Positions 1 through 64,000 of a stretch of DNA of 64,000 bases are shown here, one piece after another. The stretch is from Candidatus Pacearchaeota archaeon (GTDB lineage Archaea > Nanobdellota > Nanobdellia > Pacearchaeales > GW2011-AR1), in contig JAGLGM010000002.1 in the NCBI GenBank assembly GCA_023144035.1, forward strand, positions 113,781-177,780. Reading direction: 5' to 3'. Both the position numbers and the translations under genes were made by a program. The notes beneath the pieces are model-generated. The model was not told the DNA's origin. It did not search any database and saw nothing but the letters and a program-made list of their open reading frames with translations. Within the stretch, counting starts at the first letter, position 1, and each line of letters starts with the position of its first letter.

Positions 1-1677
1 ATCAATTTCATATTCATCATAATATCCTTCACTTCCAACATAATTATAACTTACTCCACAATCTCCTGTTGAACCACATATTTCTTGAAAACTTGATAAA
101 AAGTCTGAATTACTTTCACATCCTGATTCACATTTACTTGAATCTCCTTTTTCATATCCTGGAATACACTTACAATTTTCTTCACATTTTTTTCTTTTTA
201 ATTCATCTTTTTCTTCAATACTTTCTTTTCCAGTAAAGATACCATATTCATATTTAACAAGACAATAATATGTTCCAATACTACATATGCTTTCAGATTC
301 TGATTCTGCATTCCAAAAATCAAATCCTGGAGAAAATTCTGGAACACAAGATGATTTTAATTCTTTACCAGCTAGATTTTCTAATTTTATTTCTAGACCT
401 TCTTCATCTTTTAAAATACTATATCCTTCTATCCATTCACAATCTCTTTTATCAATATTTGCACAATCTTTTTCTGTTGTTTGATCTATACAATCTTGCC
501 ATCTATTTGATTTACATGCTGCATAAGAAAAACCCTCTACTTCTGATTCAACACAAATAGTTGATCTCCAAGGATCACAAGGTTCAACAGTAACTTCTCC
601 ATCATAACATAATAATCTAAAATCCTCACTTCCTGGAAGATTAAGTTCTACATTTTTTTCAGTGTTTGAAGCACACCACACTTCTCCATGTTGATAATCT
701 TTTCCTTCATATTCACAGCTTAAATCACTACAAACATAATCTCCATACCTTGCTGCAGGACTATCTGTATCTCTATATGATTTACAAGTACTTCCAGCAT
801 AATAATCACAATTTCCACATTCTCTTGAATTTGCATTTGATTGTTCATAACCACAACTATCTTCAATATTTACTATATATGTCCAATAATTTTGATCATT
901 TCTTTTTGAATAATCATAAACATTTGCAAGATTTCCACAAGTATCTACAAAATATACTTGGTCAGCATTCTCAACACAAGTTGTTCCTTCTCTTGGTCCG
1001 CTTGGTCCGCAATTAGTTGCTAAAACATCAGCAGAACACAAATATCCTTCATGAAAAGAAATATCTACACTATCTATAGTAGATTCATCATTAGATAAAT
1101 CCTCAAATAAATTTTGATCAGAGTCAGGATTTAAATTATCCATTGTTCGGCAATCTTCTTGAGTAACCATTTGACAAGTTCTTTCTCCATTTTTTTCAAT
1201 AACACAAGCTCCTTTTGCATCAGAAGTAGCACTTGCAATACACATAATTTGATTATTTATATCATTTCTAAATATTGTTTCTAATCCATAAAGAGATGAA
1301 AGAGTTTTACATCTTGTTTGTGTAACAAAAGCACCTTGGTCTCCTAATAAACAACATCCAAGTTGACATTGAGGTAATTCATCTTTTGGTTTGTCATACC
1401 ATATTCCTTGATTATTTTCACAAACTTTTTGAGGTGTATTTTCTTGACAAAATCCTTCTCCAACATCAACACAAGTTCCTAACTTACAATATGTTGTTGC
1501 TTCACAAGAAGTAGCAGCTTTTCTAAAATTATCTACACATTGTTCAACAGGAGCATTTTGACACCACGCACCATTTATAGTTTTTTCACAACAATATGAA
1601 TTTTGAGCATTAACAAAACTTACCAATAAAACTAAAAACAAAAATACAAACAAGCTCATAAATATTTTTTTATTCAT
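1..1677 (-). CDS. Large secreted Cys-rich protein, C-terminus runs off left edge
   Basis: Open minus frame from ATG at 1677 (MNKKIFMSLFVFLFLVLLVSFVNAQNSYCCEKTINGAWCQ...) to window edge; signal peptide, many Cys; absent from ORF track because it has no stop in the window. Confidence 0.85.
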   Translation of the reverse strand, partial: MNKKIFMSLFVFLFLVLLVSFVNAQNSYCCEKTINGAWCQNAPVEQCVDNFRKAATSCEATTYCKLGTCVDVGEGFCQENTPQKVCENNQGIWYDKPKDELPQCQLGCCLLGDQGAFVTQTRCKTLSSLYGLETIFRNDINNQIMCIASATSDAKGACVIEKNGERTCQMVTQEDCRTMDNLNPDSDQNLFEDLSNDESTIDSVDISFHEGYLCSADVLATNCGPSGPREGTTCVENADQVYFVDTCGNLANVYDYSKRNDQNYWTYIVNIEDSCGYEQSNANSRECGNCDYYAGSTCKSYRDTDSPAARYGDYVCSDLSCEYEGKDYQHGEVWCASNTEKNVELNLPGSEDFRLLCYDGEVTVEPCDPWRSTICVESEVEGFSYAACKSNRWQDCIDQTTEKDCANIDKRDCEWIEGYSILKDEEGLEIKLENLAGKELKSSCVPEFSPGFDFWNAESESESICSIGTYYCLVKYEYGIFTGKESIEEKDELKRKKCEENCKCIPGYEKGDSSKCESGCESNSDFLSSFQEICGSTGDCGVSYNYVGSEGYYDEYEID

Positions 1678-2436
1678 TTAAATACCATACCCTGGAGGCC
1701 AAGCAACACTTCTCGAAGCAAATTGAAATTTCCCACCAGTATCTCTATTTGTTAAGATATAAATTGTAGAGCCCTCCACTTGATTTAATTTTTCAACTTT
1801 TAAGTCATGATAATAATTCATATAAGTAGTTGTTTCAACATCTCCATATGCTGCTTCCCAAGCAATCATACTTCTAGCAATTCCTATAAATTCATAAAGA
1901 CCATTATTTACAAGAACTCTAAAGGTTTCATAATTTTCAGTATCTCCTTTTGTTAAAGATAACTCATGAGTTAATGTTGTAAGGATTTTTTCAGGAAGTA
2001 ATTCAACTGTTGTGTCTCCTTCTGTTAAAATTACATCATATCCTTTATCTTCAAAACTACTTTTCAAATCTTCAAAACAAGCATCAACTATTGGAGAGAT
2101 TTCATTTTTAATTTCAGATTCAATATGTGATTTTAGCATAGGTTGTTGAACAACGCATGTTATGTAATATTCATTTGTATAACAAAGATATTCTATTGGA
2201 TTATCTTCATATAAATAATAATGTTCAGGATTCATACTTCCTCCTTGTAAAGAAAGAATTTCAACAACATCTTCTATTTCATCTTCAAGACAAGTTTGCA
2301 TAAATGCATTAGGATTATTACTATCAGATCTTACAAGAGATTGAAGTTTTGGATAAAAAAGATATATTAAAACACCAATCGCAACAATTGCTATTCCTAT
2401 TATTATAAATATAGTCACTTGCCCTCTTTTTCCCAT
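1678..2436 (-). CDS. Membrane-anchored protein with RGQVTIFIII N-terminal signal
   Basis: ORF; MGKRGQVTIFIIIGIAIVAIGVLIYLF N-terminus, pilin-like type III signal. Confidence 0.75.
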   Translation of the reverse strand: MGKRGQVTIFIIIGIAIVAIGVLIYLFYPKLQSLVRSDSNNPNAFMQTCLEDEIEDVVEILSLQGGSMNPEHYYLYEDNPIEYLCYTNEYYITCVVQQPMLKSHIESEIKNEISPIVDACFEDLKSSFEDKGYDVILTEGDTTVELLPEKILTTLTHELSLTKGDTENYETFRVLVNNGLYEFIGIARSMIAWEAAYGDVETTTYMNYYHDLKVEKLNQVEGSTIYILTNRDTGGKFQFASRSVAWPPGYGI

Positions 2437-2791
2437 GTTTTATATACGATATTTTTGTTTATAAATATTTCATTAGTTTTAAATAAATCTTGCACAAAAT
2501 ATTTTATTATTTTTTAGATAAAACCAATTTAATAAATACAATAATTAATAATACTAAAATAATAAGAACCACTCACCAATAATAATTTATATTTTTTTCT
2601 TTTTTAATATTTTCTTCAGCAACATCCTCTTTTTTAATAATCTCTTCATTAGAAATTTTTTTCTGTTGTAGAATCATTAAAAGAAATACTTATTTTATTT
2701 TTAAATATAAAATATAAAGATACAATAGCAACTAAAATTATAGAAATCTCCAATTTCTACATGTAAATTAAAAATATCTAAGAGACAAGAA

Positions 2792-4540
2792 CTAAAAAAT
2801 AACTCTATTCATAACAACAGGTTCTCCATAACCAAATCCTTTTGTAGTTACATCAACATAATAATTCCATAATTCAAAAGAAGAGTCAAAAAAATTGCAA
2901 GAGTGAGACATTAAAGGACCAAAATAAATTTCTTCAATATTTTTTCCTTCTTCTCTAGGGGAACGTATTAATCCTTCATATTTTTTAATATTTTCCAAAA
3001 GTTTATAGCTTTCATAAAATCTTTCAATTGTTAAACTTGGGTCTCCTATCTCTTGAGACCACTTATTTATTGTTTCTCTCATTTGATTAGGACTAAGGGG
3101 TGTGCCTAAAGATTCTCTTTTAGCATCTAAAATTTGCCCAGCAGAAAAAACAAAGGAAGCATCTTTTTTTATTTTTGTAACATAGCTTTGATCAGCTAAT
3201 CGAGTAAAATCATAAATTCTAGCAGAATCTGCATCATTAATTAAAACATTAAAAGTATTTTTAAGTCCAATAGGATTAATAATTTCATCATAATTAAAAA
3301 ACTCTCCTTTTGGAAAAGGCGAATAAATAATATTGCCATTTCCTCCAACTCTTATTAGAATGTTGTTTTCTTCTTTTGACCCATCATAAATTTCAAATTC
3401 CACTATTTTTGAAATATCTGTTTTTTCAAGATTAGATTCAAATATTCCTTCTTTATTTACTTCTATGTCTAGAACATTATTAAAATTAAATTTTGCTCCT
3501 CCTTCTACAATGTTAACACCAGGAATAGATCCATCATCTCCTAGAGGATGATTTGCAAAAAGATTTAATTCTGTATTTGGTTCAGTAATTTCAAAAGATA
3601 TTTTTCCTCCAGAACTTATTCTAGAAATAGCTAACTCTTTTTCATAAGAATCAATTTCTTCATCATATAAACCTGAAGCAATTTCATACAAAAACCTACC
3701 TTCTGAATCTTTTAGATGATAATAATTATTCGTAAGGGGTTGATTATAATCAGGTGCAGAAAAAGAAAACTCTCCCATCCCTGGATTTCCAGACAAAACA
3801 ATATTTCCTTCAGGACCAAAAGAAATTGATTCTTTTCCTGGGCGAGCTTTTCCATCTAAAGAAAAAATAGTATCTTTATTAACAAGAATTTCAAAACCAT
3901 TATAACTCACAAGAGTGTCTTTTGGGTAATAGTAATAACCTTCTTCAAGATCCTTTCCAACTTTAAAATTAATTTTATTAGCAGAATTAACTGGAATTTT
4001 ATTTCCATCTTTTTCAATAATTGTAAATCCTTCTCCAACAAATTCAATTTCATCAAAACTCTTTAAATCACTATTAAATGAAATTTCTTTTCCTGAAAGA
4101 TCTTTTAAAAATAAATTACCCTCTTGATAAATAACAATTGAACCTTTGGGAGCAATAAAAGATTCTTCATTAATAAAAATTTTAGAATCAAATTCATCAG
4201 AAATCTTTAATTCTGCTTCTTTAATTTCCATATCTTGGTTAAAAACAATTGTAGATCCTTTCTTTATATTTTCAAAAATATTTCCCTCAACTTTTATTTT
4301 TGAGTCTTCTCCATTAAAAGTTAAAGTAGAAAGAGAGTTTTCTTTTCTAAGAAGAACATTTTCAACAATCAAATTTTCAGAAGGACATTCAGGACAAACT
4401 AAATTTCCTATTTGAAAAACTTCTCCACTATAATCTGTAATAATTGTTGTTTCTAAATCCTCTACAGCTTCAATTAAAATAAAACTAATTCCAATTAATA
4501 AAAGGAAAATACCTAAAGTAAAAAGTAATTTTTTATTCAT
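2792..4540 (-). CDS. Large secreted protein of unknown function
   Basis: ORF; start placed at MNKKLLFTLGIFLLLIG next to the upstream gene's stop. Confidence 0.7.
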   Translation of the reverse strand: MNKKLLFTLGIFLLLIGISFILIEAVEDLETTIITDYSGEVFQIGNLVCPECPSENLIVENVLLRKENSLSTLTFNGEDSKIKVEGNIFENIKKGSTIVFNQDMEIKEAELKISDEFDSKIFINEESFIAPKGSIVIYQEGNLFLKDLSGKEISFNSDLKSFDEIEFVGEGFTIIEKDGNKIPVNSANKINFKVGKDLEEGYYYYPKDTLVSYNGFEILVNKDTIFSLDGKARPGKESISFGPEGNIVLSGNPGMGEFSFSAPDYNQPLTNNYYHLKDSEGRFLYEIASGLYDEEIDSYEKELAISRISSGGKISFEITEPNTELNLFANHPLGDDGSIPGVNIVEGGAKFNFNNVLDIEVNKEGIFESNLEKTDISKIVEFEIYDGSKEENNILIRVGGNGNIIYSPFPKGEFFNYDEIINPIGLKNTFNVLINDADSARIYDFTRLADQSYVTKIKKDASFVFSAGQILDAKRESLGTPLSPNQMRETINKWSQEIGDPSLTIERFYESYKLLENIKKYEGLIRSPREEGKNIEEIYFGPLMSHSCNFFDSSFELWNYYVDVTTKGFGYGEPVVMNRVIF

Positions 4541-4541
4541 T

Positions 4542-5312
4542 TTAAACTGCAAATACAAACTCAAAAGTCTTATTATATTCTTCATTATAATCGCTTATAA
4601 CAAATAAAGAACTTCCAATCCCTCCTTGTAACAAATCTATTTTCAAATCTCTTTCTAAAATCATATCATTAAAACAACTCAAACAAACTCTTTCTTCATT
4701 ATAATAATCATTTTCAATTAAATCATAAATTCCATCGTAGATAGAACCCAATTTAACATAATATGTATGTTCTCCAAAATCTTCTAAAAGATAACTCTTC
4801 TCATCAAAAGAAATTTTCAAAGGCAATTCTAAATTATAAACAATCTGATCATCAAATAAATCCACATCTATTTTAAGTTCACTTCTTCTAATGTCATAAT
4901 TTTTAAAATTTTGAAAATTATTTAAACATAATTCAACTTCAGAAAAAAGAGCCTGCAAAAGTTCTTCTTCTAAGTCCTCTCTAGAAGGAAAATAATTTAC
5001 ACCTTCATAAAAATAATAAGTAAAACCATTTGCATTAAAATATTTTGGAGGGATAAAATATCCTCCTCCTATACCTATTTTAGAGATTGATTCTTCAATA
5101 CTTTCTTCGATACATAAATCAATAAAATTTTTAATTGGGCTAACTTCTACAGGAACTTCTAAATTTTTAGTTGATGACTCTCTAAGTATAAAAAACAAAG
5201 AAACTCCCGTGATAATTATCACTGCAATTATAATAAAAATAGTAACTTGTCCTCTTCGATTTTCTGAAAGAAAATTAAATGAGGGAATCTTTGATTTCAC
5301 TCTTTTGTTCAT
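4542..5312 (-). CDS. Membrane-anchored protein with RGQVTIFIII signal
   Basis: ORF; ...NRRGQVTIFIIIAVIIITGVSLFFI. Confidence 0.75.
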   Translation of the reverse strand: MNKRVKSKIPSFNFLSENRRGQVTIFIIIAVIIITGVSLFFILRESSTKNLEVPVEVSPIKNFIDLCIEESIEESISKIGIGGGYFIPPKYFNANGFTYYFYEGVNYFPSREDLEEELLQALFSEVELCLNNFQNFKNYDIRRSELKIDVDLFDDQIVYNLELPLKISFDEKSYLLEDFGEHTYYVKLGSIYDGIYDLIENDYYNEERVCLSCFNDMILERDLKIDLLQGGIGSSLFVISDYNEEYNKTFEFVFAV

Positions 5313-5464
5313 GAAACCTCTAAGTAATTAACATTTTAAAAGTTTATCAATGTCTACCCCAACCTCTATCACTACCTCTTAGAACGATTTATTACTAGTA
5401 ACATTCAAAATATGTTTTATTAGAATTTAAATTTTTATCAATTTCTATCTTTCTTTCATACAAT

Positions 5465-6202
5465 TCAATCTCCAGTTTCTACACGCGGAGCAAGAATAAA
5501 TGAAAGTTCGAGATAATCTGTTTTAAATTGCAACTTTAAGGGATGATCTTCAGCAAAATTTAAACTTGTTTTTTCAACAAGTTTTGCACCTTTGATAAAT
5601 TTTTGTAGATATTCTAAACTATATTTTGCTTTACAATTTTCAGCTTCTATTTTTACCTCATCACTTGAAAATTCAGATCTTGCAGAATTCAAACCTTTTG
5701 CTTCAACAATAAATTTTCCTTGGTCAATAATAAAAGCACAAGCATCTGAAACAACAGCACAATCTTCAATTGAAGCAACTAAATCAATAGAATCTATTTC
5801 AATTTTAGAAGTAAATTCCATTTTTTCTGTTTTTGCATTAAAATCAATATCTTCTCCTCCTAAATCAAGCAAGTTTAGTGTAAAGTTTCTATGAATTCTA
5901 TCTTGAATTTGAATTTCTAATAAATTTTCCTTTTTCTCTAAAATTAAAGAACTTCCATTTCCACATCTTTTTAAGATTCTCTTAAGATCATCTAAATTAA
6001 CTTCCAGAGTTTCATCTCCTGCTTCAAGTTGGGAAAAATTAATTCTTGGAAGTTTAAACCCCACCATTGCAACATTTGCAGGATCCATTGCAGTAATACT
6101 CATTCCATATTCATTTACTTTTATTTTAACTTCTGTAACTAATTCAGAGATAAGTTCAATAGCTTTAGACAATAATGTTGGGTTTTCTAATTTAACTAAC
6201 AT
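5465..6202 (-). CDS. pcn: DNA polymerase sliding clamp (PCNA)
   Basis: MDPANVAMVGFKLP, LDDLKRILKRC, KLQFKTDYLELSFILAPRVE; archaeal PCNA. Confidence 0.95.
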   Translation of the reverse strand: MLVKLENPTLLSKAIELISELVTEVKIKVNEYGMSITAMDPANVAMVGFKLPRINFSQLEAGDETLEVNLDDLKRILKRCGNGSSLILEKKENLLEIQIQDRIHRNFTLNLLDLGGEDIDFNAKTEKMEFTSKIEIDSIDLVASIEDCAVVSDACAFIIDQGKFIVEAKGLNSARSEFSSDEVKIEAENCKAKYSLEYLQKFIKGAKLVEKTSLNFAEDHPLKLQFKTDYLELSFILAPRVETGD

Positions 6203-6286
6203 GTGTATATTAAACTCTGGTGTTTTTTAAGGATTATTGTTTTCAAGATAAGGTAATTATATAAATTAATAGGCTTTATTTCTAAT

Positions 6287-7810
6287 ATGGAGCAAAGCAT
6301 TAGAGAGAAGAGAATTAGGAAGATTACTAACTTATATTATTCTAAACCAGATATTCAAAAAGCTATATTTGAATTTTGTAAAAATAGAGAAACTATTCCA
6401 AGATATTTTGAAGGTTTTGGTAAAAGACCTGATTCATTTGAATACAAAGGAGATTCTTTTGAATTAGTAAAAAAAGGAGCAACTTCTCTTCATTGTTCAG
6501 AAGAAATTTGGCAAGACCCAATGAAAATATATACAGGGATGAATGAAGAACAAGCAAATGAATTAAGAATAGGTTGGGATTTGTTAATTGATATTGATTG
6601 TAAATGGTTTGATTATTCAAAACTTGCCGCAAAAGCAGTTATTAAAACTTTAAAAAAACACAAAATTAAAAAAATAGGAGTTAAATTTTCTGGAGGTAAA
6701 GGTTGGCATATATTAATTCCTTGGAAGACGTTTCCAAAAGAAATTAATGGAATAAAAACTTCTAGTATGTTTCCAGAATTACCAAGAAAGATTATTTCTT
6801 ATATTAGATATTATTCAGAAAAAATTTTACAAGAATCTTTACCAAAAGATTTTTATTCTCAATTTAAAAATGTGAAAATAAAACGAGGGGTTAAATGTAA
6901 AATATGTAATGAAGTTGCAAGAGAGTATGAACAGGTTGAATTATATTGTTCAAAGTGCAAAAGGAGTGAAATAAGAAAATTTGAAAAAAATGAAAAAAAA
7001 GAAGAGTCTTTTTGTCCAGAATGTAAGGGAAAGATATCTTTAAAAAATCAAGTAGAAATGATGGAATGTATAAATTGTAATTTTAACTCTATTGATAAGC
7101 CTTCAAGTTTTTCTAAAAACATAGAAGTAGATTTATTTGAATTAATGGGTTTAGATTTAGTTTTAGTTTCTCCAAGGCATTTATTTAGAACACCTTATTC
7201 TTTACATGAAAAAACATCTTTAGCAAGTGTTGTAATAGACCCTGAAAAAGTTTCTGAATTTGAAATGAAAGATGCAGATCCTATGAAAGTAAAAGTAAAA
7301 GATTTTATGCCTAATGTGGAAGAAGGAGAAGCAAAAGAACTTATAACTCAAGCTTTAGATTGGTATAAAGATAATAACCCAGACCAAGAAGAAAAAAAGA
7401 CTGGAGATTTTAAACAAATTAAACTTTCAAATTTATCAGAAAAAAACTTTCCACCTTGCATAAAAAATATTTTAAAAGGAATTTCAGATGGAAGACAAAG
7501 ATCGATATTTGTTTTAATAAGTTTATTTAGGTCTGTTGGAATGGATAGAGATGAACTTGAAAAAAGAATGTATGATTGGAATGAAAAAAATACTCCTCCA
7601 TTAAAACAAGGAATAATAAAAAACCAATTAAAAGTTGCATATAAAGGAAAACCACTTATGGCTCCAAATTGTAAAGAATATTATCAAGGAATAGGAGTTT
7701 GTGAACCAGATAGTTTTTGTAAATTAATTAAAAATCCTGTAAATTATCTTGTGAGAAAAACATTTAGTTCTACAAAAAAAGAATTTAAGCCAAAGAAAAA
7801 TAAGAAATAA
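6287..7810 (+). CDS. priS: DNA primase, single-chain PriS with PriL-like C-terminal Cys domain
   Basis: PriS motifs (DLLIDIDCKWF, GVKFSGGKGWHILIPW), internal CxxC zinc ribbons, C-terminal PPCIKNIL...APNCKEYYQGIGVCEPDSFC. Confidence 0.9.
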   Translation: MEQSIREKRIRKITNLYYSKPDIQKAIFEFCKNRETIPRYFEGFGKRPDSFEYKGDSFELVKKGATSLHCSEEIWQDPMKIYTGMNEEQANELRIGWDLLIDIDCKWFDYSKLAAKAVIKTLKKHKIKKIGVKFSGGKGWHILIPWKTFPKEINGIKTSSMFPELPRKIISYIRYYSEKILQESLPKDFYSQFKNVKIKRGVKCKICNEVAREYEQVELYCSKCKRSEIRKFEKNEKKEESFCPECKGKISLKNQVEMMECINCNFNSIDKPSSFSKNIEVDLFELMGLDLVLVSPRHLFRTPYSLHEKTSLASVVIDPEKVSEFEMKDADPMKVKVKDFMPNVEEGEAKELITQALDWYKDNNPDQEEKKTGDFKQIKLSNLSEKNFPPCIKNILKGISDGRQRSIFVLISLFRSVGMDRDELEKRMYDWNEKNTPPLKQGIIKNQLKVAYKGKPLMAPNCKEYYQGIGVCEPDSFCKLIKNPVNYLVRKTFSSTKKEFKPKKNKK

Positions 7811-7910
7811 TTTTACTACTTTTTATTATCGGCGTGAGCTCAACGTTCGGAGCAGGCATTTTATTTCAAATAAATAAATTCTTAAAACTTTTCATCTTAA
7901 AAACATAATC

Positions 7911-7936
7911 TAAAATTTGTTCTACAACAAATTTTA
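7911..7936. terminator. Perfect 11-bp hairpin with CTAC loop
   Basis: TAAAATTTGTT-CTAC-AACAAATTTTA. Confidence 0.5.
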
Positions 7937-7961
7937 AAAACAAGGTTTAACTCTAGATAAT

Positions 7962-9728
7962 ATGAGAAAAAAGGTGTTGTTATTTATTTTAGTATTAGTT
8001 ATGCTTTCTATTCTTCCTTTAATATTTGCAGCTCAAGAGAATATAGATGATGCTTATGCTTGTTTAAATGATAAAATAACTGAAAGAACTTGTGATAGTC
8101 TTTCTGTAACTGAGAAAATCTTTTCCTCTCTTGCAGTCAAAGAATGTAGTTCAGAACTTAGGGAGATTTCAAAAGATGGAGAATGTTGGCCAGAAGAAGA
8201 TTGCAATATTAAAAAGACTGCGCAAGCAGTTTTAGCTTTAGAAACTGCTGCAGCAAGAGATTGGCTATTAGGACAAAAAGGAAACCCTTCTGAAGTAATT
8301 TGGTATTTACAAATAGAAACAAGTTTAGAATCTACATGTACTATTGCTTATGATGGAAATGACTATTCTATAGATATAGATGAAGATAAAAAAATAGATT
8401 CTTCAGCAGGAAGTTGTTTGTCTTTAAGTTCTTCAAATTATTGGTTAGAAATAGGTTCTGATTGTTATGAAGAAGAATTTGAAATTTCTTGCGATGAAAA
8501 TTTTATAACAAACTTATTATTTAAAAGCGATACTTCTTCGACAATTCATGTTTCAGAAAAAACTTCTTCTGTAACAGGAGGGGGAACAACAGCTGAAGAA
8601 GTAAATTCTTTTTGTTTTATGGAAGAAGATGCTTGCGATTATGAAGGAAGTTTATGGGCTGCATTAGCTTTAAATTCTATGGAAGAAGAAATCTCTTCCT
8701 ACATACCTTATTTAATTACAATGGCAGACACTAATCAAAAATATTCTCCAGAGATTTTTTTATATGCTTTAACAGGATATGAAGATTTTCATTATGATAT
8801 TCTTTCAAAGCAAGCTAGTAATGGGTATTGGTCAATTTCAGGAGACAAATATTATGACACTGCTTTAGCACTTTACCCTTTTATGTATAGTGAACCTTTT
8901 ACTGAAAAAGAAGAAGCTATGATGTGGTTATTAGAAGAACAAGAAGAAGATGGTTGTTGGAATTCAGAAAGTATTTTAGACACAGCATTTATTTTACATT
9001 CTATATGGCCAAAAGAAGATGTTCTTGTTGGTGAAACTTGTTCAGATGAAGGATATTTTTGTATGTCTTCTGCTAGTTGTGATGATTCAGGAGGAAATAT
9101 TTTAGATTATTCTTGTTCTACATATTATGTTTGTTGTGATACTGAAGAAATTCAAGAAACTTGTTCAGATGCAGGAGGAAAAATTTGTACAATTGGAGAA
9201 GAATGTACAGGAAATACTTTAGATGCATTAGATACAGTCAGATGTTGTTTTGAGGAATGTGAAGAACTAGAACCTGAAAATCAATGTGAATCTGTTGAAG
9301 GAGGAGTATGTGAGCCTGCAGAATGTGGGGAAGGTTATGAAAGAGATTATGATTATGACTGTGATTATTATGGAGATGTTTGTTGTATGGAAGCAGATAA
9401 ACCAGGAATAAATCCTTTATTTTGGATATTAATTATTTTAGTTGTATTAGTTGCTTTAGGAATAATATTTAGAGAAAAATTAAAATCTTTTTGGTTTAGA
9501 ATGAAATCTAATTTTAGAAAATCACCACCTCCTAAAAGAAGTTTAAGGTCAGGATTACCTTCTATTTCATCAAATCAAATGAGAAGAAGAGTTATGCCTA
9601 GAAGAGTTATGCCTTTAGAACATAGACCTGCTCCAAGACCTACGCCAAAACATGCTCCAAAAAAACACGCAAGAGGACATTCTGAACTTGATGAAGTTTT
9701 AAAGAAGTTAAAAGAAATGGGAAAATGA
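7962..9728 (+). CDS. Secreted Cys-rich, alpha-toroid-like repeat protein with C-terminal TM and basic tail
   Basis: Signal peptide; LLGQKGNPSEVIWYLQIE / EEQEEDGCWNSESILDTAFIL repeats; TM then Arg/Pro-rich tail. Confidence 0.7.
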   Translation: MRKKVLLFILVLVMLSILPLIFAAQENIDDAYACLNDKITERTCDSLSVTEKIFSSLAVKECSSELREISKDGECWPEEDCNIKKTAQAVLALETAAARDWLLGQKGNPSEVIWYLQIETSLESTCTIAYDGNDYSIDIDEDKKIDSSAGSCLSLSSSNYWLEIGSDCYEEEFEISCDENFITNLLFKSDTSSTIHVSEKTSSVTGGGTTAEEVNSFCFMEEDACDYEGSLWAALALNSMEEEISSYIPYLITMADTNQKYSPEIFLYALTGYEDFHYDILSKQASNGYWSISGDKYYDTALALYPFMYSEPFTEKEEAMMWLLEEQEEDGCWNSESILDTAFILHSIWPKEDVLVGETCSDEGYFCMSSASCDDSGGNILDYSCSTYYVCCDTEEIQETCSDAGGKICTIGEECTGNTLDALDTVRCCFEECEELEPENQCESVEGGVCEPAECGEGYERDYDYDCDYYGDVCCMEADKPGINPLFWILIILVVLVALGIIFREKLKSFWFRMKSNFRKSPPPKRSLRSGLPSISSNQMRRRVMPRRVMPLEHRPAPRPTPKHAPKKHARGHSELDEVLKKLKEMGK

Positions 9729-10726
9729 AAAAAACAATCTTAATTTTGCTTTTGTTAATGTTACCTTTAATGACAGCCGTTGAAATAAATATGAAAGATG
9801 AATTTGCTCAAGGTGAAACTTTAATGGCAAAGATTTCAGGAAATTTTTTAGATCAAGTTGAAAAAGAAAATATAGTTTTTTATAGAGAACATGTAAAAGT
9901 TCCTTTAGAATATGATATTTCAAAAATAGATGATGAATATTATATTTATGCTCAATTAGGAGATAAGCTACCAAATGATTATTCTTTAAGAATTGAAAAT
10001 ATAAATTATATGCAAGGAGTAAATATTGTTGATGAAGACATTATAAAGAGCTTCACAATTACTGAAGAGTTAGCAGATTTTAAAATAACTCCTGGATTTG
10101 TTATTGCAGATGAATCTTTTATAATAGAAGTTCAAAATTTAAGAAACTTTAAGATAGAAATAGATATTAATGAAAATCAAACTGAGACTACAGGAAATAT
10201 ATTTGAATCTTTATTTAGTTTAAGAACTTTTGAAGGAAATATAGAATTATTTTCAGGAGAAATTAAAAATTTAGAATTTGATTTAGGAGATGAAACTTAT
10301 TTTAGTTTTATAGAATTAAAAACAGAAAATATAACTTATGAAGTACCTGTTTATCTTTTTGTAAGTAAAATAATTCAGACAGAAGAACAAGATGAATCTG
10401 AAGAAACAACAGAAGAAGGAGAAGAATCTGAAACACCAAGTGAAGAGGAAGAAGAAATAAAAGCTGCTTCAACAAAGATTTGTATTGAAATGAATGGAAC
10501 TGTTTGTGGAAAAAATGAAGCATGTAATGGAACAACAGAGTATGCAAAAGATGCTGTTTGTTGTATAGGTAATTGTGAAGTAATTGAAAAAGACAACACA
10601 GGAAAAATAATTGGTTGGTCTATGATTATAATTATTCTTGCAGCAGTAATTTGGTTTTTTAAGACAAAATATAAAGGTGCAAAAAAAGAAATTAATTTAT
10701 TAAAAATAGCCAAGGGAAAGAAGTAA
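9725..10726 (+). CDS. Membrane-anchored extracellular protein with Cys-rich stalk
   Basis: ORF; KICIEMNGTVCGKNEACNGTT...CCIGNC then TM. Confidence 0.7.
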   Translation: MKKTILILLLLMLPLMTAVEINMKDEFAQGETLMAKISGNFLDQVEKENIVFYREHVKVPLEYDISKIDDEYYIYAQLGDKLPNDYSLRIENINYMQGVNIVDEDIIKSFTITEELADFKITPGFVIADESFIIEVQNLRNFKIEIDINENQTETTGNIFESLFSLRTFEGNIELFSGEIKNLEFDLGDETYFSFIELKTENITYEVPVYLFVSKIIQTEEQDESEETTEEGEESETPSEEEEEIKAASTKICIEMNGTVCGKNEACNGTTEYAKDAVCCIGNCEVIEKDNTGKIIGWSMIIIILAAVIWFFKTKYKGAKKEINLLKIAKGKK

Positions 10727-11017
10727 TTAAATCTTTGAAAGATATTTTTCTAAATCTTTGTAATTCTTGTTTCTATCCATTAAACAAACTAAAATTATTT
10801 TTGGAGACAAAATAACATAAATCAATCTTTTTTCTTTTCTTTGAATATTTAATCGAATTCTAAAAACCTTTGAAAATTTTTTAGAATGGATTTTTTTATT
10901 TCTATATGGGTTTTCTTTTATTAATTGTATTTTTTCATGAATAATCTTTTTGGATTTTGAATCAATTTCTTTAATTTGCTTAAGAAATAATTTAGAAGAA
11001 ATTATTTTAAAACTCAT
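10727..11017 (-). CDS. RelE/ParE-like toxin
   Basis: ~96 aa, RIRLNIQRKEKRLIYVIL core, paired with upstream RHH gene. Confidence 0.7.
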   Translation of the reverse strand: MSFKIISSKLFLKQIKEIDSKSKKIIHEKIQLIKENPYRNKKIHSKKFSKVFRIRLNIQRKEKRLIYVILSPKIILVCLMDRNKNYKDLEKYLSKI

Positions 11018-11271
11018 TCCAGTAAAATTTTATTTAATTCTTCTTCTGTAGAGAAATCCTTATTTTTAATTATTTTTTCAATTAAATTATCAATTATTTC
11101 AATTTCTTCCTCATTAAAATTTTCATCAAATTTATTTTTTTCAAATATTTTTTCTCTTATACTTTCAGTAGCTAAATCCTGAATATTTCTAAATCCGAAA
11201 TTTTCAACATAATTTTGAGCAGCGTCAAGAAGATTTATAGGGATTTTAAGATTTATTTGCTTTGTTTCCAT
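11014..11271 (-). CDS. Ribbon-helix-helix-like antitoxin
   Basis: METKQINLKIPINLLDAAQNYVENFGFRNIQDLATESIREKI; 4-nt overlap with toxin. Confidence 0.65.
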   Translation of the reverse strand: METKQINLKIPINLLDAAQNYVENFGFRNIQDLATESIREKIFEKNKFDENFNEEEIEIIDNLIEKIIKNKDFSTEEELNKILLE

Positions 11272-11316
11272 GATATCTATAGGTATCTATAAGTATTTAA
11301 ATGTTTTGATAAATAA

Positions 11317-11802
11317 TTATTTTTCTTTAGGATCTTTTTTTTCAGGTTTTTTCTTTTTATCTTTAGGCATAAGTTCTGTTAATTTTTCTTTCAATTGATT
11401 ATTTTGAAACCTTAAAACTCTTGCAACTTCATCATAAGCATGGAGCCTTCTAGTTAATTCACTTAAGATATCTCCCCATCCATTATTTGTTAAAGCAACT
11501 AATTCTGGAGAAACAACTTCAATATGGGCAGGCATATACTTAAACATTAAAAGAGCTAAATATTGAATATCTTCAACTTCAACTTCAATCTCTGCAAAAG
11601 TTGTGAAAAAACCTTCTTGATCCTTTAGAGGAGTAGGTTCTTTAATATCTTTAGATTTTACTTCAACTTTTTTTTCTTCGTCAATTTGTTTAATAATATT
11701 CTCTAAAGTTTTTATTAAATTTTCTGCAGGCCTTCCAATTATTTCAAAGATTAACATTGAACGAATTCCCTTAGTTTCCAAGTTTTCTTTAGACGATTTC
11801 AT
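11317..11802 (-). CDS. Conserved hypothetical protein, Lys-rich C-terminus
   Basis: ORF. Confidence 0.6.
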   Translation of the reverse strand: MKSSKENLETKGIRSMLIFEIIGRPAENLIKTLENIIKQIDEEKKVEVKSKDIKEPTPLKDQEGFFTTFAEIEVEVEDIQYLALLMFKYMPAHIEVVSPELVALTNNGWGDILSELTRRLHAYDEVARVLRFQNNQLKEKLTELMPKDKKKKPEKKDPKEK

Positions 11803-12463
11803 TTTTATATTTTCTTTTATTTTTTAATATTAATAAGACACCAATTAAAATACAAAATCCAATAAAACCATATCTTGCATAATCGGTCTTGTCTAAACTT
11901 TCAGTATTCTCTTCGCTTTTTATATCTTTTGGAGTTAAACTTATCACTTCTGGAGTTAAAGGAATATTAAATTCTTCTTTTTCTTTTTCAACATATTCTT
12001 TAATATTTTCTTCAACATCTTCAACTTGTTCATCAGTAATCTTTTCTTCAGATTCTTCTGTTTCACATCTATTTTTCTCTCCTTTTGTTGCTTCTAAAAA
12101 TTTCCAAGAGTTGCATAATTGCCAAGTTTTATCATTATTATAAGAATCATCAAAAATTCCACTTTCATCTATTAAGTTCTCGTTTTTATACAAAAAAACT
12201 TTTTCATCTAAATTATCAAGCCATTGTTTATCTAAAACATAAACATAATATCCTGAAAAAATTCCATTTAAGATTATTTCATCCCCATCATTATTAATTA
12301 GTTTATATCCTTCTAAATTAATTTCTTCTCCACCATATAACTCTATCCACTCATTTCCTGCGTCTGTTCCGGAGGGGTTCATTTCAATTTCGTTGATTTT
12401 TATTCCAGAAACAAATAAAATAAAGATTAATGCCATAAAAAGTATTAAGATTAACTTTTTCAT
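11789..12463 (-). CDS. Lamin-tail-domain-like membrane-anchored protein
   Basis: IKINEIEMNPSGTDAGNEWIELY...LEGYKLINNDGDEIIL; C-terminal TM. Confidence 0.8.
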   Translation of the reverse strand: MKKLILILFMALIFILFVSGIKINEIEMNPSGTDAGNEWIELYGGEEINLEGYKLINNDGDEIILNGIFSGYYVYVLDKQWLDNLDEKVFLYKNENLIDESGIFDDSYNNDKTWQLCNSWKFLEATKGEKNRCETEESEEKITDEQVEDVEENIKEYVEKEKEEFNIPLTPEVISLTPKDIKSEENTESLDKTDYARYGFIGFCILIGVLLILKNKRKYKNEIV

Positions 12464-13023
12464 TTTATATTTTGCGAATTATTTATTTTTTCCATATAAT
12501 TAATAAAGATAATTGAATCTTTTTGACAATATCTTGTTATGTTTTGTATGATTTCTTTATTAGAAATTGTTTTTCTTCTGTAATCTGGATGAATTTCTTT
12601 AAACTTTTTTAACATCATTTTATCTATTTTACAATTTTTACGGTTAACAAAATCTTCAATAGTTACATCTTTTTTAAAGAAATAAATATCTTTATAATCC
12701 ATACCTTTTTCAAAAATAACTCCATCTTGATTCTTTCTAAATGTGGGGTCTAAAATCCTTCTTTCTTCATCTTTTAAATAAGCATGTAGGACATTTAAAT
12801 CATTTACCCATCCAATAACCATATTTACTTCTTTATCAGCCTCTCTGAGATTCATATTATATCTAAAAGATTTGCATTTACAATCAGCAATTTGTTTTTC
12901 ATATTTATCTTGTTCAATTTCTCTTAATTTTTTTTCAAGAGGTATGCGAATATATCCTGTGTTATAAGAAGTAAATATAAGAAAAGTGCTCAGTAATAAT
13001 AAGTTAACAAGTGCTTTTTTCAT
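12460..13023 (-). CDS. Secreted hypothetical protein
   Basis: ORF with signal peptide; 4-nt overlap with next gene. Confidence 0.6.
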   Translation of the reverse strand: MKKALVNLLLLSTFLIFTSYNTGYIRIPLEKKLREIEQDKYEKQIADCKCKSFRYNMNLREADKEVNMVIGWVNDLNVLHAYLKDEERRILDPTFRKNQDGVIFEKGMDYKDIYFFKKDVTIEDFVNRKNCKIDKMMLKKFKEIHPDYRRKTISNKEIIQNITRYCQKDSIIFINYMEKINNSQNIK

Positions 13024-13060
13024 AAAATACTAAAGACATTAGAAATTTTAAAGATTATTG

Positions 13061-13495
13061 TTATTTACTATATTTCTTTTCAAAATCAATATATTCTACA
13101 TTAATTCTTTTACCTTTTAATACAGCTTTCGCAATTAAAATTTTTGAAAAAACTTTGTTTTCTAATAACCAATAACACATTCCTTTTTCCACTTTATCTA
13201 GATAACCATTTCTTTTAACTTCTACTCCAATAACTTCAAAGACACCTTTAGTATTTTTTATACAAATAAAATCTGGAAATCCTGTTCCAATTACCATGAC
13301 TTTCTTAAAAGGATTATATTTTCTTTTTGCAGGAACAACTTTTCCAATTTTTCCATCTCTATCATAATCAACAGTATTGGTCCATCTATCAATTATCCAA
13401 CCCATATCTTCAAGTCCAGCACGAACTTTCGCTTCAAATCTCATCCCTGCTGCTCGATTTTTCTTACCTTGTTTAACATATTCCTCTTTGTTCAT
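13061..13495 (-). CDS. PD-(D/E)XK nuclease-like protein
   Basis: GFPDFICIKNTKGVFEVIGVEVKRNGYLDKVEKGMCYWL. Confidence 0.6.
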   Translation of the reverse strand: MNKEEYVKQGKKNRAAGMRFEAKVRAGLEDMGWIIDRWTNTVDYDRDGKIGKVVPAKRKYNPFKKVMVIGTGFPDFICIKNTKGVFEVIGVEVKRNGYLDKVEKGMCYWLLENKVFSKILIAKAVLKGKRINVEYIDFEKKYSK

Positions 13496-13529
13496 TAATG
13501 ATAAAATATGAAGAAGTATAAAAATTTAT

Positions 13530-13697
13530 TTAATCTAAGTGGTCTGATTGGGCCCAAAATAAATCATCTAATTCTTTTCTTTTTTTCTCTTTTAGATTCT
13601 TTATAACTTTTTCAGCATCTTTTCCACCTACAATATAAAGACTGCTCTTTTCTATTTGATATTTTACTTTGTAATTTGTATTATTTTCATCTGTCAT
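13530..13697 (-). CDS. Small protein (55 aa)
   Basis: MTDENNTNYKVKYQIEKSSLYIVGGKDAEKVIKNLKEKKRKELDDLFWAQSDHLD; below ORF-track size cutoff. Confidence 0.5.
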   Translation of the reverse strand: MTDENNTNYKVKYQIEKSSLYIVGGKDAEKVIKNLKEKKRKELDDLFWAQSDHLD

Positions 13698-13770
13698 TTT
13701 TATAAATCTCTAGCTTTATGCGAAGTGTATCTTCACGAGCATCCGCAGTTTATGAGGACAATAGTTGAGA

Positions 13771-13956
13771 CTATAAGTCTCTAGCTTGAATAGTTCGTCT
13801 GTTATTTGCCTTTGCTCTATCAATTGCTTTTTCTAGAATATCTTCAACTTTTCTCTCAAGCTCAGGCCCAACTTCTTCAGCAACACTAGACACAGCATTT
13901 TCTTTATCTAACTCTTTCACAACTTTTCTTATATTATTTTTTACAATTAATGTCAT
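13771..13956 (-). CDS. Archaeal histone
   Basis: VSSVAEEVGPELERKVEDILEKAIDRAKANNRRTIQARDL histone fold. Confidence 0.9.
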   Translation of the reverse strand: MTLIVKNNIRKVVKELDKENAVSSVAEEVGPELERKVEDILEKAIDRAKANNRRTIQARDL

Positions 13957-13958
13957 TT

Positions 13959-14291
13959 TTAATAATTAAACCTCTTTTCATATTCTTTGTGATTCATCCA
14001 TTCAAGAATTATTGAGAAGACTAAAAGATTTTTACCTTTTATGTTGTAAATGAGTCTCCATGCTCCAGGAAGATTATATTTCCATAAATTTCTTACTCCA
14101 AATTTTTTAATATATTCTTTTGGAATTAGTTTTTTTGGTATTTGAATTCCACAGAAAGCATTATTTTCTATATCTTTAAATGCTCTTTCTAAAATTCTAT
14201 AAAATTCTTCGTCTTCTTTTTTTAATCTATTAAAAGCATTTTCTATTTTTTCATTAACAAATTGTATATTGCTTTTCATTTTTTTCTCCAC
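13959..14291 (-). CDS. RelE-like toxin (pair A)
   Basis: PKKLIPKEYIKKFGVRNLWKYNLPGAWRLIYNIKGKN...ILEWMNHKEYEKRFNY; paralog of 18504..18845. Confidence 0.7.
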   Translation of the reverse strand: MEKKMKSNIQFVNEKIENAFNRLKKEDEEFYRILERAFKDIENNAFCGIQIPKKLIPKEYIKKFGVRNLWKYNLPGAWRLIYNIKGKNLLVFSIILEWMNHKEYEKRFNY

Positions 14292-14569
14292 ATCAAATGA
14301 GTTTTTTCGAGGAGTTTTTCCACATCTTTAGGATAATAAATCCATCCAATTTTTCTTTCTGAATCAATAGAAACTTTTCCTGAAATTATTAGATAATCAA
14401 GAATAACAGAAAAGGTTTGATACATCATTTTTTTTGGAAGAGCTTTCCATAATTGTTTCTTTTTAAATTCTCCATCATGTTTTTTTATAAAATCTTCAAG
14501 AAAAAGAACAGTATCTAATCTTGGAAATCTTGCAGAGGGATTTTGAGACCTTATTAACTTTAAACTCAT
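14276..14569 (-). CDS. wHTH-like putative antitoxin (pair A)
   Basis: ARFPRLDTVLFLEDFIKK...ALPKKMMYQTFSVILDYLIISGKV; paralog of 18847..19125. Confidence 0.65.
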   Translation of the reverse strand: MSLKLIRSQNPSARFPRLDTVLFLEDFIKKHDGEFKKKQLWKALPKKMMYQTFSVILDYLIISGKVSIDSERKIGWIYYPKDVEKLLEKTHLMWRKK

Positions 14570-14672
14570 AGTTATATCAAGTGATATACCTTTTTAATTC
14601 TTTGTGTTTTATGTCTACATTTTAAGAATCTTGTAGTCATCTGTTTTTATAGAAAAAGTATATTTAGCTTAA

Positions 14673-16256
14673 CTATTTCACTTTTTCTAATAATTTAATT
14701 ATTTTATCTTGCCCAACATTTAATATCAAAGCAGCAAGCCGAGGACCTTTCTTTTTATTAATTATAACTCTATAAGCAGCATCAAAAAATTCAGTATTTT
14801 TGATATCTGATTTTTCACAGATTTTATAAAACTCACCAAATAAACTTTCTTCAGTATGTTTCTTTTTCTTTAAAACTTCTTTAAGTTGGATTAAAGCTTT
14901 TTTTTCTTTTGCAGTTAACTTAGTATTTACTTTTTCTTGGACTTTAAATTTCATATCTTCACCAGCATATTTTTCTACCCAATTTTTAACTTTTTCAGCC
15001 CTTATTTTTGATTCTTTATTTAAATCATCTAATTTTCCTATTTGAACTAAAGAAACTAAATGTCTAAAACTTGTTTTTCCAGGTCTTTTTTTACTAACTT
15101 TTAATCTTGACAATTCATAGATTCTTTTATCTTTAGCATTTGCTTTTTTATCATAATATTTTTTTTCAAGAGCATCATAATCTTCATATATTTTTATTAC
15201 ATCATTATCAAAACTTATTTGAAAACCTGTTTTTGGTTTTGTTCCAACAAATAAATATCTTAAAACTTCTGGTTCATAAATTTCTTCTACTTCATCAACA
15301 GTTGTAACATTGCCCCTTGAACTTGAAAATACATTCCCTCCCTTTATACCTATCCAATCATAGAATTGATAAATTGGAACTTCTCCTCCAAAAATATCTT
15401 TTACAATTTCTTTTGCAGTTGTAAGCGAACCCCCGTGAACACTATGGTCTATTCCACCTGGTTCAAAATCAACATTTTCATATTTCCACCTCATTGGCCA
15501 ATCAATTCTCCAAGGAGCATTTACAATTCCTTTTTTACTAAAATCAACTTTTCCTTTATATCCACATTTACATTCATATTCGATTTCATAACCTTTAATA
15601 TTAATTATTTTTGTAAAATCTTTTTTACATTTTTCACAATAAACAACAACAGGCCACCAATTTTCACTCAAAGGTTCTTTTCGATATTTATTTAAAATAT
15701 TCATAATTTCTTTTCTTTTTTCTATAGCAATTTTTATTAATTTAGCATATTTACATTTTTTATTCATCTCATCTTGATAAATAAATTCTGGTTTAATTCC
15801 AACTTTTTTTAATTGTTTTTCAAATTCTTGTTCAAAATGTTGTGCATAACTTTTTCCTTTTTCAAATGGAGAAGGAACATCACTTAAAGGCATTCCAATA
15901 TATTTTTCATATTCTTTAGAAACATTTTTAGGAACTTTTCTAAATCTATCAAAAGCATCCCATGAATAAATAAATCTAACTTTTTTTCCTTTATCTTCTA
16001 AAGCTTTAACAACTAAATCAGTAGTTATAACTTCTCTAAAATTTCCAACATGAACTGTTCCAGAAGGAGTTATACCTGAAGCACAAACATATTCTTTCTT
16101 TCGTTCTCGTTTTTTCGAGGATGAGTCTTGGGACTTTGTTCCAGAGACTTTTCCTTTTTCTTTCGTTTGGCTTTTAGACGAACGAGGTAAACAACTTGTT
16201 TTTTCCCTTATTATTCTGTCTGCAATTTGGTCAGCCCAAAAAAATTTCTCTGCCAT
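14673..16256 (-). CDS. lysK: Lysyl-tRNA synthetase, class I
   Basis: FFWADQIADRII, YVCASGITPSGTVHVGNFREV, FSSSRGN. Confidence 0.95.
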   Translation of the reverse strand: MAEKFFWADQIADRIIREKTSCLPRSSKSQTKEKGKVSGTKSQDSSSKKRERKKEYVCASGITPSGTVHVGNFREVITTDLVVKALEDKGKKVRFIYSWDAFDRFRKVPKNVSKEYEKYIGMPLSDVPSPFEKGKSYAQHFEQEFEKQLKKVGIKPEFIYQDEMNKKCKYAKLIKIAIEKRKEIMNILNKYRKEPLSENWWPVVVYCEKCKKDFTKIINIKGYEIEYECKCGYKGKVDFSKKGIVNAPWRIDWPMRWKYENVDFEPGGIDHSVHGGSLTTAKEIVKDIFGGEVPIYQFYDWIGIKGGNVFSSSRGNVTTVDEVEEIYEPEVLRYLFVGTKPKTGFQISFDNDVIKIYEDYDALEKKYYDKKANAKDKRIYELSRLKVSKKRPGKTSFRHLVSLVQIGKLDDLNKESKIRAEKVKNWVEKYAGEDMKFKVQEKVNTKLTAKEKKALIQLKEVLKKKKHTEESLFGEFYKICEKSDIKNTEFFDAAYRVIINKKKGPRLAALILNVGQDKIIKLLEKVK

Positions 16257-16284
16257 ATTTATCAAAAATAAAGAATGTTTATAA

Positions 16285-16719
16285 TTATTTCTTTTTATAT
16301 TTACTATACCCTAATTTGTCTAACTCTTCATTTAATAATTCATCTGCAATTACTTGGAATTTATTATATCTGCTCACATGCAAATATCTTATTTTTTTAA
16401 AGTTTTCTTGTAATTTTTGGACTTTTAAAAATAATTTAATAAGATTAGGGTGTCTAACTTTATATTCTCCTAAGAGTTGTTTAACAATTAATTCAGAATC
16501 AAGTATACATGTTAATTCATCTTTTGTATATTCAGAAGCAAGTTCAAGTGCTTTAATTAAGCCTTCATATTCTGCAATATTGTTTGTTACATTTTCACCA
16601 AGAAACCCTCCATATCTTTTAAGAATTTCACCATCTTTACGAACTATTACTCCTATAGCTCCTGGACCAGGGTTTCCTCTCGCACCGCCGTCAGAATTTG
16701 TATAAATCATTTGATTCAA
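16285..16719 (-). CDS. rnhA: Ribonuclease HI family protein
   Basis: YTNSDGGARGNPGPGAIGVIV...NNIAEYEGLIKALELA. Confidence 0.92.
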   Translation of the reverse strand: MNQMIYTNSDGGARGNPGPGAIGVIVRKDGEILKRYGGFLGENVTNNIAEYEGLIKALELASEYTKDELTCILDSELIVKQLLGEYKVRHPNLIKLFLKVQKLQENFKKIRYLHVSRYNKFQVIADELLNEELDKLGYSKYKKK

Positions 16720-16742
16720 AATTCAGCTTAATATAAAAAGGT

Positions 16743-16913
16743 TTATACTATTCCAGCTAAAGAATCTGGACTAGAATCAGTTTTAGTTTCTAAAGAATTT
16801 GATTCAATATTTTCTTCAATATTTTCTTCAATATCACTCCCTTCAAATAAAGAATAATAATCTTGTGCTTCAGGACTTTGCATAATACTTGATTTATAAT
16901 CTGTTTCCGCCAT
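16743..16913 (-). CDS. Small acidic protein (56 aa)
   Basis: MAETDYKSSIMQSPEAQDYYSLFEGSDIEENIEENIESNSLETKTDSSPDSLAGIV. Confidence 0.45.
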   Translation of the reverse strand: MAETDYKSSIMQSPEAQDYYSLFEGSDIEENIEENIESNSLETKTDSSPDSLAGIV

Positions 16914-17004
16914 AGTAGAAAATATTAATCATTTTTATTTTTAAGCAATTATATACTATAATATATCTTTTATAAACAATACACTACAAAATATATTTTA
17001 GAAA

Positions 17005-17280
17005 TCATATATGTAAAATTTTGAAAGTTTTGAAATCTTGAAATTTTTCTGGTTTAACTTCAACATTTCTTATTTGAGCATGTTTTGGACCTTTTTTACA
17101 TAATTCAATCATCTTATTCACATTATCAGGTTCTCCTTCAACAAAAACTTCTATTCTTCCATCTTCTAAATTTCTTGAGAATCCTTTTACATTATGTCTT
17201 TCTGCATTTTCTTTAATAAATGCTCTAAAGAAAACACCTTGAACAGTTCCATTAATGTAAATTCTTATTGCTTTTTTCAT
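17005..17280 (-). CDS. acyP: Acylphosphatase
   Basis: IYINGTVQGVFFRAFIKENAERHNVKGFSRNLEDGRIEVFVEGE. Confidence 0.95.
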   Translation of the reverse strand: MKKAIRIYINGTVQGVFFRAFIKENAERHNVKGFSRNLEDGRIEVFVEGEPDNVNKMIELCKKGPKHAQIRNVEVKPEKFQDFKTFKILHI

Positions 17281-17360
17281 ATAATTAATAAAAGAAGTGT
17301 ATTATTAAATATTTCTTTAGTTTGAGAAAAGTATTTAAGTAAATTTTAATAAAATAGCTT

Positions 17361-17921
17361 ATGAAAAAAGAAAAATTAAGAAAGAAAAATTATAGAATTT
17401 TTACTCTTTCAAATTCTTTAATGGCTTTAGCAGTCGGATTATTTGGGCCTTTTTACTACATTTTTATAAATGAAATGGGGGGTTCAATTGAAAATTTTGG
17501 AATAGCTGCAGGGCTTTTGGTTTTATCAGGGGCTTTATTTTCTTTATTTGCAGGAAGATTCTCAGATAAAATTGGAAGAAAACCTTTTTTAATTATTGGA
17601 GGGTTTGCTTCTGCAATAATAGTTTTTTTATATACAGTTATTGATTCTCTTTGGCAATTATATTTGTTACAAATATTCTCTGGAATAATTACTTCTGGAT
17701 TTGAAACTGCTGAAGGGTCTTACTTAGGTGATATTACAAATAAAAATAAAAGAGGTGCAGAAATAGGGAAATATGATGCAATGATTGGAATCTTTGAAGC
17801 TGCAGCAATATTTGCAGGGGGGTTCTTAGCAGCAAGATTTGGATTTGAAATAATATTTTATATTGTTTCAGTTATTGCCCTAATTTCAACTTTAGTTATG
17901 TTAAGATTAAAAGAAAAGTAA
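17361..17921 (+). CDS. MFS transporter, half-length (~6 TM)
   Basis: FAGRFSDKIGRKPFLIIGG motif; ends after ~186 aa. Confidence 0.8.
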   Translation: MKKEKLRKKNYRIFTLSNSLMALAVGLFGPFYYIFINEMGGSIENFGIAAGLLVLSGALFSLFAGRFSDKIGRKPFLIIGGFASAIIVFLYTVIDSLWQLYLLQIFSGIITSGFETAEGSYLGDITNKNKRGAEIGKYDAMIGIFEAAAIFAGGFLAARFGFEIIFYIVSVIALISTLVMLRLKEK

Positions 17922-17925
17922 GTTG

Positions 17926-18507
17926 TTAAATCCCTCTCATATCTAGTTCATTATTTACAATTGTAACTGTTTGACTTGCAAAGTATGTTTTTGGACCAAT
18001 TGAAACAGAAGTTGCAGTTTGCTTTAATCTTTTCAATTCTTTTTTAGGCAAACCATCATGATCTCCTAAAATAAAAACACAATTTTTAGGGATTTCAACT
18101 TTTCTTAAATTTTCACCACGTTTATCTAAAATAAATATTTGGTTTCCTTTTTTTTCTAATTCATTTATAACTGCAAATAAATTCTTTTTTTCTATAAAAC
18201 AACCTGGAAAAACTTCTCGTTTTTCTCCTTCTTTATATTTATATAAAAGTTTTTTAATTAAAGTTGCAACATCTTTTTTTGAAATTGAAGATTCATCTTT
18301 AACTTGTATTTCAATATGTTTTGGAGGGTCAGGCATTCCATAAAATATAAAGTGAAATGTTACATCTTTTCTAAAATCATTAGATAGAAAAACACCTTGA
18401 ATTAAACTATGAATTGCAATATCCATTCTACCAGCTTTCATTAAATCACCTGATAAAGCTTTTCCAGATGTTGATGCACTTTTCGAAAAATAGATTATGT
18501 GTTTCAT
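17926..18507 (-). CDS. trmY: tRNA (pseudouridine54-N1)-methyltransferase TrmY
   Basis: SASTSGKALSGDLMKAGRMDIAIHSLIQG...VFILGDHDGLPKKE. Confidence 0.9.
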   Translation of the reverse strand: MKHIIYFSKSASTSGKALSGDLMKAGRMDIAIHSLIQGVFLSNDFRKDVTFHFIFYGMPDPPKHIEIQVKDESSISKKDVATLIKKLLYKYKEGEKREVFPGCFIEKKNLFAVINELEKKGNQIFILDKRGENLRKVEIPKNCVFILGDHDGLPKKELKRLKQTATSVSIGPKTYFASQTVTIVNNELDMRGI

Positions 18508-18845
18508 TTGTAGTTAAAAAATTTATTATAGTCTTTGTGGTCAAAGATTTTTAAAATAAAAACAAAGATATTTATTTTATTTCCTTCTAAAGTATAAATC
18601 ATCCTCCAATAATTTGAAAGTTCTACACGATAAACATTTGAAATATTTTGTTTTAATAATTTTTTAGGAATTAATCTTTTTGGAACAGGGTTTCCAAATT
18701 GAGGATTTTCTTTTAAGATTTCTTTTATTCTTTCAAAAGAATTTAAAATACTTTGAGACTCTTTATCATTTCTTTTTTTTAGTTTTAAATAAGATTTTTT
18801 TGCATCGCCCTTTAAAAAAATTCTTATATCTCTTCCAAAAAGCAT
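18504..18845 (-). CDS. RelE-like toxin (pair B)
   Basis: PVPKRLIPKKLLKQNISNVYRVELSNYWRMIYTLEGNK...FDHKDYNKFFNY. Confidence 0.7.
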   Translation of the reverse strand: MLFGRDIRIFLKGDAKKSYLKLKKRNDKESQSILNSFERIKEILKENPQFGNPVPKRLIPKKLLKQNISNVYRVELSNYWRMIYTLEGNKINIFVFILKIFDHKDYNKFFNYK

Positions 18846-18846
18846 T

Positions 18847-19125
18847 TTAAACCTCTAAAGAATCTTCCATCATTTTTTTTAAGTGTTCTGGTTCAGAATA
18901 AATCCATTGTATTCCTTTTGGACCATAAATTATTTTTCCACTCTTCCAAAGATAGATTAAAATTAATTTTAATGTTTGATGCATAATTTGTTTTGGAAGT
19001 TTTTTCCTAATCTCAGAAAAAGTAATTGGAATGTTTTTATTTTTTTCTAAAAATTCCTCCACCATTAAAACAGTGTTTAAATTAGGATATCTTGCAAATT
19101 TATTTTTATTATTTATTAGTGTCAT
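18847..19125 (-). CDS. wHTH-like putative antitoxin (pair B)
   Basis: FARYPNLNTVLMVEEFLEKN...KLPKQIMHQTLKLILIYLWKSGKI. Confidence 0.65.
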   Translation of the reverse strand: MTLINNKNKFARYPNLNTVLMVEEFLEKNKNIPITFSEIRKKLPKQIMHQTLKLILIYLWKSGKIIYGPKGIQWIYSEPEHLKKMMEDSLEV

Positions 19126-19171
19126 TTTATATCAATTGATATTAATAAAGTATCTTATTATATAAATCCTT

Positions 19172-20047
19172 CTATTTTATTGGCTGCAAAACAAATTGTG
19201 CTTTTGCAAATATTTCTTTCCCTTTTATAACTCTATACATACCTATAAATCTTCCTCCACAAAAGACAGAAATTTCTGCATCTTTTTTTACTTTTGTAGG
19301 TCCTTTCAAATCTTTTTTATAAATTGGTTTTCCTGTAAATATATTTTTTAAATTTCCATTATTAATTTCAACAATAGGATAAACTTCTCCAACAATTTCA
19401 GCAGGTATAATTATGTCTCTTAACAATTTGTCATTTCCTTTTCCTTCGGAATATTCTTCAACAGCTTTTTCAAAATCATATAGATTTACTAAAGTATCTT
19501 CTTTAAAAATTCCTGCACGCATTCTTCTTAATTCAAGCATATGTGCTCCAACTTCTAATTCTTCTCCAAGATCATGAAGTAGTTTTCTAATATATGTTCC
19601 TCCCTCACATTCAACTTCAAATAAAATATTTTTATCTTCTTCTTCATATAAATCAAATCTTTTTATTTCTCTTTGCCTAAGTTGTCTTTTTACACTTGAT
19701 TTAACAGGAGGCATTTGAGTAATCTTTCCAAGAAATTTATTTTTAATCATATTTTTAATTTTCTCTAAACTAATTTCTTCATGTATTCTCATAATTCCTA
19801 CATATTCTTTATCTTCTCCTAAAAAATAACCAGTGAGTTTACATGCTCTGTTTAATGCAATTGGTAAAACACCAGTAACTTTAGGATCTAAAGTTCCAAA
19901 GTGAGATGTTTTTCGTAAATTTAATTTCTTTCTAACAAAATCAGAGATATCAAAAGAAGTAGGGCCACTTGATTTGTCAATATTAATCATTCCAAATTCT
20001 AAAAGTTCTTTTGTTGTTTTTTTTGATTTTATTTCTTCAATGTTCAT
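19172..20047 (-). CDS. H/ACA RNP pseudouridine synthase Cbf5/TruB family
   Basis: GMINIDKSSGPTSFDIS...SHFGTLDPKVTGVLPIAL...C-terminal PUA-like. Confidence 0.92.
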   Translation of the reverse strand: MNIEEIKSKKTTKELLEFGMINIDKSSGPTSFDISDFVRKKLNLRKTSHFGTLDPKVTGVLPIALNRACKLTGYFLGEDKEYVGIMRIHEEISLEKIKNMIKNKFLGKITQMPPVKSSVKRQLRQREIKRFDLYEEEDKNILFEVECEGGTYIRKLLHDLGEELEVGAHMLELRRMRAGIFKEDTLVNLYDFEKAVEEYSEGKGNDKLLRDIIIPAEIVGEVYPIVEINNGNLKNIFTGKPIYKKDLKGPTKVKKDAEISVFCGGRFIGMYRVIKGKEIFAKAQFVLQPIK

Positions 20048-20748
20048 TTTATTTCTCCCTTCAAATAAGCTTTCCTCTTTCCTTCTTCAAACTTTTCAAT
20101 AGCATATCTTAGCATTGTCCTTGGCATAACTTTGTAATGTTGTTTTAAAAACTCTTCTAAAATAGCTTCATCCTTTTTTCCAACTTCTCTAAGCATCCAA
20201 CCAACAGCTTTGTGAATTAAATCATGTTTATCGTCTAATAATATTTCAGAAAGAGCAAGCGTGTCTTGAAACTCTTGTTTTTTAATAAAATCAAAAGTAG
20301 AAACAATTGCAATTCTTCTTTCCCATAAATCTTCTGACCTAGCTAAATCATATAAAGTATTTTTCTTTTTATCAAATAGAAAATGTCCTACAATGCCTGG
20401 CGCAGTAACATCAACTAAATCCCAATTATTTATATTCTTTGTATTTTTTAAATAAAAATTAAATATATTTGCTTTTTCTTCTTCTTTACTTTCTTTATAT
20501 TTATTAGATAAAATAATCAAACCAGTTAATCTATACTCATGAATTTCACTTTTTAACAATTCTTGAATCTTAGGCAAACTTAATCCAGAATATTTTTTAG
20601 CAACTTCTCTTTGTACAGGAACTCTTATTCCTAAAAAAATATCTCCTTCACCATATTCTCCTTTTCCTGTTTTAAAAAATCTTTGAAGTATAGTTGCTTG
20701 TTCAACATCTGCTAAATCTTGTAATTCTTTTTTTATTGTTTCTAACAT
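20044..20748 (-). CDS. DNA alkylation repair (AlkD-like HEAT repeat) protein
   Basis: LGIRVPVQREVAKKY...NNWDLVDVTAPGIVG...AVGWMLREVGKKD. Confidence 0.9.
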   Translation of the reverse strand: MLETIKKELQDLADVEQATILQRFFKTGKGEYGEGDIFLGIRVPVQREVAKKYSGLSLPKIQELLKSEIHEYRLTGLIILSNKYKESKEEEKANIFNFYLKNTKNINNWDLVDVTAPGIVGHFLFDKKKNTLYDLARSEDLWERRIAIVSTFDFIKKQEFQDTLALSEILLDDKHDLIHKAVGWMLREVGKKDEAILEEFLKQHYKVMPRTMLRYAIEKFEEGKRKAYLKGEIK

Positions 20749-20854
20749 AGTAATTTAAGAATAATGTAATATAAAATATTTTCCTTGAGGATTTTCAAAG
20801 TGAGTGTGTCAGTTACTCTTTTCCTTGAGGATTTTCAAAGGGGGTGTCCTCCTG

Positions 20855-21463
20855 CTATTTTGCAAGAGCTTTTCTAACTTGTCTTTTTGGTTGTTTTACA
20901 TTTCCACCTGATTGATGCTTTGCTGTTTTTGCAGCTGCTTTCTTCATTTTTTCTCCAGCTTCTGCACCTGCCTTTGCTTTTTCTTTTTCTTCTTTCTTTT
21001 CTTCTTCTGTTTGAACAGGTTGGTGAGCTGGTTGTTCACTAATAGGTTGTTGTTGAAATCCTTCCTTAGCTTTTTGCATCATTGTTTTCTTTTTTTCAAG
21101 AAGTTCTCTAGATTTTTCTTCTATTTTCTTTTCTCTTGCTTCTTTATATTTTAATTTTTCAGGAATATTCACAAGTTCAACTTTTACAATGTCTCCTTGT
21201 TTTATTGCTCTAACTTTAATTTTGTGAGGTGGATTTTTAATACCTCTAAACCATAAAGCTTCATTCACAAACATATCAATTTTAATTTTATTTAAATCTC
21301 TATCTCTAATTTTCATATGTTTTACTAAAAATTCTTTAACAGTTTTTACAGCCTTAGGAGTCTTTTTATATCTTGGAACAGGCCTTCCTTTTTCTCTTAA
21401 AGGAATAATATATTCTCTTTCAATTTTTTCTGATTTTGTCTCAGGAATTGTTTTTTTAGCCAT
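20855..21463 (-). CDS. Ribosomal protein eL31 with long Lys/Glu-rich C-terminal extension
   Basis: EREYIIPLREKGRPVPRYKKTPKAVKTVKEFLVKHMKI...VNEALWFRGIKNPPHKIKVRA. Confidence 0.88.
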   Translation of the reverse strand: MAKKTIPETKSEKIEREYIIPLREKGRPVPRYKKTPKAVKTVKEFLVKHMKIRDRDLNKIKIDMFVNEALWFRGIKNPPHKIKVRAIKQGDIVKVELVNIPEKLKYKEAREKKIEEKSRELLEKKKTMMQKAKEGFQQQPISEQPAHQPVQTEEEKKEEKEKAKAGAEAGEKMKKAAAKTAKHQSGGNVKQPKRQVRKALAK

Positions 21464-21464
21464 T

Positions 21465-21875
21465 TTAATTTTTACCTATTTCATCTATTAATTTTTTTGT
21501 GGAAGTAGGTATGTCTTTTAATTTAGTTTCTAATTTAGTTTCTAATTTTGATTTAAGAGCATTTATGGCTTCAGAACATTCACCTTTACAATCCTTTAAA
21601 ACAATTTCCATCCCATGATAATTTGTTGAATGATTTGCAGAGATTACAATTACTGCAGAATCTGAAGAATAAACAATTGTTTCTTGAGGGTTTGTTTGAT
21701 TGTATTTTAAGAGAGGGGTAAGCCGGGTAAATTCCCCTTCTAAATTATCTAACTTTGCAAAATCAACTTTTTCTTTTATTTCAAATCCTTTATAAAAAGA
21801 TCTAACTGATTTAGATTCTGATCCTTTTACATTGCTTTTATAAATTTGATTTTTATTTGATGCCATTTTATCCAA
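21465..21875 (-). CDS. Hypothetical protein in ribosomal operon
   Basis: ORF. Confidence 0.6.
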   Translation of the reverse strand: MDKMASNKNQIYKSNVKGSESKSVRSFYKGFEIKEKVDFAKLDNLEGEFTRLTPLLKYNQTNPQETIVYSSDSAVIVISANHSTNYHGMEIVLKDCKGECSEAINALKSKLETKLETKLKDIPTSTKKLIDEIGKN

Positions 21876-22071
21876 AGTGTGATTTTTTTTGTCTTCTTGG
21901 TTTAATGTGAAGTTTAGTCCGTCTCCATGATCTTCTATGTCTTGTTATTGCAGAGGCATGAACTCTTTTACCCATTCCGTATTTTTTAATTACAGCCCAA
22001 ACAGGAGCCCACTTAGTTTGCCTTCCTTTCTTCATTAATGTTTCTTTTTTCTTTTGATTTTTAATTCCCAT
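21868..22071 (-). CDS. Ribosomal protein eL39
   Basis: KKGRQTKWAPVWAVIKKYG...RHRRSWRRTKLHI. Confidence 0.92.
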   Translation of the reverse strand: MGIKNQKKKETLMKKGRQTKWAPVWAVIKKYGMGKRVHASAITRHRRSWRRTKLHIKPRRQKKSHFG

Positions 22072-22072
22072 T

Positions 22073-22339
22073 TTAATTTATTTCTTCTAATATTAGTTTA
22101 GTTTTTGATTCAAATTTTTGTTTAAGTTTATTATCCATTAACACTTGTACATCATTTTTTGTATAATAAATATAAATAGAATTTTTACCTACCTTATATT
22201 CTTGCATTGCAGATTCTGAGTCTTCTTCAGTTTGTATTTGATTATTTGAGATATTTTTTTCAATTGTATTTGTTATTTCTTTAAAATCTACAAAACTAAG
22301 AGAATTATTCATGGGGCTAAAAATTGTATAACTTTTCAT
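22073..22339 (-). CDS. Hypothetical protein in ribosomal operon
   Basis: ORF. Confidence 0.6.
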   Translation of the reverse strand: MKSYTIFSPMNNSLSFVDFKEITNTIEKNISNNQIQTEEDSESAMQEYKVGKNSIYIYYTKNDVQVLMDNKLKQKFESKTKLILEEIN

Positions 22340-22761
22340 TTAATATCCTCCATAAATTCTTTACCTTTTTGAGTAAGTTGTCTTCCTGGTTTTTTATCTC
22401 TAACACCTTTAACATCTTTTGCAAGTTCTGTAAATCCTGCTTGATCAGATTGTTGAAGAATTGTCCTAATAATTTTTCCACCTGCTTTTACAAATTTTTC
22501 AGGTTGAAACCCTCTATCTTTTTTACTTCCATATTTAGTTCTAAGTCTATTAACACCTACAATCTTTTTTTTGTAAATTTGTCTTAGAATGCTCGCAGAC
22601 CTTTTATACCAAAAATCCACATCTTCAATTGGCCTTTCTTTTGCAGGACTTGATTTAACAAAAGCAACCCATTCAGGTTCTTTAAATTCATCAATTTTCT
22701 TAAGAGCTTCTGCTAATTTTAAATTATATTCTTGAGTGTCTAGTTCATATACTGGATTCAT
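22336..22761 (-). CDS. Ribosomal protein eS19
   Basis: PEWVAFVKSSPAKERPIEDVDFWYKRSASILRQIY...GRQLTQKGKEFM. Confidence 0.93.
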   Translation of the reverse strand: MNPVYELDTQEYNLKLAEALKKIDEFKEPEWVAFVKSSPAKERPIEDVDFWYKRSASILRQIYKKKIVGVNRLRTKYGSKKDRGFQPEKFVKAGGKIIRTILQQSDQAGFTELAKDVKGVRDKKPGRQLTQKGKEFMEDIK

Positions 22762-22842
22762 CTTATTTGGTCTTTCCTCTCGGAATTAGAACAGTTTGTA
22801 GACTGTTTAACCTAATTTTAAGTAGAATAAGAGTTTATAAAT

Positions 22843-23088
22843 TTACCTAACAGGTTTACGCCATCTCTTTATTGCAAGAGTATATCCAATAATCTTTGAA
22901 GTATAATGATTCCCTAATTTTTCAACAAGTTCATTTGAAATCTTTTTTAATTCTTCTTTATCTCTACAACAAGACCTTAAAACAGAAACTTTAACATTAT
23001 TATATTTTTTAAAATGGTTTTTTAAAGTTAAAATAAAATTATCTGTTAATCCATTCTTCCCTAATTGAATTGTAGTTAATGTTGCCAT
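22843..23088 (-). CDS. CRM-domain (YhbY-like) RNA-binding protein
   Basis: IQLGKNGLTDNFILTLKNHFKKYNNVKVSVL...IIGYTLAIKR. Confidence 0.75.
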   Translation of the reverse strand: MATLTTIQLGKNGLTDNFILTLKNHFKKYNNVKVSVLRSCCRDKEELKKISNELVEKLGNHYTSKIIGYTLAIKRWRKPVR

Positions 23089-23089
23089 T

Positions 23090-23320
23090 TTAATTTAATT
23101 TATTTTTTAATTGAGGGTATTTTCGTGCTTCTTCAAAGTATTTTTTCCTATATTTACTAACATCATATCCTTGTTCTTCTCGTATTTTTAATTCTTCTTT
23201 AATTAAATTCATTCCGTCAATTATATCTGTATGTTGAAATAAATTATTAAAGATTTCTTCTAACTGTTTCTTTTCTTCTAATTTCTTTTCTTCTAATTTT
23301 TTTTCTTCTTTTTTTCCCAT
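23090..23320 (-). CDS. Hypothetical protein
   Basis: ORF. Confidence 0.55.
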   Translation of the reverse strand: MGKKEEKKLEEKKLEEKKQLEEIFNNLFQHTDIIDGMNLIKEELKIREEQGYDVSKYRKKYFEEARKYPQLKNKLN

Positions 23321-23670
23321 TTTTCAATATAACTTTTTTTAATTTTAATTAGTTTTTTCTTTCTAACACCAAAACTACCTAATTTCATTAATTTATTCTT
23401 ATAAATATCTTTTCCTTTAAAATGATGCACTATTACATCTTGTTTATTATCTCTCCAATCTTGACTTTGTTTAGCACAAAAAATTGCTGCTTCTTTTCTA
23501 TCTTTTATATTTGATTTTTTTTTAATGTTTACAAAAGGGCTTCCAGGATTTGCAGTATGAAAAACATCTTCATTTGATTTAATTTGAGCAATTAATTCTT
23601 CATTATTTTTTGCATTTTTTCCAGCAAGAACTAATTTACCAGAACTAGTTACCATTTCCCGAAATTTCAT
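23293..23670 (-). CDS. Stand-alone NFACT-R (RqcH C-terminal-type) RNA-binding domain protein
   Basis: FREMVTSSGKLVLAGKNAKNNEELI...VFHTANPGSPFVNIK. Confidence 0.85.
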   Translation of the reverse strand: MKFREMVTSSGKLVLAGKNAKNNEELIAQIKSNEDVFHTANPGSPFVNIKKKSNIKDRKEAAIFCAKQSQDWRDNKQDVIVHHFKGKDIYKNKLMKLGSFGVRKKKLIKIKKSYIEKWEKKKKKN

Positions 23671-23671
23671 T

Positions 23672-24928
23672 TTATTTCCAAAACTCTAAAGCTTCTTTTA
23701 ATTCTTCATGATTTTTTGAATATTCTTTTAAAGATATTCCTTTTATTGTCGCATCTACAGCTTGTCTCATTGCTTTTGCTCCAGCAATTGTACCAGAAGG
23801 ATGTCCATGAACTCCTCCTCCTGCTTGAAGAACTATATTATTTCCCATAGCTTTTATTATTTTAGAAACTAAACCAGGATAAACGCCTCCTGAAGCAACA
23901 CCAAGAACAGGTTTTGTTTTATACCATTTTTGTTGCAAATTTTCTTTTGTTTGTTTTGTAAATTGTTGCTCAATATCTTCTTCAATATGTAACACTTCTT
24001 TTTTCTTACCTACCATTTTACCATAGACAGTTCCAATATGTAAAGTATCAACTCCAACCATTCTAGACAATTGAGCAATCACTTCCATAGTCATTCCATG
24101 TTCAGGATTTCTATCAAACATAGCATGTCCTGCTCTATGTGCATGAATTGGCAAATTTATAGCATCCCTAGCTGTTTGAAATGCAGACCATCCAAGAGTT
24201 AAAATATCTAACATAATATAATTTCCTCCATGTTTTTGGACAAAATCAATTCTCCTTAACATTTCTTTTGATTCAGCAGTACAATTAATTAAATAGACTT
24301 TTTTTTCACCTGTTTCTTTTTCTGCTTTTTTACAAGCTTTAATAGTTAATAAAAATCTTTTCTTGAATTTATTAAAATCTTGAGAAGTTAAATTTTCATC
24401 ATCTTTAACAACATCACAGCCTCCAATCCAAGATTTATAGGCTACCTTTGCATGTTCAGTTTCATTTAATCCAACTTTGGGTTTTATAATTGTGCCAACT
24501 AAAGGTCTTTCTTTAACTTTTAAATATTTTCTTAATCCTTTAATTCCATATTTAGGACCTTTAAAAGATTTTAACATTTTTTGAGGAATAGTTATATCTT
24601 CCCAAAGTAAGCCTTTTACAGCTTTCATCCCATAAATATTTCCTCCAATAGATGACATAATCTCTGGCAAATTTCCTAATTCAAATAATTTAATTGGATA
24701 TGCTATTCTTACTCTTTTATTTTTATTATCAATATAAAATATATTTGGAGCTAAAGATTTACTAATTTTTTTATTAAGTGTTTTAACACTAGTCCAAGTT
24801 CCAATAGAACTTTCACCAGCAACTTCTTCTGCAACTTTTCTAAGAGTATATCCTCTAGAAGGAGTTATTTTATATTGGCAAACAACATCTGTTTTTTTAG
24901 GTTTATATTTTAGATTAATAAATGTCAT
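23672..24928 (-). CDS. rbcL: Form III-type ribulose-bisphosphate carboxylase large subunit
   Basis: GTIIKPKVGL, GGCDVVKDDENLTSQ, HAHRAGHAMF, VASGGVYPG, GGGVHGHPSGT. Confidence 0.93.
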   Translation of the reverse strand: MTFINLKYKPKKTDVVCQYKITPSRGYTLRKVAEEVAGESSIGTWTSVKTLNKKISKSLAPNIFYIDNKNKRVRIAYPIKLFELGNLPEIMSSIGGNIYGMKAVKGLLWEDITIPQKMLKSFKGPKYGIKGLRKYLKVKERPLVGTIIKPKVGLNETEHAKVAYKSWIGGCDVVKDDENLTSQDFNKFKKRFLLTIKACKKAEKETGEKKVYLINCTAESKEMLRRIDFVQKHGGNYIMLDILTLGWSAFQTARDAINLPIHAHRAGHAMFDRNPEHGMTMEVIAQLSRMVGVDTLHIGTVYGKMVGKKKEVLHIEEDIEQQFTKQTKENLQQKWYKTKPVLGVASGGVYPGLVSKIIKAMGNNIVLQAGGGVHGHPSGTIAGAKAMRQAVDATIKGISLKEYSKNHEELKEALEFWK

Positions 24929-24929
24929 A

Positions 24930-26252
24930 TTATATTTTTTTAACAACACTCCCTTTTCCAGTATCATCAATAGTATAACCTAGTTTTTTAACTTTTGCTC
25001 TTATCTCATCTGCTTTTCTCCAATCATTCTTCTTTCTTGCATTACTTCTTTCTCTAATTAATTTTTCAACTTTTTTAGAAATTTCTAATTTTTCTTTTTT
25101 CAATAAATTTAACCCTAAAACTTCATCTATTTTTTTAATTGTTCCTAATTTTCCTTTTGCTTTTTTATCTCTTAATAATTTCCACAAAACTTGTAAAGCT
25201 CTTGGAGTGTTTAAATCGTCATTCATTGCTTCTTCAAAATCTTTTAAATATTTTTTATTTATTCCTTTATCTTTTATTTCCGAGATTATATTTTTTAATC
25301 TTTTATAAGCAGTTAATGATTTATTCATTGATTTTTTAGAAAAATCAATTGGTTTTCTATATTGAACTGAAATCACAAAATACCTTATTACTTCTCCAGG
25401 ATATTCTTTTAATACTTCTTTAATAGTTTTGAAATTTCCTAAACTTTTACTCATTTTTATTTTATCAATATTTACCATTCCATTATGCACCCAATAATTA
25501 ACAAATTTTTTCCCAAAAGCTGCTTCACTTTGTGCAATTTCATCTTCATGATGTGGAAAAATTAAATCTTGCCCTCCTCCATGAATATCTAAAGGTAAAC
25601 CTAAAATTTTTTGACTCATTGCAGAACATTCAATATGCCATCCAGGTCTTCCAGCACCCCAAGGAGATTTCCAAGAAGGTTCTTTTGACTTTGAGAATTT
25701 CCATAAGACAAAATCTTCTTTATTTCTTTTTTCATCTTTTATTTTAACCCTTAAACCAGCTTTTAGATTTTTAATATCTTGATGAGAAAGTTTTCCATAA
25801 TCTTTAAACTTAGAAATATCATAATAAACACCATCTCCCTCAATAACATAAGCATAACCTTTTTTTTCTAATTTTTTTACAAGTTCAATCATTTCTTTTA
25901 CATATTCTGTAGCTTTAGGTTGTATATCTGGTTTTTTAATCCCAAGTATTTTGTAATCTTCAAAATGTTCTTTTTCATTTTTTTTAGACAATTCTTTCAC
26001 ACTAATTTTAAGTTCATGAGCTTTGTTGATTATTTTATCTTCTATATCTGTAATATTAGAAACAAAATTTACTTTATATTTCAAAAATTTCAAATATCTT
26101 CTAAGAATATCAAATGAAATTTGTTGTCTTGCATGACCAAGATGAGGAACATCATTAACTGTTGGACCACAAACATACATTCCAACTTTTCCTTTCTTAA
26201 TTGGTTTAAATTCCTCTTTTTTTCTTGTTAAAGTATTGTAAAGTTTTAACAT
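24930..26252 (-). CDS. cysS: Cysteinyl-tRNA synthetase
   Basis: MYVCGPTVNDVPHLGHAR...KMSKSLGN. Confidence 0.97.
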   Translation of the reverse strand: MLKLYNTLTRKKEEFKPIKKGKVGMYVCGPTVNDVPHLGHARQQISFDILRRYLKFLKYKVNFVSNITDIEDKIINKAHELKISVKELSKKNEKEHFEDYKILGIKKPDIQPKATEYVKEMIELVKKLEKKGYAYVIEGDGVYYDISKFKDYGKLSHQDIKNLKAGLRVKIKDEKRNKEDFVLWKFSKSKEPSWKSPWGAGRPGWHIECSAMSQKILGLPLDIHGGGQDLIFPHHEDEIAQSEAAFGKKFVNYWVHNGMVNIDKIKMSKSLGNFKTIKEVLKEYPGEVIRYFVISVQYRKPIDFSKKSMNKSLTAYKRLKNIISEIKDKGINKKYLKDFEEAMNDDLNTPRALQVLWKLLRDKKAKGKLGTIKKIDEVLGLNLLKKEKLEISKKVEKLIRERSNARKKNDWRKADEIRAKVKKLGYTIDDTGKGSVVKKI

Positions 26253-26282
26253 AATTAAATTAAGAAAGATTAATTTAAAAAC

Positions 26283-26849
26283 TTACTTTATCACAAGAAC
26301 TTTACTAAACCCAGTATAAGTTGCATCATCTTTGGTTATTTCAACTTTATAAGTTATTTCACAAAGAGGAGTTGTATCAGAGATTTGAAATTTAACAAAA
26401 AAAGCATCTTCCATTTTATCTCCTGAAGGAATGTTTTGATCACCTTGTCTACCTAAATTAATTAATTTATCTGCTTCCTCTTCTGTAAGTTGACAATTAG
26501 AAGCTACTTCAGACACAGTAACTACATAAGCAAAGTTTGCATCAATTGTATCTTTATTAAAAACAGAAAATGCAAATCCTCCTGAATCACCTTTTTTAAT
26601 AACAACTTCTCTCTCTTTAGGTATTGTAGAATATTTAGCATCTTGATTTGTAGAGAAAAGATTATCTATTTCACTTTGAATTTTAGTATCTACTCCATCA
26701 ATTGCATTTGTACTTGTAAGAAATATTTTTTGAACTAAAAAGATTCCAAGAATTAAAACACTCATTAGTAAAACTATAGTTACAATTGTACCCACACTCA
26801 TTTCCATTGCTGCTTTTTTTTGTTTTATCATATTAATAAGTTGGCACAT
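26283..26849 (-). CDS. Pilin-like secreted protein
   Basis: MIKQKKAAMEMSVGTIVTIVLLMSVLILGIFLV N-terminus. Confidence 0.65.
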   Translation of the reverse strand: MCQLINMIKQKKAAMEMSVGTIVTIVLLMSVLILGIFLVQKIFLTSTNAIDGVDTKIQSEIDNLFSTNQDAKYSTIPKEREVVIKKGDSGGFAFSVFNKDTIDANFAYVVTVSEVASNCQLTEEEADKLINLGRQGDQNIPSGDKMEDAFFVKFQISDTTPLCEITYKVEITKDDATYTGFSKVLVIK

Positions 26850-27084
26850 TTGGAAGGCCTATTATTCCTAGTGCAATAAGTAAAGTAATTACTAAAAATA
26901 TTATACTAATACATATAGCAATGATACTCATAATTTTTCCTTTTTTAGCCATTGCACTTTTTTCCTTGTTTGTTTGTGATAAACCTACAATTCCTAACAC
27001 AAGACCTGCAATAGGAGAAACAAAAGAAAAAACTAATGCTACAATACTTAATATGTAACCTGATAAAACTTTTCCCTCTTTCAT
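26833..27084 (-). CDS. Small membrane protein (DUF4190-like)
   Basis: SGYILSIVALVFSFVSPIAGLVLGIVGLSQ. Confidence 0.65.
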   Translation of the reverse strand: MKEGKVLSGYILSIVALVFSFVSPIAGLVLGIVGLSQTNKEKSAMAKKGKIMSIIAICISIIFLVITLLIALGIIGLPNVPTY

Positions 27085-27171
27085 GTTTTACCTAATTGTT
27101 TTTATTTTATAAATGTTTTTGAAGTGTGATTTTTATAAGAACTATTTTTATTGTTAGAGTGTCTTAACAAG

Positions 27172-27243
27172 TGGGACGAGTGGGAATCGAACCCACAACA
27201 CCATGATCTTCAGTCATGTGCTCTCCCATTGAGCTACCGTCCC
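27172..27243 (-). tRNA. tRNA-Phe(GAA)
   Basis: GGGACGGTAGCTCAATGGGAGAGCACATGACTGAAGATCATGGTGTTGTGGGTTCGATTCCCACTCGTCCCA; cloverleaf, anticodon GAA. Confidence 0.95.
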
Positions 27244-27366
27244 AGTAAAATAAAGTATTCCTTCAGACTTTTAAATGTTTAGAAATGTAAGTTGGGAATA
27301 GGCCACTATGCGAAATGTTGCCTTCATGAGCATCCCAATTTAATTGGGTGGCTGATTATAAAGGTT

Positions 27367-27715
27367 GTAAGTCGGGAATAGGCCACCTTCTGTCATTCGT
27401 CGAGGCCTCTGTATTCAGAGGTCATCCCTTGGGATAAGGGCTTGAATCGAATGTGTTAACATTTGACTATGCGGCTTTAAGCCTTGCACCAGTTAGGATG
27501 TTCGTTTCATCAAATCCTTTGTTTCGAAGTTCCACGCATGTTTCATAACTCAACAAAGACTGTGGCGTTTCTGTAACAGAGCCTTGCTTCACAACAACAA
27601 TCCTTTCGGAAAGTAACTTTAATGTGGTGGGCGGACCTTCCACAGAACCCAGAAATCATTTTTCTATTTCTTGACAATTTAATGTCAGAGCCCCGAAGTT
27701 AACTACCCAACTTAC
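27367..27715 (-). ncRNA. rnpB: RNase P RNA
   Basis: GGAAGGTCCGCCCACCACA, ACAGAAACGCCACAG, AGAAGGTGGCCTATTCCCGACTTAC; 10-bp closing helix P1 (GTAAGTTGGG/CCCGACTTAC). Confidence 0.88.
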
Positions 27716-27765
27716 ATAAATACAGCGAAGAATGACTTTTTAAACTTTATTGTCTATGTGATTTT

Positions 27766-30414
27766 ATGGGGGTTCATTCAAAAACAAAAGAGGAGATATT
27801 GAAAGAATTTAATACTTCTAACAAAGGATTGAATCAAAAAGAAGCACAAAAAAGGCTTTTAAAACATGGAAAAAACATTTTAAAGAAGACACATAAATTA
27901 AATCCAGTAAAAATTCTATTTGAACAATTTAAGTCTTTTTTAATTTATATACTTCTTATCGCAGTTATTGTATCTTTTTTAATTGGAAATTTAATTGATG
28001 CTCTTGTTATTTTAGCAATAGTTATTCTTAATGCTTCAATTGGTTTTTTTCAACAATACAGGGCAGAAAAAGCACTTATTGGATTAAGAAGTATGTTGGT
28101 TCCTACTTCAATGGTAATAAGAGAGGGTAAACATCAAAAAATTCCTTCTTCTGAAATTGTTCCAGGGGATATTTTAATTTTTGAATCAGGAGATAAAATT
28201 AATGCAGATTGTAGAATTATTGAAGATAAAAATCTACAAACAAATGAAGCAGTTTTAACAGGAGAAAGTATGCCTGTAAATAAGTTTGATGAAAAACTCC
28301 CTCTTGAAACAATTCTTGTTGAAAGATTAAATATGCTTTATACAGGGACACAAATCACTAGAGGTTCTGCAAAAGCAGTTGTTGTTGCAACTGGAATGAA
28401 TTCTGAGTTTGGAAAAATAGCAACAGAACTTCAAGAAATAAAAATTCAGAAGACACCCATACAAAAAAGATTAGACAAATTCTCAACACAATTGGGGTTT
28501 GTTATTTTAGGATTAGTTTTGATTATAATGTTCTTAGGATTTTTAAAACACTTTGATAAGTTAGAGATGTTTATGACTTCTATTGCCTTAGCTGTAAGTG
28601 CAATTCCTGAAGGACTTCCAGCTGCTCTAGCTATTTCATTTGCAATTTCCTCTGTTTTTATGTCTAAGAAAAAAGTAATTATTCGAAAACTTCCTGCAGT
28701 AGAAAGTCTTGGAAGTGTTACTGTTATTTGTTCTGATAAAACAGGGACTTTAACTGAAGAAAAAATGTATGTTCAGGAAATTTTCACCAATGAAAAATTA
28801 TTTCTAAAAAAAGAAAATAAAATTATATTAAATAATAAACAAATAGATTTAACAAAAAACAAGGAACTATATCAATTAATTAAAACAGGTATCTTGTGTA
28901 ATGATGCTCGTTTTGAAAAACTTGAATCTGGAAGTTATTCTTTTACAGGAGATTCAACAGAAGAAGCATTAGTAAGGCTCGCATTAGATTTGAACATAAA
29001 TAAAAAGAAATTAACAGAAGAGGAGCCAAAAATAAAGGAATTTGAATTTGATTCTAATAGAAAGATGATGTCTGTTCTTAGAAGAGTTGGAAAAAATAAT
29101 GTTCTTTATTCAAAAGGAGCTCCTGAAAAGATAATCTCTAAAAGTTCTTTTGAAATTATTAATGGACAAAAAAGAAAACTTAGTGAGAAAAGAAAAGAAC
29201 AATTAATTAAAGAATCTGAAAAAATAGAAGAAAAAGCTTTTAGGGTTCTTGGATTTGCATATAGAAATTTTTCTGGAGAATCTAAAGTAGAAGAAAAAGA
29301 ATTAGTGTTTCTTGGTTTTATGGGGATGATAGATCCTCCAAGGAAAGAAGTAAAAGATGCTATTCAATTAACAAGAAGTGCTGGAATAAAAGTTAAAATA
29401 ATTACAGGAGATTCTGCTTTGACAGCAAAGGCAATTGCAATGCAGGTAGGAATTAAAGGAGAGATAATGACTGGAGTAGAATTAGAAAAAATATCTGAAG
29501 GAGAATTAGGAAAAATTATTGATAAGATTTCTATTTTTGCAAGAACAAATCCCCAACAAAAATTAAAGATAGTAAAAGCTCTCCAGGAAAATAAAGAAAC
29601 AGTTGCAGTAACTGGAGATGGGATAAATGATGTTTTAGCATTAAAGTCTGCAGATATTGGGATTGCAATGGGCCAGAGAGGAACAGAGGTTGCAAGAGAT
29701 ATCTCAGATATAATCTTAATTGATGATAATTTCGCTTCAATTGTAGAAGGGGTTAAAGAAGGGAGAAAAACATATGATAATATTAAGAAATTTACAAAGT
29801 ATCTTTTAACAGTTAACTTTAGTCAAATTCTTTTAGTTATTATTGCTCTTCTTATGATGATGCCTCTCCCATTAATTCCTCTTCAAATCTTATGGATTAA
29901 TCTAATAACAGATTCTTTTCCTGCATTGACTCTGGTTTTTGAAAAAGAAGAAAATGTAATGAAAACCAAACCACGTAAAGAAAAGAGTCTTTTAAATGGA
30001 ATTTGGAAATTTATTATAATTGGAGGTCTATTAAATTTTGTTGTGTGTTTTATAGTTTATCTTATTGGAATTAATGGTGGTTTAGTAATTGAACAAACAA
30101 GGACAATGGTTTTAACAACAGGAATCTTGTTTGAATTGTTCTTTATTTATACTTGTAGAAGCAAAAAACCACTTACAGAAATAGGAATTTTTTCAAATAA
30201 ATGGCTTAATTATGCAATTTTATTTGCTTTAGCTGCACAAGTTATATTGCTTTATACTCCTTTAGCAACAGTATTTGGAGTTGTTCCATTAACAGTACAG
30301 AATTTATTATTTATATTGCCTTTTGCAGTTTCAGGATTAGTTATTTTTGAAATTGCCAAGTTTTTTAGAAGAAAACCTAAATCAACCCAATCAACCCAAC
30401 AATTGTTAAACTAA
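27766..30414 (+). CDS. P-type cation (Ca2+-type) transporting ATPase
   Basis: SAIPEGLPAALAI, CSDKTGTLTEEKM, VAVTGDGINDVLALKSADIGIAMG. Confidence 0.95.
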   Translation: MGVHSKTKEEILKEFNTSNKGLNQKEAQKRLLKHGKNILKKTHKLNPVKILFEQFKSFLIYILLIAVIVSFLIGNLIDALVILAIVILNASIGFFQQYRAEKALIGLRSMLVPTSMVIREGKHQKIPSSEIVPGDILIFESGDKINADCRIIEDKNLQTNEAVLTGESMPVNKFDEKLPLETILVERLNMLYTGTQITRGSAKAVVVATGMNSEFGKIATELQEIKIQKTPIQKRLDKFSTQLGFVILGLVLIIMFLGFLKHFDKLEMFMTSIALAVSAIPEGLPAALAISFAISSVFMSKKKVIIRKLPAVESLGSVTVICSDKTGTLTEEKMYVQEIFTNEKLFLKKENKIILNNKQIDLTKNKELYQLIKTGILCNDARFEKLESGSYSFTGDSTEEALVRLALDLNINKKKLTEEEPKIKEFEFDSNRKMMSVLRRVGKNNVLYSKGAPEKIISKSSFEIINGQKRKLSEKRKEQLIKESEKIEEKAFRVLGFAYRNFSGESKVEEKELVFLGFMGMIDPPRKEVKDAIQLTRSAGIKVKIITGDSALTAKAIAMQVGIKGEIMTGVELEKISEGELGKIIDKISIFARTNPQQKLKIVKALQENKETVAVTGDGINDVLALKSADIGIAMGQRGTEVARDISDIILIDDNFASIVEGVKEGRKTYDNIKKFTKYLLTVNFSQILLVIIALLMMMPLPLIPLQILWINLITDSFPALTLVFEKEENVMKTKPRKEKSLLNGIWKFIIIGGLLNFVVCFIVYLIGINGGLVIEQTRTMVLTTGILFELFFIYTCRSKKPLTEIGIFSNKWLNYAILFALAAQVILLYTPLATVFGVVPLTVQNLLFILPFAVSGLVIFEIAKFFRRKPKSTQSTQQLLN

Positions 30415-30850
30415 CTCCTGCTCCAAACATACAGCCAGTCATTTTTCCTAAAGAAGAAGATAGTGCTTTTCTTTTACTTTCAAACTTTGTTTTTTCTTTT
30501 TGTCTTTCAGAAACATATCCTTCAAAAAATCCTCCAACTCCATCAGTTATTGTATTTCCAGCAACACCCCCAATTATTGCGCCAGGCATTCCTGCAAAAA
30601 ATCCTCCAAGAATTGCAGCAAAGACCATAACACCATTATCTACAAATCCAAAAGCTAAATCAGGATAAATATATTTTAATTCAATTTTCATAATTTTCAT
30701 AAAGATTAAATTTAAAAATCCCAGAGCCAAAAAAGCCAGCCCTATAAAAGCAGAATTAAATATAAAATATGAAACAACAGCTACAACAACAATTGAGACA
30801 CCAATTAAACTTATAAAAGCTTTAAAAAAATGATGGGTTGTTTTTTTCAT
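30377..30850 (-). CDS. Membrane protein
   Basis: ORF with TM segments. Confidence 0.6.
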   Translation of the reverse strand: MKKTTHHFFKAFISLIGVSIVVVAVVSYFIFNSAFIGLAFLALGFLNLIFMKIMKIELKYIYPDLAFGFVDNGVMVFAAILGGFFAGMPGAIIGGVAGNTITDGVGGFFEGYVSERQKEKTKFESKRKALSSSLGKMTGCMFGAGVSLTIVGLIGLI

Positions 30851-30936
30851 AATAATGATAATAAAAATATATTTAAGAAACTTTTGTTTTCAATTTCCCT
30901 CAAAACATCTTTAAACTTTATTATCCCTCTATTTTT

Positions 30937-31527
30937 ATGGTGATAAAATATTTTCTTTCAGGGTTTTTTGTAAAAATAATTGCAGGTTTTGATGATACTT
31001 TAACACGTATACCTATAGTTGCAAATCTTACAAGAACTAAAAGAGGAAGAATAGCATTTGCTGGAGGAATTTTTCTAGCAATTTGTGTTGCAATGGTTAT
31101 CTCCTTTCTTTTTGCATCAATTATAAAATCACTTCCTTACTTTAGATATATTTCAGCAACTTTAATATTTCTTTTAGCAATTTCAATTTACTTTGATGTT
31201 TTTATTCAAGAACCAAAAAAACAAGTTGAGAAAAAGTTAAAGAAAATAAAAAGAATCTCCACAAAAAGAATTTTTAAATTAATTGGGATTGGATTTTTGA
31301 CAGCATTTGCAACACTTCTTGACGATACAATAGCTTATTCATCATTATTTTTAGGAGATGTTTCTAATTTACCTTATATTGTAGGAGGTATTTTAGTTGC
31401 AACATTCTTACAATTAGGAATTATAATTTATTTTTCAAAGAAGGTTATGAAATTTAGATGGAAAAAAGAAGTTACAACAGTGGGGTTATTAATTTTAGCA
31501 GTTTTAATTTTATTTAATGTTTTATAG
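30937..31527 (+). CDS. Polytopic membrane protein with two GFDDT/LLDDT motifs
   Basis: ORF; GFDDTLTRIP and TLLDDTIAYS. Confidence 0.65.
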   Translation: MVIKYFLSGFFVKIIAGFDDTLTRIPIVANLTRTKRGRIAFAGGIFLAICVAMVISFLFASIIKSLPYFRYISATLIFLLAISIYFDVFIQEPKKQVEKKLKKIKRISTKRIFKLIGIGFLTAFATLLDDTIAYSSLFLGDVSNLPYIVGGILVATFLQLGIIIYFSKKVMKFRWKKEVTTVGLLILAVLILFNVL

Positions 31528-31616
31528 AAACAATTAAAAATACTTTTTTCCTCTAAAATTAATGAGGAAAGGGTTGATAATTTTAGTTTTAGTTTTAAAT
31601 AAAAGAGGTAGATTAG

Positions 31617-31811
31617 ATGAAATCAAATAAAATTAAATATGATTCAAAAAATTCATTGAACAGATTATTTCATTTATTAGGGCTTATAGGTTTAGTTTAT
31701 GGATTGTGGGTGCATGATTGGATATTTATTGTAGCAGGTGTGGTGCTTGTAGGAATTGGTCATCTTTCTCTATGCTACAAAGTTAAGAAAAAGAAACCAA
31801 AAAAGAAATAA
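31617..31811 (+). CDS. Small membrane protein
   Basis: ORF. Confidence 0.5.
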   Translation: MKSNKIKYDSKNSLNRLFHLLGLIGLVYGLWVHDWIFIVAGVVLVGIGHLSLCYKVKKKKPKKK

Positions 31812-31817
31812 TAAAAA

Positions 31818-32183
31818 ATGGATTTAATAATATTGGTTTTAATACTTATTTTAGTTGCAATAGTTGTACTAGGAATATTAGCAATCTTTTTTATTAAAGC
31901 TAAAGAAGGTAAACACAAAGTAGATTATTATTCTCTTTTTATTATGGGAATTATTTGGTTAGTCGTAGGAATTCTATTGGAGAATTCGGCTTTATGGATT
32001 TTAGGAACCTTATTTTTTGCATTTGGTTTAGCAAATAAAGATAAGTGGAAAAAGAATAAAATGAATTGGAAAAAAATAACTAAAAAGCAGAAAAAGATTA
32101 TTTATATTATAATGGTAATGTTATTTTTATTAGTTGTTGCAGGAATAATAGTATTTTGGTTAACAAAAGAAGGGTTATTTTGA
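31818..32183 (+). CDS. Membrane protein
   Basis: ORF. Confidence 0.55.
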   Translation: MDLIILVLILILVAIVVLGILAIFFIKAKEGKHKVDYYSLFIMGIIWLVVGILLENSALWILGTLFFAFGLANKDKWKKNKMNWKKITKKQKKIIYIIMVMLFLLVVAGIIVFWLTKEGLF

Positions 32184-32459
32184 TTTATTATTTAAAATTT
32201 TTATTGATTCTTCTGCATGAAGTACATACTTTTCTAAACTCTTAATATCAAAGTTAAATTCTTCTTTTAAGATATTGGGTACTTTTGCTTTGTAAGTTTC
32301 TATTTGAATCCTAGTTTTTACTAAAAGTTTATGTGTTTCATAAAGTTTAAGTTCTCCTAAAGATATTCTTTCAACTTGTTTATTTAATTTAATAAGTTTA
32401 GCGTATATTTTAAAGGGATGTTCTTCAGAATATCCACTTATTTTATTATTTTCTTCCAT
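32175..32459 (-). CDS. Hypothetical protein
   Basis: ORF. Confidence 0.5.
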   Translation of the reverse strand: MEENNKISGYSEEHPFKIYAKLIKLNKQVERISLGELKLYETHKLLVKTRIQIETYKAKVPNILKEEFNFDIKSLEKYVLHAEESIKILNNKSK

Positions 32460-32541
32460 AATAATTTTATTATGGTTTCTTTTTTAAGGATTATTGTGAT
32501 AAAAACAAAAATAAAAAATAAAAAAAATAAAAAAAGCAATC

Positions 32542-32835
32542 TTAGAATCTTTTTCTATTATTAAAGTCTCTTCTAGGTGGTCTTGGTCTATCTTCCATAG
32601 GTTTAGCTTCATTCACTTTCAATTCTCTTTCTTCAATTTTTTTACCATTCATTTCAGCAATTGCTTTTTGAGCATCTGCTTCTTCTTTGAAAGTCACAAA
32701 ACCGAATCCTTTTGATCTCCCAGAAAATTTGTCTGAGATAACAGTAGCTTCTTCGATTTCACCATATGGTGAGAAAAGTCCTTTCAAAGCTTCACTGTCA
32801 ATCTTAAACGGTAGGTTTCCAACGTAAATCTTCAT
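32542..32835 (-). CDS. RRM-domain RNA-binding protein
   Basis: MKIYVGNLPF (RNP2) and SKGFGFVTF (RNP1); preceded by AAGGAGG Shine-Dalgarno. Confidence 0.93.
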   Translation of the reverse strand: MKIYVGNLPFKIDSEALKGLFSPYGEIEEATVISDKFSGRSKGFGFVTFKEEADAQKAIAEMNGKKIEERELKVNEAKPMEDRPRPPRRDFNNRKRF

Positions 32836-32986
32836 CTTATATATATCCTCCTTACACTTATCCATCAGAACTAGTTAAAATCAACTAACATCAACTTATT
32901 CCTACTTCTAACTTATGAAATCAATTAAGAAGTAGCATATTTAAAGGTTTGCCTAGCGACATATGTCATGATTTAACACAGAAATT

Positions 32987-33280
32987 TTAAAAACCATTTC
33001 TTACACTTTCAAAATCTTCAGAAGATTTTATCCTTTTTTTAAATTCTTCTAAACTTTTATTTATTTCTTCTTTAGTAGCTTTTTCTAATCTTGAAGGAAT
33101 ATTTGTTGAGGCTATTTTCAATTCTCCAGAATGTTCAACCTTAAAGAAAACAGATGGTTTGAGGTTGTTGTAAAGAGTTAATTTATATTCTTTATTATTT
33201 TCTCCAGCATTTGAATATTTCTCAAGGTATTTAATTGCCAATCTTTCAAAAAATCCTCTTTTAACCCCTCCTTTAGACAT
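32987..33280 (-). CDS. Hypothetical protein
   Basis: ORF. Confidence 0.5.
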   Translation of the reverse strand: MSKGGVKRGFFERLAIKYLEKYSNAGENNKEYKLTLYNNLKPSVFFKVEHSGELKIASTNIPSRLEKATKEEINKSLEEFKKRIKSSEDFESVRNGF

Positions 33281-33381
33281 ATAAGAAAGAACAAAGGTTT
33301 CTTTTTAAAAATTATTATGATTTAAAAGCCATTTTTTTCAACTTTCTAAATATTTATAAATGTTAAATACTAAATAACAAT

Positions 33382-33777
33382 ATGGGAAAGAAAGGTCAAA
33401 AGGGGATGTTCACAAAAGATGGGAAAAGAACAGCAAAAGAAAAGATTCTTATAACAGTTTTAATCTCTGCAATATTTCTTCTTACGTTTTTTTTTGGATA
33501 TGATCTTTACAATTCATTTGAAACAAAAGCAGAGACAGATTTTCTCAACGGCGCTGTAATTTTATTAAGTGAAGAAAAAAGTGAATTAATGATTGAAAGA
33601 GATAATCTTAGTCAAGCTTTAGATTTATTAACTCAACAAAAAGTTCAATTAGATGCTGATTATAGTGGGTTAAATTCAGAATTAGCTGAACTTAAAGAAA
33701 ACTATGCTACTTTATCTGGAGAACTTGAAACAGCTAAGGATGATTTAGAAGATTGCGAAGCATTAGTTACTCCATAG
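33382..33777 (+). CDS. Membrane protein with extracytoplasmic coiled coil
   Basis: TM then heptad-like repeats. Confidence 0.6.
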   Translation: MGKKGQKGMFTKDGKRTAKEKILITVLISAIFLLTFFFGYDLYNSFETKAETDFLNGAVILLSEEKSELMIERDNLSQALDLLTQQKVQLDADYSGLNSELAELKENYATLSGELETAKDDLEDCEALVTP

Positions 33778-33805
33778 ATTCTTTTTTAGACTTTTTAATT
33801 AAGTT

Positions 33806-34246
33806 TTAATCAACTATTGGTTCACAACCATTAAATTGTTTTCCCCAAGAATAATCATATAAAGTTTTCCCTCCAATTTCATTACACAATTCTTCTGAAC
33901 CAATGTCTTTATAGATTAATTTATATCCTCCGTTTTCAGGACAAATATCACTACAACTATAACCTCTAACTAATTCTCTTCCTTGGTAAATTCCAAAGCT
34001 TATCCAAGGTTCAGAGAGGTTAATACTTTCATAATCTAAGTTTTGATTAATTTCTAATATTTTTTCTAATTCTTTTTTAACTTGTCTATCTGTAAGTTCT
34101 TCAGAAGCAATTAAACCTTCAATAAACAAAAAATATGCTGAACCAATAATTAATAAGATTCCAATAATTAAAATTAAGACATATATTTTCTTTTTAATTT
34201 TTTTTGTAAGATTTATTTTTAATTTCTTTTTTCTTTTCTTTTTCAT
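33806..34246 (-). CDS. Membrane-anchored hypothetical protein
   Basis: ORF. Confidence 0.55.
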   Translation of the reverse strand: MKKKRKKKLKINLTKKIKKKIYVLILIIGILLIIGSAYFLFIEGLIASEELTDRQVKKELEKILEINQNLDYESINLSEPWISFGIYQGRELVRGYSCSDICPENGGYKLIYKDIGSEELCNEIGGKTLYDYSWGKQFNGCEPIVD

Positions 34247-34488
34247 TTTTTCTTACTTTTCTTTTTCTTAGATGTCTTTTTTTTAGGTCCTCTCCTTTCT
34301 CTGGAAAACACAGCAACTAGTTTATCATCAATTTTAATTGTTTTATATTTTTCAGAATTTTTTGTTCGAATAGCACTTTTTCTAAGGATATCTTCAATTT
34401 GTTCTCTTAATGTAAATAAATTTGCTTTTGCTCGTTTAGATATAATTTTCTTTACATCTTCATCAATATCTATTGTTATTTGTGGCAT
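34243..34488 (-). CDS. RHH-like protein with Lys-rich tail
   Basis: MPQITIDIDEDVKKIISKRAKANLFTLREQIEDILRKS...KKKTSKKKKSKKK. Confidence 0.55.
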   Translation of the reverse strand: MPQITIDIDEDVKKIISKRAKANLFTLREQIEDILRKSAIRTKNSEKYKTIKIDDKLVAVFSRERRGPKKKTSKKKKSKKK

Positions 34489-34489
34489 T

Positions 34490-34705
34490 TTATTTCTTCT
34501 TTTTCTTTGGTTTTATAAAAAGAGGAATTGCAAACAGAACAATTAAGATAACATAAATATACCAAGAAATACTTAAAACATCTTCTTTAAATCTTGACCA
34601 GACATTTACTAAAAGAAGTGTAGCCAAAAGAGTAATTATTATCATGCTCCGCATTTGATATACTTCCATAGTTACTTTTTTATGAATTCTTTTTTTTAAT
34701 TTCAT
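34490..34705 (-). CDS. Small membrane protein
   Basis: ORF. Confidence 0.5.
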   Translation of the reverse strand: MKLKKRIHKKVTMEVYQMRSMIIITLLATLLLVNVWSRFKEDVLSISWYIYVILIVLFAIPLFIKPKKKKK

Positions 34706-34872
34706 TTTTTATTTTTATATTTATTAATCATCCAAATAAGGCCAAGGGCTATAAAAGCAATTCCTAAAGCTGAATTAAGAGTAATCATAAAAACAACACC
34801 TACTCCCACAAAAATAGTTCCTAATGAGAAAAGTGCATCTTGATTTTCTTTTTTCCTAGTTTTCTTTTTCAT
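34702..34872 (-). CDS. Small membrane protein (56 aa)
   Basis: MKKKTRKKENQDALFSLGTIFVGVGVVFMITLNSALGIAFIALGLIWMINKYKNKK; 4-nt overlap with next gene. Confidence 0.55.
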   Translation of the reverse strand: MKKKTRKKENQDALFSLGTIFVGVGVVFMITLNSALGIAFIALGLIWMINKYKNKK

Positions 34873-35141
34873 TTTTTAACATACACCTTATCAACTTTAA
34901 AAGATTTATAGATTCCTTCTAAGATATCTGTTCCAGCATAACCAGCAAGTAAAGAAAGTCTAGGGTCAAAATCAAATATTATTCCTACAAAGACACCAAT
35001 AATTACTGCAACAAGAACTGTAATTACATAATACCCCCACATAACTCTTCTTCTTAAAGATAAAGCTTTCAACAATCCAACAACACCACGAGTGAGTCCA
35101 CCAATACCTCCAAGAAGTCCAGCAAGCATCACCCCGTCCAT
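34869..35141 (-). CDS. Membrane protein
   Basis: ORF. Confidence 0.55.
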   Translation of the reverse strand: MDGVMLAGLLGGIGGLTRGVVGLLKALSLRRRVMWGYYVITVLVAVIIGVFVGIIFDFDPRLSLLAGYAGTDILEGIYKSFKVDKVYVKK

Positions 35142-35192
35142 GACTGATAAAAAGAGAATAATGTTTATAAAAGTTGGGTTTATTAAAGGGAT

Positions 35193-35348
35193 ATGGGGGA
35201 AGGAGATTTAATTTTAATTGTATGGTATGTTTTTTTCGGATTAATTGGAGCCTTAATATATAAAAAAAAGAGATTGCTTGGAACATTAATTGGATTAGTT
35301 GCTGCACTGATACTTATCACAATACTTGCATTATTATTTGGAGGATAA
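35193..35348 (+). CDS. Small membrane protein (51 aa)
   Basis: MGEGDLILIVWYVFFGLIGALIYKKKRLLGTLIGLVAALILITILALLFGG. Confidence 0.45.
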   Translation: MGEGDLILIVWYVFFGLIGALIYKKKRLLGTLIGLVAALILITILALLFGG

Positions 35349-35408
35349 TTATTAATATATATACTAAAAAGTAGAAATCCTTAAAAACAAAATATAAATT
35401 GATATTTT

Positions 35409-35702
35409 ATGACAACTCAAGAGAAATCTTTAATAGATTATTTCGAAAAAAGCAAAGATTTACTTCTTGAGATTGCTGATAAATACTGGGTTTCTCCAAA
35501 AATTCCTAAGAGAGAAAGTAATGGAATTCATATTGCTCATCTTCATGGTGGAGATGTTTACTTAGCTAAAATAAATTTTATTAAAAAAACAGCTGAAATA
35601 GGACATCTTAAAAAGAGTGAACAAAATGATATAACATGCGTAATTGGAGAATATGGAAAAAAAGTTGGTGAATATTGGAGTATAGGATCTCCTCAACAAT
35701 AA
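35409..35702 (+). CDS. Hypothetical protein
   Basis: ORF. Confidence 0.5.
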   Translation: MTTQEKSLIDYFEKSKDLLLEIADKYWVSPKIPKRESNGIHIAHLHGGDVYLAKINFIKKTAEIGHLKKSEQNDITCVIGEYGKKVGEYWSIGSPQQ

Positions 35703-35732
35703 ATTTAAATATTTCTATTAGTTTAAGGTATA

Positions 35733-36026
35733 ATGAAAAGAGAGACACTTATTATTATATTAGCTTTATTAGTTCTAGTAACAATTGGATTAATTGTTTT
35801 TCTTATTTTCCAGTTTAAAGGGGAAAAATCTTCAGTTGAAGAAGGAGTATTAGATGACCAAGAAAATACATTAGATAATTGCGAGTCAAACATATACAAT
35901 TGTGGTGATTTTGAAACACAAGAACAAGCACAAGAGATGTTTGATTTATGTTTTGAAGAAACCAATGAGGATGTTCATGGATTAGACCACGATGACGATG
36001 GTGTTGTCTGCGAGAGTTTGGATTGA
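35733..36026 (+). CDS. Membrane-anchored Excalibur (Ca-binding) domain protein
   Basis: N-terminal TM; C-terminal [16 protein letters not shown]. Confidence 0.8.
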
Positions 36027-36034
36027 GAAAGAAA

Positions 36035-36502
36035 TTATTTCTTAGCTAAAAAGACAAGAATCTTATGTTGATGTTTTGGTTCTCCATGTTCTTTAGATAA
36101 ACAAGGAGTATTATGAATTATCTCCCAATCAGAATATAATTTGTTTAATATTTCTTTATCTGGATAAAAATGAATTTTATTATCTGGTTTTTCTTCATTA
36201 GACATACAAATTAAAAAATGAAATCCTCCGGGCAATGTATTCTTTTGCATCTTTTCAATTAGTTGATGAGCTTCTTCTCTTTTTAAGAAATGCAAAATAC
36301 CTGTTCCCATTATTAGATCATATTTCAATTCAAATTTGAAATCAAGTATGTCTTGTTGAACAAATGTAAAGTTGTCATGAGATTCGGTTATAGATTCTTT
36401 ATCAACACCTGTAACAGGAATACCTTTCTCAATAAATTTTCTAGAGAAATTACATTTACCACAACCTAAGTCTAAAACTAAAGTAGGATTTATTCTTTGC
36501 AT
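36035..36502 (-). CDS. SAM-dependent methyltransferase
   Basis: LVLDLGCGKCNFSRKFIEKGIPVTGVDKE; YDLIMGTGILHFL. Confidence 0.85.
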   Translation of the reverse strand: MQRINPTLVLDLGCGKCNFSRKFIEKGIPVTGVDKESITESHDNFTFVQQDILDFKFELKYDLIMGTGILHFLKREEAHQLIEKMQKNTLPGGFHFLICMSNEEKPDNKIHFYPDKEILNKLYSDWEIIHNTPCLSKEHGEPKHQHKILVFLAKK

Positions 36503-36506
36503 ACTA

Positions 36507-37613
36507 TCAACAATTAAGGGTTTCGCCAGGAGCATTTTCTATATGTACTTCTTTAAGATCAGATGGTTTAATTAGATTTCTAAAACACATAGGATCTTTT
36601 GCCATATAATCTCCAGTTGTTGCATAGGCTATAGCTCTACATCCTCTACAATGAGAAACATTTTCACAACCAGTGTTTTTTTTCATTTGATTTAAATTTC
36701 TTAAATCGTGCATGATTTTTTTTTCAGTTATAAGTTCTACCAACCCTTCACTAATATGACCCATTACTATTGGAAGTCTTCTACAAGGATAAACACTTCC
36801 ATCAGAAAGTACTGAAACTCCTGAATATCCTGCCCCACATCCCCCTAAAAATTTATCTGTTTCTCTTGCCTCTTTTTTTATAGGATCATCACAATGCATA
36901 ATATCCCATAATACTTCTGTTTCCAACAATTTTATTTTACCCCCATATTTTTTATCTAATTCCCTTTGATCTTTATAAATTTTAAATAATTCATGGGCAT
37001 TAATAAATTCTGGATCCTTAGCTCCAAGTTCTTTGATTGGAACATATGATTGAACCCCAAAAATATCTGCTCCAGCTTCAATTGAATTTTTAATTGCTTG
37101 TTCAATATATTGTTTATTTGATTGCATAGCTGTAAAAGAAATTGTAACTCCTATTCCTGCTTCCTTACTATTAGCAATGCCTTGCATAGCTTTATCAAAA
37201 GAATAAGACCTTTGCCTTACATAATTATGTCTTTCTTTATCTCCATCAAGAGAAATTTGCAATCTATTTATTCCTCTTTTCTTAAATGCTTTTGCCTTTT
37301 CTAAAGTTATTAAGGTTCCGTTAGTAAGAAGCCTTGTATAAACTTTATTTTGTTGAGTATAATCTAAAATGCTAAACAAATCTTTTCTTAGAAGAGGCTC
37401 TCCTCCAGAAATATAAAATCTAGGATCCATTTTCCATCTCTGAGTTGTATCTACAAGATCATCAATCATACTTTTAACCTCAATTAAGCTCATTAAACTA
37501 GTCTTTTCTTGTAAGTGGTTTTCTTGGCCTTCTCCAATATGATAGCAATGTCTACATTCAAGATTACAATCATTTGTCGAATCCCATTGAATAAATATTT
37601 GCTTTTTTTTCAT
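36507..37613 (-). CDS. Radical SAM/SPASM domain protein
   Basis: CNLECRHC; ISGGEPLLR; C-terminal SPASM Cys set (GGCGAGYSGVSVLSDGSVYPCRR ... CENVSHCRGC ... DPMCFR). Confidence 0.92.
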   Translation of the reverse strand: MKKKQIFIQWDSTNDCNLECRHCYHIGEGQENHLQEKTSLMSLIEVKSMIDDLVDTTQRWKMDPRFYISGGEPLLRKDLFSILDYTQQNKVYTRLLTNGTLITLEKAKAFKKRGINRLQISLDGDKERHNYVRQRSYSFDKAMQGIANSKEAGIGVTISFTAMQSNKQYIEQAIKNSIEAGADIFGVQSYVPIKELGAKDPEFINAHELFKIYKDQRELDKKYGGKIKLLETEVLWDIMHCDDPIKKEARETDKFLGGCGAGYSGVSVLSDGSVYPCRRLPIVMGHISEGLVELITEKKIMHDLRNLNQMKKNTGCENVSHCRGCRAIAYATTGDYMAKDPMCFRNLIKPSDLKEVHIENAPGETLNC

Positions 37614-37671
37614 TTTCAAATTTATCAATATAGAATCACTCTCTTGTCAAATATCTGAATTTTAAAGACAA

Positions 37672-37830
37672 TTATTCGCTACCACAAGGAACACAATTTG
37701 AACAACCTGAAACACAATTATAGCTTTCTTGCTTTGTTTCGGGCATCATACTTGTTAGGTACTCATTTTCATTCGTTGTTTTTACAGATACTTCCTTATC
37801 AAAATTACTTTCTAAAGTTTTTTCTGCCAT
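37672..37830 (-). CDS. Putative ribosomal peptide precursor (52 aa), Cys-rich C-terminal core
   Basis: MAEKTLESNFDKEVSVKTTNENEYLTSMMPETKQESYNCVSGCSNCVPCGSE directly upstream of rSAM/SPASM gene; below ORF-track cutoff. Confidence 0.75.
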   Translation of the reverse strand: MAEKTLESNFDKEVSVKTTNENEYLTSMMPETKQESYNCVSGCSNCVPCGSE

Positions 37831-37997
37831 AAATATATAAGAATTTACTTATTTATAAGTATTATTATTCTCCCTTCTTCTTCCCCTTTTAGAAAAGAAA
37901 AGATTTTAAGTATAAAATTAAGACAACGATGGTGTTGTCTGCGAGAGTTTGAGTTAGGAAACGGAAGGAATTTAAGCAACAAACCCGTATTATTTAA

Positions 37998-38453
37998 GTG
38001 AAAGCTAAAACTAAAACCACGCTAATCATAATCTTATCTATTACTCTTTTGATAATAATCATTGGCTTTGCTTTATACTTAGTCTATAATATCACAGCAG
38101 AAAAAGGAGAAGGAGAAGAGTTTGTTATAGATGTAATAGATGGAGATACTTTTAAGATGAATACAGGAGATAGTATAAGGCTTTTATGTGTGAATACTCC
38201 TGAAAAAGATGAAGAAGGTTATGAAAGAGCAACAAAGTTCTTAGAAAGTTTAGTGTTGTATAAAGAAGTAAGATTAGAACAAGGTGAAACATTAAATAAA
38301 ACAGACAAATATCAAAGAACACTTGCTTTTGTATATGTTAATAATCTAGGAAAACAGGTTTTCGTAAACAAGTTGATAATTGACTCAGGATTTAGTGAGG
38401 TATATACCTATGGTGATTTGGAAGGGGAATGTCCTCAAGTTATGGGGGTTTAG
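37998..38453 (+). CDS. Membrane-anchored SNase-like (thermonuclease) protein
   Basis: VIDVIDGDTFKMNTGDSIRLLCVNTPE...KYQRTLAFVYVNN. Confidence 0.9.
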   Translation: MKAKTKTTLIIILSITLLIIIIGFALYLVYNITAEKGEGEEFVIDVIDGDTFKMNTGDSIRLLCVNTPEKDEEGYERATKFLESLVLYKEVRLEQGETLNKTDKYQRTLAFVYVNNLGKQVFVNKLIIDSGFSEVYTYGDLEGECPQVMGV

Positions 38454-38487
38454 AAAGAAATTTAAGGAATGAATTCTTGAAAAATTT

Positions 38488-38826
38488 ATGATTGAAGAAC
38501 ACAAAGTAAAAGACAAAATCAAAATCTCAATCTTTTTAAAAAAAATAAAAGAGTATGGATATGAAAATATAGAAGCGACAGCCCATACATTTTTTAGACT
38601 TAGTCAAAAACAGAGAGAAGTATACACTGAAGAAGTATTAAAAAAGATAATTTTTAATGAAAAACCTCTTGAAGTTAGTATACAAAAAAATAATAATTAT
38701 GCTGTAATTTATTTATATAAAGAAAACAAACTATTGAAAATCTTGTTGGATCTTACCCTTAATAAAGTTTATATAGTTTCATTCTATATTTTAAATAGAG
38801 AACAAATGAAGGAGATTGGGAAATGA
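38488..38826 (+). CDS. DUF4258-like putative toxin
   Basis: TAHTFFRLSQKQREVYTEEVLKKIIFNEKP...LDLTLNKVYIVSFYI; 4-nt overlap with DUF2283-like gene. Confidence 0.5.
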   Translation: MIEEHKVKDKIKISIFLKKIKEYGYENIEATAHTFFRLSQKQREVYTEEVLKKIIFNEKPLEVSIQKNNNYAVIYLYKENKLLKILLDLTLNKVYIVSFYILNREQMKEIGK

Positions 38827-39191
38827 ATCGGGTTTTGAATAAAGCTGGAGAATATGATTATGATTTTAAAAATGATATATTCTTTTTTAAAGTAAAGGAT
38901 AGAGAATACTCTCATTCAATAGAATTACACAATTTAGTAATAGATTTTGATAAAGAAGATTTTATTGTTGGACTTCAGATATTTGATGCATCAACAATAT
39001 TTAATCTTTCAAAAGAGAATCTAAGACAAGTGCAACATTTTGAAATGCAATCAAATGTAAACCAAGGGAGAATCCAAGTAAATTTGTCTTTTAATCTAAA
39101 AATTAGAAATAGGCAAGTGAGCTACAATCCAATAATTTTTGAAAAAATTGAAGATAAAATACCTAATTCTGAATTATCTTGCGTAGCATAA
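38823..39191 (+). CDS. DUF2283-like protein
   Basis: YDYDFKNDIFFFKVKDREYSHSIELHNLVIDFDKEDFIVGLQIFDAS. Confidence 0.6.
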   Translation: MNRVLNKAGEYDYDFKNDIFFFKVKDREYSHSIELHNLVIDFDKEDFIVGLQIFDASTIFNLSKENLRQVQHFEMQSNVNQGRIQVNLSFNLKIRNRQVSYNPIIFEKIEDKIPNSELSCVA

Positions 39192-39216
39192 TTCATTCGA
39201 AAAGATTTTAAATGAA

Positions 39217-39290
39217 CAGTAACCAGGGCTCTAAGAGCCGTGACCAGCATTGCCACGCGATAAATCGCGAAGCGCCGAAGCGCATTACTG
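39217..39290. other. GC-rich multi-hairpin element
   Basis: CAGTAA...TTACTG closing pair around GGCTC-TAA-GAGCC, CGCGA-TAAA-TCGCG and GCGC-CGAA-GCGC hairpins. Confidence 0.6.
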
Positions 39291-39340
39291 CTTATAATAG
39301 AGAGACACACACAATATAAATGTTTTGTTTTTGTTAACAA

Positions 39341-39538
39341 ATGTATAAAGAAGTAAGATTAGAACAAGGTGAAACATTAAATAAAACAGACAAATATCAA
39401 AGAACACTTGCTTTTGTATATGTTAATAATCTAGGAAAACAGGTTTTCGTAAACAAATTGATAATTGACTCAGGATTTAGTGATGTTTATTCTTATGGTG
39501 ATTATGATGGGGAATGTGGGTGGGTTGTTGGTGTTTAG
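39341..39538 (+). pseudogene. Displaced C-terminal half of SNase-like gene
   Basis: 39342..39483 matches 38257..38398 with one mismatch by eye; no N-terminal half. Confidence 0.85.
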
Positions 39539-39594
39539 AAGGTAATAAAATGATATACTAGAAAATTTATAAAGATTATAATATTAATAATATT

Positions 39595-39662
39595 AGCAGT
39601 CTTTGGACTGTGACGATATTCCCCGGTGATCTTTGTGGTTGCCGGATGACTTATATTTTTGA
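39595..39662 (+). ncRNA. Candidate small structured RNA
   Basis: TATA-like AATTTATAAAG ~25 nt upstream; hairpins CAGTC-TTTG-GACTG and CCGG-TG-ATC-TTTGT-GGT-TG-CCGG; T-rich end. Confidence 0.35.
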
Positions 39663-39815
39663 AGATATTGGAGATTTTTAAATGAAAAATACTTTGATTT
39701 TTGTTGATGATGGATTTTTTGGATTAGTTAAAAAACATTTTCAAAAAGAATGAAGGAATGTTTTGAAGAGAATATAAGGAAACTATTAAATATAAGAGAT
39801 TTTTGATAATATAAC

Positions 39816-41024
39816 ATGACAACATACTCACATTCTCGTATAAATACTTATGAAAATTGTCCATATGCTTACAAATTAAGGTATATTGATAGGCAAAAAC
39901 CAGAGATACCTACAACAATAGAAGCATTTATGGGAGATATGGTTCATCAAGCATTAGAAGATTTATATAAAAAAAGAAAATTCAAAAAAAGAACAGCTAA
40001 AGCAACTTTAATAAAAGTTTATAGAGATTTATGGGAAAAAAATTATTCTGAAGATATTTTAATTGTAAAAAAAGATGAAGGATTAAATGAAGACAATTAT
40101 AGAAAAATGGGCGAGAAATTTTTATCAGATTATTATGAAAGAATGAAACCCTTTAATCAAATGACTATTTTAGGATTAGAAACTCAAGATAGAATGACTC
40201 TTCCAGATGGAAACCAATGGCATGTTAGAATAGATAAATTAGGGTGTGATAATCAAGGAAATTACTTTGTTTGTGATTACAAAACAAATGCGAGAATGAA
40301 AGACCAAGAAGAAGCAGATAGTGATAGGCAATTAGCAATGTATTCAATATGGGTTAAAGACAAATTTAAAGATGCAAAGTCAGTTAAGTTAATTTGGCAT
40401 ATGTTAGCTTTTAATAAAGATGCTATTTCAGAGAGAACAGAAGAACAACTTCAAAAATTACAACAAGAAATAGTAGAGAGAATTAAAGAAATAGAATCTG
40501 CAACAGAATTTCCAAGAAAACAAACAGCATTATGTAATTATTGTGGATTTAAATCAGAATGTCCTTCATTTAAACATGAATTTGAATTAAATAAAAAAGA
40601 AACAATTGAAAAATTTAAAGAAGACGAAGGTGTTAAACTAGTTGATGAATTTTCTGAAGTTAAAACTAAACTTGCAGAATATAAAAAATCACAAGAAGAA
40701 TTTAGAGAAAAGTTAATTTCTTATGCAAAACAATTTGAAATAGATATTGTGTATGGCTCTAATAAGAAATGTTCAGTAAGAGAATTTGATAAAATAATTC
40801 TCCCAGAAGACCAGAAATTAAAAGAAGAATTTATTCAATTAATAAAAGACAAAGGAATATATGAAGAATGTTCAATGGTTTGTTATCCTAGATTAAATTC
40901 CAAAATCCTCAAAGACGAAATAGAGGACGAAATTAAAGAAGAAATAAGAGAAAAGGTAAGTATTGAAAAGGATTTTAGATTAAGCTTAAGTAAACGGAAG
41001 GATGTTTTGGAGGATGATGAATAA
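39816..41024 (+). CDS. RecB/Cas4-like PD-(D/E)XK nuclease
   Basis: YSHSRINTYENCPYAYKLRYID...VCDYKTN...LCNYCGFKSECPSF. Confidence 0.8.
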   Translation: MTTYSHSRINTYENCPYAYKLRYIDRQKPEIPTTIEAFMGDMVHQALEDLYKKRKFKKRTAKATLIKVYRDLWEKNYSEDILIVKKDEGLNEDNYRKMGEKFLSDYYERMKPFNQMTILGLETQDRMTLPDGNQWHVRIDKLGCDNQGNYFVCDYKTNARMKDQEEADSDRQLAMYSIWVKDKFKDAKSVKLIWHMLAFNKDAISERTEEQLQKLQQEIVERIKEIESATEFPRKQTALCNYCGFKSECPSFKHEFELNKKETIEKFKEDEGVKLVDEFSEVKTKLAEYKKSQEEFREKLISYAKQFEIDIVYGSNKKCSVREFDKIILPEDQKLKEEFIQLIKDKGIYEECSMVCYPRLNSKILKDEIEDEIKEEIREKVSIEKDFRLSLSKRKDVLEDDE

Positions 41025-41563
41025 TGGGTCTAAAAAATATTTGGTCTTTGAATATTGATGAATTATTAGTTACAGATAAATTAAAACAAAAATTAGATAA
41101 AAAAGAATATGAAGTCTTTTTTCCATTAAATTCTCAACTTAAAGATATAGATTTAGTTTTGTTTAATTTAAAAAATTGCAAATCAAAAACAATACAAGTT
41201 AAAGGAAGTAGAACTTATACTCCAAGTAAATCTGAAAGAGAAAAATTTGGAGAAGGAAGTAGTGCTTGGATTAGTATGCAAAAGAAATCAATTTTTAATA
41301 CACAAAACAAAATAGATTTTTTTATTTTTGTTTTACATAGTTTTGAAGATGGAGATTTAAAAAAACAAATAAAAATAAATTACCTAATCATTCCAATTAA
41401 AGATTTTAAAAAAATTGTCTCCAAAAAAGTAATAAGAAAAGGAGAAAAATATCATTTTTTTATATGGATTGATGATAAAGGAAAAAGAGCTTTTGAATTT
41501 AATAATAAAGGGAGCCAAGTAATACCTTTATCAAAATACCTTAATAACTGGAATAAGTTATGA
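41024..41563 (+). CDS. Nuclease-like hypothetical protein
   Basis: KDIDLVLFNLKNCKSKTIQVKGSR; ATG overlaps preceding stop. Confidence 0.5.
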   Translation: MGLKNIWSLNIDELLVTDKLKQKLDKKEYEVFFPLNSQLKDIDLVLFNLKNCKSKTIQVKGSRTYTPSKSEREKFGEGSSAWISMQKKSIFNTQNKIDFFIFVLHSFEDGDLKKQIKINYLIIPIKDFKKIVSKKVIRKGEKYHFFIWIDDKGKRAFEFNNKGSQVIPLSKYLNNWNKL

Positions 41564-41659
41564 TTTCTGGCCAAAAAGTAATCACTTATTGAGAATTTAT
41601 ATCTCAAGCCTGTTAGAAGGAAGAGAAAGGATTAAAAATTAAGATTTCTTTTCAAAAAC

Positions 41660-44020
41660 ATGAATAAAAAGCAACTAACAGAAGCAGATATAAGAACAAA
41701 ATTTATACTTCCTGCTATTGAGAAAGCAGGGTGGGATAGAGATAAGCAAATTCGTGAAGAGAAATATTTTACTGCTGGAAGAGTTTATATTTATGGGAAA
41801 ATTACAAAAAGAGGAATTCCAAAGAAAGCAGATTATCTTCTTTATTATAAAAATAATATCCCGATTGCAGTTGTAGAAGCAAAGGATAATAAACACTCAA
41901 TAGGTGATGGTTTACAACAAGCAGTTGATTATGCAGAAATTTTAGATTTGCCATTTGCTTTTAGTTCTAATGGAGATGGATTTATTTTGCAAGATTTGAA
42001 ATCTGGAGAAAACAAAGAATTTTCTTTAAATAAATTTCCAACTCCAAAAGAGTTATGGGAAAAATACAAAGAATATAACGGAATTACAGAAAAGATTGAG
42101 GACTTAATCACAACAGATTATTATTTTGAAACAGATTGGAAAGAACCAAGATATTATCAGAGGATTGCTGTTAATAGGATGATTGAAGCGATTGCAAAGG
42201 GTCAAAAAAGACTTCTTTTAATTATGGCAACAGGAACTGGAAAGACTTATACTGCTTTTCAGACGATTTGGAGATTGAGGAAAGCCTGGAAACCTAAAGG
42301 ACATAATCCTAGAATTTTGTATCTTGCAGATAGGAATATTTTGGTAGATGATCCTCGGAGAAAAGATCTTAAACCACTGCAAAAAGTAATGACTAAAGTT
42401 AAAAACAGAAAGGCAGACCCTTCTTATGAAGTATATTTATCACTTTACCAAGGAATAACTGGAAGCGAAGAAGAGAAAAATATTTACAAACAATTTTCAA
42501 AGGATTTCTTTGATTTGATAATTGTGGATGAGTGCCATAGGGGAAGTGCGAAAGCCGATTCTGCGTGGCGTGAAATTTTAGAATATTTCTCTGGGGCAGT
42601 TCAAATAGGAATGACTGCAACTCCAAAGGAAACAGATAGAGTTTCAAATATAGATTATTTCGGAGACCCAATTTATACTTATTCTTTAAAACAAGGAATT
42701 GACGATGGCTTTTTAGCTCCCTATAGAGTTATTAAGGTTGCAATAAATAAAGATGTTCAAGGTTATAGACCAAAGAAGGGAGAGTTGGATAAATATGGGA
42801 ATGAAATTCCAGATTATGTTTATACAAATAGGGAATTTGATAGGACCTTAGTTATTGATGAAAGGACAAAGGTTATTGCTAAGAAGATAACTGAATTTTT
42901 AAAGAACACTGACAGGATGAGTAAGACTATTATTTTTTGTGTAGATATAGAACATGCCGAAAGAATGACAAGAGCTTTGATTAATGAGAATAAGGATTTT
43001 TATTCTAAAAATAAGAAGTATGTTATGAGGATAACAGGGGACAATAAGATTGGGAAATCTCAATTAGATAATTTTATTGATCCTTCTGAAAAATATCCTG
43101 TTATTGTGACAACTTCAAAATTAATGACTACTGGAGTTGATGCTCAAACTTGTAAATTGATTGTTCTTGATTCTGTTATTAATTCTATGACAGAGTTTAA
43201 GCAAATTATTGGAAGGGGAACAAGAATAAATGAAGATTATAAGAAAACCCATTTTACAATCATGGATTTTAGAAATAATACAAATAAATTTGCAGACCCA
43301 GATTTTGATGGAGAGCCAGTTCAGTTAATGACTTTTAATTCTGATGAAGAAATAAAACCAGATGAAATGTATGAAAAAGAAATTTTGGAGATTGAAAAAA
43401 TACAAAAGCCTAATGTTAATATTGAAGATTATAAAATAAAGACACGGAAGTTTTATGTTAAAGAAACAGATGTTTCTGTTTTAAATCAATCAGAACAATA
43501 TCTTGATTCTTCGGGAAAGTTGATTGCAGATAAGATGGTTGATTATACTAAAAAAGAAATAAATGGAGAGTATAAAACTTTAAATGATTTTATTAGTAAG
43601 TGGAATATCCTTGACCAGAAAAGAGCCTTAATTGAAGAGCTTTCTCAAAAAGGAATTGTTTTTGATGCGTTAAGGGAACAAATACCAAACGGAAAACAAT
43701 ACGACCCTTTTGATTTAATCCTTCATGTTGCTTATGGAAAAAAGCCTTTAACAAGAAGCGAGAGGGCAAAGAAAGTTCAAAAGGATAATTATTTTGATAA
43801 ATATGGGGAGAAGGCAAGAGAAGTTATTGACGCTTTACTTAAAAAATATAGCGATGAAGGAATAGAAAACTTAGAAGACGCTGAAGTGTTAAGAGTTGAA
43901 CCTTTGAATAAGTTTGGAAGACCTTTAGAAATTATGAAGTTGTTTGGTGGGAAAGTTGGTTATGGAAAGATGGTTCGGGAGTTGGAGGAGAGGATTTATT
44001 TGGTTAATGGAAAATCCTAA
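41660..44020 (+). CDS. hsdR: Type I restriction endonuclease R subunit
   Basis: ATGTGKTYTAFQ, VDECHRGSA, IGRGTRINEDY; N-terminal nuclease domain (VVEAKDNK). Confidence 0.95.
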   Translation: MNKKQLTEADIRTKFILPAIEKAGWDRDKQIREEKYFTAGRVYIYGKITKRGIPKKADYLLYYKNNIPIAVVEAKDNKHSIGDGLQQAVDYAEILDLPFAFSSNGDGFILQDLKSGENKEFSLNKFPTPKELWEKYKEYNGITEKIEDLITTDYYFETDWKEPRYYQRIAVNRMIEAIAKGQKRLLLIMATGTGKTYTAFQTIWRLRKAWKPKGHNPRILYLADRNILVDDPRRKDLKPLQKVMTKVKNRKADPSYEVYLSLYQGITGSEEEKNIYKQFSKDFFDLIIVDECHRGSAKADSAWREILEYFSGAVQIGMTATPKETDRVSNIDYFGDPIYTYSLKQGIDDGFLAPYRVIKVAINKDVQGYRPKKGELDKYGNEIPDYVYTNREFDRTLVIDERTKVIAKKITEFLKNTDRMSKTIIFCVDIEHAERMTRALINENKDFYSKNKKYVMRITGDNKIGKSQLDNFIDPSEKYPVIVTTSKLMTTGVDAQTCKLIVLDSVINSMTEFKQIIGRGTRINEDYKKTHFTIMDFRNNTNKFADPDFDGEPVQLMTFNSDEEIKPDEMYEKEILEIEKIQKPNVNIEDYKIKTRKFYVKETDVSVLNQSEQYLDSSGKLIADKMVDYTKKEINGEYKTLNDFISKWNILDQKRALIEELSQKGIVFDALREQIPNGKQYDPFDLILHVAYGKKPLTRSERAKKVQKDNYFDKYGEKAREVIDALLKKYSDEGIENLEDAEVLRVEPLNKFGRPLEIMKLFGGKVGYGKMVRELEERIYLVNGKS

Positions 44021-44026
44021 TATAAT

Positions 44027-44896
44027 TTAGGCCAAAAGTAATCCTTCTGAAGTGTGTTTCAATTTCTGAGAAAAAATTATTATTTCATTACCTTTCCCAG
44101 AATTAGCGGCACTATAGTTTAAAAGATAACTATAATTGTCAAATCCAACATACAAGTCATTTATTGCTCCAACATCATCATAAGTTATAACCCATTTAAT
44201 ACTTGATATTTTTTTCATGACTTCTGATATTTTTTTATGGTCTTCATAATCATAATAATTCATATATAATTCCTTACCCTTAAAATAATATGGTGGGTCG
44301 AGATAAATCAAGGTCTTCTTAGGTAGTTTATTTTTAATCTTGTTTATTAGTTCAATTGCGTCTAAATTGTATAATTCTATTTGTTTTTTGTATTTAGATA
44401 TTAATTTAATTTTAGATATTAAAGTTTCCCTATTAAATCTAACATCCATCTTCCAGTCTCCATCTTGTTTTAATCCTCCTATAACTCCTGCATTGATTAT
44501 TCCAGAACGATTAGTTCTATTTAAAAAAAATGTGGAAAATCCTAAAATTAATAAATCTCGTTTTTTGTTTAAATCATATTTATTTTTATTTTTTTGTATT
44601 TCTTTTTGCATTCTCCAAGTTTCTATATTTAATGGAGTTTTTTTTATTAAATTGCAAAGTTTTACTGGCTGATTTAATATTGAATGCCACAAAGCATAAA
44701 TTGATTTATCATTATCATTAATGATTATTTTAGAAACATAATCTTCCATTAAGAGAGAAAGGGCAATAGATGCTCCTCCTGCATAAATCTCAACATAAGT
44801 TCCACCTTTAAGATTATTATCAAGAATTAATTTTTTAAAATATTTGCTAAGTTTAGCTTTCCCCCCAGGATATCTTAATGGTGAATAAAATGTCAT
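44027..44896 (-). CDS. D12-class DNA adenine methyltransferase
   Basis: SPLRYPGGKAKLSKYF...VEIYAGGASIALSLL...LDPPYYFKG. Confidence 0.93.
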   Translation of the reverse strand: MTFYSPLRYPGGKAKLSKYFKKLILDNNLKGGTYVEIYAGGASIALSLLMEDYVSKIIINDNDKSIYALWHSILNQPVKLCNLIKKTPLNIETWRMQKEIQKNKNKYDLNKKRDLLILGFSTFFLNRTNRSGIINAGVIGGLKQDGDWKMDVRFNRETLISKIKLISKYKKQIELYNLDAIELINKIKNKLPKKTLIYLDPPYYFKGKELYMNYYDYEDHKKISEVMKKISSIKWVITYDDVGAINDLYVGFDNYSYLLNYSAANSGKGNEIIIFSQKLKHTSEGLLLA

Positions 44897-46182
44897 TTCT
44901 TCCTCTTTTTTTCTTTTTTATGTGTTATCTTTAGCATTTCACCAATAATTATTGAAATTGCAATTGTTTGCTCAATGTTTGAAGAATTAGAATAATTATG
45001 TGCTCCAGTGTGCAATAAAGAAATCAAACTATTTTCATTGACACTATGATTGCTAAGGGTTGTTTTTTTATCTTGATTAAGATTTGTTTTTGCGTTAGAA
45101 AAATTTGATTTGATATAATTTTCTATGCAATCATCTTTATTTATAGCAGACTCAATTAATAATCTTAAGGCCATTCTGATTAAATTTGGGAATGTGTTTG
45201 ATAATTTGTCTCTATTTTTTTCATAATAAAGATGTAGATCAGATATATCCCTATATAAATCATTTGTTATACTATCAATTAATGAAAGATTTTCTTCCCC
45301 AAAAAGAATATTTTTTTTGTTATTTTGACGCTTAGTTTTTCTTATAGGGATGGCTTCTTTGTTTTCTTTCTTATAATTTACAAGTTTTATTTCTTTTTTA
45401 TTAAACTCTTTAATTTTACCTTTAAATTCTGGGATATTACTTAAAGGTTGTTTGATTTGATATTTCCTATCCCCCCTTGAACTTATTATTTTATTTATTT
45501 TTAATTCGGCTAATTTGTTTAAAATGTCCTTCGCTAATTTTTCATCATATACTGAAATTAAATCATTATTTTTATCAAAAGAAAAACCTATCTCCTTTAG
45601 TTTTCTTTCTGTTAAAATATTATTTTTCATAATATTTTCATTTAACTCTGGATATTCACTAATTAAATTAGTGGCTTCCTCAAATTTTAAAAATAAACTT
45701 TTTTCCTTACCTCTAAAATTATGTGCAAAGTAATCTCTTTCCAATTGCCCCCAAGTTCCATTAGTTATGTGTTTTCTTTCAATATTAATTAACGCTGTTT
45801 TTTCATTACAAACATTACAAGGGATTTCTAAAAGATTTTTTAAATTTTCAGGTTCAAAAGAAGGAAATAATTTAGCTTCAATTGCATAACTCCATTTTGG
45901 ATTTTGCAAATATTTTAGAATAGCGATTCTTCGATTTCCATCATAGACAAAATATTTATTATTTTTAAAAACAATCGTAGGTAATTCGCTGAGATCGTAA
46001 TGAGTTCCCATTTCTTTTATGAACTTAGATATATTCCATTTCTTATTCTTATCTTTTATAATTCTTTTAATTATTTCTAAATTTCCAATTTCTAAATCAA
46101 TTGGGTCTCTCGGATTTTCACTCCAAAGATGAAGATCTGAGATTAGTATTTTTTTTATTTCTTGTTTTATTTCAGTTTTCAT
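44893..46182 (-). CDS. ParB-like domain protein
   Basis: LSELPTIVFKNNKYFVYDGNRRIAILKYLQ. Confidence 0.7.
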   Translation of the reverse strand: MKTEIKQEIKKILISDLHLWSENPRDPIDLEIGNLEIIKRIIKDKNKKWNISKFIKEMGTHYDLSELPTIVFKNNKYFVYDGNRRIAILKYLQNPKWSYAIEAKLFPSFEPENLKNLLEIPCNVCNEKTALINIERKHITNGTWGQLERDYFAHNFRGKEKSLFLKFEEATNLISEYPELNENIMKNNILTERKLKEIGFSFDKNNDLISVYDEKLAKDILNKLAELKINKIISSRGDRKYQIKQPLSNIPEFKGKIKEFNKKEIKLVNYKKENKEAIPIRKTKRQNNKKNILFGEENLSLIDSITNDLYRDISDLHLYYEKNRDKLSNTFPNLIRMALRLLIESAINKDDCIENYIKSNFSNAKTNLNQDKKTTLSNHSVNENSLISLLHTGAHNYSNSSNIEQTIAISIIIGEMLKITHKKEKKRKK

Positions 46183-46265
46183 TTTATGTTATACAAATTT
46201 TATATTCTGATTTATTTTTTTGGGAACCTTTAAAAAGTAAGAGGCATTTATACTTTTGAAAAAGG

Positions 46266-46311
46266 CATTAAGGGATTAACTTGCTTGGTAATAACAAACA
46301 ATCCCTTAATG
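46266..46311. terminator. 12-bp perfect inverted repeat between the two ParB-like genes
   Basis: CATTAAGGGATT ... AATCCCTTAATG. Confidence 0.5.
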
Positions 46312-46333
46312 TTTATTCCCGTGTCAATATTGA

Positions 46334-47344
46334 CTATGAAGTTTTTCCCATTGAATTTATATCTTTAATTAAACTATTAATTTCTTTTTTTAATGAGTTC
46401 AATAACTTCAATCTGGAAGAATCGTTAACTGTTTTTGATAATTCTTTTCTTGAAAAATTTCTTATAACATCTATGGTATTTTTTATTTTTTTAAATTCTG
46501 AACTATTAAGAGAGGGGTCTCTTTGTCCAATCATTTCCATAGCAGCATCAAAACCTTTTTCTTCAAATTCTATAACCACTTCCTTATCTTGTAAAAACAG
46601 TCCTAACTTACGAACTTCTCGGACATCATCAAGCTTTTTATGAAAAATCCAATTTTCAAATTTTTTCAAATTTTTCTTTTCTTTTCTAAATTCTTCTAAA
46701 TCCCTTCTTTTATATAACTCATCAAAATAAGTAAATTTTCTAAACCATTCTTCGTCTTTATCATATTTTTTACCATATTCTTCTGTTGCTTTATAGACCT
46801 TAACAGCCCTCATAACTGTTTTTTTACCCATACCCAGTTCCTTAGAAAGATCATCATAACTCAACCCATGCACATCATAAAGATTAAAAATATGTTTCGT
46901 TTTATTAAAGGCATTCCAAGGTTTTTTTCCTTTAACATGAATTGTTGCAAGAAGTATATCTATTGATTGCAGAGGGGTATCTTTTGACAACACAATACAC
47001 CTTACCCTATCAAAGTGTTGTTTTGAAATTCCTGACAAATCTCCTTTGTTCGCTTCTATTCTAAGTCTCCTTAGACAAACAATTCTTCTATTACCTTCAA
47101 TCACAGTTAATTCAGAATTTAATAGAGGTTTTTCATAAAGCTCTCCCGCAGAAAGAATTTGTTTATACAACTCAAAAGTATCCGCCTCTTTCCAGAGAAT
47201 TTCTTCTATCTCCTTATCTGAAAGTCTTTTTGGAAGATGTAAAAATCTCACATTATTAGGGTCAAGTTTTACTTTCTCTAAGGAAATTTCTTTTATAGGA
47301 GCATTTGCTATTTTTTCAGCTCCATAAAATCTAGTGTGTTTCAT
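46334..47344 (-). CDS. ParB-like domain protein
   Basis: LLNSELTVIEGNRRIVCLRRLR...HGLSYDDLSKELGMGKKTVMRAV. Confidence 0.8.
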   Translation of the reverse strand: MKHTRFYGAEKIANAPIKEISLEKVKLDPNNVRFLHLPKRLSDKEIEEILWKEADTFELYKQILSAGELYEKPLLNSELTVIEGNRRIVCLRRLRIEANKGDLSGISKQHFDRVRCIVLSKDTPLQSIDILLATIHVKGKKPWNAFNKTKHIFNLYDVHGLSYDDLSKELGMGKKTVMRAVKVYKATEEYGKKYDKDEEWFRKFTYFDELYKRRDLEEFRKEKKNLKKFENWIFHKKLDDVREVRKLGLFLQDKEVVIEFEEKGFDAAMEMIGQRDPSLNSSEFKKIKNTIDVIRNFSRKELSKTVNDSSRLKLLNSLKKEINSLIKDINSMGKTS

Positions 47345-47405
47345 AAAATAAATAGATTTAATTAGTTTTTAAAAGTTTCGGTCGGTTTTAAAAATAAAAT
47401 CTAAA

Positions 47406-48698
47406 CTATTCTCTACCAAAAGTCTCTCCCAAAACAGCTCTCATCAACCTCTCACTACTCTCCTTATTCTCCCCAATCCTCAACTCTAACTCATCACAAA
47501 ACCCTATAAGAGAATCAACCTTCTCAACAATCCTTTTCTGCTCAGCAAGGGAGGGAAGGGGAACAGGAAATAATCTCATGCTATTTAACGAAACATTTTT
47601 TATAGTACTTCCAGTAGCATTACTAAAGCAATAATCTAAAAAATAATTTGTTTCTATAATTAACTTTATGTAATTTTTATCTATCTTATTTGATAAGTTA
47701 AAGTAACAAGCACTTTTTCCTAACATAATTTTTTCACTATTATAAAAAGCAATATTCCCTAAGGTACCGTTTATTGAAACAAAAAGGGTTCTTTCATTTA
47801 ATATTTTCTTATATTTATTATATTCTTCTTTGGAAACCCTTTTTGTATTTTCTTTTATTACAATTTGTCCTTTATTTAAATTGTTTCCATTTATGAAAAA
47901 ATATTCTCCCTCTTTTGAATAATTTGGGGTTCCATGCAAACCATCACCTAAAAGAGAAACCAAATCATTTAACCTCACCCAAACCCAACCCCTTGGTAAC
48001 TCATAAGGAATTTCATCTTCTTCAATAAAAGGAAGCTCTTTTTGCTTCTTAATTTTCCCTTCTTCAATCAACTTCTCTTTCTCTTTCTTAATCTTCTTTA
48101 ACAACTCAACAGCCGATTCATCTTTTGGATTTTGCGGAACAAGTTTCCCCTGAACTGCTTCTTGGAGGATTGATTGACGAAGTTTTTTTAATAATTTCTC
48201 GTCGTAGAAAACATTTTGTTCTAACTGCTTTATCTCATTCTCCATTGAGTTTATTTTTTTAAGAATTTGTTTTTGTGATTTTAAATCTGGCAAATCTATT
48301 TCTAAGGGTAAGAATTTCTTTGACTTTAATTCTGTCTTAATCCCTCCTCGTGTTTGACTCTGAACAATTTTTCTAAATGAATCACTTTTCAAAAACCATT
48401 TAAAATAATCAATATCAATTTTGCTTTCATCAAACTCATAAGAAGAATAATGTATTGTCGCTAAAATATCTTCCCCGCCTTGGTAAACCGCAACAGCTCC
48501 TTTTTCTACATTAATTCCAGATATAACTAAATCTCCAGACTTAACTAAAATCATATTTGTATTTGTTGGCTTTTCTGCAAGATGTATTTCTCCTGAAAAG
48601 TTTATCTTATATAATCTTTGCAATCCTAATTTATTTGCCTCTATGGGCTTAAATCTATCTTGGCGTTCTTTTAAAAATGTGGAAATTTTAGTTTTCAT
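47406..48698 (-). CDS. hsdS: Type I restriction specificity subunit S
   Basis: Two target-recognition halves; LPSLAEQKRIVEKVDSLIGFCDELE. Confidence 0.92.
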   Translation of the reverse strand: MKTKISTFLKERQDRFKPIEANKLGLQRLYKINFSGEIHLAEKPTNTNMILVKSGDLVISGINVEKGAVAVYQGGEDILATIHYSSYEFDESKIDIDYFKWFLKSDSFRKIVQSQTRGGIKTELKSKKFLPLEIDLPDLKSQKQILKKINSMENEIKQLEQNVFYDEKLLKKLRQSILQEAVQGKLVPQNPKDESAVELLKKIKKEKEKLIEEGKIKKQKELPFIEEDEIPYELPRGWVWVRLNDLVSLLGDGLHGTPNYSKEGEYFFINGNNLNKGQIVIKENTKRVSKEEYNKYKKILNERTLFVSINGTLGNIAFYNSEKIMLGKSACYFNLSNKIDKNYIKLIIETNYFLDYCFSNATGSTIKNVSLNSMRLFPVPLPSLAEQKRIVEKVDSLIGFCDELELRIGENKESSERLMRAVLGETFGRE

Positions 48699-49503
48699 TT
48701 TTCCTCCCTCTTTTAGCAATGATATAATTTATTAAAGCTGAAGATAAAATTAAAATTAATCTAGCTTCTTCCTCATCTGGATTATATCCTTTTCCATCAT
48801 TTCCATGTCTTATTCCCCCATCATCACTAGTCCATCCGTAAAGTTTCCCAATTGATTCCTTAAGTGCTGGATGAATGTCAAATTTCTTTACCAAATCTCC
48901 CAATGTGCCTTTTTGACTTAAGATAATCTTTGCAAGAGACTCAAGAGAACTAATTGATTCCTTTATTGAATTTTCATAATCTGGTTTTTCTCTGTTAGAT
49001 AAAAATTTAATTGCTTTACCTATATGAATTTTAACTGGATTAAATTTATCTTCTTGATTGAATACTGCTTCTATCTCTTTTATTTCTTCTTCTGAAATTA
49101 TCTCCACTACTTGATTATTAACAATTCTATATGCCGACTTTTCTTCATTTAATATTTGATTGAATTTATTTTTTAATGATTGTTGTTTAAAATTTTTTAT
49201 TATTTCTTCAAGCAAGTCAAAAACTTCATACCATTTTAGGCGATTATATTCTAAATTAATTTCTTTTGCAATATAATAATTATCCGTATTCTTCTTAAAA
49301 TCCCGTATATTTAACTTAAAAATAGAATCCCAACAATGTTCAAAAAAATTACATATCTCGGAGTCATTCAAAGGCCATTCAATTTTTGAAACAATATCAT
49401 CATAAATAATATTCCATAGACGCGTTTGTAGATGTTCACTAATTTTCCCTCTCTGTAATTCTTTATTTAAATTTGAATAACCATATCTTTCTGAAAATTT
49501 CAT
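48688..49503 (-). CDS. AbiJ-like abortive-infection protein
   Basis: MKFSERYGYSNLNKELQRGKISEHLQTRLWNIIYD N-terminal domain; HEPN-like C-terminus (GGIRHGND). Confidence 0.65.
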   Translation of the reverse strand: MKFSERYGYSNLNKELQRGKISEHLQTRLWNIIYDDIVSKIEWPLNDSEICNFFEHCWDSIFKLNIRDFKKNTDNYYIAKEINLEYNRLKWYEVFDLLEEIIKNFKQQSLKNKFNQILNEEKSAYRIVNNQVVEIISEEEIKEIEAVFNQEDKFNPVKIHIGKAIKFLSNREKPDYENSIKESISSLESLAKIILSQKGTLGDLVKKFDIHPALKESIGKLYGWTSDDGGIRHGNDGKGYNPDEEEARLILILSSALINYIIAKRGRKNEN

Positions 49504-50318
49504 TCCTTCCCCTCCCCAGTTTTATCATCAACCCAAACACCATTTATTTTAGTTTTATTTTCCCAAAGACCCTCTCCATTTTCCTCTCCTGTTTCGCAAC
49601 CCATTAACATTATAATATGTTCCCTAATCATCTCTTCTCTTTCTTTTTCAGATAAATCAAAATACCCTCCAATCTCATCGTCATTAAAATCAAGAACCTC
49701 TTCTAAATAATCTATTAACATTTCCTCGTCCATATTTTTCATTATAAGAATCTCTCTTTCGACCATTTCATCAACATTTAAATCTCTTGAATATCCTGCC
49801 AAATTTAATTCAATTAATCTGGTTTTATCGCCTGTTCTTAATCCCCCAAAAAAGAAATAGTCCCCTTTAAGATTTTTTACCAAACAAACTTCAACTATTT
49901 TTCCAGGAATTAATTTATGTTCCAAATCTCTTGTTTTTACAAGATAATCTTTTTTTGTTAATAAATCCTCTAAATAAAAATTCTTGTCTTCTATCTTTAA
50001 TATTCTAAAATATCCTGGAATTCCATTTTGCACATTATTCAATAATAATTTTTCCTCTTTGTTAAGTTCTAAACATTCCTGAATTAAACAAACCATTCCT
50101 TTCCCATCTTTTAATGTAAAAATACTAAAAAACCATCCATAAAAAAACTGCCCAGAATGAGGATTATTCAAAATCTCCCTGCCATAAAATTCCAGAAATT
50201 CTTCTTTGGAATCTATTATTAAGTTTGGAAATTTTTTTTCTATATTGCTAATCAAACTATCAAAGATTTTCGCTTCTTTGTTTTTTTCATTTATTTTTTC
50301 TTTAATTTTAGTTTTCAT
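49500..50318 (-). CDS. Hypothetical protein in R-M operon
   Basis: ORF overlapping both neighbours. Confidence 0.6.
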   Translation of the reverse strand: MKTKIKEKINEKNKEAKIFDSLISNIEKKFPNLIIDSKEEFLEFYGREILNNPHSGQFFYGWFFSIFTLKDGKGMVCLIQECLELNKEEKLLLNNVQNGIPGYFRILKIEDKNFYLEDLLTKKDYLVKTRDLEHKLIPGKIVEVCLVKNLKGDYFFFGGLRTGDKTRLIELNLAGYSRDLNVDEMVEREILIMKNMDEEMLIDYLEEVLDFNDDEIGGYFDLSEKEREEMIREHIIMLMGCETGEENGEGLWENKTKINGVWVDDKTGEGKE

Positions 50319-51666
50319 CTTTCAAAACCTCCCAACTCCCCCCTTGAACAGGACCAATTCTTTTTATCTTACCTTCACTTTTTAATTCATCCAAATCTGA
50401 TTCAATTGTGCTTTTATTCATTCCAATTTCTCTGGCAAATCTTCTTTTCGTAAATGTTTTTCCTTTTATTGCCTGAAGGATCAATTTTTTTCTTTCTTCT
50501 TTGGCTGGGTTTTGGCTGGGTTTTGGCTGGGTTTTCTCCGAAGTTTTCTGGGTAGTTTCCCCCACCCTCTCCCTCTCAAAAGTAACAGTGAAAAAACCAG
50601 TGCTCTTAAACTCAACCTTTAAATCATACTCTTTCATAGAACTTCTAATTCTCGTAATCCCTGTTCCCGCTTTTTCGACAAAAGGAGTCCTCGACAAAAG
50701 GTCAAATAACAGTTTATTCCTCGACAAACTTATTTTTCCCAAATCTTCTTTTTTCAATCCCTTGACCAAGCCTCCAGGACTGCTTATTTCAACACTATCA
50801 ATAAAAATATTAACCTGAATATGTCCATTTGAAAAATAATCTCTATGAATAAAAGCATTCATCAACGCCTCCCTAATTGCATCCTTAGGCAACTCAAACT
50901 TTTCAGTTCTATATCTTTCAATAATATACTTCGTATTTAATTTAGACAAAATAAAATTATAAGCATTTTCATAATTCGAAATTAAATCGCCATCAAATTC
51001 TTTTTTATCAATTATATTGCTCCTCGAAGTTCCCTCAAACAAAACACAAGTAACCTTTCCCTGCAAAAAAAACTTAGAAACTCTATGGCAAAACATCAAA
51101 ACTCCTGCATTAGTCAAATAATTATTTTTCAACAATTCTAAATTCTTCAAAACTATTTCTTTCTCTTGATTGTCTGTAATATTTGCTAACTTCAAAAACT
51201 TCTTAAATTTATATTCGTCAAAATCTTTTTCCAAGTCAAAATCTTTATTAGCATTTTCATCAAAAGAAATTAACCCTTCTTCCTGAAAAAATTCCCTTAA
51301 TTCATTTCTTGTTAATTTCTGAGAATTCGCCCCAACCCTTAAATAATACTGACCGGCGTATGAATAAGGCTTGTTTTTTCCTTCAGAAATATGGATAACA
51401 ACTAAATCCTCTACTTTTTCAATTTTTATATTTAATGCAGGTTCCATAGTTCTGGCTATTGTCTGAATTTGTGAACTCTGAGAATTTGTCAAACTAAATC
51501 CCTTAACCTTTCCACTATCCTTAACTCCAAGAATAATTTTTCCGCCATCAGCATTTGCAAAAGCACACACCTCCCTGCCTAAGCTCTGAATATTAAAACC
51601 CTCTTTGAATTCTAAACTAAGTCCTTCGCCTGTTTTAATTAGACCAATTAGTTCTTCGCGTTTCAT
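50308..51666 (-). CDS. AlbA_2/Schlafen-like putative DNA-binding protein with C-terminal wHTH
   Basis: GEGLSLEFKEGFNIQSLGREVCAFANADGGKIILGVKD...REALMNAFIHRDY. Confidence 0.88.
   Translation of the reverse strand: MKREELIGLIKTGEGLSLEFKEGFNIQSLGREVCAFANADGGKIILGVKDSGKVKGFSLTNSQSSQIQTIARTMEPALNIKIEKVEDLVVIHISEGKNKPYSYAGQYYLRVGANSQKLTRNELREFFQEEGLISFDENANKDFDLEKDFDEYKFKKFLKLANITDNQEKEIVLKNLELLKNNYLTNAGVLMFCHRVSKFFLQGKVTCVLFEGTSRSNIIDKKEFDGDLISNYENAYNFILSKLNTKYIIERYRTEKFELPKDAIREALMNAFIHRDYFSNGHIQVNIFIDSVEISSPGGLVKGLKKEDLGKISLSRNKLLFDLLSRTPFVEKAGTGITRIRSSMKEYDLKVEFKSTGFFTVTFERERVGETTQKTSEKTQPKPSQNPAKEERKKLILQAIKGKTFTKRRFAREIGMNKSTIESDLDELKSEGKIKRIGPVQGGSWEVLKDEN
50503..50535. repeat. Three tandem 11-bp repeats in coding sequence
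   Basis: GGCTGGGTTTT x3. Confidence 0.97.
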
Positions 51667-53091
51667 CTAAATCTCTCCCTTAATCTCCCTGATTAATGCT
51701 TTTGACTTCTCAAAACTCATCTCCAACTTCTCTAAAATCTCTTTACTACTCAAATTTTCTTTTTCCTTTTTTTCATTAGGATTATTTATATCTAGATTAA
51801 ATCCTCTTTTATGAATTTCATCTATTGAGACTTTCCAACAATATTTTTGGAACTTTTTATTATCTCTATCTTTCCACCATTCTTTTTCCAAATCAAATTC
51901 TTTGATTTGAATTGGTTTTCCTTTATTGTAAGTTTTATATCCCTCTGGAAGCGGATGCTCAAAATACCAAATGTCTTTAGTAGGTTTTCCTTTCTCAAAA
52001 AATAATAAGTTTGTTCTTATTCCTGTATAAGGATTAAAAACTCCATTTGGAAGCCTAACAATTGTATGTAAATTAAATTCAGATAATAATTTTTCCTTTA
52101 TTCTTGTTTTAACACCTTCACCAAACAAAAATCCATCAGGCAAAACAATCCCACATCTTCCTTCATCTCTTAATAATTTTGTAATTAAAATTAAAAATAA
52201 ATCTGCGGTTTCCCTTGTTTGAAACTCATTAGGAAAATTCTTTTCTATACCATCTTCTTCTGCTCCACCAAAAGGAGGATTTGTTACAACAACATCAACC
52301 ATATCTTTTGAAGAATACTCCCTTAATGGCTTAGATAAAGAATTATCTTGTTTAATATTTGGTTCTTCTATATCATGCAAAATTAAATTAGTCATACAAA
52401 GTAAATGTGGCAAAGGTTTCTTTTCAATACCCCTAATATTCTTTGCCAATATTTGCAACTCTTCAACATTATCAACCTCTTTTTTCATATTTTCTAAAGA
52501 AGAAATTAAGAACCCACCAGTTCCGCAAGCAGGGTCTAAAACAATCTCTCCTAATTGAGGATTAACCATATCTACAATAAACTGAGTAACTGCTCTTGGC
52601 GTATAAAACTCCCCCGCACTTCCCGCACTCTGCAATTCTTTTAAAATTGTCTCATAAATATCATTAAATAAATGTCTATCTTTTGACGAAGTAAAATCAA
52701 TCTTATTTATTTCATTAATAACTTGTCTTATCAAAACCCCATTTTTCATATAATTGTAAGTATCCTCAAAAACTTGACGAATAATCATTGCCTTTCTATT
52801 ACTCTCAACATCAAGGGTTTTAATTTCTCCAAAAACTTTTTCATTAATAAAATCCAGTAATTCATCTCCAGTAATTCCCTCATCATCAGACGCCCAATTT
52901 CTCCACCTAATCTCTTCAGGCAAAGGCGATTTATACTTAGAATTTTCTGCTTCTTTCTCCTCTTCCATAGCATCAAAAACCTTTAAGAAAATCATCCAAG
53001 TCATCTGAGAGATTCTTTGAGCATCTCCATCTACTCCAGGGTCTTTTCTCATAATATTTCTTATTGAATGAACTATGTTTCCTATTGTCAT
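51667..53091 (-). CDS. hsdM: Type I restriction methylase M subunit
   Basis: GEFYTPRAVTQFIVDMV, LDPACGTGGFLISS, VVTNPPFGG. Confidence 0.95.
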   Translation of the reverse strand: MTIGNIVHSIRNIMRKDPGVDGDAQRISQMTWMIFLKVFDAMEEEKEAENSKYKSPLPEEIRWRNWASDDEGITGDELLDFINEKVFGEIKTLDVESNRKAMIIRQVFEDTYNYMKNGVLIRQVINEINKIDFTSSKDRHLFNDIYETILKELQSAGSAGEFYTPRAVTQFIVDMVNPQLGEIVLDPACGTGGFLISSLENMKKEVDNVEELQILAKNIRGIEKKPLPHLLCMTNLILHDIEEPNIKQDNSLSKPLREYSSKDMVDVVVTNPPFGGAEEDGIEKNFPNEFQTRETADLFLILITKLLRDEGRCGIVLPDGFLFGEGVKTRIKEKLLSEFNLHTIVRLPNGVFNPYTGIRTNLLFFEKGKPTKDIWYFEHPLPEGYKTYNKGKPIQIKEFDLEKEWWKDRDNKKFQKYCWKVSIDEIHKRGFNLDINNPNEKKEKENLSSKEILEKLEMSFEKSKALIREIKGEI

Positions 53092-53231
53092 ATTAAATAA
53101 ACCCCCAAGAATTTTATAAACTTTCTCCTCCACTCCCTAATAACATCTCCAAATAAAGTAAGAACTGCTAAGATCATAAGAGCAACTATTAATCCAGATG
53201 CAAATACTTCTTTATAATAATATAATGACAT
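53088..53231 (-). CDS. Small TM protein, copy 1
   Basis: MSLYYYKEVFASGLIVALMILAVLTLFGDVIREWRRKFIKFLGVYLI. Confidence 0.6.
   Translation of the reverse strand: MSLYYYKEVFASGLIVALMILAVLTLFGDVIREWRRKFIKFLGVYLI
53100..53231. repeat. 132-bp direct repeat, copy 1
   Basis: Matches 54986..55117 with 4 mismatches by eye. Confidence 0.95.
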
Positions 53232-53260
53232 TTTATATACCTTATAATAATATACTAAGT

Positions 53261-53401
53261 ATGGGACAAATAACATTAAAGGGGTATGTTTGTGAGAGGT
53301 GTAAGCACAAATGGGTTCCTAGAGATAAAAAAAAGCCTATGGTTTGTCCTAAATGTAAAAGTCCTTATTGGGATCGAAAGAAGAAAATTTTGATAAAATA
53401 A
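53261..53401 (+). CDS. Small zinc-ribbon protein
   Basis: MGQITLKGYVCERCKHKWVPRDKKKPMVCPKCKSPYWDRKKK. Confidence 0.75.
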   Translation: MGQITLKGYVCERCKHKWVPRDKKKPMVCPKCKSPYWDRKKKILIK

Positions 53402-53441
53402 AAGAATTCTTTGAAGTCTTTAAAAAAGAGTGTTCTAAAGA

Positions 53442-54104
53442 TTAATTCTCCCCCTTCCAATTCCAAAATTTACTGCCACCAATTATAATATGATCAACAA
53501 CTTTTATTCCTAATTCTTCTCCTGTTTTCATTAATCTTTTTGTTATCTCTAAATCGTCTCCACTTGGAAAACAATCTCCACTAGGATGATTATGCACAAG
53601 AATTATTTTACTTGCTGAGTTTTTAATAGCAGGCTTAAACACCTCACGTGGATGAATAATAGAAGCATCAAGAATTCCTTTGCTGATTAATTGTTCTCCA
53701 ATTATATAATTTTGAGTATTTAACATTAAAATATAGAAATGTTCTTGTTTTTTATCTTTAAGTCTTTCATGGAAGTGATTAAAAACATCTTCTGCACAAG
53801 TAATCTTCTTTACAGGTTTTTTTGATTGATTAATCCGTTTTTGAATTTCTGCTATTGTTAAGATTTGCATGGCTTTACTTGGACCAATTCCTTTTATTTC
53901 TTGTAATTCTTTTAAAGAACATTCAAATAATTTATCCAACCCATATTCTGCAATTAATCTATTAGACATCTCTGTAACATTTTCTTGTATTGTTCCTGTT
54001 CGTAAAAGTATAGCGAATAATTCAGCGTCACTTAAAGCTTCTGGTCCTAGTTTAAGAAATCTTTCTCTAGGTCTATTTTGTTTCGGAAGATCTTTTATCT
54101 TCAT
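53442..54104 (-). CDS. radC: RadC-like JAB-domain protein
   Basis: LGPEALSDAELFAILLRTG...IKGIGPSKA...LVHNHPSGD. Confidence 0.95.
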   Translation of the reverse strand: MKIKDLPKQNRPRERFLKLGPEALSDAELFAILLRTGTIQENVTEMSNRLIAEYGLDKLFECSLKELQEIKGIGPSKAMQILTIAEIQKRINQSKKPVKKITCAEDVFNHFHERLKDKKQEHFYILMLNTQNYIIGEQLISKGILDASIIHPREVFKPAIKNSASKIILVHNHPSGDCFPSGDDLEITKRLMKTGEELGIKVVDHIIIGGSKFWNWKGEN

Positions 54105-54192
54105 AAAATATATAAGTTAATAAAGATTATAAATTTATCAAAAAATAGAATCTAAAAAAAGTTTAAAATAAAACTAAGAAAGAAACATACTC

Positions 54193-54969
54193 TTATTTCT
54201 GAGGAAATTTCCCATCCAATGCCTCAGACACTATCTTTTTTACATCTGGTAAGAAATCTTTAGTTAATATCCAATTAAGAAAACTAGATTCATTTTTGAC
54301 CATTTCAGACAAGAGTTTTCCTCCATGATTACTAAAATTTATAACTGCATCATTATTTATCCAAATAAATTTACCCTTATCATCTATCCAATGTGTAGGT
54401 TTTCTTTCATTACAAAAATCATGCAGTTCACTAATATTTTGAGGTAATTCTTTATGTGATTCCAATTGAGATTTAAATATATCAACAGTTGCTCTTACAT
54501 CCTGTTCAGCACTATGGTGGTTTTCAATTTCCTTATTGCAATATTCTTTATGTGCTGCTGCTAAATCTCTAGGATGAAGTTTATGATAAATTGTCATAAC
54601 ATCCAAAATAAATCTATTTTCTTTTGAAAATTCAACCTCTGCTCTTTTGAATTCAGCTTCAAGAACTTTTAGATCAAATTTCTTTATATTAAATCCTCCT
54701 AAATCACAACCCTCTAAAAAATTTTTGATCATTAATGCATGTTCTTTAAAAATTGGTTGGTTTACTACATCATTATCTTTTATTCCATGAATCGCTGTCG
54801 CTTCTGGAGGTATAGAGATTTGAGGATTAATTCTAATAGTTATGTTTTCTTCGGTATCATCTGGATTAATCTTTAATGCAGAAAATTCTACAATTCTATC
54901 TATAAGTGTAGATACTCCTGTAGTTTCTAAATCAAGAAATACAAGTGGTTTACTTAGTTGGATATTCAT
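54193..54969 (-). CDS. DnaQ/DEDDh 3'-5' exonuclease
   Basis: LVFLDLETTGVSTLIDRIVEF...AIHGI...HHSAEQDVRATVDIF. Confidence 0.92.
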   Translation of the reverse strand: MNIQLSKPLVFLDLETTGVSTLIDRIVEFSALKINPDDTEENITIRINPQISIPPEATAIHGIKDNDVVNQPIFKEHALMIKNFLEGCDLGGFNIKKFDLKVLEAEFKRAEVEFSKENRFILDVMTIYHKLHPRDLAAAHKEYCNKEIENHHSAEQDVRATVDIFKSQLESHKELPQNISELHDFCNERKPTHWIDDKGKFIWINNDAVINFSNHGGKLLSEMVKNESSFLNWILTKDFLPDVKKIVSEALDGKFPQK

Positions 54970-54979
54970 TTTTATATAC

Positions 54980-55117
54980 TCAATTAACCCCCAAGAATTT
55001 TATAAACTTTCTCCTCCACTCCCGAATAACATCTCCAAATAAGGTAAGAACTGCTAAGATCATAAGAGCAACTATTAATCCAGATGCAAATACTTCTTTA
55101 TAATAACATAATGCCAT
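54980..55117 (-). CDS. Small TM protein, copy 2
   Basis: MALCYYKEVFASGLIVALMILAVLTLFGDVIREWRRKFIKFLGVN. Confidence 0.6.
   Translation of the reverse strand: MALCYYKEVFASGLIVALMILAVLTLFGDVIREWRRKFIKFLGVN
54986..55117. repeat. 132-bp direct repeat, copy 2
   Basis: See 53100..53231. Confidence 0.95.
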
Positions 55118-55194
55118 GATATGTTTAGGTCTCTAAACTATATAAGAGTTTCGGTCTCTAAAAACTTATAAATATGTATTTCTTTACTAAATTA

Positions 55195-55359
55195 ATGAAA
55201 ATCTTAAAAGAAAAATCTCGCGAGTATAAAGGTAAAAAATATTTCAAGTATAAAATTAATCTTCCTGAGGAATTACTAAGGGATTCAGGCTTCAAAGAAG
55301 GTGATGAATTACAGGCAGAAGCTAAAAAAGGGGAGATCAAGTTGAAGAAAAAGAGTTAG
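55195..55359 (+). CDS. AbrB-like small DNA-binding protein
   Basis: YFKYKINLPEELLRDSGFKEGDELQAEAKKGEIKLKKK. Confidence 0.7.
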   Translation: MKILKEKSREYKGKKYFKYKINLPEELLRDSGFKEGDELQAEAKKGEIKLKKKS

Positions 55360-55410
55360 ATTTATATAATCTATATTCATAATTTTTATAAGGTGGTTAT
55401 TTATTAAAGT

Positions 55411-55653
55411 ATGGAATTAATATCTTTGAAGGAAATGTCTATGCCTTCTAAAATTCTTTTATTGAAAGAATTAGGGTATGGCACAGATGGAGAATATGTT
55501 CTCGATTTAGAGGGAAACAAAGTCATTGATAATTATATAGAGATTCCTGTAAGAATAGATAATATGGTAATTCTGCCTGGAAGCACAATTATTCTTGATG
55601 ATAATGAGATCTCCATTATGAAATATATGGAGGATTCAGGTGATGACTTCTAA
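55411..55653 (+). CDS. Hypothetical protein
   Basis: ORF. Confidence 0.5.
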   Translation: MELISLKEMSMPSKILLLKELGYGTDGEYVLDLEGNKVIDNYIEIPVRIDNMVILPGSTIILDDNEISIMKYMEDSGDDF

Positions 55654-56320
55654 TCCTATAACAGATTTTGGAGAAGGGATTGGAAAAGGGCTAGCAAAAG
55701 GTTTATTAGAGTATAGTGAGAGTAAAATAAAAAGTTTAGTTAATCTTTTTAGAGAAAATAAATTAAAATTTATTGGAGATAGAAAAACTATCGAAGTTGC
55801 TAAAGAGACTAAAAAATCAGGAGAGTGGGCCTTTTATAAAACATATGTAAGTGATAGTGAATTATTGTTTAATATTCGTTTGGGGTTGCTTCTGAGAAAG
55901 GTTGAATCTGATACAGATAGATTAGATAATTTAAAAAGTAAAATAAGGAAGAAATATGGTATTAAGGGGCTTCACATTGCTTATTTTGTTCAAAATGGTG
56001 TTTTAAATAGATATGTGGCAATTTTACTTGATAACTTAGATTCTACAGAAAAATTAAAGAGAAAAATAAGTGATGTTTTAACTAATATAGAAAAACATAC
56101 AATTTTTGTAGATTCTCGATATAGTGAAAGACAATTAATAAAAGATTCAATGACGATTGCTGCACATAATCCAGAGATATTTATTGTATCAGGTATATAT
56201 TCTGCTGCAAAGATTGTCCGTGAATCAAAGGCAAGCATAAAGGAATTATTGAAAAAATATAAATTAGAAGAAATGATTACCGGTATGAAAGAGATATTGT
56301 TTTTTAAATTAATAATATAA
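55640..56320 (+). CDS. Hypothetical protein
   Basis: ORF overlapping upstream gene. Confidence 0.55.
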   Translation: MMTSNPITDFGEGIGKGLAKGLLEYSESKIKSLVNLFRENKLKFIGDRKTIEVAKETKKSGEWAFYKTYVSDSELLFNIRLGLLLRKVESDTDRLDNLKSKIRKKYGIKGLHIAYFVQNGVLNRYVAILLDNLDSTEKLKRKISDVLTNIEKHTIFVDSRYSERQLIKDSMTIAAHNPEIFIVSGIYSAAKIVRESKASIKELLKKYKLEEMITGMKEILFFKLII

Positions 56321-56329
56321 AAAGAAAAA

Positions 56330-56617
56330 ATGAATTTAATAATTTTAGGATTAATATTTGATCTTGTAGGAGTTTCAATATTGGTTATTATAACTATCTT
56401 TAATCAATCGCACCAAACTACCTATCCAGATACTCCTGAAAAAAGATATATTACTTGGTGGGGGCCAAAAATAAAATTCCAAAAAGGAAAATTTAAGTTT
56501 TCTAAGTACGGTTATCATAAAAGGAAAAGATTTCCTCCTCAACATATAAGAAATGCTATTGGTCTTTTATTAATCGCCATTGGATTTTGTCTTCAAATAG
56601 TAGGAAATTTAAAATAA
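56330..56617 (+). CDS. Membrane protein
   Basis: ORF. Confidence 0.5.
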   Translation: MNLIILGLIFDLVGVSILVIITIFNQSHQTTYPDTPEKRYITWWGPKIKFQKGKFKFSKYGYHKRKRFPPQHIRNAIGLLLIAIGFCLQIVGNLK

Positions 56618-56677
56618 CCTCTCCCATCTCCAAAACCCCCAACTTAACTCTGAGAAACAACAAACAATCTCCAAGCT

Positions 56678-56890
56678 CTAGCATATAAAAGCATCATAGA
56701 ACATTATCAATGCTGTAAGAACCCATAGAATTATTATAAGAATGGTTTTGATTCCTAATTTTTTTGCTATTTTTAATCCTTTTTCACGTGTTGCAACAAA
56801 GATACCTGCTATAATAGTAATCCCAAGAAACCCTATAAATTCTATAATGTCAAAAACACTAGCAAATTTACAAATCACATTTGTAACCAT
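56678..56890 (-). CDS. Small membrane protein
   Basis: ORF. Confidence 0.5.
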   Translation of the reverse strand: MVTNVICKFASVFDIIEFIGFLGITIIAGIFVATREKGLKIAKKLGIKTILIIILWVLTALIMFYDAFIC

Positions 56891-56984
56891 ATTTTATTAA
56901 AAAATTTTAACTATAAATAATCATCCCTTAATTAATTCTTAAAACTATATATACATTATCTAAAAATTAAATTCCTTGGAAGAA

Positions 56985-57278
56985 TTATTCTTCACGAGTT
57001 AATTGTCCATAAATTTCTTGAGGAGAGCAATTATATTTGTTTAAATAATCTCTAACAGAATTATTTTCCAGAGGAGAAAAAAAATAATTATCTAGTTCCC
57101 CATCATTATCAGAATCTTCTGCCGAAAGTTTATTGTTTGTTGAAGGGTCTGTCACAACCATTATTGTCTTGTTTGTTTTATTTTGTATATTTACCTTAAT
57201 TTCATATGAGGGATCTTCATTACAACTAGTTAATGCTAAAAGACCTACAAAGGTTAATCTTTTAATTAAATTTTTCAT
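56985..57278 (-). CDS. Lipobox-containing secreted protein
   Basis: MKNLIKRLTFVGLLALTSCNED. Confidence 0.55.
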   Translation of the reverse strand: MKNLIKRLTFVGLLALTSCNEDPSYEIKVNIQNKTNKTIMVVTDPSTNNKLSAEDSDNDGELDNYFFSPLENNSVRDYLNKYNCSPQEIYGQLTREE

Positions 57279-57370
57279 ATTTTTCCTTGTTTCTTTTACT
57301 TTTTAAAGATTATTATACTAAAATTAATGGTCACCAAAACTTATAAATACTGCAAAGGCTTAACATTTAT

Positions 57371-57463
57371 GTATCAACTGCTAGGGAATTCGTCCAGTAG
57401 GCTTCGGCTGAATCTGGAAGGGTAAACTAGGGTAGCGACATTCTTTGTAGTGCCCTTTGATAC
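57371..57463 (+). ncRNA. Candidate structured non-coding RNA
   Basis: TATA box CTTATAAATA at 57340..57349; 7-bp closing stem GTATCAA/TTGATAC; internal GGGTA...TGCCC stem; T5 run downstream; no ORF. Confidence 0.55.
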
Positions 57464-57560
57464 ACTATTTTTATAGAAATCAATGAATTTTAATGAAGAT
57501 AAAAGATATCTTTTTAAATATAGGAATGTTTAAATATTCATAAAAAGAGATTGAATTAAG

Positions 57561-57899
57561 ATGGCAAAGAAAATAGCACATGATTATGATTCTGAACTAG
57601 ATATTCTTCATGTTTATTCTGAAGAAATTAAAAATGGAATTAAAGGTTGTTTATATTTTGGAGACTTTAACATAGATGTAGGAAGTGGAAATAAAATAGT
57701 TGGAATTGAATTGGAAGAAGCAAGTAAAAATCTTGGTTTATCTCCAAAAATATTGTCTTCACCTGATAAAATTGATTTAATAGTTAGAAAAACTGGAAAT
57801 ACATTATTTATGGGGATTGGGATTCTTAAAGGGACTATTAGTTCATCAACTCATGTTACTACTCCTTTTATTCAAACACCTTTGCAAATAGCTAATTAA
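57561..57899 (+). CDS. DUF2283-like protein
   Basis: HDYDSELDILHVYSEEIKNG...NIDVGSGNKIVGIELEEAS. Confidence 0.75.
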   Translation: MAKKIAHDYDSELDILHVYSEEIKNGIKGCLYFGDFNIDVGSGNKIVGIELEEASKNLGLSPKILSSPDKIDLIVRKTGNTLFMGIGILKGTISSSTHVTTPFIQTPLQIAN

Positions 57900-58270
57900 A
57901 TTCTCAAACCATATCTTCTTGAAACAGATTTTTCAAGATTTCTCTTTATGGGGATTGCATTAAATATTTTGATAGGAGATTCATCCAGAAAATAACAAAT
58001 TTTGAGAAACACATTTGTACTAATTTTATAAATTAAAGTGTACCCAAAACTATGTGTAAATTTTCTTTTAAATCCATGTGTGATTAATTCTCTTTTATTA
58101 AATAATTTTTTTAATTCTTCTAAATCAAATCCGTGTCTAGGAATTCCTTCGACACCTTTTAACCAGTAATGTTTGTGGATTTGAAAATCTTCAAATTTTT
58201 TATTTTTTAATATATTCTTTATTTTTATTAAATCATCTTTTGATAAGGGAAAATTTTCTTGATAATTCAT
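57896..58270 (-). CDS. Hypothetical small protein, convergent with the DUF2283-like gene
   Basis: ORF, start at MNYQENF. Confidence 0.5.
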   Translation of the reverse strand: MNYQENFPLSKDDLIKIKNILKNKKFEDFQIHKHYWLKGVEGIPRHGFDLEELKKLFNKRELITHGFKRKFTHSFGYTLIYKISTNVFLKICYFLDESPIKIFNAIPIKRNLEKSVSRRYGLRI

Positions 58271-58348
58271 TAAATAAATAGGATAATGAATTATAAATAC
58301 ATTATCTAAAAAATAAAAACCCAACATAACAATAAACAAACAGAAATC

Positions 58349-58510
58349 TTAATTATTTTTTTTATCTAAATCTGCTTTTGTTCTGGCTCTGTCCACTGCA
58401 CTTCTCTTCTTTTGAGCTTCTTTTTGTTCAGGAGAAAGAGGTTTTTTACCTAAATTGTTACGTTTCTCCATTCCTCTCTTTTTATTTTTTTTCAATCTTT
58501 TCTTTTTCAT
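58349..58510 (-). CDS. Small basic protein (53 aa)
   Basis: MKKKRLKKNKKRGMEKRNNLGKKPLSPEQKEAQKKRSAVDRARTKADLDKKNN. Confidence 0.5.
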   Translation of the reverse strand: MKKKRLKKNKKRGMEKRNNLGKKPLSPEQKEAQKKRSAVDRARTKADLDKKNN

Positions 58511-58604
58511 AAAAAGTTCAATGAATTTGCATATATATAGATTTGTTTTATTTTAAATTTAAAAAAAATAATCTCAACAATAAATAAACAAACAGAAATC
58601 CCAG

Positions 58605-58943
58605 TTATTTATTCATAGGTAATTCATGAAATAAATAATTAATAGGAGAAGTATCTTTGTTGTCTGCATACTTTTTTAATACAAAACCAAATAATCTTTT
58701 TGATTCATGAGTGTTTTCTAGTTTTTGCCATCCGTCATAAAGTATAACTCTTTTTTCAGGATAAATAGCCACAACCCCTGCAAATAATGATTTAACTTGT
58801 AATTTTTCTTCTTTTATACTTTTAATTTCAATTGGAAGAGTCTTTAAAAATTCTATTTCTTTCTCTAAATCTTTTTGTCCTATTTTAATTTTTGAGGTTT
58901 CTAAAAGAATAAATTCTATCTCACTAAATTTTTTTATTTCCAT
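58605..58943 (-). CDS. Hypothetical protein
   Basis: ORF. Confidence 0.5.
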   Translation of the reverse strand: MEIKKFSEIEFILLETSKIKIGQKDLEKEIEFLKTLPIEIKSIKEEKLQVKSLFAGVVAIYPEKRVILYDGWQKLENTHESKRLFGFVLKKYADNKDTSPINYLFHELPMNK

Positions 58944-60016
58944 AATTATCCAACAAATTAATCTTATTTAAGCATTATTATACTAAAAAATAAAAACCCA
59001 ACATAACAATTAATAAACAAACAGAAATCCCAGTCATCTAATCAAATTGATTAGGTGTGTTTTTACCTTTATAGTTTGGAAAACTAAAAGGAGGCTTTTA
59101 GTAGTTCTATGCTGAAATTCTCGGCGAACCTTGAATATTACACAAGAACTCTATCAACGTCATCTTCTTTGACGGCCTTAGTTGTCTCGTTTTGCGGATG
59201 GCTTCGAGCTTAGATGCATTCAGCTCTTATCCACTCAATGCGTAGCTATGCAGCCTGCCATATGACAACTGCTCACCAGAGGCATCCAAGTTCCGTTCCT
59301 CTCGTACTAGAAACTTGTTCCACTCAGACAACAACACACCTAGTAGATATCATACAAACTGTCTCGCGACGTTCTTAACCCAGCTAACGATCCCTTTTAA
59401 TACGTGAACTCCGGCACCCTTGCACGCTTCTGCACGCGCAGGATAGGAAGAGCCGACAGCGATGTACCAAACCGCCCCGTCAATTCGGACTATCGGGGGC
59501 GACAAGCCTGTTATCCTTGGGGTAACTTTTCTATCAGACACGGCATCTATTAAAAATGCACGTGGGTTCACTAGGCCCTACTTTCGTACCTGCATTTCTT
59601 ACTGTTCAAAATACAGTCAGACAAGCTTTTGCCCTCGCACTCAACTCCAGATTTCCAAGCTGGATGAGCTTGTCTTTGGGTCCAACCGATATCTTTTCGG
59701 CTGGGCACCGCCCCAGTCAAACTGCCCGCCTGCTGATGTCCCGTAAACGGTAAGCAAGCTCATAAAAAATGGGTAGTATTACATTGTTCGCTCCACCATG
59801 ACCAAAATCATGGCTTCGACGCTCCTACCTATACTGTGCATTTCATATAAGTTCACAACAACAAGTTGCAGTAAAGTTCCACAAGGTCTTCGCTTCCCAC
59901 TAGGTGTCTCCGGCCTTTTCACCGGAAGGTATTTTCAGAAGGCCCCAACTAGGGACAGCGACAACTTCGTTAAACCATTCATGCAAGTCGCAATTCATAC
60001 GACAAGGTATTACGCT

Positions 60017-60788
<772 letters not shown>

Positions 60789-62851
60789 GATGGACCTTAG
60801 CTCCCTTGAAAAGGAGTTTTAGACACCACCACTGGGCAGGTCTCACCAAGTATACACGTCTTTTCAGATTAGCACTTGGCTACGTTTTTGGTAAACAGTC
60901 GAGCCATCCTTGTTACTGAGATCTATTAATGCATAAATATTACTAAAAACACAAAAATAGACATCCCTTCAGCCGAAGCTACAGGACTAATTTGCTGAAT
61001 TCCCTTAGTTGGTTTTACCTTACATGTCTTGGCCTACTAAGCCTGAGCACCAGTGTCGGTTGTGGGTACAGCTAATTAAACTAAGAGTATAATCTTTTCA
61101 CTGGCTCTTGGAATCGGCGATTTTGTTCAATAAATTCATTCACATCTTTGGATTACCCTAAATAAACTTCTTTATCAAAACACTCTCTCAAGTGCTCACC
61201 TATCCGAAAGCAATTCATACTATATAAAGTTCAATCAGTCCAGGAATATTAACCTGATGTCCATCGTCGTACTCAGTTAAGATACGACTTAGGTACTGAC
61301 TAACCCTCGGTTGACATACATTGCCGAGGAAACCTTACTCTTTCGACATTTTCCGTTCTCAGGAAAATCACATCCTACTATTACCAGGATTCTCATTGGT
61401 TACCGCTCCATCCTTTCTCTCGAAAAAACTTCTACGCAGAAACCACGCCTGCTTACTAGAACATCCGTTCCGGATGCCTCCAAAGTATCGGTATTATGCT
61501 TAGCCCCGTCCATTTTCAGGGCACTGAACCTCAATAGGTGAGCTGTTACGCTTTCTTTAAATGATAGCTGCTTCTAAGCTTACATCCCCAGTGTCTCAGG
61601 TTCAATACACCTTTCGATACACTTAGCATAAATTTAGGGACCTTAACTTTGGTCTGGGTTGTTCCCCTCTCGGAACAGTATCTTACATACTGACCCTGTT
61701 TCCTATCCTAAGCAGTTAACAGATTCTGAGTTGGAAAAATCTCCGTAAGCATTAGCTCCTGCAAGATTTATCCGTTGCTTTACGCCGTCAACAAGCTAGA
61801 TAGGACTATACGAAGGCATATTTCAGCAGGAACCAGCCATCGCCAGATTAGATAAGCTTTTCACCCCTATTCACAGATCATTCGAGTACATGTCCATAAC
61901 ACCGGTTCAGCCCTCCATCCTCCTTTCGGAAGACTTCAGCTTGTCCATGAATAGATCATCTGGCTTCAGGTCTAATCCATATGACTAACGCCTTTTCAGA
62001 CTTGCTTTCGCTTCGGTTACCTAACAAAGTTAGTTAGCCTCGCCATATAGAATAACTCCCTGGCCCGTTCTTCAAAACGTACGTTACAAACCTTTTCTAC
62101 CGAAGTAGAGTAAGGCCAGTAACAAACTGTAACTGCTAGATTTCAAGTCTTTTAACCCTCTGTTAAGAGTACTTTTCAGCTTTCCCTCGCGGTACTAGTT
62201 CACTATCGGACTTTGGTTTTATTTAGGGTTGGCTGTTAATCCAGCCATATTCAGACCTCCAATCTAGGAAGCCCTACTCTTTTAAAGTTCCATCGTAGAA
62301 TCTTAGAATACGGGACTATCACCCTCTGAGGTGCACCTTTCCAGGCGACTTTTTCTCAATTCCTTAGACTTATCCTAACCACATCTCTAACTTCCTTTCG
62401 AAAGCAGATTCAGCTTGCCCTGTTCCCTTTTCGCTCGCTGCTAATAAGGGAATAATTATTTATTTTCTTTTCCTACCGGTACTAAGATGTTTCAATTCCC
62501 GGCGTATTTCCACATTTCTGTGCATTCGGAGATCTTGGGATCAAAGCTTGCATGCAGCTCCCCCAAGCATATCGCAGCTTGCCACGTCCTTCATCAAAAC
62601 CAAAACCAAGCTATCCATCTAACAGCATAAAATTTTTAGTAGTCCAGACTATAAAGTCTGCGAAACCTTTTTACAAGTTTCGCGACCCAGAAAATATAAA
62701 TTTTCTGAGTGGGATTTCTGTTTGCTTATTTCATTGAACATGATTCCGCTTCCCAACCCATTAAGGGAAGGTAACGGTAGGAAACCGTTAGGTATCCTTC
62801 GTTTGTTCTCAAACCGATCCCTGAATTTCTTCTGGAACCATCTTCTCTCAT

Positions 62852-63124
62852 TCATCCTTGATAGATGAAGTCAGAAACTTTTGTTTCTGAATCATGTTGA
62901 GTATGATTTGTGTATATGATTTCATGATAAGGAATATTAATTCCTTTTTTCTTATATGATTTTACTAATAAACCAGCAATTATTTCTGGCTTATATTTTT
63001 TTGTTATTGTTATTTTACCTCGAGTATATTCCCATTGACCATTTTTTTTCTCTTGAAATTTCAATGTTCTTATTTTCCCATCCAAGAGTATTTCCAATAC
63101 TCCTACTCTTGCTTCGGGAGTCAT
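62852..63124 (-). CDS. ORF in the tRNA-Ala/23S spacer, unknown function
   Basis: 90 aa: MTPEARVGVLEILLDGKIRTLKFQEKKNGQWEYTRG... Confidence 0.55.
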   Translation of the reverse strand: MTPEARVGVLEILLDGKIRTLKFQEKKNGQWEYTRGKITITKKYKPEIIAGLLVKSYKKKGINIPYHEIIYTNHTQHDSETKVSDFIYQG

Positions 63125-63187
63125 TTTCTATTGTTTCCATTTTAATTTATTTGACTTTAATTTGTAAACTTTACTCAGAAAACACAA

Positions 63188-63305
63188 TGGACCTGCCGTG
63201 AGTCGAACACGGGTCTCTTCCGTTCTTTGAAACCAAAGACGTTACGAAAACGTGAGTTTTCAGTTTCGTGCAAGGGAAGTATCTTAGCCATTGGACAACA
63301 GGCCC
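63188..63305 (-). tRNA. tRNA-Ala(UGC) with 46-nt intron (63223..63268)
   Basis: GGGCCTG/CAGGTCC acceptor with G3-U70; anticodon stem CTTCC/GGAAG; T arm CCGTG-TTCGACT-CACGG; intron after position 37. Confidence 0.92.
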
Positions 63306-63511
63306 ATGAATAGTAACTAAAGGATATATTCATAATATTTCTTCGTGGGCTTGTTTAAACCAGGCCCATATTTCTTCGAACCCATTTTACTTTTTAATGT
63401 TTTCTGTCTTAATATTTTTCGCGATTATTTAATGAACGTATATTAAGATGAGTAGTATGTAAAGAGTGTGTTGTTTTTTATCTCAAGAATATAAAAATAA
63501 TAATAATTATA

Positions 63512-64000
63512 TAGGAGGTGATCCAACTGCAGGTTCCCCTACAGTTACCTTGTGACGACTTAACCTACCTTGTCTACCCAAAGTTCTCCTTCGAAAAGTT
63601 TCACCATAAATAAACTCGGTTGGTTTGACGGGCAGTGTGTGCAAGAGACAGTGACGTATTCACCGTTCGTTGATAACAAACGATTACTACGGATTCCAGC
63701 GTCATGAGGCTGAGTTACAAACCTCAATCTGAACTAAGATGAACTTTAAGAGATTAGCTTCTCTTTTCAGAGTCGCATCCCGTTGTATTCACCATTGACG
63801 CGCGCGTGTTGCCCAGGGGATTCGGGCTGTACTCACCTAACGTAGCCCACACTTTCATCCTCGTTACCAAGGCAATCTGTATATTGTACACGTAGTAAAT
63901 ATACATGTGGGTCTTGCCTGTTACCTGATTTAACAGGTCACCTCACGGCACAGGCTGACGTCGGCCATGCAGCTCCTCTCAGCGTGTCAGGTAAGCCCTT
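63512..64000 (-). rRNA. 16S rRNA, 3' portion (continues past right edge)
   Basis: 3' end GTTGGATCACCTCCT; conserved 16S blocks. Confidence 0.96.

Follow-up and report, generated by a model that had tools for sequence, protein, structure and literature searches.

Hairpin-bearing units of 42-95 nucleotides that carry gene tails in a Candidatus Pacearchaeota archaeon and its relatives

Tyrosine-integrase elements of the SSV type in tRNA genes, and e14 and phage 21 in icd, restore the tail of the gene that they enter. Integron cassettes, described also from archaea (PMC9668308), bear attC sites that recombine as the bottom strand, with an unpaired spacer, extrahelical bases and a variable terminal structure (PMC8946536), and the pairing of guide and target in IS608 can be retargeted (PMC5934647). 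In this study, we explored a stretch of 64,000 nucleotides (the window) from a Candidatus Pacearchaeota archaeon (assembly GCA_023144035.1, contig JAGLGM010000002.1, positions 113,781 to 177,780), in which an archaeal histone gene and the RNase P RNA gene rnpB each bear a short insert at the 3' end (table 1). These inserts resemble each of the described systems in some respects and differ from each in others, as set out below.

Interrupted gene ends in the window

The first-pass annotation of the window had described a duplicated rnpB 3' end around an insert, and its coordinates proved exact to the base: a 21-nt repeat occupies 27286-27306 and 27366-27386, with 20/21 positions identical and a spacing of 80. 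Read along the minus strand, the tail GTGGCCTATTCCCGACTTACA is followed by a spacer, a hairpin that we call M, and a second tail, GTGGCCTATTCCCAACTTACA. At the histone gene the order is the same (..GCT AGA GAC TTA TAG, spacer, M, then GCT AGA GAT TTA TAA), with a 16-nt repeat at 13701-13716 and 13772-13787, spaced by 71. The common end that the annotation had seen in the two inserts is likewise real: the shared motif occupies 13717-13744 and 27307-27335, and shuffles predict 0 matches to it.

Which copy is native follows from an empty site. In the same genus (G093, L099), an uninterrupted rnpB ends ..GGTGGCCTATTCCCAACTTAC and continues directly into sequence resembling the flank behind the second copy in the window, with a tRNA behind it; thus, the second tail (27286-27306) is the native one, and the 80 bp at 27307-27386 were inserted together with a tail of their own. 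By analogy with rnpB, and from the repeat itself, 13701-13716 would be the native histone tail. Among 30 rnpB loci, chosen as the best-scoring ones and so not a random sample, the same position is occupied by an insertion or a tail duplication in six (L075, L087, L088, L092, L093, and L104), and the insertions at this identical position in several genera are independent. In the rnpB of G024, the inserted tail, unlike the displaced copy, pairs perfectly with the 5' strand of the host, which shows that inserted tails do take over the functional role. A second type of hairpin (ATGAGACTCTCCATTTGAATTTGGAAATCTCATA) sits at the same junction in the rnpB of G036 and G013 (L040, L092), and further M-like types probably exist. 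Besides the rnpB of the window, the source genome (G000) holds a second archaeal RNase P RNA match (C14:26457-26680, 95.3 bits), which could be a second gene or contamination.

Table 1. Features of the two interrupted gene ends, in window coordinates
Feature	Position	Strand	Evidence
Archaeal histone gene (target)	13771..13956	minus	PF00808, 28.9 bits
71-bp unit at the histone gene	13717..13787	minus	16-nt direct repeat, spacing 71; M 46.0 bits
Restored histone tail (.. ARDL, stop; GAC TTA TAG)	13771..13787	minus	Translation; synonymous to native GAT TTA TAA
Hairpin M of the histone unit	13717..13742	minus	Covariance-model matches
Putative displaced native histone tail	13701..13716	minus	Tail repeat and analogy with rnpB
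RNase P RNA gene rnpB (target)	27367..27715	minus	RF00373 match, 129.6 bits
80-bp unit at rnpB: restored tail, spacer with anti-O, HP1, hairpin M	27307..27386	minus	21-nt direct repeat, spacing 80; empty site in same-genus L099
Restored rnpB 3' tail, unit-borne (functional 3' strand of P1)	27366..27386	minus	RF00373 match ends at 27367
Anti-O of the rnpB unit, complement of the first native-tail bases	27349..27353	minus	Three-way junction predicted with DNA parameters; family permutation test p=5e-5
HP1 of the rnpB unit, perfect hairpin CCCAAT-TAA-ATTGGG	27334..27348	minus	
Hairpin M of the rnpB unit (ATGC-TC-ATG..CAT-TTC-GCAT-A)	27307..27333	minus	Models R1/R2: 39.2 bits, 34.0 bits with filters off; covariation
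Displaced native rnpB tail	27286..27306	minus	Same tail and same downstream sequence as the uninterrupted rnpB of G093, L099

Architecture and folding of the units

The units measure ~42-95 nt and keep one order: a gene tail, restoring the stop codon or the RNA 3' end, a short segment (anti-O), often a hairpin (HP1), then M, and behind it the displaced native tail, which starts with the core O. M is a hairpin of 25-28 nt ending ..GCATA (unit end ..TTCGCATA). Its outer stem of 4 bp leads through an internal loop, TC/TTC when read along the gene strand, to an inner stem and a loop; the inner stem has 3 bp, or 2+3 bp around a bulged base. The covariation of M lies above that of all 500 shuffles in both length classes, a statistic that relatedness among the copies inflates. 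HP1, directly 5' of M, pairs perfectly over 4 bp or more in 20/39 copies, against 5.6% expected. The anti-O, upstream of HP1, is the complement of O, the bases with which the native tail begins; the pairing was first spotted by eye, and in a permutation test that takes all elements the units' own pairs beat permuted ones (p=5e-5, inflated by relatedness). Anti-O with O, HP1 and M are predicted to form a three-way junction, which is the minimum-energy fold of the rnpB and G126 units under DNA folding, with modest z-scores of -0.7 to -2.9. The core O is usually AAG, ATG, GTG, or GTT, giving junctions of GCATA with AAG, ATG, GTG, GTT and so on.

The strand that folds can be approached through imperfect pairs. 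On the gene strand, the non-Watson-Crick cells of the M stems are A-C in 17 cases versus G-T in one, and because A-C there is a G-T wobble on the other strand, the antisense strand is likelier the folded one and probably the better folding candidate. Ten of the 17 A-C cells fall at one position of the stem, perhaps through common descent, which lowers the effective number; the direction is consistent. Covariation and strand bias together imply selection on folding. The annotation had drawn the hairpins on the minus strand; the hairpin itself is backed by covariation, and the A-C mismatches on this (gene) strand point to its antisense, and M would be one part of the larger three-way junction.

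Units also occur in tandem. At L018 and L049, the anti-O of the first unit, which bears the gene tail, matches the native O, from which it is now separated by a tail-less second unit joined exactly after GCATA; this layout is the expected product of recombination between two M sites. Further tandem units are present in G007, G126, G132, and C9 of the source genome, those of G126 being arrays of 57-nt units with O = ATGAG. Some copies are atypical. Three of them (L024, L042, and L050) are antisense to, and abut, tRNA 3' ends. In L142 (G155), a 42-nt unit lies in frame within an open reading frame; its M, at 1051-1086, has a changed outer stem (AGGC/GCCT) and adds a peptide around SKGSPNTVASPK. 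At L001, the third M copy is followed by a near-identical 62-nt copy of the start of a nearby DUF192-like gene, and a VapC-like gene stands between the two copies (703-765 and 1436-1497), an arrangement that departs from the tail-unit layout.

Family, targets and recoded tails

The annotation had proposed a covariance-model search for more copies, and with a model built from six copies (R1) the source genome (776 kb, 0.78 Mb) yields 20 M matches at E<1, ~17 of them convincing (best E 1e-8). The family thus has ~17-20 copies in this genome, and both window inserts belong to it. R1 also has hits in 12 further genomes from a set of 185 in the same taxonomic family (13/185 with the source genome), nine genera in all; in a pattern scan of named genomes, some of the M-bearing relatives are Ca. 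Pacearchaeota and Nanoarchaeota MAGs. A wider model (R2), run over 383 genomes of the class, finds matches confined to this family, although its stricter filters may lose weak ones. All genomes compared are metagenome assemblies. Relatives are reached only with a covariance model, since the histone/rnpB motif as a plain pattern has no match outside the source genome; viral contigs gave 0 matches to motif patterns, and a search of the open-access literature returned no description of this family. Two outcomes had been named in advance as damaging, a lack of further copies in the genome and a known RNA family unrelated to insertion: the copies are many, and no curated Rfam covariance model matches over M at permissive thresholds. 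The further copies, the empty site, the repeated rnpB insertions across genera and the tandem units instead support the proposed family of tiny mobile elements that enter gene 3' ends and duplicate the tail, from which we infer that the units move.

The annotation had also proposed to check whether copies always stand at duplicated gene 3' ends: 34/48 lie behind an open frame of 60 codons or more, versus 27% at random places, and most others follow rnpB or tRNA genes, while some are tRNA-side, tail-less or in frame inside an open reading frame. Beyond rnpB, the targets include, in the source genome, gyrB and a small gene with two tandem units; alaS and, from its tail, a TFIIB-like gene are judged from sequence to be probable targets as well. 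The same YbjQ-family gene is occupied in two genera, at a different point in each. A similar DNA tail, ARRATTATTGTGATTTTT, recurs as a target in three genomes (L026, L032, and L051), and would code ..YCDFL if read as a gene end.

The tails themselves are often recoded. Across 13 coding tail pairs (141 codons), 72 codons are identical, 60 differ synonymously and nine change the amino acid (pS 0.70, pN/pS 0.14); both tails are under coding constraint. For example, the pair QGASEMLAYGTAVKLK, up to its stop codon, has 12 codons changed and no amino acid, and the pair EESSSSGVRRIKAILE has 11 changed codons, including a serine written TCT versus AGC. Divergence lies beyond the bases next to M, which are conserved, as in a strand-exchange core. 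Since the displaced copy is no longer a gene end and would have decayed had the changes followed insertion, the inserted tail seems to have diverged elsewhere while still coding, most simply in another lineage, and to have arrived with the unit. Pairs with amino acid changes (L025, L064, and L144) agree with a foreign origin. In G007, G132, and G013, on the other hand, the two tails are identical or nearly so over the whole copy, and those of G007 and G132 indicate that recoding is not required. Three other readings were discarded: a diversity-generating retroelement, because the changes are synonymous and show no adenine specificity; plain target-site duplication, which cannot account for heavy synonymous change with both copies still coding; and a leader peptide in M, the frame of which is not conserved between inserts that differ in length by one. 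For annotators, displaced gene tails are a pitfall.

Recombination models

We consider it slightly better than an even bet that the inserts are non-autonomous, site-specifically recombined cassettes of ~42-95 bp that act through a folded strand. Each unit would begin with the core O, followed, where a gene is the target, by the remainder of that gene's 3' end, and then by anti-O, an optional HP1 and M; the circular form of the unit would put O right after M. With O in that place, anti-O/O, HP1 and M would fold into one three-way junction, probably on the antisense strand. A recombinase supplied in trans, most likely a tyrosine recombinase acting on the folded single strand as the integron integrase does on attC, would join GCATA to the core within a gene; the unit would enter between gene body and native tail, its own tail would restore the gene, and the insertion would be harmless. 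Recombination between M sites at the same point would stack more units into arrays. The sequences show the family, the limits of the units, an empty site, the structure, the strand bias and the coding constraint on the two tails; single-strand recombination, the class of enzyme and transfer between lineages as the source of recoded tails are those parts of the model that we infer.

The resemblance to integron cassettes (PMC9668308, PMC8946536) is structural, as judged from sequence: a hairpin site at the 3' end of the unit, an outer-arm partner at its other end that would be rejoined on circularisation (the anti-O/O pairing), arrays with exact junctions, an unpaired internal spacer, an extrahelical base and a terminal loop, and a bias to one folded strand. 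Unlike cassettes, M units have no cassette open reading frame, their cargo being the target gene's own tail within 42-95 nt; they use many chromosomal targets and not one attI; and their cores are mostly AAG, ATG, or GTG rather than GTT, and they lack the R'/R'' core of attC, which has GTT at the crossover. No source-genome gene passes the integron-integrase cut-off: against TIGR02249, XerA scores 194 bits versus a cut-off of 265, a 398-aa tyrosine recombinase 28.5, and a 413-aa one gives no match. Given the cores, the lack of an integron integrase in the source genome and the lack of cassette reading frames, the M units are, by these tests, not integron cassettes; they are possibly distant functional cousins. 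Several observations count against the cassette model as such. The core triplet is degenerate, only generic units beginning with GTT; the T locus (L001, L007:19446) and the tRNA-side copies depart from the simple layout; and G111 and G126 have M with no PF00589 match, in MAGs that are incomplete. No pattern of a recombinase co-occurring with M emerged over 30 genomes. The source genome encodes XerA, the two other (non-Xer) tyrosine recombinases of 398 and 413 aa, and an IS200 transposase (NF033573), with no M near the tyrosine recombinases or the transposase in the neighbourhoods read.

The next best accounts are decayed integrative elements and an HUH mechanism. According to the first, the units are scars of larger tyrosine-integrase elements with double-stranded att sites at gene 3' ends, decayed by internal deletion until the restored tail, the arm M and the displaced tail remain. 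Tail restoration at the 3' ends of tRNA and protein genes is what such elements do, supplying a synonymously different gene end and displacing the native one, and the two non-Xer recombinases and the tRNA-side copies L024 and L042 fit this origin. Yet M units, at less than 100 bp, carry neither integrase nor other gene, one conserved hairpin serves many unrelated target genes with many different cores, and the units are complete, uniform (42-95 nt) and tandem, with one exact joining point. Selection on folding, implied by covariation and strand bias, and the lack of M beside any integrase in the neighbourhoods read also speak against scars, which we regard as unlikely.

Still less probable is single-strand transposition of the IS200/IS605 or REP/TnpA kind, in which M would be the transposase hairpin and anti-O the guide pairing with O as cleavage or target site. 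The small hairpins, the many intergenic copies and the base pairing of element and flank are shared with these systems (PMC5934647, PMC8266576), the anti-O/O pairing resembles that of guide and target in IS608 (PMC5934647), and Y1_Tnp genes occur in 6/14 M-bearing genomes, the source genome included (its NF033573 IS200 gene). However, 8/14 have no Y1 match, no M matches at the Y1_Tnp loci read and no transposase lies next to M in the neighbourhoods read; in M units the hairpins stand between guide and target, the antisense strand is the likelier folded one, tandem units are exact, and the carried gene tail is unexplained by such chemistry.

RNA-guided homing, with M as a scaffold, the adjacent native tail as a nuclease guide and the recoded tail escaping cutting as in a natural gene drive, is very improbable: the hairpin does abut target-matching sequence and recoding does preserve the protein, but the M-adjacent bases, where a seed is expected, are the unchanged ones, the G007, G132, and G013 tails are (nearly) identical throughout, PF07282 (TnpB-type nuclease) is absent from the source genome and no known RNA family matches M. 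We give just as little credence to a terminator, processing or stability signal of RNA 3' ends spread by gene conversion with accidental tail duplication, which the conserved hairpin right after stop codons would suit, given worse pairing on the transcript (sense) strand, R1 matches in only 13/185 family genomes, antisense copies at tRNAs, one copy in frame inside an open reading frame, and tails diverged as coding sequence elsewhere.

Should the cassette model hold, the units might represent mobile elements of a new class: cassettes of 42-95 nt that carry a gene tail, recombine in folded single-stranded form with a recombinase in trans, and pass alternative, synonymous ends of housekeeping genes (gyrB, alaS, histone, TFIIB-like and rnpB) between archaeal lineages; we offer this broader claim tentatively, and with some doubt. 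They would then be among the smallest known site-specifically inserted units, and, by carrying the last codons of the target gene, would show how DNA can enter a compact genome simply and without harm. Folded-strand recombination would reach beyond integrons into DPANN archaea, predicting a recombinase yet to be discovered, and mobile DNA could swap the ends of essential genes.

Other insertions were seen in passing. The gyrase subunit A gene of the source genome (C1, L007:4851-9803; 1650 codons) has two intein insertions that include LAGLIDADG domains, and the 23S rRNA match of the window (59081-62642) spans 3562 nt versus a model of 2987 positions, and may hold an intron or insertion.
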